Source: Bacteroidales bacterium (GTDB lineage: Bacteria; Bacteroidota; Bacteroidia; Bacteroidales; UBA932). From it: DNA of 36,197 nucleotides. Location: assembly GCA_012511975.1 (NCBI GenBank), contig JAAZEZ010000061.1:1-36197 (forward strand). Direction: 5' to 3'. Below are positions 1 through 36,197 of this stretch, in pieces; position 1 is the stretch's first letter, and every line of letters begins with the position of its first letter. The notes beneath the pieces were generated by a model. That model ran no database searches and was not told where the DNA came from. It saw only the letters and a program-made list of their open reading frames with translations. Position numbers and translations under genes: made by a program.

Positions 1-146
1 GCTTACAGGGCTTAACTATGTCAAATTCCGCAACTTGTTTTTAATTATAACATTTTTGTTAAAATTTTACCATATAACACTCTATTTCACTATTTTTGCT
101 GCAAAAAATAAGCCATATTTCTCTTAAAACACTGTTTAATGAAGTT

Positions 147-599
147 ATGATTAATTATTTCAATGAGGATCTAAAATTTAATTTAAAAAACAAGAGAATT
201 ATCTCCAGATGGTTGAGAAACATAGTTTCTAAAAGAGGACTTTCCATAGGGCAGCTCAATTATATATTCTGCAGTGATTCCTATTTACTAGATATAAATA
301 AGAGGTTTCTCGGACATGATTATTATACTGATGTTATTACTTTTGATTATTCCTCAGACTTTGAACTGCAGTATGGGGTTAACTCTGTTAGTGGTGACAT
401 ATATATAAGTATAGACACAGTCAGATGTAATGCCGAGATCTATAAAGAGTTTTTTGAAAATGAACTTCATCGGGTTATGATACATGGACTTCTTCATCTC
501 TTAGGTTTTGATGATATGACTCAGGAACCTCAAAACGAAATGCGAGCTCAGGAAGATAAAGCTCTTTGTTGCTTATCTTCCTTGTTATCAGATATTTAA
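147..599 (+). CDS. ybeY: Endoribonuclease YbeY (rRNA maturation factor)
   Basis: HGLLHLLGFDD matches the YbeY HGxLHLxGxD signature; lies directly upstream of mnmG. The ORF track starts at a TTG (96) inside a TATTTTTG promoter-like motif; ATG at 147 is in frame and more plausible. Confidence 0.9.
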   Translation: MINYFNEDLKFNLKNKRIISRWLRNIVSKRGLSIGQLNYIFCSDSYLLDINKRFLGHDYYTDVITFDYSSDFELQYGVNSVSGDIYISIDTVRCNAEIYKEFFENELHRVMIHGLLHLLGFDDMTQEPQNEMRAQEDKALCCLSSLLSDI

Positions 600-2588
600 A
601 TGAAAATACCACTATATGACATAATAGTAATAGGTGCAGGGCATGCAGGATGTGAAGCTGCAGTGGCAGCAGCACGAATGGGCTCTAAAGTTTTGCTCAT
701 AACAATGGATTTGAACAAAACTGCCCAGATGTCTTGTAATCCCGCCATAGGCGGAATTGCAAAAGGACAGATCGTATGTGAAATTGACGCTCTCGGCGGA
801 TACTCTGCAATTGTTACCGATGCTTCAACAATACAATTTAGAATGCTAAACCTTTCTAAAGGTCCGGCTATGTGGAGTCCCCGCGCTCAATGCGATAAAC
901 TCCATTTTTCCATAAACTGGCGCTACATCCTTGAAAATACCTCTAATCTAGACCTTTGGCATGATATGGTGACCTCTTTAACCTTCCGAGAATCCAATAT
1001 TTGTGGTGTTCACGTCTCTATGGGTGCAAAATTTCATTGTAAAAGTGTTATTTTAACCGCAGGTACATTTCTTAACGGCAGGCTTTATATCGGCAATGAG
1101 ATGGTTGATGGTGGAAGGATGGGTGAGTCACCTTCACTGGGTCTTACCGAGCAACTCTCCCGATTGGGATGTACTACGGCAAGAATGAAGACAGGTACTC
1201 CACCAAGAATTGATGCAAGGTCTTTGGATCTCTCTAAAGTGGTTATGCAGGAATTAGATCCCAACCCTTCTAAGTTTTCATATCTTCCTTTTAAGACAAG
1301 TATCCAAAGAGGCAAACCGCAGAAGCCTTGTTACATTGTACATACAAATGAGAATGTTCACGACATTCTCAGGACTGGTTTTGATGAGTCTCCGCTATTT
1401 CAGGGAAAGATCACAGGCATAGGACCTCGTTATTGTCCTTCTATTGAAGATAAACTACGTACTTTTGCCGGTAAGGATTCACATCAATTGTTTCTAGAGC
1501 CGGAAGGATGGAATACTCATGAATATTATTTGCAAGGATTTGCTTCATCACTTCCCTTACGGGTACAGATGGATGCTTTACAAGAGATTGAGGGACTTCG
1601 CGGAGTCAAGATATTTACACCTGCATATGCTGTAGAGTATGACTTTTTCGATCCTACTGAACTAAAGCCTACGCTTGAGTCCAGAATCTTACCAAACCTT
1701 TATTTTGCCGGACAAGTAAATGGCACAACCGGTTACGAGGAGGCAGCAGCCCAAGGATTAATCGCTGGTATCAACGCTCATCTCAAACTTAACGGAAAGG
1801 AGCCTTTTATTCTGAAACGAGATGAGGCATATATAGGTGTTCTGATAGATGATCTAATAACTAAAGGAGTCGATGAACCTTACAGGATGTTCACTTCTCG
1901 TGCTGAGTATCGTATTCTTTTACGACAAGACAATGCCGATAGTCGACTTACGGAGATGGGGTACGAGCTTGGTCTCGTAGACCAATTCAGGTATGAATAT
2001 ACCAAACTTAAACATGATACCATCTCTGCTTACATAGATTTATCTAACAGTACTTCTTTGAGGCCGGAAGACATCAATGATTATCTTAGGGCTATTAATA
2101 GTGCTGAAATCACCACAAGGAAGAAGATCTCAAACCTTTTGTCTCGTCCAGATACTTCAATAAAGCCCCTTCTTAAAAATGTTCCACGTGGAACATTTCT
2201 TGAGACAGGTCTTACTGAAGGATTAGAAGCCTTATCATCAATAGAAACTGAGCAAATCCAAAACCTATTAGATTTGCCTTGGGGTAAAACGGCCGGCAAA
2301 GAGGAAATAGATTCCAAATATGTGCATGAAGAGATACTCCAGTCAGCAGAAATTAGTATTAAATATAAAGGCTATATTGAACGCGAAAAAGCTATTGCTG
2401 ATAAATTAAGACGTTTGGAAAATCTCAGAATTCCAGATGATTTTGACTTTTCAAAAGTCACTTCTCTTTCAATGGAGTGTCGAATTAAACTCAATAGGTA
2501 TCGCCCACGCACAATCGCTCAAGCTGCACGTATCTCAGGAGTTTCTCCTGCAGATATACAGGTTCTCTTGATTTATTTTGGTAGATAA
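600..2588 (+). CDS. mnmG: tRNA uridine-5-carboxymethylaminomethyl(34) synthesis enzyme MnmG (GidA)
   Basis: N-terminal FAD motif [35 protein letters not shown]-terminal [20 protein letters not shown]. Confidence 0.98.
2177..2198. promoter_or_regulatory. parS-like ParB/Spo0J binding site, intragenic in mnmG (AAATGTTCCACGTGGAACATTT, perfect 22-bp palindrome)
   Basis: Contains TGTTCCACGTGGAACA, matching the known parS form (TGTTYCACGTGRAACA). Confidence 0.85.
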
Positions 2589-2812
2589 ATCCCTTATGTT
2601 GTGATATTTTTTCTATTCACTCTGATATGAGCGATTGATCTACGCAGACATCCAAGTTTCCTTACTCTCTTTACCCAGACGATTCTATATCCTCACCTTT
2701 TCGTCCCCTACAATTCTATTTAATTTAAGGCAAAATGCATAGTGTGACTTATTGTTTCTTCTGTAGAATAAGAGTTATGGCATCAATCCAGACTCTTATT
2801 AATGGTGGATGT

Positions 2813-2850
2813 AAAAAAACCGCAAACGTTCCACGTGGAACATTTGCGGT
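2813..2850 (-). terminator. Rho-independent terminator of the acyl-CoA synthetase/GNAT operon, overlapping the parS-like site
   Basis: On the minus strand: ACCGCAAATGTTCCACGTGGAACGTTTGCGGT followed by a T run, 18 nt after the GNAT stop codon. Confidence 0.75.
2819..2850. promoter_or_regulatory. parS-like site in intergenic region (core GTTCCACGTGGAAC at 2828-2841)
   Basis: Same 14-bp core as the mnmG site; extended palindrome ACCGCAAAcGTTCCACGTGGAACaTTTGCGGT with one mismatched pair. Confidence 0.85.
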
Positions 2851-2868
2851 ATCTGTTTACTATCTTAT

Positions 2869-3543
2869 TCAAAGAGGAAACGAAAATGTAGAGTGCGTGG
2901 ATTCTATTGAGAAGTTATCATTGAGTGATGTTAGCAATAAATAGGGATAGCGGGTGTCGTACTGAAATGGGGAACGAGGGTTAAAAGTAGCTTCCTCAAT
3001 AATGTAGTCAAGTAAATAATGATTCCACTGAAAATAGTCCGACATCAATCTTTCATCTCTTGTTAAAAATAAATTTGCCCCATCAAAATGAGAAATGAAT
3101 GCTCTGTTTTCAAATAATGGTAGTGAGTCGGCATTTCTGTAAATCGGAGTATTAAATCCGATTTTTTCGTAAAATGAGACAATATTAGCATTCGAAGGAT
3201 GCACCATCATAAATTTCCAGCCCTGCCTTTTAGCATTGTTTCTAATGTAGGCAATAAGTGATTTGGCATAACCGCGGTTACGGTATGCGGGCAATGTAGC
3301 AAGGCCGCAAATATATACACCTGCGTGAGAGTCCCTATGTCCTCTGGTGCGTGAGCTGGAGATGTATGATATACTCATAGTTTGCACCACCGAGACAGCT
3401 TTACCGTCCCGTTCGTAAACAAGAGTGTGTCTAGGGGTGCATTTTTTTAGGAAGAAATCGATATATTTTTCGCTCGTATCAAAGCATTTCCTGTAGATCT
3501 TGCGTATATCCGATATGTCCTGTTTTGTGGCTGAGCGAATCAT
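2869..3543 (-). CDS. GNAT family N-acetyltransferase
   Basis: LATLPAYRNRGYAKSLIAYIRNNAKRQGW acetyl-CoA binding motif and FYEKIGF. Start chosen at MIRSATKQDI rather than the ORF-track start at 3720, which overlaps the upstream gene. Confidence 0.85.
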   Translation of the reverse strand: MIRSATKQDISDIRKIYRKCFDTSEKYIDFFLKKCTPRHTLVYERDGKAVSVVQTMSISYISSSRTRGHRDSHAGVYICGLATLPAYRNRGYAKSLIAYIRNNAKRQGWKFMMVHPSNANIVSFYEKIGFNTPIYRNADSLPLFENRAFISHFDGANLFLTRDERLMSDYFQWNHYLLDYIIEEATFNPRSPFQYDTRYPYLLLTSLNDNFSIESTHSTFSFPL

Positions 3544-3568
3544 AGCTAATTTAAGTCTCTTCTTAAGT

Positions 3569-5359
3569 CTAATTATCCTCTGGTTTTTCGGTTTTGAATA
3601 TATCGTTGATAAGATTTGCGTATTTTTTATGGATGTTACGGCGTTTAAGCTTGAGAGTTTGAGATAGCATGTCGTTGTCGGTGCTCCAATCATCAAGCAC
3701 AATCTTTCCGCGCTTAACAACTTCGTGGATTGCCAGAGTCTTGTTTACCTTCTCCACCTCATCATGGATAAGCTTGCTAATCTCCTCAGAAGCAATGAGT
3801 TCCTGATCGGTCTTATATTGGATTTTACGCCTTTGAGCAAACTCTTTAATCTTTGGTAATGAGGGGATTATGATTGCAGAGGCGAATTTCTGGTTTTCCC
3901 CGATTACTATACAGTTCTCTATGTAAGGTGACTCCTTTAGGCGTGTTTCTATTACCTGAGGAGCTACATATTTGCCCGATGATAGTTTGAAGATTTCCTT
4001 CTTGCGGTCAGTGACTTTAAGATACTGTCCATCAACAAGATATCCGATATCTCCCGTATGCAGCCATCCCTCAGAATCTATTATCTCGGCCGTAGATTCG
4101 GGATCCTTGTAATAGCCGAGCATAACATGAGGTCCTCTGGTTAAGATTTCGCCGTCTTCAGCGAATGAAAGTTCCGTACCTCCAAGCGCTTTTCCTACGG
4201 TACCAATGACATTTATGCCGTCAGCGGGGCTGTTTACTGCAATCACAGGGGAGGTTTCGGTCATGCCGTAACCTTCATAGATATGGAGTTTAGCTGCGTT
4301 AAAAGTACGCACAATCTTGGCTTGAATGGAGGAGCCGCCAGATACCACAATCATCTCCTTGCCTCCAAGGGCAGCTCTCCACTTGCTATAAACAAGTTTA
4401 TCATAGAAGTTACGTTTTGCGAGGTAGCGCTTACTTTTGTTGTAATTATCAAAGTTGTTGGCAAAGTTCCATGCAAGTTTGTAGATGATTCTTTTAATGC
4501 CTTTAAGCTTCTTGCCTGCAGCCTCAAACTTACTGTACATTATCTCCAGCACGCGCGGAACAGCACAGAATCCATCTGCTTGGCTATCTGCGAGGTCTGT
4601 GGCAACAGTACTGAGAGACTCTGCGTAATAGATACTGATAGCAAGTTCTTGATACTCATAGTTCATAGTGCGCTCGTATACGTGACAGAGCGGAAGAAAG
4701 CTTAACATTTTATGGTTCCAATTCCACACCTGACGCAATGCATGACCATGGGCATTTGATGTAAGGTTGCGATGAGAGAGCATAACACCTTTCGGCAAGC
4801 CTGTAGTACCGGAAGTATAGACAATACTACAGCACTCATCGGGTGATATTTCTGCTTTGTTGCGCTCTACAATGGGTGCAAATTGCTCTTTATGTTCACG
4901 TCCCAGTGCCTCCAGTTTAGAAATACAGAAAATTTCATCCGAGTCATCCATCATCATCACTTTGAATTCGCGATCGATTTCATCTATGATCGGAGTCACT
5001 TTCTTATATAGATTTTTATTACCTACGATGATGATTTTTGCGTCCGAATGATCGAAAATGTGTTTGAAATCTCTTTTACTTAGTGTGCTGTAAACAGGTA
5101 CGTGGATCATATGAGCGAGGTTGGCGCCCATATCCACGAAATTCCACTCGGGGCGATTGCTGCAAAGGGTTATTATCTTGGTGCCGGCTTTAAAGCCTAG
5201 TGCCAAAAGACCGTATGCAACGTTGTGCGAGTGTTCTATATAATCATCAATACTGTACTTTATCCACTGGCCTTGAACTTTGCGTGCCAGTATATCATCT
5301 TTTGGGGGGAAAGAGGCTTTCAGATTTGAAAGCAAGTCAAATGTGCGGGTTATAGTCAT
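3569..5359 (-). CDS. Long-chain fatty-acid--CoA ligase (AMP-binding)
   Basis: AMP-binding motif YTSGTTGLPKGVMLSHRN, YGMTETSP, GWLHTGDIGYL, DRKKEIFKLSSGKYVAP. Confidence 0.95.
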   Translation of the reverse strand: MTITRTFDLLSNLKASFPPKDDILARKVQGQWIKYSIDDYIEHSHNVAYGLLALGFKAGTKIITLCSNRPEWNFVDMGANLAHMIHVPVYSTLSKRDFKHIFDHSDAKIIIVGNKNLYKKVTPIIDEIDREFKVMMMDDSDEIFCISKLEALGREHKEQFAPIVERNKAEISPDECCSIVYTSGTTGLPKGVMLSHRNLTSNAHGHALRQVWNWNHKMLSFLPLCHVYERTMNYEYQELAISIYYAESLSTVATDLADSQADGFCAVPRVLEIMYSKFEAAGKKLKGIKRIIYKLAWNFANNFDNYNKSKRYLAKRNFYDKLVYSKWRAALGGKEMIVVSGGSSIQAKIVRTFNAAKLHIYEGYGMTETSPVIAVNSPADGINVIGTVGKALGGTELSFAEDGEILTRGPHVMLGYYKDPESTAEIIDSEGWLHTGDIGYLVDGQYLKVTDRKKEIFKLSSGKYVAPQVIETRLKESPYIENCIVIGENQKFASAIIIPSLPKIKEFAQRRKIQYKTDQELIASEEISKLIHDEVEKVNKTLAIHEVVKRGKIVLDDWSTDNDMLSQTLKLKRRNIHKKYANLINDIFKTEKPEDN

Positions 5360-5382
5360 TTTTTTAAAAAAAGTTACAACTT

Positions 5383-5390
5383 CAAAGTTA
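5383..5390 (-). promoter_or_regulatory. Bacteroidetes -7 element TAACTTTG upstream of acyl-CoA ligase
   Basis: CAAAGTTA on + strand, 24 nt upstream of the ATG. Confidence 0.55.
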
Positions 5391-5410
5391 ATAAAAAACA
5401 GTGATTAATA

Positions 5411-5449
5411 AAAACAAAAAACAAGGGAGGCCCTCGCCCGGGCCTCCCT
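5411..5449 (-). terminator. Rho-independent terminator of gcvH
   Basis: AGGGAGGCCC-N6-GGGCCTCCCT hairpin; on the minus strand followed by TTGTTTTTTG. Confidence 0.85.
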
Positions 5450-5474
5450 CAACACATCACATTTGATTTACAAA

Positions 5475-5849
5475 TCAGATTATTTCTTCATACTGCTTAG
5501 CAGAAAGAAGAGTATCAATTTCCGAAGCGACGGAATACTTGATCTTAATCATCCATCCCGCACCATATGGGTCGCTGTTAACAAGCTCCGGAGCATCTTC
5601 AAGCTCAGGATTGAACTCTGTGACCTCTCCTGAAAGAGGCATAAGCAAGTCTGCAACTGTTTTTACAGCTTCAACTGCGCCGAATATTTCATCCTTCTCC
5701 ACAAATTCACCCTCAGTTTGAATATCGACGAAAACAATATCACCAAGCTCGCTCTGTGCGAAATCGGTGATGCCTACAATAGCGATGTCACCCTCAATTC
5801 TTACCCATTCGTGATCTTTAGTGTACTTAAGTTCTGCAGGAATGTTCAT
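5475..5849 (-). CDS. gcvH: Glycine cleavage system H protein
   Basis: [34 protein letters not shown] and lipoyl-lysine motif [15 protein letters not shown]. Confidence 0.97.
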
Positions 5850-5898
5850 TACAAAAAAACCGATTAAAAAATTAATACTGATTTCAAAAATGATTGTA

Positions 5899-5906
5899 CA
5901 AATATA
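5899..5906 (-). promoter_or_regulatory. Bacteroidetes -7 element TATATTTG upstream of gcvH
   Basis: CAAATATA on + strand, 50 nt upstream of gcvH ATG. Confidence 0.55.
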
Positions 5907-5942
5907 GCATTAATATTTGAAACCAACAAAAATAACTGAAAA

Positions 5943-6539
5943 TTACAGCAGCTTTAGAGCCTTTTTTATCAATTCCTCAAGAGTAACTGAAGGGTTCTCT
6001 TTTAAAAGCTTGTCAAGAGCTTTTTCGACATTGGGTTTAGTGAAGCCCAAGAGCACCAAGGCGGTAGCCGCCTCCTGACGAAGAGCTGAAGATGTGCCCC
6101 CGCCGTCAAAGGGAAATCCGGCAGCGGAAGCACCTTTGCTAATCTTGTCCTGGAGTTCAAGAATTACCCTTTGTGCTGTCTTTACGCCGATACCTTTGAC
6201 GCTCTTGATGCGGTTGACGTCCTGTGTAACAATAGCATTAAAAACTTCGTCAGGCGTCATGCTGGAGAGCATCATACGTGCTGTTCCGGGACCGATTCCA
6301 CTTACTGAGATCAGATGGCGAAACATTATGCGTTCCTCCTTGTCAAAAAAGCCGAAAAGGAGCTCTTCGTCTTCACGGAGATGCTGGTGAAGGTAGAGTT
6401 TTACGCTCTCCTTGCCACCTTTCTGAAGACTAGAGTAGGTAGTGAGCGAAATTAGTATGTGGTAGCCGATGCCACCGGCCTCAATAGTCACATCCGCAGG
6501 ATTAAGCTCGACGAGCGCTCCCCTGATATAATCGTACAT
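5943..6539 (-). CDS. ruvA: Holliday junction branch migration protein RuvA
   Basis: MYDYIRGALVELNPADVTIEAGGIGYHI, HhH motifs VSGIGPGTARMMLSS and VKGIGVKTAQRVILELQDK. Confidence 0.96.
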   Translation of the reverse strand: MYDYIRGALVELNPADVTIEAGGIGYHILISLTTYSSLQKGGKESVKLYLHQHLREDEELLFGFFDKEERIMFRHLISVSGIGPGTARMMLSSMTPDEVFNAIVTQDVNRIKSVKGIGVKTAQRVILELQDKISKGASAAGFPFDGGGTSSALRQEAATALVLLGFTKPNVEKALDKLLKENPSVTLEELIKKALKLL

Positions 6540-6603
6540 TCTGTTTTTGTTTAATTTTCTCGTAAAATTATGCTTTTTAGGCCAAAAACCAAAGTTTGTT
6601 TAG

Positions 6604-6611
6604 TACTTTTG
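6604..6611 (+). promoter_or_regulatory. Bacteroidetes -7 element TACTTTTG upstream of sufS
   Basis: TAnnTTTG match ending 6 nt before ATG 6618. Confidence 0.55.
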
Positions 6612-6617
6612 CAAGTT

Positions 6618-7853
6618 ATGGAGATTATCGAACAGATACGTGAAGAATTTCCGGCATTGCACCAGCAGGTCTGGGGCAAGCCGCTGATATATCTGGACAA
6701 TGCTGCTACTACACAGAAGCACCGCAAAGTACTCGAGCTGCAGGAGCGCATGAGTTCGCTCACAAACGCTAATATTCATCGTGCTTTACATAAACTTAGC
6801 GCAGACGCCACAGATATGTACGAAGCTGGTCGTGAGGCAGTGCGTCTTTTTTTGGGAGCAGAGAGCAGAGAGGAGATAATCTTCACTTCCGGGGCCACAG
6901 CCGCCCTCAATCTGATAGCATCTTCGCTCGTTCGCAGCCATATGATACCGGGAGACAAAGTACTGGTCTGTGAGGCAGAACATCACTCCAATATTGTTCC
7001 CTGGCAGCTCGCATGTGAGGCCTTTGGTAGATCAGTGGAGGTATTGCCGGTAGAGGAGAATGGCGAGATATCTTTAGAGCGTTTGAGTGAGCTGCTGGAG
7101 GCGGACGATCGCATTCGCATCCTTACCGTGAACCACATCTCCAATGTATTGGGAATAATTAATCCGGTAGCTGAAATCGTGCGTCTAGCTCACTCCAAAG
7201 GGGTTTTAGTGGTAATCGATGGCGCTCAGGGAGTGGTGCACGACAAGGTTTCGGTTAAGGAGATGGATTGCGATTTCTACGTTTTTTCCGGACATAAAAT
7301 ATATGCACCCACCGGCATAGGAGTGCTCTACGGAAAACGTTCGCTTCTTGAGAGTATGCCGCCTTATATGGGTGGAGGTGATATGGTGGATAGCGTGAGC
7401 TTCAGCGGTACTACATATGCACCACTGCCGCTCAAATTTGAGGCCGGTACTCCTAATTTTGTGGCTGCAGCCTGCCTTAAACCTGCCCTGGAATTCGCTA
7501 CTGCAGTTAGAGATGATGTGCAGGTGCGGGAGTGCGAAAGAAGAATTGTAACCGCGATGGTGGGAGAATTGCAGCAGTTAGAGGGGCTAAGAATATGTGG
7601 TTTGCCACAGGATCTTTCTCTAAAAACACCAATTTTCTCCCTGAGTATTGAGGGGGTTCATCCGTCGGATGCTGCACAGATGCTTGATAAGATGGGTATT
7701 GCGGTAAGATCCGGATTAATGTGCGCAGAACCTATTGTGAGCCGCTTTTCAGACCAGGGATTGCTGAGGGTTTCTTTCGCCCCGTATAATACTATTTTTG
7801 AATGTGAAACGTTTATAAGTAAGTTAAAACTTGTAATAAATATGTTATTATAA
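6618..7853 (+). CDS. sufS: Cysteine desulfurase SufS
   Basis: LIYLDNAATTQKP-like N-terminus, PLP lysine region FYVFSGHKIYAPTGIGVLYGK, AVRSGLMCAEP. ATG at 6618 preferred to ORF-track start 6570. Confidence 0.95.
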   Translation: MEIIEQIREEFPALHQQVWGKPLIYLDNAATTQKHRKVLELQERMSSLTNANIHRALHKLSADATDMYEAGREAVRLFLGAESREEIIFTSGATAALNLIASSLVRSHMIPGDKVLVCEAEHHSNIVPWQLACEAFGRSVEVLPVEENGEISLERLSELLEADDRIRILTVNHISNVLGIINPVAEIVRLAHSKGVLVVIDGAQGVVHDKVSVKEMDCDFYVFSGHKIYAPTGIGVLYGKRSLLESMPPYMGGGDMVDSVSFSGTTYAPLPLKFEAGTPNFVAAACLKPALEFATAVRDDVQVRECERRIVTAMVGELQQLEGLRICGLPQDLSLKTPIFSLSIEGVHPSDAAQMLDKMGIAVRSGLMCAEPIVSRFSDQGLLRVSFAPYNTIFECETFISKLKLVINMLL

Positions 7854-7866
7854 CAGAGATGTTAAA

Positions 7867-8316
7867 ATGATTGAAATTGACCATATTAGAAATATTAGCG
7901 AAATAGAAGAGGAAATTATCTCAGAATTCTCGTTATTTGATGAATGGCTCGACAAATATGAGTATCTGATTGAGCTCGGTAAGGAGCTGGAAAGCATCGA
8001 TGAGGGTGATAAAACGGACGACAATCTCATAAGGGGCTGTCAGTCGCGTGTCTGGCTCGTTTGCCGAAGTAGCGATGGACGTCTCTGGTTTGGTGCAGAC
8101 AGTGATGCCGTTATCACAAAAGGTATCATCTCGCTCTTGTTGAAGGTCTATAACGGACAGAAATATGATGACATCATAGCTTCTGATTTTTCATTCATCG
8201 AAAGGATAGGACTCAAGGAAAATCTCTCTCCGACACGAGCCAACGGCCTTTTGTCAATGATAAAACAGATTAAAGCCTATGCCTTGGCATACAAAGAGAA
8301 GGAGGCACAACAATGA
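7867..8316 (+). CDS. sufE: Cysteine desulfuration protein SufE
   Basis: LIELGKELESIDEGDKTDDNLIRGCQSRVWL is the SufE active-site region (GCQSxVWL). Confidence 0.95.
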   Translation: MIEIDHIRNISEIEEEIISEFSLFDEWLDKYEYLIELGKELESIDEGDKTDDNLIRGCQSRVWLVCRSSDGRLWFGADSDAVITKGIISLLLKVYNGQKYDDIIASDFSFIERIGLKENLSPTRANGLLSMIKQIKAYALAYKEKEAQQ

Positions 8317-8630
8317 TAGAACCTAAAAGCGACATAGAAAGGGAGATTATCCTGGCTTTACAGCAGGTATTTGATCCCGAAGTTCCGGTCAATATCTATG
8401 AACTTGGTCTGATTTACGGACTTGAGGTGGATAAGGCTAACAATGTTACCGTGACGATGACTCTTACTGCGCCTAATTGTCCTGCGGCTGACCGGCTTGT
8501 GGAGGATGTTAAAAGGGCTGTAGAGGATGTGCCCAAGGTAGCTGATGTGGATGTAAAGATAGTTTTTGAGCCCGAATGGAGCATGAAAATGATGAGTGAG
8601 GCGGCTCTGCTTGAGCTGGGGATGCTGTGA
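8313..8630 (+). CDS. DUF59/MIP18 family metal-sulfur cluster assembly factor (SufT-like)
   Basis: VFDPEVPVNIYELGLIYGLEV and LTAPNCPAADRL motifs; ATGA overlap with sufE. Confidence 0.9.
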   Translation: MIEPKSDIEREIILALQQVFDPEVPVNIYELGLIYGLEVDKANNVTVTMTLTAPNCPAADRLVEDVKRAVEDVPKVADVDVKIVFEPEWSMKMMSEAALLELGML

Positions 8631-9100
8631 TTTTTCTGCTTCTGGGGAGCAATATGGGTGATCGGGCGGCAAATCTGGCCGATGCTCGTAAAAGAATGTT
8701 TGAAGCGCTCGGGCTTGCAGATAAGGAGTCACGGCAGGTCTTTTTTTCGCCTGAAGTCAGGACCGAGGCAATCGGATTTGAAGGTCCCTTTTTCCTCAAT
8801 CAGATCGTGGTTTTTGAGAAATTGAAAATTACTCCGCGAAAGTTGCTGAAAATTTGCCAAAAGATTGAGGTTGAAATGGGGCGTGAGAGGCATCAGGCAG
8901 AGTATGATGCAGAGGGAAGGAGGATTTATCGCGATAGGATAATTGATATTGACATTCTCGCTTTCGATGATGTGCACTGTGATACCAAGAGCTTGACATT
9001 GCCCCATCCTCAGATCCGGAACAGACCTTTTGTGATGAAAATTGCGGCATTGCTGCCCGGACCTGTTTTTATGAATTTTCAAATGATTGTAAACAAATAG
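8627..9100 (+). CDS. folK: 2-amino-4-hydroxy-6-hydroxymethyldihydropteridine diphosphokinase
   Basis: LLLGSNMGDRAANL and RDRIIDIDILAFDD, LTLPHPQIRNRPFVM motifs; GTG start overlapping the preceding stop. Confidence 0.93.
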   Translation: MIFLLLGSNMGDRAANLADARKRMFEALGLADKESRQVFFSPEVRTEAIGFEGPFFLNQIVVFEKLKITPRKLLKICQKIEVEMGRERHQAEYDAEGRRIYRDRIIDIDILAFDDVHCDTKSLTLPHPQIRNRPFVMKIAALLPGPVFMNFQMIVNK

Positions 9101-9110
9101 AAACGATTAT

Positions 9111-10649
9111 ATGACACAAGAAGAACTTTTCAAAACCCTGACGGCTCATGCCAAGGAGTATGGATTCATTTTCCAGTCAAGCGAAATTTATGATGGTTTG
9201 GGTGCCGTATATGATTACGGACAGATGGGAGTTGAACTGAAAAACAACATCAAGAAATATTGGTGGGAAGCAATGGTCCACCTCAATGAAAATATCGTAG
9301 GTATTGACTCGGCAATCTTCATGCATCCCAAAATTTGGGAGGCCTCAGGCCACCTGAGCGCATTTAATGATCCTCTGATTGACAATAGAGACTCTAAAAA
9401 GCGCTATCGCGCCGATGTTTTGATAGAGGATTATTTGGCGAAGCTCGAGGAAAGGATCAACAAAGAGGTTGAGAAGGGGCGTCGCAGATTTGGCGAAGCC
9501 TTTGATGAGGAACAATTCAGGACAACGAATCCCAATGTGCTTCGCAATAAGACAAAATGGGATGAGGTTAACACCAGGATGGTTGAGGCGCTTAATTCCG
9601 ACAATCTTGCTGAACTTAAGCAGATTATTATTGATTGTGAGATTGTATGCCCTATTTCGGGCACCAGAAATTGGACTGATGTGCGTCAGTTCAATCTCAT
9701 GTTCAGTACTCAACTGGGCACCATTTCCGAAGAGGCGAGCACCATTTACCTGCGTCCGGAGACTGCACAGGGCATCTTTGTAAACTTCCTCAACGTTCAG
9801 AAGAGTGCCAGGATGAAGGTTCCCTTCGGAATAGCACAGATAGGAAAAGCCTTCCGAAATGAGATCGTCGCCAGACAATTCATCTTTCGAATGAGGGAGT
9901 TTGAGCAGATGGAAATGCAGTTCTTCGTGCGCCCGGGCAGTGAACTGGAATGGTTCGAAAAATGGAAAGAGGCTCGTCTTGCCTGGCATAAGGCTCTGGG
10001 ACTTGGTGACGAGAAATATCGTTACCACGATCATGATAAGCTTGCGCACTATGCCAACGCAGCTACCGATATCGAGTTTGAATTCCCCTTCGGTTTCAAG
10101 GAACTTGAGGGTATTCATTCCCGCACTGATTTCGATCTTGCACAGCACCAGAAATTCAGCGGACGCAAAATGCAATATTTCGATCCCGAGACCGGCGAAA
10201 GCTATGTGCCTTATGTGGTTGAGACCTCTATCGGACTTGACAGGACCTTCCTTGCCATCCTTTCAGCAGCATACTGCGAAGAGAAACTGGAAAATGGAGA
10301 GGAGAGGGTAGTGCTGCGCATTCCACCCGCCATAGCTCCCGTCAAACTGGCCGTACTGCCTCTTGTAAGGAAAGATAATCTTCCCGAGAAGGCTCGCGAG
10401 ATCATTAAGGAGCTCAAATACGATTTCAACTGCCAGTACGATGAAAAGGATAGCATCGGCAGACGTTATCGTCGCCAGGATGCCATTGGAACCCCTTTCT
10501 GCATCACAATCGACCACGATACTTTGGAGGATAATTGCGTCACCATCCGCTACCGCGATACAATGGCTCAGGATAGGGTTCCCATCGCTTCACTTCGCAA
10601 AATAATGGAAGAGAAAGTGAGTTTGCGCGGCTTGCTGGAAAAACTCTAG
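9111..10649 (+). CDS. glyS: Glycyl-tRNA synthetase (single-chain, class II)
   Basis: EIYDGLGAVYDYGQMGVELKNNIKKYWW, LRPETAQGIFVNF, RNEIVARQFIFRMREFEQMEMQFF, YVVETSIGLDRTFLA. Confidence 0.96.
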   Translation: MTQEELFKTLTAHAKEYGFIFQSSEIYDGLGAVYDYGQMGVELKNNIKKYWWEAMVHLNENIVGIDSAIFMHPKIWEASGHLSAFNDPLIDNRDSKKRYRADVLIEDYLAKLEERINKEVEKGRRRFGEAFDEEQFRTTNPNVLRNKTKWDEVNTRMVEALNSDNLAELKQIIIDCEIVCPISGTRNWTDVRQFNLMFSTQLGTISEEASTIYLRPETAQGIFVNFLNVQKSARMKVPFGIAQIGKAFRNEIVARQFIFRMREFEQMEMQFFVRPGSELEWFEKWKEARLAWHKALGLGDEKYRYHDHDKLAHYANAATDIEFEFPFGFKELEGIHSRTDFDLAQHQKFSGRKMQYFDPETGESYVPYVVETSIGLDRTFLAILSAAYCEEKLENGEERVVLRIPPAIAPVKLAVLPLVRKDNLPEKAREIIKELKYDFNCQYDEKDSIGRRYRRQDAIGTPFCITIDHDTLEDNCVTIRYRDTMAQDRVPIASLRKIMEEKVSLRGLLEKL

Positions 10650-10670
10650 AAGAGATGGGCATAAAAGAAA

Positions 10671-10707
10671 AACAGCGCTAGAGTGATCTCTGGCGCTGTT
10701 TTTTTAT
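10671..10707 (+). terminator. Rho-independent (probably bidirectional) terminator between glyS and tRNA-Ser
   Basis: AACAGCGCTAGAG-TGAT-CTCTGGCGCTGTT followed by a T run; A-rich upstream flank would serve the minus strand. Confidence 0.85.
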
Positions 10708-10711
10708 TGTG

Positions 10712-10798
10712 CGGTGAGAGGGGGATTCGAACCCCCGATACGGTTGCCCGTACGTCAGTTTAGCAAACTGATGGTTTCAGCCACTCACCCACCTCACC
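10712..10798 (-). tRNA. tRNA-Ser (anticodon GCU)
   Basis: Minus strand GGTGAGG...TCAGT-TTGCTAA-ACTGA...long variable arm...GGGGG-TTCGAAT-CCCCC-TCTCACC-G; G73 discriminator; CCA not encoded. Confidence 0.95.
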
Positions 10799-10808
10799 GT
10801 TGGGAGTG

Positions 10809-10816
10809 CAAAGTTA
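10809..10816 (-). promoter_or_regulatory. Bacteroidetes -7 element TAACTTTG upstream of tRNA-Ser
   Basis: CAAAGTTA on + strand, 10 nt upstream of the mature tRNA 5' end. Confidence 0.6.
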
Positions 10817-10866
10817 TGCAATTTTGCTGTTTTCGCAAAATATTTCAGCAAGTACAAAAAAAAGGT

Positions 10867-10874
10867 TATCTTTG
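10867..10874 (+). promoter_or_regulatory. Bacteroidetes -7 element TATCTTTG upstream of tRNA-Pro
   Basis: TAnnTTTG match 22 nt upstream of the tRNA. Confidence 0.6.
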
Positions 10875-10896
10875 TCGCCCCGTTAAGGGATGATTT

Positions 10897-10969
<73 letters not shown>

Positions 10970-10970
10970 C

Positions 10971-10998
10971 AAAAAGAGCGAGCAATCGCTCTTTTTTC
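10971..10998 (+). terminator. Rho-independent terminator after tRNA-Pro
   Basis: AAAAGAGCGA-GCAA-TCGCTCTTTTTT. Confidence 0.85.
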
Positions 10999-11010
10999 GT
11001 TTTAAAAACT

Positions 11011-11018
11011 TATCTTTG
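11011..11018 (+). promoter_or_regulatory. Bacteroidetes -7 element TATCTTTG
   Basis: TAnnTTTG match just after the tRNA-Pro terminator and about 208 nt upstream of the first lipoprotein ATG. Confidence 0.45.
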
Positions 11019-11225
11019 TAAGGGAACTGTCAGATAGTGCAAGTATTTGGGATTAAGAAGATTAATCTCATTACATGCAACGTTTATCCTGTTTTTTGCA
11101 TCTATACAATATAAGATGCCTTGTCGCACAATTATTAATTAGTGATGGAAGTATTTCGTGAGCAAGTGCGTATATATAATTAGACAGAAGTTGTTTTATT
11201 TAAAAATCTCGGCACACTATAAATC

Positions 11226-11675
11226 ATGAAAACAAAGTCAATTTTACTTGCGCTGATTGCTATCCTGCTCATTGGAGTGGGGTGTGAGAAAAACAACGTG
11301 CTGTATGGCAAATGCGATTGTCTTACAATGGAAAAAGCCGATCTGAATCTGACAAAGGAAAAAGCTGTTTTACGCATTGTTTCTACAGAAGAGGAAGAGA
11401 TGAGATTACAACCCCGATCACATAATGATCCTATCGATATAATCTACAACAGGCAATCAGATATGGCTCATATAATTTATCGTGCAGGCTGTTCGGTAAA
11501 TATTTGCCGTGTTTGTAACTTTCCTGATTTTGTAAAAAAATGGAACGTACCCGATAAAGGTCAGGATGTATATTTTGAGGGTCAAACTTATGTATCTTGT
11601 CAAGAGTTTACCGGACACACTGACGGTTTACATTTTTATTATGATTACGTATTAACAACTTTAATGAAGAAATAG
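11226..11675 (+). CDS. Cysteine-rich lipoprotein of unknown function
   Basis: Signal peptide with lipobox LLIGVGC; mature part contains KCDC, GCSVNICRVC. Confidence 0.7.
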   Translation: MKTKSILLALIAILLIGVGCEKNNVLYGKCDCLTMEKADLNLTKEKAVLRIVSTEEEEMRLQPRSHNDPIDIIYNRQSDMAHIIYRAGCSVNICRVCNFPDFVKKWNVPDKGQDVYFEGQTYVSCQEFTGHTDGLHFYYDYVLTTLMKK

Positions 11676-11677
11676 TT

Positions 11678-12157
11678 ATGAAAACAAAAACGGTTTTAGT
11701 TACACTGCTTGCTCTCTTCTTCCTGATAGGAGGAGCAGGGTGCGATAGAGAGAATGCCAATGAAAATATTCAAATTAAGGACTTTTCATATCAAGGATGT
11801 AAAGAGATAGTGACCGATTTCACAAAATCGGCTGAAAGTGAAGAATCTATCGAATATCACGCGCTGGCCGGTGGTTATCTTCATATCAAGCACGTAAATG
11901 CCGTATTCAACTGCTGTCCCGGCACCATTAAATCAGATATTTCTGTGGAAGGAAACAACATTACCATTGTGGAAAATGAGACAGATCCACAATGCAAATG
12001 TATTTGTGATTACGATTTGGAGTACACGTTGGGGCCTCTATCCTCCAATACAGAGTACACATTAATTTTCTGTAATGACAAAGGTGAGTTTTTAAGGTTT
12101 GCCATCAAATACAAGTCATCTTTGGAGGGTAAGGCCATTGTTAAAAAATTCAAATAA
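11678..12157 (+). CDS. Cysteine-rich lipoprotein of unknown function
   Basis: Signal peptide with lipobox-like GGAGC; mature part contains NCCPG and CKCICDYDLEY; 2-nt gap from preceding lipoprotein gene with a matching MKTK signal peptide start. Confidence 0.7.
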   Translation: MKTKTVLVTLLALFFLIGGAGCDRENANENIQIKDFSYQGCKEIVTDFTKSAESEESIEYHALAGGYLHIKHVNAVFNCCPGTIKSDISVEGNNITIVENETDPQCKCICDYDLEYTLGPLSSNTEYTLIFCNDKGEFLRFAIKYKSSLEGKAIVKKFK

Positions 12158-12212
12158 TTTTTCTATGTGTAAAAGTGCGAATATCCGCAAAAATTACCCT
12201 TAGATAAAGATA

Positions 12213-12256
12213 AAAAGGCCCTCGTTGTGAAGCTGATCACACGAGGGCCTATTTTT
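12213..12256. terminator. Bidirectional Rho-independent terminator between lipoprotein gene and floA
   Basis: AGGCCCTCGT...ACGAGGGCCT hairpin flanked by AAAA and TTTTTT. Confidence 0.85.
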
Positions 12257-12274
12257 TATGCTAATTTTCAAAGT

Positions 12275-13240
12275 TTATTTAGTTCCTTTTGAAATACTTT
12301 CGCGCATTTCGGTGTCGGCTTTGATATTCTGGAATTTGTAGTAATCCATAATGCCGAGATTGCCGCTCCGGAATGCTTCGGCCATTGCGAGAGGTACTTG
12401 TGCCTCCGCTTCGATAACTTTTGCACGAGCTTCCTGTGCCTTTGCCTTCATTTCCTGCTCTACGGCCACAGCCATTGCGCGTTTTTCTTCAGCGCGGGCT
12501 TGGGCAATACTCTTGTCGGCATTTGCCTGGTCAATCTTCAATACAGCTCCGATATTCTTTCCGATATCAATATCGGCGATGTCGATAGAGAGGATTTCAA
12601 ATGCAGTACCGGCATCCAGACCCTTGTTGAGCACCACTTTGGAGATGGAGTCGGGATTTTCGAGTACCTCTTTGTGAGATTCGGAAGAACCGATACTGGA
12701 TACGATACCCTCGCCTACACGTGCAAGTACGGTCTCTTCACCGGCACCTCCTACAAGTTGTTTGATGTTGGCACGTACTGTCACACGAGCCTTTACAATG
12801 AGCTGGATACCATCTTTGGCTACCGCAGTAACGGGAGGCGTATTGATTACTTTGGGATTAACCGACATTTGTACAGCCTCAAAAACGTCACGACCCGCCA
12901 AATCGATGGCGGCAGCCATTTTGAAGTTGAGGGCGATATTGGCTTTGTCGGCGGAAACCAGTGCGTTGACCACTTTGGGCACGTTGCCTTTGGCCAGATA
13001 GTGGGCTTCTAGTTCATTGGCATTAAGCGTAAGTCCCGCTTTTGTGCCGGTAATCATAGCCATAACGATAGTTCCGGGGGGAACTTTTCTCCAACGCATA
13101 AGAATAAGTTGAAGGAGGGAGATCCTGACACCTGAAATCAGTGCCTGGAACCACATTGTGATCGGGAAAAACCACAAGAGGACAATGAGGCCTACAATGG
13201 CGACTCCTATCCAAATAAAAACTGATGCAATTCCATCCAT
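12275..13240 (-). CDS. floA: Flotillin-like protein FloA
   Basis: N-terminal [21 protein letters not shown], band-7-like core, coiled-coil [56 protein letters not shown]. Confidence 0.92.
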
Positions 13241-13260
13241 AGGGGTTTAATTTTAGATTG

Positions 13261-13728
13261 TTATTTCTTTTTTACAAATATTTTTTCTTCTTCAATAGAG
13301 TCTATGACAATTTCCGTACGTTCGTCAACAAGTCCGTCAATTGAACGCACTTCAAGGTCAAATCCTCCGATTTTTGCCCTTCCCATAGGGTTAAGGCGGG
13401 TAGTAGTGATTCCTTCCATTCCTGCTGCGAGTCCTTTACTCTCAGGATGGTCATCAACTTTGGCGTTGATATTGGTGTGGAGGGAGAGCTTTTTCCAGGT
13501 TTTGGCACGGAGTGCGTAATAGAGCAGCACCGAAAGGAGTATGACTTCGCCCACAATGATGATTACACCCGCTCGGGGTCCCAGATGCGTAAATCCGAAG
13601 TAACAGGCAAGCACCAGGGATCCAACACCAAGTATGCCTGTAACGGCAAATCCCGGTATGAGAAGGATTTCTACAAGTATCAGGATTATACCTAATACGA
13701 TTAGCATTATAATAAGTCCGGTTCCCAT
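13261..13728 (-). CDS. NfeD family membrane protein
   Basis: N-terminal TM segments (LILVEILLIPGFAVTGILGV) and C-terminal NfeD-like OB region (GMEGITTTRLNPMGRAKIGGFDLEVRS); adjacent to floA. Confidence 0.88.
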   Translation of the reverse strand: MGTGLIIMLIVLGIILILVEILLIPGFAVTGILGVGSLVLACYFGFTHLGPRAGVIIIVGEVILLSVLLYYALRAKTWKKLSLHTNINAKVDDHPESKGLAAGMEGITTTRLNPMGRAKIGGFDLEVRSIDGLVDERTEIVIDSIEEEKIFVKKK

Positions 13729-13738
13729 AATATTTTGG

Positions 13739-15607
13739 TTATTTAATTGGTTCTGTGATTATTCCTTCTACACCATTGCCTTTGAGGATTTCGGCAAGCG
13801 CCTCTGCCTCCTCTCTTTCATCGAAAGGAGCTATGATGTAAAGTACTTTTCCATCGGAAATGCTTCTTACTATCTCTTTTGATGTGTTGCTTCTTATGAT
13901 GGCCATTACTGCATCAGGAATACCATCTGAAAAATTCTCCAGAATGATACGGTATTTTGGTCCGGCTGCAGGCAATTTCTCCGCTTTGCGGGCTTCATTG
14001 ACTGAGATGCTTTTACCGTCACGGTAGGCCACCAGAAATGCTGAAGGGAAGCCTCTTTTCTTTACTACGTTGATTTGGGAGAGAGCTTCTTTGTATGAAT
14101 AGAAAATACCTGCGGTGTAAAGATATTTACCGGAGGCCTGTCTCCTCTCAAAGACAGGGCTCAATCCCTTGAGTTGGCGCAACTGAGCTTTATGTGAAAC
14201 CACATAGAGTTGAATGGAGTAGGAAATACCCGGCGTATTGACGGGTTCTGCGATTACTGCGGTATCAAGGATACGGAATGAGTAATCAAAAGTCTCTTTT
14301 GGTATTTCGATAGGAATGTCAAAGGGTTTTGAGGCTCTCTGTTTGGTAAAGGCATATTGCTCGCTTACGAAAGAGGGAGTTGACTGCGGTTTTTCCGAAA
14401 TATCCTCGAGGTTTATGATGATGCCCTCCATCAGAAAATTCATCTCCATTTGTTGCAGTGCACCCGTAGTGTTGTTTATCTCAGATTGAAGTACGATTGC
14501 ACGGTGTTCGGTGTCGAGCAGTAACCTTGAGAGCGTTTGGATTTCTTGCTCATTTTCGGTGGAGGTGTAAAGCTCCCTCATCATCTCAAGGTCTTTACTT
14601 AGAGTAACCAAAGAGTCCTGCAGTCCACGCAAGGTACTCAACAGAGTGGTGTAGTCCAAAAAGAGAGAGTCCGCTGCTGATGCGACGGAAGGTGGTTCGA
14701 TCCGTTCCGGTATGGACGGGAGATCCTCTTCTACGGGTATCAGCGCAGCTATTCTTCGTGCTTGCTCCAGGGAAGCGATGGGCTTTTTGATCGGTTTATT
14801 TTCAAATTCCAGCACATATATGGTCATACTGTCCCTATGACAGCTTCTATTGGAGGCGAAGAGGGAAAAATTGCCGTCCGGAGTATTGCAAAATAGAAAA
14901 TCGTCGAATGGTGAGGAGTAGGGAAATCCGAGGTTCTCCGGTATCCCCCAATCATGGATTTCGTCATCCCATCTGCTGACGAAGAGATCGTATCCGCCCA
15001 TTCCGAAGAGGCCTCTGGTGGAAAAGTAGAGCTCTCTGCCGTTGCGGCTCAGGATGGGGAAGATGTCATCTTCGGGAGATGTGAGGTTTTCGTTGATTAG
15101 CGTAGGGTAACTCCAGAGAGTGTCACCTGAGCAAGTGGAAGTGTAGAGATTCCACGAGCCGCTTTCATCCTGTGATGAAAATACTAGATTCCTTATCCCT
15201 TCGGGAAAATAGATGGATGTATAATAGTCGTGAGGAGAGGTTACATCCGGAACGAAAGCATTGGGAATAGGGAGCCAGGACTCCTCTTCCAGGTGTGAGT
15301 ACCACAGAAAAAAGTCAGTGCGTGGTACAGTGATCGAGGAAAGAACTTTAGGTTCGGTGGCATAACTGAGCATATTGCGTCCATTCTCGCTACGCAAAAT
15401 TTTCTCGAGCAGATCTATCCGTTGAAGTGAATCACTATTTCTTTCGAGAAGAGAGTGCCAGATTTCAAGTGCTTTGTCAAAATCATAGGTATTGTGCAAT
15501 GCCTGGGCGCGGCGAATTTCCACACTATAGTCCTGACCCATAATGCATGTTGCCGCAAAAAGTGTCAGAATTAGAAAAAAAGCCTTGTCTATGCACCTGC
15601 ATCTCAT
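13739..15607 (-). CDS. PD40-like propeller protein with SPOR-like C-terminal repeats
   Basis: DIFPILSRNGRELYFSTRGLFGMGGYDLFVSRWD (PD40-like), YSIQLYVVSHKAQLRQLKGLSPVF (SPOR-like); signal peptide at MRCRCIDKAFFLILTLFAATC. Confidence 0.65.
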   Translation of the reverse strand: MRCRCIDKAFFLILTLFAATCIMGQDYSVEIRRAQALHNTYDFDKALEIWHSLLERNSDSLQRIDLLEKILRSENGRNMLSYATEPKVLSSITVPRTDFFLWYSHLEEESWLPIPNAFVPDVTSPHDYYTSIYFPEGIRNLVFSSQDESGSWNLYTSTCSGDTLWSYPTLINENLTSPEDDIFPILSRNGRELYFSTRGLFGMGGYDLFVSRWDDEIHDWGIPENLGFPYSSPFDDFLFCNTPDGNFSLFASNRSCHRDSMTIYVLEFENKPIKKPIASLEQARRIAALIPVEEDLPSIPERIEPPSVASAADSLFLDYTTLLSTLRGLQDSLVTLSKDLEMMRELYTSTENEQEIQTLSRLLLDTEHRAIVLQSEINNTTGALQQMEMNFLMEGIIINLEDISEKPQSTPSFVSEQYAFTKQRASKPFDIPIEIPKETFDYSFRILDTAVIAEPVNTPGISYSIQLYVVSHKAQLRQLKGLSPVFERRQASGKYLYTAGIFYSYKEALSQINVVKKRGFPSAFLVAYRDGKSISVNEARKAEKLPAAGPKYRIILENFSDGIPDAVMAIIRSNTSKEIVRSISDGKVLYIIAPFDEREEAEALAEILKGNGVEGIITEPIK

Positions 15608-15629
15608 AATTACTGCCGAAAAAACCAAA

Positions 15630-15637
15630 CAAAAATA
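15630..15637 (-). promoter_or_regulatory. Bacteroidetes -7 element TATTTTTG upstream of the PD40/SPOR-like gene
   Basis: CAAAAATA on + strand, 23 nt upstream of preferred ATG 15607. Confidence 0.5.
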
Positions 15638-15667
15638 GGAAATACTTTATATATTAAAAAATAATCG

Positions 15668-15675
15668 TAATTTTG
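15668..15675 (+). promoter_or_regulatory. Bacteroidetes -7 element TAATTTTG upstream of secDF
   Basis: TAnnTTTG match 52 nt upstream of ATG. Confidence 0.5.
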
Positions 15676-15727
15676 CCCTTCTTTTCGGAATATAAGGACA
15701 ATAAATAATTTTAAAAATACGAATAGT

Positions 15728-18700
15728 ATGCAAAGTAAAGGCGCCATCACATTTGTGGCAATTTTGATCGGACTGGCCTGTGTTTTCCAGCTGTCATTTA
15801 CAGCGGTTACATACATCCACGAGAACAAAGCTTCCAGGTATGCTGAGGAAGTCGTTGTTGCAGAGCAGTCCAAGCCTTCGTTCAGCGAAATCTCAGAGCT
15901 GGACCAAGCATTTTATCTTGACGGAATAAGAACAGAGGCCAAGAGCGCATATCTCGATTCTATAGCCAACAAGAAGATTTATTTGGGTTATACCTACAAA
16001 GAAGTTAAAGAGAAAGAGCTCAACCTCGGTCTTGACCTGAAAGGCGGTATGAACGTGATGCTACAGCTTGATATGGCTGAGTTGGTACGTTCCTGTGCAC
16101 GTGAAAAGACCACTCCAGAGTTTGATCAGGCAATGGCGCTCGCAAGGAGTAGATCAGCAGAGACTCACACGGACTTCATCACTCTCTTTGCAGAGGCATG
16201 GAACGAAGTGGCTCCCAATCAGAGATTGTCATTTGACATTGACCTTGATAAGCTTAGCGGTGACATAAGGAACAAATCCAGGGTTACCAACGAGGAGATT
16301 ATTTCCCTGCTTCAGGGAGAGGCCGATGCCGTGATCAATAACTCCTACACCGTTGTGGAGAGACGTATCAACCAGTTCGGTGTAGCACAGCCCAATATTC
16401 AGAAGATTGCCCGTACAGGTCGAATCCTTGTGGAGCTTCCCGGTGTAAAAGAGCCTGAGCGTGTCAGAAAACTTCTCCAGGGTACCGCATCTCTCGAATT
16501 TTGGCAGACATATACATATCAGGAAATTCAACCCTTCCTCATTGAGCTCAACAATGAAATCCGTGAGCGCAATGAAGCACTTGAGGCGGAGGCAGCGGCT
16601 GCAGATGCAGTTGGGTCGGAAGAGCCAGAAGATAGTGAACTTAAGAGTATCGAAGAGGAGCTTGCAGCAGCTACCGGTGATGTGAGCACCAGTGCTTCCG
16701 CAGCGGAAAAAGCCAACCCTCTTTTCGCAAAGCTTCAGCCATTCGGTGGCAATACGGCTTGTCTTGGTCTTGCACATTATCGCGATACAGCCGCTATCAA
16801 TGCATGGTTCCGCGACACCCATATCGAGTTTCCCAACGACTTTGTGCCCGCGTGGAGCTTCAAGGCATTCAGTGGTCCCGGCGTGGAACTTGACACATAC
16901 TATGAACTCGTAGCTCTCAAGGATATAGCCGGAAAGGGTGCTGTTCTCGACGGTTCAGTTATCACTTCGGCAAGAGTAAACTACAACCAGATGACTGCCG
17001 CTGCTGAGGTAAGTATGACGATGAATAGCGCAGGTGCCGCCAGATGGGAGGTGATCACTGAGCAAAACATTGGTAAGCAGATTGCCATAGTAATGGACGG
17101 TTCCGTATATTCATATCCTAACGTACAGAACAAGATTTCCGGAGGTAATTCTCAGATTACAGGTAGGTTTACTCAAGCTGAGGCTGATGACCTTGCTACC
17201 GTACTTAAGTCAGGAAAACTCTCAACTCCCGCACGAATAGTTCAGGAACAGGTCGTAGGTCCCTCGCTTGGTAATACTTCCATCAGATCGGGAATGATCT
17301 CATTTGCGATTGCATTCCTACTTGTGCTACTTTATATGGCATTATTTTACAGGGAAGCCGGTATCTATGCAGACGTTGCGTTGCTCTGCAACCTACTTTT
17401 CCTCTTCGGTGCCTTAGTCTCATTCGGTGCGGTTCTTACATTGCCCGGTATTGCCGGTCTGGTGTTGACGATGGGTATGGCGGTCGATGCCAACGTCATT
17501 ATCAATGAGCGCGTAAAAGAGGAACTCAGGATAGGTAAGGCACTCCGTCTGGCTGTTGCTGAAGGTTATAAGAATGCCTACCCTGCCATCATAGACGGTC
17601 AGTTGACTACTGTAATCACGGGTATTATTCTCTATTTCTTCGGTTCAGGTGCAGTTAAGGGTTTTGCAGCGGTATTGATTATCGGTATCATCACTTCAGT
17701 ACTGACTTCAATCTTTATCTCTCGTCTCTGTATAGAGGCAAGGCTTAAGAGGAACAAGGATGTCTCCTTTGACTCTCCCGCTACGAAAAACTTCCTTAAA
17801 GGTACCAAGATCAAATTCCTTGGTATAAAGAAGTGGGCATATCTCGCATCCGGCATTGTTTGTTTGATTTGTTTTGTGTCTTTCTTTACCAAGGGCTTTA
17901 CTTACGGTGTGGATTTCACCGGAGGACGTACTTATGTGGTAAGGTTCGATGCTCCCGTAACTCCTGAGGATGTGCGCGCAGCTACAATGGAAGAATTTGG
18001 AGAAGCTGCAGAGGTAAAACAATTCGGAGGAGCCAGCCAAATGAGAATTACCACCAAATATAAGGTGAGCGATCAGTCTCAGGAGGTTGACAAGGAGGTA
18101 GAGGCTAAACTTTATGAGGCTCTCAAGGACTTCTATGCCACCCCTCTCACTCTCGATCACTTTACATCCACTCTCGAGAACCCCAATGGTATCATAAGTT
18201 CAGACCGTGTGGATGCATCGGTTGCAAGTGAAATGCAGAGAGATGCCATCATTGCAGTTGTTCTCTCTCTTATCGCCATATTTGCTTATATCGCAATCAG
18301 ATTCCGTAACTGGACCTGGGGTGTTGGCGGCGTTTCTTCACTTGTGCACAATACAATAATTGTAGTGGGCTTCTTCTCAATCTTTACGGGTGTTCTTCCC
18401 TTTACCCTCGACGTCGACCAACAGTTCATTGCAGCGATACTGACTATTATCGGTTACTCTATCAATGATAACGTGGTGATCTTCGACCGTATCCGCGAGT
18501 ACAGGAAGATATATCCCAAGAGAGCTCTGGATCAGAACGTAAATGAGGCTCTGAACAGTACGCTCTCCAGAACAATTAACACTGCCCTTACCTCTCTGAT
18601 TGTGCTTGTCGCAATCGCTGTTTTCGGCGGTGAGAGTATTCGAGGTTTCTCAGTTGCTCTTGCACTCGGTGTTGCGGTAGGTACTTACTCTTCCATTTTC

Positions 18701-18775
18701 GTTGGAACTCCGATTATGTACGACCTCAACATCTTTATGGATAAAAGGCTTGCCGCCAAAGCTGCGAAGAAATAA
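15728..18775 (+). CDS. secDF: Protein translocase SecDF (fused SecD and SecF)
   Basis: SecD part LGLDLKGGMNVMLQLDM, GMAVDANVIINERVKEELR; SecF part YGVDFTGGRTYVVRF, IGYSINDNVVIFDRIRE. Confidence 0.97.
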   Translation: MQSKGAITFVAILIGLACVFQLSFTAVTYIHENKASRYAEEVVVAEQSKPSFSEISELDQAFYLDGIRTEAKSAYLDSIANKKIYLGYTYKEVKEKELNLGLDLKGGMNVMLQLDMAELVRSCAREKTTPEFDQAMALARSRSAETHTDFITLFAEAWNEVAPNQRLSFDIDLDKLSGDIRNKSRVTNEEIISLLQGEADAVINNSYTVVERRINQFGVAQPNIQKIARTGRILVELPGVKEPERVRKLLQGTASLEFWQTYTYQEIQPFLIELNNEIRERNEALEAEAAAADAVGSEEPEDSELKSIEEELAAATGDVSTSASAAEKANPLFAKLQPFGGNTACLGLAHYRDTAAINAWFRDTHIEFPNDFVPAWSFKAFSGPGVELDTYYELVALKDIAGKGAVLDGSVITSARVNYNQMTAAAEVSMTMNSAGAARWEVITEQNIGKQIAIVMDGSVYSYPNVQNKISGGNSQITGRFTQAEADDLATVLKSGKLSTPARIVQEQVVGPSLGNTSIRSGMISFAIAFLLVLLYMALFYREAGIYADVALLCNLLFLFGALVSFGAVLTLPGIAGLVLTMGMAVDANVIINERVKEELRIGKALRLAVAEGYKNAYPAIIDGQLTTVITGIILYFFGSGAVKGFAAVLIIGIITSVLTSIFISRLCIEARLKRNKDVSFDSPATKNFLKGTKIKFLGIKKWAYLASGIVCLICFVSFFTKGFTYGVDFTGGRTYVVRFDAPVTPEDVRAATMEEFGEAAEVKQFGGASQMRITTKYKVSDQSQEVDKEVEAKLYEALKDFYATPLTLDHFTSTLENPNGIISSDRVDASVASEMQRDAIIAVVLSLIAIFAYIAIRFRNWTWGVGGVSSLVHNTIIVVGFFSIFTGVLPFTLDVDQQFIAAILTIIGYSINDNVVIFDRIREYRKIYPKRALDQNVNEALNSTLSRTINTALTSLIVLVAIAVFGGESIRGFSVALALGVAVGTYSSIFVGTPIMYDLNIFMDKRLAAKAAKK

Positions 18776-18800
18776 TCTTCCGGAAAAATAATTTAATTTC

Positions 18801-18836
18801 AAATAAGAGCAAATCTTCGGTTTGCTCTTATTTTTT
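18801..18836 (+). terminator. Rho-independent terminator of secDF
   Basis: AATAAGAGCAAA-TCTTCGG-TTTGCTCTTATTTTTT. Confidence 0.9.
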
Positions 18837-18837
18837 G

Positions 18838-18845
18838 TAACTTTG
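18838..18845 (+). promoter_or_regulatory. Bacteroidetes -7 element TAACTTTG upstream of tryptophanase
   Basis: TAnnTTTG match 28 nt upstream of ATG. Confidence 0.6.
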
Positions 18846-18873
18846 TAGCCGTTTAATATTAAAAATTATAATT

Positions 18874-20253
18874 ATGGAGTTACCTTTTGCAGAATCTTAT
18901 AAGATAAAGACAGTTGAAAGTCTTAAGCGTAGTACACGCGCTGAGAGAGAGAAGTGGATTACCGAGGCTAAATACAATCTCTTCAACCTAAAGAGCGATT
19001 ATGTATTTATAGATCTTCTTACCGATTCCGGTACCGGAGCAATGAGTGACAAACAGTGGGCAGCTATTATGGAAGGTGACGAAAGTTATGCCGGTGCAAG
19101 GTCCTATTATGCCCTTAAAGAGTCGATCGAAGAGGTGACAGGGTTCCGCTACTTTATCCCCACACATCAAGGCAGAGCGGCCGAAAATGTGCTTTTCTCG
19201 GCAATTATCAAAGAGGGAGACATACTCCCCGGAAATTCGCACTTTGATACGACTAAAGGTCACATCGAATTTCGCAAGGCACACGCAATTGACTGCACAA
19301 TAGATGAGGCCAAAGACACCGAACTTGAGATTCCTTTCAAGGGAAATATAGATCTTGAAAAACTCGAGAATGTTTTAAAAAGCAACCCGGTAGAGAAGAT
19401 CCCTGCAATCGTACTTACAGTGACCAACAATACGGCCGGAGGTCAGCCCGTATCGATGACAAATGTCAAAGGCGTTGCTGCTCTGGCGAAGAAATATGGC
19501 GTGAAACTGCTGATAGACTCAGCCCGTTTTGCTGAAAATGCATATTTTATCAAAACCCGCGAAGAGGGCTATCAGGATAAGGAGATCAGAGAGATTACCC
19601 GTGAAATGTTTTCATACGCCGATATGATGACGATGTCATCCAAGAAGGATGCTATTGTCAACATAGGCGGTTTTGTGGCCTTCAGGAATGAAGAGGATAT
19701 GCAGAAATGTCATATGTACTGCATTATGAACGAGGGCTACCTCACATATGGCGGACAGGCAGGCAGGGATATGAATGCACTTGCACAGGGATTGCGCGAA
19801 GGTACCGAGTTTGATTATCTCGAGACACGCATCAGGCAGGTGGAATACCTGGGTAAAAAACTGGACGAATATGGTATTCCTTATCAGAGACCCGCCGGTG
19901 GACATGCCATTTTCGTAGATGCCAAAAAAATCCTCACCAAGGTTCCTAAAGAGGAGTTTATAGCTCAGACGCTCGGTATTGAACTTTATCTGGAGGCAGG
20001 TATTCGTAGTGTTGAGATTGGAGCTCTTCTCGCAGATCGTGATCCCGATACAAAAGAAAATCGCTATCCCGCACTCGAATTACTTCGTCTTGCAATTCCG
20101 CGTCGTGTCTATACCAACAACCATATGGATTACATCGCTGCTGCTCTCAAAAATGTATATGACCGCCGGGAGAGCATTACCCGGGGCTATGTCATAACAA
20201 AAGAGTTGCCGATTATGAGACACTTTACTGTGGAACTCGAGAAAGCGAAATAG
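18874..20253 (+). CDS. tnaA: Tryptophanase (L-tryptophan indole-lyase)
   Basis: VFIDLLTDSGTGAMSDKQW, TMSSKKDAIVNIGG PLP-lysine region; residues at selectivity positions (FDTTKGH, VEIG, MRHFT) resemble tryptophanase rather than tyrosine phenol-lyase. Confidence 0.88.
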   Translation: MELPFAESYKIKTVESLKRSTRAEREKWITEAKYNLFNLKSDYVFIDLLTDSGTGAMSDKQWAAIMEGDESYAGARSYYALKESIEEVTGFRYFIPTHQGRAAENVLFSAIIKEGDILPGNSHFDTTKGHIEFRKAHAIDCTIDEAKDTELEIPFKGNIDLEKLENVLKSNPVEKIPAIVLTVTNNTAGGQPVSMTNVKGVAALAKKYGVKLLIDSARFAENAYFIKTREEGYQDKEIREITREMFSYADMMTMSSKKDAIVNIGGFVAFRNEEDMQKCHMYCIMNEGYLTYGGQAGRDMNALAQGLREGTEFDYLETRIRQVEYLGKKLDEYGIPYQRPAGGHAIFVDAKKILTKVPKEEFIAQTLGIELYLEAGIRSVEIGALLADRDPDTKENRYPALELLRLAIPRRVYTNNHMDYIAAALKNVYDRRESITRGYVITKELPIMRHFTVELEKAK

Positions 20254-20343
20254 TGTGTAATGGTGCGAGTTACGCGTTGCGGGTTACGGACTGTAGAGTT
20301 GTTTCGAGTAGGGAGTATTAAGTAAATCACTATATCTCCTAAT

Positions 20344-20382
20344 AACAAAGCCCCGAATTTTTTTCACTTTCGGGGCTTTGTT
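20344..20382. terminator. Bidirectional Rho-independent terminator between tnaA and the DUF2723 gene
   Basis: AACAAAGCCCCGAA...TTCGGGGCTTTGTT, 14-bp arms. Confidence 0.8.
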
Positions 20383-20410
20383 GTTGCTGTTGGCTTTTGG
20401 CCACTCGAGA

Positions 20411-23400
20411 CTATAACTCTACCAACCGGCGTTTGATTGAGTTGGCAAACTCTTTCTGATCGTATCGCTCAAAAATGTTTACAACATAGTAGAGCAGAGT
20501 CACATTTGAGTCCATTTCCTTGGTAGAGAAAGATGAACTGCCATAAGATGTGGCGAAGAAGTTGGCTATTTGCAGTGTCTCTTCCACAAACTGATCAGCG
20601 AGCGCTATTGCCTTTTCGCTCTTACCTATCATCAGGTATTGTTCTATCATATCAATAATCGACAATTCATTGAGAGAGTGTAAAAACGAAATATTGTAAG
20701 GGAAATTCTTTCTGGGCATGATATCAATAGCCATATCCAGCAACACCTCGGCTTTATCAACTTTGCCACTCTGTATGAGTTTGTTTGAAACCTTGGCAAA
20801 CATCTCCCTTATCGGCTGTACGGCCATAAATGAATAGATGTTTTGGTAATCCACATGGATTGTGGTGTCTTTGAGCGAATCAAACCTGTATGTCTCAGTG
20901 AGTATTTTGTACATTTTGTCTTCGTCAATCTGAGAATATTCACGAAAATCAGGATTGTATATAGGCACAAGTTTGTTAACCATACCATCAACCTGGAACC
21001 ATTTTTCGAGACCCAGATTCAGGTCTGTTCCGGTAGTAACGCAGTAAACCGGTCTGTCCCATTGGTAAGTAGAGAGAAAATCCAGGATTATGAGAGAAGT
21101 TTTTCCTATCCTGTCGCTATCGATATTGAGTACAACGGTATCTACGATCTTGTCGTAGTCCTTTTCAGCTACAATTCCGTACTTTTTGACATTCTCTTTG
21201 TTTACCAGAATCAATAACTGTTTGGCGGGGAGGAAGTCAGTTTTGCCGTCGGAGAGCTTGTACTGCGGATTGCGGAAAATGTCTATCGCCTGTGAAGCCA
21301 GGATCGGCCTCTCAATAGCATTGATTACATAAGGATAGTCATTTGTACCATAAAGATACTGGACTCTCGGGATGGTAATTTTCAGAGGATCCGACTCATA
21401 TTGTCTGCGTTGCATCTGGTCTATGTACCAATCGGTGCCGAGGAGCGATGTGTTAACTATTCGCACATCCGTACGCACTCCCTCTACCTCTTGTTGATAC
21501 CAGAGAGGGAAGGTATCATTGTCTCCATAGGTAATCAGGATGGCATTGGGGTCTGTACCGGCAAGGAAATTATACCCCCAGTCGCGAGCCGTATAACGTC
21601 CGCTGCGATCATGGTCGTCCCAGTTTTCGCATCCCATCAGTATTGCGACGGAAAGGCAGAGAGCTGTTGCTACTCCTGCTCCTGCTATGGCGGCACCACC
21701 TTTTTCCTTTTTATGGATTTTTTCAATCCAACTCTGTATAGCCAGCACCGCCAGACCTATCCAGATAGTGAAGACATAGAAAGAGCCTGCGTAGGCATAG
21801 TCACGTTCTCGCACCTGGAAAGGTTGTTGATTTAAGTATACCACAATGGCTATTCCGGTGAGTATAAAAAGCAATGAGGTCACCCAGCAGTTACGTCCAT
21901 CTTTGCGCAGCTGGAAGAAAAATCCTATCAGACCCAGTATTAAAGGAAGAAAATAGTAATGGTTCTTGGCATTATTGTTTTTCAGGATCTCCGGTGCTTC
22001 GGACTGATCCCCCAGACGTATTCGGTCTATGAGTCCGATACCGCTCTCCCAGTTACCTGAGATGAGATCAGAGGGCTCCTGTCCATGGAAATCGTTCTGC
22101 CTTCCGACAAAATTCCACATAAAGTAGCGGAAATACATATAGTTGAGTTGATAATCGAAGAAAAATCTCAGATTGTCCTTGAATTTAGGCATCTGGATTA
22201 CCTGCCTTTCTCCTCTGACAGTTATAGTACGGTTGTTCTTGACCTTGGAATAGCTATCGTACAAATTAACATATTTTTGATCAGTTGAATTCCACATTCT
22301 CGGAAAGAACATTTTGCCCTCCGAAGGAAACACCACTTCGATGTTTTCAGCTTTGTAGTAGCGACCGTCCAGCGGGGTGTAATAATTCACCCTTTTGATG
22401 TCGTAAGGAGAGGTATAGGCTTGTCCGTAAATGATAGGATTGCTGCCATACTGTTCGCGGCTTAGATACCTCACCAGTGTATAGGGATTATCCGGCTGGT
22501 ACTCGTTGGTAGGGGTATTTGCGCTTGCGCGGATAACTACAACAGCAAAGGTCGAAAAACCAATTAGAATAGTGGTAAAAGAGAGTACGACGGTGTGTAA
22601 AATTGCCTTTTCTTTCTTCCTGAGCCAGTACATTCCAATGAAGCAGGCCACAAAGAGCAGCACGAGGAATATAACTGCACCCAGATTGAATGGAGCACCA
22701 AAGCCATTCACAAATATCCTGTCAAAGAAAGCGGCAATTCTGGGCAGATACTGGACTACGCCGATCATCACAGCCAAAATTATAGCACCTGAGAGTAGCA
22801 AAACTCCGGTAGCGCTTTTCCAGTTAACTTTCTTCGATTTTTTGTAATAAATTATAAAAGTTATAGCGGGAATTGCCAGAAGGTTGAGCAAATGCACTCC
22901 TATGGAGAGACCCATCAGAAATGATATCAAAATAATCCACCGGTTGGCATATTTGCTATCAGCCTCCTCTTCCCATTTGAGGATTGCCCAGAAAACTACT
23001 GCAGTAAACAGGGAAGACATGGCGTATACTTCGGCCTCGACTGCTGAAAACCAGAATGTATCGGAAAAGCAGTATGCAAGCGCTCCCACAACACCTGCAC
23101 CGTAGATAGCGACTGCGTTGGCTATAGAGAGGTTTCTGCCGCTCTTTTCATTGAGTCGTCTGCCCAGATGGACAATTGTCAGATAGAGAAAAAATATGGT
23201 GAAAGCCGAACAAACAGCACTCATAACATTGACTGCCGCCGCAGCTTGCATCTTGCCCGTAAACATTGTGAAAAATCGGGCAAAAAGCTGGAAAACCGGG
23301 TTCCCTGGCGGGTGTCCGACTTCAAGTTTGTAGGAAGATGCGATAAATTCACCGCAATCCCAAAAACTGGTAGTAGGCTCGATGGTCATAAGATAGGCAA

Positions 23401-23467
23401 CTGCCGCAACCAGTAGGATTACCGATGCAATGATTCTGTTGTAAAGGGTGAATTTCCTTGAATTCAT
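20411..23467 (-). CDS. DUF2723 family multi-TM (PMT/glycosyltransferase-like) protein
   Basis: TTSFWDCGEFIASSYKLEVGHPPGNPVFQLFARFF motif, many TM helices, C-terminal TPR-like region. Alternative in-frame ATG at 23485. Confidence 0.88.
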   Translation of the reverse strand: MNSRKFTLYNRIIASVILLVAAVAYLMTIEPTTSFWDCGEFIASSYKLEVGHPPGNPVFQLFARFFTMFTGKMQAAAAVNVMSAVCSAFTIFFLYLTIVHLGRRLNEKSGRNLSIANAVAIYGAGVVGALAYCFSDTFWFSAVEAEVYAMSSLFTAVVFWAILKWEEEADSKYANRWIILISFLMGLSIGVHLLNLLAIPAITFIIYYKKSKKVNWKSATGVLLLSGAIILAVMIGVVQYLPRIAAFFDRIFVNGFGAPFNLGAVIFLVLLFVACFIGMYWLRKKEKAILHTVVLSFTTILIGFSTFAVVVIRASANTPTNEYQPDNPYTLVRYLSREQYGSNPIIYGQAYTSPYDIKRVNYYTPLDGRYYKAENIEVVFPSEGKMFFPRMWNSTDQKYVNLYDSYSKVKNNRTITVRGERQVIQMPKFKDNLRFFFDYQLNYMYFRYFMWNFVGRQNDFHGQEPSDLISGNWESGIGLIDRIRLGDQSEAPEILKNNNAKNHYYFLPLILGLIGFFFQLRKDGRNCWVTSLLFILTGIAIVVYLNQQPFQVRERDYAYAGSFYVFTIWIGLAVLAIQSWIEKIHKKEKGGAAIAGAGVATALCLSVAILMGCENWDDHDRSGRYTARDWGYNFLAGTDPNAILITYGDNDTFPLWYQQEVEGVRTDVRIVNTSLLGTDWYIDQMQRRQYESDPLKITIPRVQYLYGTNDYPYVINAIERPILASQAIDIFRNPQYKLSDGKTDFLPAKQLLILVNKENVKKYGIVAEKDYDKIVDTVVLNIDSDRIGKTSLIILDFLSTYQWDRPVYCVTTGTDLNLGLEKWFQVDGMVNKLVPIYNPDFREYSQIDEDKMYKILTETYRFDSLKDTTIHVDYQNIYSFMAVQPIREMFAKVSNKLIQSGKVDKAEVLLDMAIDIMPRKNFPYNISFLHSLNELSIIDMIEQYLMIGKSEKAIALADQFVEETLQIANFFATSYGSSSFSTKEMDSNVTLLYYVVNIFERYDQKEFANSIKRRLVEL

Positions 23468-23500
23468 AATATCTGTTATAATCATAATATCTGTTATAAT
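23465..23500. repeat. Tandem direct repeat, 2 x 18 bp (CATAATATCTGTTATAAT)
   Basis: Two identical adjacent 18-bp copies; each minus-strand copy ends in ATG. Confidence 0.95.
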
Positions 23501-23522
23501 CTATATACTTTTATACAAGCAG

Positions 23523-23530
23523 CAAAGTTA
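23523..23530 (-). promoter_or_regulatory. Bacteroidetes -7 element TAACTTTG upstream of the DUF2723 gene
   Basis: CAAAGTTA on + strand. Confidence 0.55.
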
Positions 23531-23544
23531 AAAATAATTATGAC

Positions 23545-23552
23545 TACCTTTG
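23545..23552 (+). promoter_or_regulatory. Bacteroidetes -7 element TACCTTTG upstream of the YciH/SUI1 gene
   Basis: TAnnTTTG match; overlaps the ORF-track start (23540), so ATG 23570 is the better start. Confidence 0.55.
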
Positions 23553-23569
23553 CAAAAAAAGAACCACAT

Positions 23570-23917
23570 ATGTCAGACAACGACTGGAAAAGCAGATTGG
23601 GAGTAGTTTTTTCAACCAATCCCGACTTTAAATATGAAACCGGCGGAGATGAGTCTCCGGTGGAGACTATTCCTGCGGAAAAGCAGCGGTTGATTGTCTC
23701 CATCGACCGTCGCAACCGAGGCGGCAAACAGGTTACTCTTGTCAAAGGTTTTGTTGGAAGTGAAGAGGATCTGTTGGCACTAGGCAAAACTCTCAAGAGT
23801 AAATGCGGTGTGGGCGGTTCGGTTAAAGAGGGTGAAATCATTATTCAGGGAGATTTCCGCGACAGGATTGTCACATTGCTCCGGTCAATGGGCTACAACG
23901 CCAAAAGAAGCAATTGA
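23570..23917 (+). CDS. Translation initiation factor SUI1/YciH family protein
   Basis: RLIVSIDRRNRGGKQVTLVKGFVGSEEDLLALGKTLKSKCGVGGSVKEGEIIIQGDFRDRIVTLLRSMGY. Confidence 0.93.
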   Translation: MSDNDWKSRLGVVFSTNPDFKYETGGDESPVETIPAEKQRLIVSIDRRNRGGKQVTLVKGFVGSEEDLLALGKTLKSKCGVGGSVKEGEIIIQGDFRDRIVTLLRSMGYNAKRSN

Positions 23918-24621
23918 TGAATGTTCAGGATACCATAAGGTCCATAGTCGATTGCTGGCCGGAGAGCCGTCTCTCCCTTGTCACCGAGCCTTATTCAATG
24001 CCAATACAGCCTGTTGAGAATGATATGATTCTCTCCATCGTTGTCGCTTCTCTGCTTGTTCTTTTTATTATTTTTAACCGCAGGGTCATTAACGCGACTT
24101 TCTGTTCTTTTTCGGTATTAACTGATAAGCGGAAAATCCGGGAAGTATTCAACGAGAATTATAACAATGTTTCAATACGGGTGACATTTCTGATCTGTTT
24201 GCCTCTACTTAGCTTTATCTTCTGCAGATCCGGAGTCGCAGCACATGGCTTTTTATTAACTTTGGCCGCTTTTGCCGGTTTTTTCCTCTTCAAGCAACTT
24301 TCATTTTTGATTATGTCGTGGTTATGGGGTAAAAAAGAGGCCGTACAGAATGTTTATCGTCTCAATTTTTCGGCGACAATAATGGTGACGTTGACTTCAT
24401 TACCGGTACCTGTAATTCTGCGCATTATTCCTGATATGGGACATATTGTTGTTCTGATATGCCTGGGAGTGATATTTCTCGTATGGTGTCTGCTATACTT
24501 AATCAAAAGTATGGGAATATTTATTTCTTCAGGATTTTCGCATTTTTTAGGCTTTTTGTATCTTTGTGGCCTGGAATTGCTGCCTGTCATCCTTTTGGCA
24601 GACATAGCAGTAAGGTTTTGA
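23917..24621 (+). CDS. DUF4271 family membrane protein
   Basis: Multi-TM protein ending FLYLCGLELLPVILLADI; ATG overlaps preceding TGA. Confidence 0.75.
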   Translation: MNVQDTIRSIVDCWPESRLSLVTEPYSMPIQPVENDMILSIVVASLLVLFIIFNRRVINATFCSFSVLTDKRKIREVFNENYNNVSIRVTFLICLPLLSFIFCRSGVAAHGFLLTLAAFAGFFLFKQLSFLIMSWLWGKKEAVQNVYRLNFSATIMVTLTSLPVPVILRIIPDMGHIVVLICLGVIFLVWCLLYLIKSMGIFISSGFSHFLGFLYLCGLELLPVILLADIAVRF

Positions 24622-24624
24622 TAT

Positions 24625-25365
24625 ATGACAATTGACAACATCTTAATCTCTCAACCCGCTCCCACAAATGCTTCTCCCTATACGGAGCTTATTTCAAAAT
24701 ATGGCGTAAATGTGGATTTTCATCCTTTTTTTACCGTGGAGGGTGTCACAGCCCGGGAGTTCAGAGCCAATAAGGTCAATATTCTTGACTATACGGCTGT
24801 AGTTTTTACCTCAAGGGTAGCCATAGACGCTTTTTTCAGAATATGTGAAGAGATCAGGTTGACCGTTCCCGAGACGATGAAATATTTCTGCCAATCAGAA
24901 TTGATAGCACAATATCTCCAGACTTATATTGATTATCGAAAGAGGAAAATCTTTTTCGGTAACGGTACGATCTCCTCAATGGTGTATAACATTGGGGCAA
25001 AACACAAGGGGGAAAATTTCCTGATTGCCTGTACGGATGGGCTTCGTCCCGATGTGAAAAAGCTTTTCACCAAGGCAAAACTCAAACACGGCAGTGCGGT
25101 TTTTGTGAAGACGGTAGGCGCTGACCTGAGTTCGCTTGATCTGAGCAAATATCAGATGGTGGTATTCTATAGCCCTTCAGATGTGAAATCTCTTCTTGAA
25201 AGTTATCCCGAGTTCCAACAGGGCTCACTACTCTTCGCCACCTACGGCCCTACCACCGCCAAAGCTATGAAAGATGCAAAACTCAAGACTGAGATAGAGG
25301 CACCCACTCCTGAGGCCCCTTCAATAGCAAAGGCTCTGCTCAACTATTTTGAAAAGTCGCATTAG
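24625..25365 (+). CDS. hemD: Uroporphyrinogen-III synthase-like (HemD family)
   Basis: ILISQPAPTNASPYTELISKYGVNVDFHPFFTVEGV, AVVFTSRVAIDAFFR, MVVFYSPSDVKSLLE, LFATYGPTTAKAMKDA, PTPEAPSIAKALLNY. Confidence 0.85.
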   Translation: MTIDNILISQPAPTNASPYTELISKYGVNVDFHPFFTVEGVTAREFRANKVNILDYTAVVFTSRVAIDAFFRICEEIRLTVPETMKYFCQSELIAQYLQTYIDYRKRKIFFGNGTISSMVYNIGAKHKGENFLIACTDGLRPDVKKLFTKAKLKHGSAVFVKTVGADLSSLDLSKYQMVVFYSPSDVKSLLESYPEFQQGSLLFATYGPTTAKAMKDAKLKTEIEAPTPEAPSIAKALLNYFEKSH

Positions 25366-25767
25366 ATGGATTTTGGGTTTCCAAAACACGAGAAGGTTTG
25401 CTTTAAAAAAGACATTGATGCTCTTTTGGAAAGCGGGGATGTCGTGTTCAGATACCCCTTAAGAGTTTTATACAGAAATAACACCGGCTCAGAGTGTCAT
25501 CGCGCACTCTTTACCGTGCCCAAAAAATCATTCAAACGTGCTGTGGTGCGCAATCTTCTGAAGAGGAGGATGCGTGAGGCTTACAGACACCTGAAACATC
25601 TTTTGGGAGGAGAGCCTTTCTGCGACTTGATGTTTATTTATGTGGCAAAAGAAATAAAGGATTATGGCTCCATTTTCTCAAAAATGGGAGAGATTCTGGT
25701 CAAAATCGCTGGCAGTGGTACGAAAGGTAATGATCTTCCCGCTGCTGATGCTGCTGAAGTTCTATAA
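25366..25767 (+). CDS. rnpA: Ribonuclease P protein component
   Basis: [29 protein letters not shown] is the RnpA RNR signature. Confidence 0.93.
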
Positions 25768-25939
25768 GTTTTTCATCTCTCCATATGTAGGCAATGCCTG
25801 CAGGTTCACTCCAACCTGCTCGGTATATGCTATGGATGCCCTACGCAAACATGGAGTATTCAAAGGGATATACCTCGCAGTAAAGCGCATCCTGCGTTGT
25901 CACCCATGGGGCGGCTCCGGGTATGACCCCGTGCCCTGA
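25730..25939 (+). CDS. yidD: Membrane protein insertion efficiency factor YidD
   Basis: [59 protein letters not shown]; start uncertain (ORF opens at 25664; 25730 or 25748 fit conserved N-termini). Confidence 0.93.
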
Positions 25940-25956
25940 AAGAGCTTCTTGATCTT

Positions 25957-27786
25957 TTAATCTTTGAGTGAATAGCCGAAATGATTGAATATCTTTTCGC
26001 GCTCGAAAGGATTCTCGATATCCCTTGTCATCATCAGAAGTTCCTGTTTGGGGAAGTCTGCGATTTTGAGCAGCACAAGCCCATCCAGACAGTAGTTGAA
26101 TAGCGGATCAACATTGAAACAGATGATCTTTGAATTGATTTTGATATATTTTTTGACAAGGGTAGGCATACGGTATTTGTTGTCAGAAAGGCGCATCAGA
26201 TACTTGTCAAACTTTTCTAAAGTGCTCATCTTGCCCATCAGCAGATATTCAGGATCGGTCTTGAGATAATCAGGTGTGAAAGGTTTGCGTGGTGATATCA
26301 GATCGCGTCCAAAGTCGGTTCTGCATTGCTCCATGATATAATAGAACATCAGACTCTGGAAAAATCTTGGGTAAGAGTTGGATATGCTCACGGGACCCAG
26401 TAAATACTCTACATCAGGATATAGCATCACGGAGTGCATAAGTCCCTTGATGAGCAACATTAAGGGCAGTGCCTCCTTCTGGTATTCGACGCTGACAAAG
26501 CTCCTGCCCAATTCTATAGTCTTGCGCAGGATAGGCTCGAACTCTTCTTTATAGACGAAAAGGCTGGATGAATAGAATCCGCTGATGCCACCGTGCTTAG
26601 CAAATATCTCCTCTCCAATGCCGAGACGATAGGCGCCCGCAAGTTTTTTCTGGGAGGAGTCCCATAGGATCAGATGTTTAAAGTATTGGTCAAAGTTGTC
26701 TATATCTAAAGCTGTATTGGTGCCCTCTCCGCTGGCTCTGAAGGCCTCTTCGCGTCTGCGACCTACCTCGTGAATCAGATTGGGGATATCTTCGTAGTTC
26801 GCCAGGAAGCAATGGTACTGGGCCGTTTGGTAGAGTTTATTATCCTTGCTCCGTGATAACTCCTTAAGTATCGCCTTGCGATCTTTAGGAAGGGCTATCG
26901 GGGCGACATGCTCCACTTTATTCTCCTTGTTGGGGTCCGCAAATTCTGCCTGAAGGGCATAGACTCTGCTTCGGAGGTGGCGTCCCAGGTCGTCAAGATT
27001 GTCAAAGTCGGCAATTTCCGAAGTGAAAACAGGCCAGCCTATGCGCATGGGGATAGTCTTGCCACGCTTTTTAAAGAGTTGGTTGGCAAGAGATAAGGTC
27101 CTGAGCATCGGGTGAATTCTGCCTAAAAAATGAAACCAACGACTATTTTCACCTTCGAAGTAAATTGGCACAACCGGCACATTGGCGTTCTTTATGAGTT
27201 TAATCATATTGGAAGGCCAGGGGATATCTTCTACCACTCTGCCACTTTTGAGTGAAGTTCGGTTATCTCCTTTCTGGATAGTGGCGACCTCGCCTGCCGG
27301 AAAGAGAGCCAGGCAGCCTCCCTTTTCGATGTGTTCCATTGCTGTCCTGATACCTGCAATACTCTTACGTTTGCTGGTGGAATCGGAAAAGGGATTGACC
27401 GGTATAAAACTCTCCTCCAGTGTAGGAATCATTGAGAGGAGAAAGTTGGTGAGAAGCTTAAGGTCGGGACGGATTGCGCCCACAATCGCGCTTAGCATCA
27501 GTCCGTCTGCTCCGCCAAAATGATGATTTGATATGGTGATGAACGGCCCTTCAAGGGGCAGGTAATCGAGTTGTGCAGAATTGACATCTATGGAAATGCC
27601 TATATCTTTGAGTATGGCTTCGGAAAAATCAGGGCCGGAGAGGTGCCTGCAACGGTAAAAACTGCGATTAACTTTATTAAATCCCAGAATGGACATAGCC
27701 AGCGTTGACACAATCCAACCAATCGGACCTTTCATTTTAATGACTTTCATTATGTCCGATTTATTGATTACTTTTGTTTTATCCAT
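25957..27786 (-). CDS. Bifunctional acyltransferase: N-terminal PlsC-like lysophospholipid acyltransferase plus C-terminal OlsB/hemolysin-like GNAT (OlsF-like aminolipid synthase)
   Basis: N-terminal ISNHHFGGADGLML (HxxxxD) and LFPAGEVAT; C-terminal region with AGAYRLGIGEEIF..GFYSSSLFVY and LLIKGLMHSV..YLLGPVSISNSYPRFFQSLMFYYI. Confidence 0.8.
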   Translation of the reverse strand: MDKTKVINKSDIMKVIKMKGPIGWIVSTLAMSILGFNKVNRSFYRCRHLSGPDFSEAILKDIGISIDVNSAQLDYLPLEGPFITISNHHFGGADGLMLSAIVGAIRPDLKLLTNFLLSMIPTLEESFIPVNPFSDSTSKRKSIAGIRTAMEHIEKGGCLALFPAGEVATIQKGDNRTSLKSGRVVEDIPWPSNMIKLIKNANVPVVPIYFEGENSRWFHFLGRIHPMLRTLSLANQLFKKRGKTIPMRIGWPVFTSEIADFDNLDDLGRHLRSRVYALQAEFADPNKENKVEHVAPIALPKDRKAILKELSRSKDNKLYQTAQYHCFLANYEDIPNLIHEVGRRREEAFRASGEGTNTALDIDNFDQYFKHLILWDSSQKKLAGAYRLGIGEEIFAKHGGISGFYSSSLFVYKEEFEPILRKTIELGRSFVSVEYQKEALPLMLLIKGLMHSVMLYPDVEYLLGPVSISNSYPRFFQSLMFYYIMEQCRTDFGRDLISPRKPFTPDYLKTDPEYLLMGKMSTLEKFDKYLMRLSDNKYRMPTLVKKYIKINSKIICFNVDPLFNYCLDGLVLLKIADFPKQELLMMTRDIENPFEREKIFNHFGYSLKD

Positions 27787-27811
27787 CAGCCGGCAAGGTT
27801 TAAGTTTGCCG

Positions 27812-27819
27812 CAAATATA
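27812..27819 (-). promoter_or_regulatory. Bacteroidetes -7 element TATATTTG upstream of the OlsF-like gene
   Basis: CAAATATA on + strand, 26 nt upstream of preferred ATG. Confidence 0.5.
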
Positions 27820-27847
27820 CATATTTTGCTCATATCTTGCTCAAAAA

Positions 27848-29656
27848 ATGGAAGTGAGGGATAAAATAGAATTTCTTCCGCAAAACCCCGGTGTTTACAG
27901 ATATCTTGATTCGGAGGGGACGATAATATATGTAGGTAAGGCAAAGAACCTGAAGAAAAGAGTTTCTCAATATTTCGGACCGCCTGAATCCCTCGATCGC
28001 AAGACTAGAGTTATGGTCTCGAAAATCGCAGATCTGGAGTATACCGTAGTTGGAAGCGAACAGGATGCGCTTTTACTGGAAAATTTGCTTATCAAGGAGT
28101 TTCAGCCGAAATACAACATTCTCCTGAAGGATGGAAAAACCTATCCGTGGATATGCATTCGCAACGAACCTTTCCCGAGAATAATCACCACCAGAAGATA
28201 TGTTAAGGATGGATCTCTCTATTTCGGGCCCTACAGTTCGGCTTATCACGCAAACCAGTTGATCCTGCTAATTTCCGGACTCTACAAACTACGCGATTGC
28301 AAGCTTTCGCTTACTCCCGAAATAATCTCCGCCGGCAAATATCGTCCCTGTCTCAACCATCATATAGGTAAATGTGCCGCCCCTTGTGTGGGATTGATGA
28401 AAGAGGAGGAGTACAACCGTCAGATTGAGGGTATCGCTTCCTTGCTAAAAGGTGATTTTTCTTCCTTAAAGCGCGAATTTAAAGAGAAAATGAGTCTTCA
28501 TTCGCAACGTTTGGAGTTTGAGAAGGCACAGGAGTATAAGGAAAAATTGGAGTTGCTTGAGCAGTACTATAGCAAATCTGTGATAGTGGGCTTTGGTGGA
28601 AAGGACATAGATGCCGTCTCGTTTGTCGAAGAGGGGAATGACGTCTTTTCCAATTTTATACGCGTAAGGCAGGGTGCAATTGTACATTCCTTCAACATGG
28701 AGCTTAAGGTGCGTATTGAACAAAGCAGGGAGGAGATTCTGAGCGAAATTATAGCAGAAATAATCTCCAGATTCGGTGAACTCTCCTCCGAGGTGCTGGT
28801 ACCTTTTTTACCTGACCAGGAATTTGAGGGGAAGAATATCCATATTCCCGTTAGAGGTGACAAAAAGTCATTGCTGGAGCTCAGTCGTAAAAATGCCGCC
28901 CAGATGAAGATAAACCGCCTAAAACAGGAGGAGGCGCTCCGGCCCGATGAGCATCGTGAACGTATAGTCGCCAATCTTAAAAAGGATCTGAGTCTGGATA
29001 AGCTCCCTGTCCATATCGAATGCTTCGACAACTCCAATATTCAGGGTACGGATCCCGTTGCAGCATGTGTGGTCTTCAGAGATGGCGTTCCAAGCAAAAA
29101 GGAGTATCGTCATTTCAATATCAAGAGCGTGGTTGGGACAAATGACTATGCATCGATGAAAGAAGTGGTCAACCGTCGCTATTCGCGTATGATTGCCGAA
29201 GGAGAATCTTTGCCACAGCTGGTAATTATCGACGGAGGACGCGGACAGGTCAACTTCGCCTATGAGGCACTGGAAGAACTTGGTATCCCAGGTGAAGTAG
29301 CGCTGGCAGGAATTGCCGAAAGGCTTGAGGAAATTATAATTCCCGGAGATCCCACACCGCTCTGGCTCGATAAAAATTCTACATCCCTGCGTTTACTGAT
29401 GCAAATTCGTGACGAAGCGCACAGATTTGGCCTGACCCATCATAGGGGCAGACGTAGCAAACGGCAGATCCGCAGTGAACTTTCACAAATAAAAGGGGTG
29501 GGAGAGGTCACACAGACCAAACTTTTAAAACACTTCAAAAGCGTAACGCGCATTCGTCAGGCATCATTCGAAGAGCTCAGAGAGTGTGTCGGACCTCATC
29601 TGGCAAAGGTCATTTCCGATTACTTTCACTCTTCTCAAGACGATTCCACTGAATGA
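27848..29656 (+). CDS. uvrC: Excinuclease ABC subunit C
   Basis: GIY-YIG: NPGVYRYLDSEGTIIYVGKAKNLKKRVSQYF; C-terminal IECFDNSNIQGTDPVAACVVFRDG, SQIKGVGEVTQTKLLKHF. ORF-track start at 27689 is too far upstream. Confidence 0.96.
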   Translation: MEVRDKIEFLPQNPGVYRYLDSEGTIIYVGKAKNLKKRVSQYFGPPESLDRKTRVMVSKIADLEYTVVGSEQDALLLENLLIKEFQPKYNILLKDGKTYPWICIRNEPFPRIITTRRYVKDGSLYFGPYSSAYHANQLILLISGLYKLRDCKLSLTPEIISAGKYRPCLNHHIGKCAAPCVGLMKEEEYNRQIEGIASLLKGDFSSLKREFKEKMSLHSQRLEFEKAQEYKEKLELLEQYYSKSVIVGFGGKDIDAVSFVEEGNDVFSNFIRVRQGAIVHSFNMELKVRIEQSREEILSEIIAEIISRFGELSSEVLVPFLPDQEFEGKNIHIPVRGDKKSLLELSRKNAAQMKINRLKQEEALRPDEHRERIVANLKKDLSLDKLPVHIECFDNSNIQGTDPVAACVVFRDGVPSKKEYRHFNIKSVVGTNDYASMKEVVNRRYSRMIAEGESLPQLVIIDGGRGQVNFAYEALEELGIPGEVALAGIAERLEEIIIPGDPTPLWLDKNSTSLRLLMQIRDEAHRFGLTHHRGRRSKRQIRSELSQIKGVGEVTQTKLLKHFKSVTRIRQASFEELRECVGPHLAKVISDYFHSSQDDSTE

Positions 29657-30308
29657 GGCCATAGATGGCATTTGCCGTGAAAAAGAGAAACATTATGAGC
29701 ATCATCGCAGCATGTTCTCCTCCACGAATGGTCTCAACAAGCCATTTTACGCTTTGAATCACGTCAAGCACAAGCCAGATATACCACTGTTCAACATAGG
29801 CCTTTACCATCATATACATCGCTATGATTGAGGCTACGGTAGTAGCGGAATCGGCCCACGGCTGAGCATCTCCGATGACCGGCAGAGCAAGTATCCATGC
29901 AAACAACGGAACAAGTACTGCTGCGATTGCAATAAGCAGGGCAGCACTCTTCATAGTGAGGCGCCTGGTTATCACCGCTCCACTCTCTTTATTTTGGTTT
30001 TTCTTCCAGTTGGCCCATCCAACAAACTGCATTGGCAGATAATAGAGCAGATATATGGCAGAATCGGCGTAGAGTTTTGTGGAAAATGCCACATAGATGT
30101 AGAGCGCATTGTATATGATACCGAAAAAGTAATTTATCAGATTGCCTTTGGCGCAGAGCACCAAATTTATGATGCCCGTAATGTTGATTATAAGCCCCAG
30201 CCAATCGAAACGTTCCGCAAATGCAGAGGTTATGATGCTCGTGATCGTGACTCCCAATATCAGGAACCAGTCAAACCAGTGTAATTTAAGTGCGGAAGTC
30301 TTATTCAT
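29610..30308 (-). CDS. pnuC: Nicotinamide mononucleotide transporter PnuC
   Basis: GNLINYFFGIIYNALYIYVAFSTKLYADSAIYLLYYLPMQFVGWANWKKN and WLVLDVIQSVKWL match PnuC topology and motifs. Confidence 0.9.
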   Translation of the reverse strand: MNKTSALKLHWFDWFLILGVTITSIITSAFAERFDWLGLIINITGIINLVLCAKGNLINYFFGIIYNALYIYVAFSTKLYADSAIYLLYYLPMQFVGWANWKKNQNKESGAVITRRLTMKSAALLIAIAAVLVPLFAWILALPVIGDAQPWADSATTVASIIAMYMMVKAYVEQWYIWLVLDVIQSVKWLVETIRGGEHAAMMLIMFLFFTANAIYGLIQWNRLEKSESNRK

Positions 30309-30319
30309 TCAATAAAATT

Positions 30320-33300
30320 TTAAAACAGGCCTGTGCTGAAGAGTGCATTCCAATAATTAGTACCTAAACTTGTTCTTGCATAGCGAAATCCAAATGAAAG
30401 TTCACTTCCGATACGCAGGAGGTGGGCATTGACAAGAACATCCACTCCGTATGAGTAGAGATATTTTTGGTCGATAGGTTTAATAATTCCGTTTTGAGGA
30501 TACCAGGAAGATCTGTTAATGGCGAAGTCGCCAAAAGGAATTATCTGAAGGCGCTTAAGATAGTAGAGCCAGGGCCAGGTGACATCACCGAGATAGATCG
30601 GGATTGCATAATCTGCGGTGAATTTAGCATAATCCATCAGCACGATGTTGTCGAAACCTCTCGGCATTGAAGCCAAATTGGGGAGATATCCGAATGCTCT
30701 CTTATTGAATTGCTTTTGATATGCGGCTGAGAGTTTAATTCCCTGATTGTTCAGAATGCCCGGCAGATAACCGTAAGTATAGAAGTATGCAATATTGCCT
30801 GAGGAGTTGTGAGGTCCATGAGAATATGCTCCACTGACTTGGACGCCGAAACCCCATTTGGGGAAGAGACGACTCTTTGGGTTGGGGAGCGTCTTATAGT
30901 AACGCACTCCGTAGGTCAGACTTTGGCGATAGATGCCTTTATGTCCGAAAAGGGAGTATTTATCGTTACTGAAATCATATCTCAACTGGGGTATCAAACC
31001 GCTGTTCCAGCCCGATTTACTGAGATTGAGGGGGACATAAGTTCTCAATGAAACATCCCAGGAGGGGATGTCTGTTGTGTCAATGGTGTGTCTTATCGGA
31101 TATACCTCTCCGGGCATTACTCCCGGATGAGCCGGTAAAATAGTCTGATGGTGGTGTACCTCTTCAATTGTGGTGTTAGTGCGATGTCTGTCGTTGTAAT
31201 CTACTGCTATTTCCAATACAGGATAGAGTCCTGAATAATTGAAATTGAGGTGTCCGGAGTGGAATCCTTTGTGGTATGAATATCCGAGCTGCATAGTGGC
31301 AGTGCTCAGATCGTTTTGGGAAATAACCGTAGCACCGACTGATACCAACTGATAGAAATGTTCGTAGCTCATATTCATAATCCTGTTGATATTAGCATAG
31401 AAAGGAGCCCAGGAGTGAATTCTAAGCAGGTGTGGCAGTTTTTTATAATTTTTTGCAGGGAGGGAATCTATCCTTGCCTTGAGAGCTGCATCTTCCTCTT
31501 CGGAAAGAGGTTCGGTATTGAGTCTTGCCTGGCGTGAGAGATGTTCGGAAATATTATTTATAAAGGGTTTACCAAAATCTGCCACTCTCCAGTCCAGTGA
31601 ATCCAGCGGAGCCGATACGGGTTGGTAACCTTTGAGTCCGAAATCGGCCCAGTAGAGGCGTCCGGAATTATTGTCAATATGTGGATATTTGGCCCCGAAA
31701 CGCGAGTTAGTGAGTTTGCGCATCAGTTTAAGGTCGGGGTTGTAGATATAGCTATTGACAAGGCCGTCCAGATCGGATGTAAAACAGAGACTGTTGCCGC
31801 TGACAGTCAGATCCTGAATGTATCTATGCTGGTCGGGGATTTCGTTGTGCCATACTCCGTTGTCTGAGGAGATCCCCGTCCAGTATATTCCCATTCCGGA
31901 TTCGGTTATAATCAATGCGTACAGCGAGTCGCCGATCTGTGCTATTTCGGTAATCTGACCTCCGGGCGGTGCCGGGATTCTCTTTATCACAAAACCCTCT
32001 TTTTTGTCTATCTGCACCAGTTGGGATCCCCCTCCAATGGGATATTCTACCACGAAAAGGGATTGCCCGTCAGCAGAAAGTGCAGGGTTGAAATATTTGG
32101 TGCGGGAGGTTATATCTCTGATTTCTTTGCTATTGAGGTCATAGCTGCGTATAATGGAGAAATTTTGCAGTTCCCAACGCAGGTCAGGTATCGTTTCAGC
32201 CCATATAAGGGTGCTATCCCCATCAGATATAATATTACTGGTGGTGGGTGCAAAGGGTCTTATCCTACGTTCTTTTCCGAGAGTGTCTATTGTTACAAGC
32301 ATCCTGGAGTCGTGGTACCCGCTTTTAGTAGCAATAATGCCCTTTTCAGTCGGAAGAATGTCGGTATAACCGGTGTATATACGGGGCTCTTTAGCCAGCA
32401 AAGGCTCCGCTATGTGATAGGGTCCTCTGCTGAGATAATCCTTCTGCCACAGATCACTCATGAATGAGACTGCCAAACGCCAGTGTCTTCTAGGTGTGCG
32501 TCCCGTGGCCCTGATAAAGCTGGTATTCCATACGCCGAAGAAATCCCACCATCTTTTTACCTGTATTGACATTGCATCACCGGTAGCATAATAGTTACCG
32601 GATGCATATCTCATCATACTTGTCAGCATATAGCCGAAAGCATATTTGTTGGGAGCAAAATGCCGATATGAACCATACCTCCAATGGTAATATGAACGGA
32701 TATCATCTTGTAGAAATGCTGTTCTGTAGTACATCAGAAATTCCCCGCTTCTACCGCGGCCGGCGTTGGAAAAGTCGCTCTCGTTTAGGACTGCATCTCC
32801 TTCCAGAAGCCACACAGAAGGGTAAAATCCTATGCCCAGTGCCAGCGACTGCTCTCCAAAGAGTATGTTGAAAAAACTGAACACCCCCTTTGTGTAGTGC
32901 TGCATCTGTCCGAGGTGTCGCCCTTCGTGGAGAGCCAGTTGTGTCTCCCAGTTTTGGGCATATCCTCCGGTTGCCGGCGGCGAGGTGAATATTTCCATTC
33001 GCCTTGGAGCCCACACTACGGTAGCATTGCTTGTAGTGGTATAAGGGTGAAGGATTATGGGCATTTTAGGTGACTCTATCCTGAGTCCGGCAAGGTTGGT
33101 GTGCCGGTGTTTCTCAAAAAGATAGAGATACCTTCTTGCCAGGGAGTCGGTCTGTTGCGGATATATGATTTTGTATGTATCTCCCCGTATGATTGACCAC
33201 TTTGCATTAGCGGGGTCGTTGCCGAGTGTGTAATACTGCGCCGCTGCCCGATTCTGTGACAACAGAAGGGCTGTGAAGAGTATTAACGGGAAGGCTAAAC

Positions 33301-33325
33301 GGCCAACAGGAGATATAACTTTCAT
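30320..33325 (-). CDS. Outer-membrane protein with N-terminal HExxH (gluzincin-like) region, propeller-like middle and C-terminal beta-barrel
   Basis: Signal peptide; QLALHEGRHLGQMQ and WLLEGDAVLNE; repeated propeller-like segments; C-terminal beta-rich region ending in Phe. Confidence 0.7.
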   Translation of the reverse strand: MKVISPVGRLAFPLILFTALLLSQNRAAAQYYTLGNDPANAKWSIIRGDTYKIIYPQQTDSLARRYLYLFEKHRHTNLAGLRIESPKMPIILHPYTTTSNATVVWAPRRMEIFTSPPATGGYAQNWETQLALHEGRHLGQMQHYTKGVFSFFNILFGEQSLALGIGFYPSVWLLEGDAVLNESDFSNAGRGRSGEFLMYYRTAFLQDDIRSYYHWRYGSYRHFAPNKYAFGYMLTSMMRYASGNYYATGDAMSIQVKRWWDFFGVWNTSFIRATGRTPRRHWRLAVSFMSDLWQKDYLSRGPYHIAEPLLAKEPRIYTGYTDILPTEKGIIATKSGYHDSRMLVTIDTLGKERRIRPFAPTTSNIISDGDSTLIWAETIPDLRWELQNFSIIRSYDLNSKEIRDITSRTKYFNPALSADGQSLFVVEYPIGGGSQLVQIDKKEGFVIKRIPAPPGGQITEIAQIGDSLYALIITESGMGIYWTGISSDNGVWHNEIPDQHRYIQDLTVSGNSLCFTSDLDGLVNSYIYNPDLKLMRKLTNSRFGAKYPHIDNNSGRLYWADFGLKGYQPVSAPLDSLDWRVADFGKPFINNISEHLSRQARLNTEPLSEEEDAALKARIDSLPAKNYKKLPHLLRIHSWAPFYANINRIMNMSYEHFYQLVSVGATVISQNDLSTATMQLGYSYHKGFHSGHLNFNYSGLYPVLEIAVDYNDRHRTNTTIEEVHHHQTILPAHPGVMPGEVYPIRHTIDTTDIPSWDVSLRTYVPLNLSKSGWNSGLIPQLRYDFSNDKYSLFGHKGIYRQSLTYGVRYYKTLPNPKSRLFPKWGFGVQVSGAYSHGPHNSSGNIAYFYTYGYLPGILNNQGIKLSAAYQKQFNKRAFGYLPNLASMPRGFDNIVLMDYAKFTADYAIPIYLGDVTWPWLYYLKRLQIIPFGDFAINRSSWYPQNGIIKPIDQKYLYSYGVDVLVNAHLLRIGSELSFGFRYARTSLGTNYWNALFSTGLF

Positions 33326-33338
33326 AAAAAAAGGGGCT

Positions 33339-33346
33339 CAAAGATA
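33339..33346 (-). promoter_or_regulatory. Bacteroidetes -7 element TATCTTTG upstream of the outer-membrane protein gene
   Basis: CAAAGATA on + strand, 13 nt upstream of ATG. Confidence 0.5.
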
Positions 33347-33376
33347 GCACTTTTGCGACAAATAGATGCAAAAGCT

Positions 33377-34342
33377 TTACCAGCCGACATTCTTCTGAAG
33401 CCAGGGGATGATTTTTTCAGGCGGGGCATCCTTGAAAATAACTTTCTTCTCTTTGTCAAGCAGATAGAGTGAAGGTATTGCGCGGATATTGTAAATGGTC
33501 TGCATATTCAGTACCAAATCCTGGTCATATCCGTTAATCCAGTTTTCAGGATAGTTCGACTGGTAGTCGTACCATTCGGCCAAGTCTGCATCCGGATATA
33601 TATTGAGTACAGCAACTCTCTTCTGCTCTATAAGTTGCGATATTTCAGGCAAACCGGCGAGAGCATCGATTATCTCCTTGCAGTTTTGACACTCCGGGTT
33701 GCTGAAAAAGAGCAGCACATATTCGGCTTTTACCTGGTGCAAGGTGCCTGTCCGGCCATTCTTTAGGGTATATTTGAAATCTGCCGCCTTTGTGCCGATG
33801 CGGTTATAAGAGCATAAGCGGTGCAAATGGCTATAGTGCATTTTTTCTTCGTCGGTAGTAAAAGGCGACTCCTTGAGATGAGCCAGTACGGGGAGAAATA
33901 TCTCTTCGTTTCTGTAGGGAGAATTGGGGTCGTAAAGATATTTCTCAGAAAGCTCGGTGATGGTTTCCCACACTTTGCTTTCCGGATGGGAGAGTTTGTG
34001 TCTGGATGCGCGGGCAAGCATAGTATCCTGAGCAGCATTCATTACAGGGAGGGTCACATTATCCAGCGCCGTGAGATATATAGCAAAAGCCTCTTCGAAA
34101 TCGTCGTGAGTGACTCCCATCACCAAAGTGGTATCTTTGGAATATTCGACCCCCGGAGCGTACAACTTATCCCAGAAATGAAGGGAGATATATTGGAAAG
34201 CCTGCTGCATGTTGCTGCTGAGCATTGCGGGTACCTGAGGAGTGGGAAATGGTCTGGCCGGTAAATCAGTGGTGTTCTTACAGGCAGTAAGCAGTAATAC
34301 TGATGCAAGTAGAAGAGATATCAGTGATTGTTTTGTCATCAT
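33377..34342 (-). CDS. Thioredoxin-like lipoprotein (DUF5106/TlpA-like)
   Basis: Lipobox LLLTAC, FSNPECQNCKEIIDAL (CxxC), YNIRAIPSLYLLDKEKKVIFKDA. Confidence 0.85.
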   Translation of the reverse strand: MMTKQSLISLLLASVLLLTACKNTTDLPARPFPTPQVPAMLSSNMQQAFQYISLHFWDKLYAPGVEYSKDTTLVMGVTHDDFEEAFAIYLTALDNVTLPVMNAAQDTMLARASRHKLSHPESKVWETITELSEKYLYDPNSPYRNEEIFLPVLAHLKESPFTTDEEKMHYSHLHRLCSYNRIGTKAADFKYTLKNGRTGTLHQVKAEYVLLFFSNPECQNCKEIIDALAGLPEISQLIEQKRVAVLNIYPDADLAEWYDYQSNYPENWINGYDQDLVLNMQTIYNIRAIPSLYLLDKEKKVIFKDAPPEKIIPWLQKNVGW

Positions 34343-34357
34343 GGATCAATTTTTTTG

Positions 34358-34365
34358 CAAATGTA
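34358..34365 (-). promoter_or_regulatory. Bacteroidetes -7 element TACATTTG upstream of the thioredoxin-like gene
   Basis: CAAATGTA on + strand, 15 nt upstream of ATG. Confidence 0.55.
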
Positions 34366-34402
34366 AAGAAAATACTGTGACAAATTGGCAGAAATATGCC
34401 GG

Positions 34403-34418
34403 TGGCATTTATTTTGCC
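34403..34418 (+). promoter_or_regulatory. Candidate sigma54-like -24/-12 element upstream of groES (TGGCATTTATTTTGCC)
   Basis: GG-N10-GC spacing with TGGCA and TTGC boxes; 42 nt upstream of groES ATG. Confidence 0.4.
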
Positions 34419-34460
34419 GAAATTAAAGCACAAGATTTAAAAAACTAAACATTTCATATT

Positions 34461-34733
34461 ATGAAGATTAAACCATTGGCAGACAGAGTTCTGATTGAAC
34501 CTAAAGAGGCGGAAACAAAGACCGCAGGCGGATTGTTCATTCCGGACACCGCAAAAGAAAAACCCCAGCAGGGTGTTGTAGTAGCCGTAGGTAACGGCAA
34601 AAAAGATGAACCTATGGAGCTTACCGTAGGCGATACCGTATTGTACGGCAAATATGCCGGCACCGAAATCAGTGTTGACGGTAAAGATTATCTCATAATG
34701 CGTCAGTCAGACGTAGTCGCAGTACTTAAATAA
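34461..34733 (+). CDS. groES: Co-chaperonin GroES
   Basis: [73 protein letters not shown]. Confidence 0.98.
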
Positions 34734-34737
34734 TTAA

Positions 34738-36197
<1,460 letters not shown>

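Follow-up and report, generated by a model that had tools for sequence, protein, structure and literature searches.

The locus and its palindrome

The window, i.e., the whole 36,197-nt stretch of DNA analyzed here, carries on its plus strand mnmG (gidA; 600..2588; Pfam PF01134, E = 3.8e-151), convergent with a minus-strand gene for a GNAT-family acetyltransferase (2869..3543; Pfam PF13527/PF00583) that has orthologues in five close relatives and whose transcript is putatively ended by the hairpin described below. Upstream of the GNAT gene lies an AMP-binding gene of the acyl-CoA ligase type (3569..5359, minus strand; Pfam PF00501, E = 4.2e-60) and, to judge from their spacing, these two genes probably form one operon. 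Two further structures were seen in the window: a strong GC-rich terminator-like hairpin with TTTTTTGTTT at 5422-5451 (minus strand), after the gene at 5475-5849 (minus strand) and before the acyl-CoA ligase gene, and a 25-nt inverted repeat (84%) at 10659-10712, touching the 3′ end of tRNA-Ser (10711-10798, minus strand).

Between the convergent genes, at 2828-2841, is found the sequence GTTCCACGTGGAAC, palindromic around CACGTG and assigned to neither strand, that matches the parS core consensus in 14 of 14 positions and the perfect parS 16-mer in 15 of 16. This 14-bp core is identical to that of P. aeruginosa parS1-4 and of M. xanthus parS; the one outer mismatch is of the same kind as in P. 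aeruginosa parS1/parS4 (PMC4368675) and, read on the minus strand, the 16-mer TGTTCCACGTGGAACG equals the M. xanthus parS consensus, for which gel shift demonstrates binding of ParB (PMC3899335). What distinguishes the window site from the parS of these two organisms is its placement in the stem of a predicted intrinsic terminator, the location of its partner within mnmG and the finding of just two sites. As the preliminary description had stated, the core is centered in a 32-nt inverted repeat (2819-2850; complementarity at 17/18 positions per arm) with a single mismatched pair, C2827/A2842, which becomes a G·U wobble in the minus-strand RNA.

The assembly (1,378,048 bases, 89 contigs) holds two exact copies of the 14-bp core, at 2828-2841 and 2181-2194, 647 bp apart, and none elsewhere, in a draft of 1.38 Mb that is 77% complete, so that further parS copies may exist. 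Because ~0.005 copies of a 14-mer are expected by chance in 1.38 Mb, as against two exact ones so close to each other, a chance origin of the core is excluded. On another contig of the same genome ParB (E = 4.4e-54) adjoins ParA, and the CTPase and HTH region of this ParB aligns with parS-binding Spo0J/ParB structures. The exact consensus, the conserved pair of parS at mnmG and the presence of ParAB make the assignment of 2828-2841 as a chromosomal parS site well supported.

The second exact parS (2181..2194, likewise without strand), not mentioned in the preliminary description, lies in frame within mnmG, where GTT CCA CGT GGA AC is read as VPRGT. Among the mnmG loci from 34 genomes of the genus, the window's own included (L033-L067), a parS-like site is present toward the 3′ end of the mnmG coding sequence in all 35 sequences covering that part of the gene, being exact in 27 and having one mismatch in six and two mismatches in two. 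The protein around the site varies in length and sequence across the genus; in L046 the site is in a different reading frame (MFHVEH, not VPRGT), while in L059 (GTTCTACGTAGAAC) and L067 (GTTTCACGTGAAAC) both palindrome halves are altered together, the peptide being altered as well. This putative internal parS is conserved throughout the genus as DNA and not as peptide.

As a rule the genus has another parS past the end of mnmG, in most cases +2 to +21 from the stop codon and normally without a terminator. A similar distribution is found in a Bacteroidales sample (loci L004-L010, L068-L096 and L216-L241), in which 61 of the 66 sites having the mnmG 3′ end on the locus, a number that includes paired, and hence not fully independent, sites of single loci, fall 0–600 nt past the mnmG stop, 53 of them within 0–100 nt. 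From these positions the window site is therefore read most simply as the standard post-mnmG parS shifted to +240. In one of the sampled loci (L091, ~1501) the parS just 3′ of mnmG is part of a very long palindrome whose perfect arms each continue for 18 bp past the core.

The hairpin on the minus strand

In the minus-strand RNA the repeat (2819..2850) can form the hairpin ACCGCAAATGTTCC-ACGT-GGAACGTTTGCGGT, with 14 pairs (the mismatch becoming U·G), a 4-nt loop and a stability of −22.2 kcal/mol for the hairpin alone; the stretch 2806-2870 folds at z = −7.45 with respect to its shuffles, none of 200 being as stable. The stem is directly followed by seven T (TTTTTTT, 2819-2813 on the minus strand) and is separated by 18 nt from the GNAT stop codon (TGA, 2871-2869, minus strand), a disposition correctly noticed in the preliminary description. 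Taken with the pair-preserving changes found in relatives, hairpin and T tract (2813..2819) are probably the intrinsic terminator of the GNAT transcript, so that the same DNA is, as had been suggested, both a candidate parS and a candidate terminator. The 14-bp stem, the 4-nt loop, the T7 and the distance of 18 nt from the stop codon are those of an ordinary Rho-independent terminator, whereas the identity of the stem is constrained by a protein-binding palindrome, its upper part and the ACGT loop being set by the parS core where a GC-rich stem closed by a stable tetraloop would be usual. In a search of Rfam no non-tRNA family was matched at the site.

The plus strand lacks a comparable T tract (its tail is TATCTGTT) and its stem contains a C·A mismatch, which is not what is expected of a bidirectional terminator or insulator. 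This geometry leads to the rejection of the model in which termination would shield parS from read-through from either side: since a polymerase arriving from the GNAT gene reaches the T tract only after parS, the latter is transcribed before release and the terminator cannot keep GNAT transcription off it, nor does the plus strand offer a T tract against transcription from the mnmG side.

Hairpin and core among close relatives

Comparison of MnmG places the nearest relatives in the order G013, G061/G019, G016 and G062, the GNAT neighbor being common to all. The core of the window site has no mismatch in G000 or in G062, which branches more deeply, one in G013 and three in G016, and is absent from G061/G019. 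In G062 the exact parS, at +29, is accompanied by a minus-strand T8, and 522 nt, much of them repetitive, lie between parS and GNAT; the degenerate short repeats (like CAATAACTCAGCAACTCGATAG) that fill ~500 nt of this interval (locus L037) are apparently an insertion in that species. G013 has a 16–17-bp hairpin 16–17 nt past the GNAT stop, with the core GTTCCACGAGGAAC / TGTTCCACGAGGAACA and CACGAG in the loop. A similar sequence, parS7 of P. aeruginosa, is still bound by ParB, though more weakly (PMC4368675), and the G013 core TGTTCCACGAGGAACA may thus, as a ParB site, be weakened and not lost. G016 retains the arms CTGCAAA/TTTGCAG around its mismatched core, and in G061 and G019 the intergenic region is reduced to 29 nt with neither parS nor hairpin, the mnmG-internal parS being retained.

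Where the palindrome is mismatched in G000 and G013, G·U wobbles result solely when it is read on the minus strand, whereas in G016 the wobbles arise on the plus strand. The G016 mismatches thus favor a plus-strand hairpin, the minus-strand one being weak (−9.4 kcal/mol), a circumstance that counts against the minus-strand terminator proposed below. When the four hairpins are aligned as RNA, 91% of the pair cells are paired, as compared to 34–46% when the sequences are slid, and two pairs display double changes; this covariation rests on four sequences, with 14 to 110 of 500 shuffles reaching the observed measures, and the alignment is supportive, but not conclusive, of a homologous hairpin.

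These comparisons bear on the possibility that the site is a parS only, its long DNA palindrome providing an extended ParB contact or a cruciform and no terminator. Such sites do seem to exist, some Bacteroidales parS having long perfect arms and no clear terminator tail (e.g., L091, with its 18 bp beyond the core), but the presence of T7 adjoining the stem at just one of its ends and at the correct spacing past the stop codon, the G·U wobbles on the transcribed strand of G000 and G013 and the homologous hairpin with T tract in relatives make this explanation very improbable.

Most members of the genus have the core without the arms, and within the genus the predicted fusion of parS with the GNAT terminator is confined to the small clade of the window. 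Core and arms are not kept as a unit: G013 and G016 retain the arms as the core decays, and G061/G019 have lost both. In the window clade, then, two relatives retain the predicted hairpin with a weakened parS core. It could be argued from this persistence, with one and three core mismatches in G013 and G016, respectively, that the element is nowadays a terminator only, the core being a relic kept as stem and ParB loading mainly at the mnmG-internal site; that G061/G019 do without the site yet keep the internal parS, and that the outermost base pair is C/A and not T/A, would fit this explanation. On the other hand, both G000 and G062, the latter branching more deeply, carry an exact core, the 16-mer TGTTCCACGTGGAACG is the one bound by M. 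xanthus ParB (PMC3899335), and it is sequence, not history, that determines recognition by ParB, so that the relic explanation has a small chance of being correct.

Candidate parS-terminators in other bacteria and a probable dual use of one palindrome

When GTDB genomes were scanned for parS cores preceded at 4–16 nt by A5, at least 144 site-sides were obtained, both orientations of bidirectional sites being counted. Among the matches listed, 24 of 144 have the entire gap perfectly base-paired, as compared to 2.9 expected when the right flanks are swapped (maximum 8 in 500 swaps), and the corresponding T5 control gave, again among the matches listed, 4 perfect stems out of 42 vs. 1.45 expected. 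Flank swapping rules out that, among the matches listed, the terminator-like parS sites (24/144 vs. 2.9) are of chance origin.

Several of these elements lie in recognizable contexts. In the Rikenellaceae (L144 and L139) a parS-terminator with T tracts both ways is found between convergent mnmG and gltX; in another Bacteroidales (L160) it lies between convergent ruvA and mnmG, in L125 just 3′ of mnmG (both ways) and in Chitinophaga (L103) between ybeY and mnmG (both ways). In Shewanella (L151, L117 and L104) the element is located by an amidohydrolase gene and, in L151 and L117, by tag as well, a gene that in P. aeruginosa also adjoins parS3/parS4 (PMC5521831). The elements of L139/L144 and L151 share with that of the window the same exact core, lengthened into a stem with a T tract and placed between convergent genes, and the Rikenellaceae ones share also the adjacency to mnmG; they differ in having bidirectional T tracts, shorter added arms (5–7 bp) and other neighbors (gltX; tag/amidohydrolase), and the Rikenellaceae and Shewanella cases look like fusions independent of that of the window.

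The generalization that parS sites are terminators is, however, to be rejected. In an unbiased sample of 85 Bacteroidales sites no excess of terminator-like ones was detected (4 vs. 4 in the control, with an extension of at least 5 pairs and at least 6 T out of 8), and in 348 Bacteroidota genomes A5 beside parS (24 genomes) does not clearly exceed the T5 control (16 genomes); in this smaller set there are four perfect stems vs. 0.66 expected, the maximum of the null being also four. Candidate parS-terminator fusions are recurrent in bacteria but rare. A search of the literature on parS and terminators found no description of such an overlap, which is not proof of its absence.

Two functional interpretations of the overlap can be envisaged. 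The first is that ParB, once bound to parS, affects how transcription of the GNAT operon is terminated, or that the terminator protects ParB loading, as the coupling postulated in the preliminary description would imply. The physical overlap of the two elements, the repression by P. aeruginosa ParB, at its native level, of promoters adjacent to intergenic parS3/parS4 (PMC5521831) and the independent parS-terminators that Rikenellaceae, another Bacteroidales and Shewanella have between convergent genes speak for such a link; against it are the position of parS upstream of the T tract, where it would be transcribed before release, the free separation of core and arms among relatives and the control counts in both the 348 genomes and the Bacteroidales sample, all of which make coupling at the window site unlikely. 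The second interpretation is that of a recurrent composite element, located where genes converge near mnmG in Bacteroidota or near tag in Shewanella, in which selection would keep parS and terminator together for a mutual benefit of ParB loading and transcription ends, a loading site at a transcription dead end meeting, for instance, fewer polymerases; this too is given little likelihood.

Instead, the best reading is that a single palindrome is opportunistically put to two uses that do not depend on each other, and we consider it likely that the window site is one of the two parS of the mnmG 3′ end whose palindrome became, in the window clade, the upper stem of the acyl-CoA ligase/GNAT terminator. 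The two uses are taken to be independent because G013 keeps the stem with a changed loop, G016 keeps the arms with three core mismatches and the core lacks arms in most members of the genus. As double-stranded DNA, parS would load ParB-CTP clamps; as minus-strand RNA, the same sequence would fold into the hairpin, with release of the transcribing enzyme in the T tract (2813-2818), between parS and mnmG. RNA polymerase arriving from the GNAT gene would cross parS before the hairpin forms and would meet any ParB clamps loaded there. Antisense transcription would be kept by the terminator out of the mnmG 3′ end and of the internal parS. As to the order of events, the conserved parS, lying between gene ends, would have come first and the flanking pairs and T tract would have evolved around it; since parS is a ready-made 5-bp/4-nt hairpin, a few outer pairs and a T tract suffice for a terminator.

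The mnmG 3′ end appears to be the standard place of parS in Bacteroidales, a fact that may aid the location of centromeres in uncultured genomes. Furthermore, a single palindrome would be readable both as DNA, in the form of a ParB loading site, and as RNA, in the form of a terminator stem, and fusions of this kind seem to have arisen repeatedly; parS-terminators may therefore offer a natural test of the effect of ParB clamps on termination by RNA polymerase, a poorly studied point of contact between segregation and transcription.
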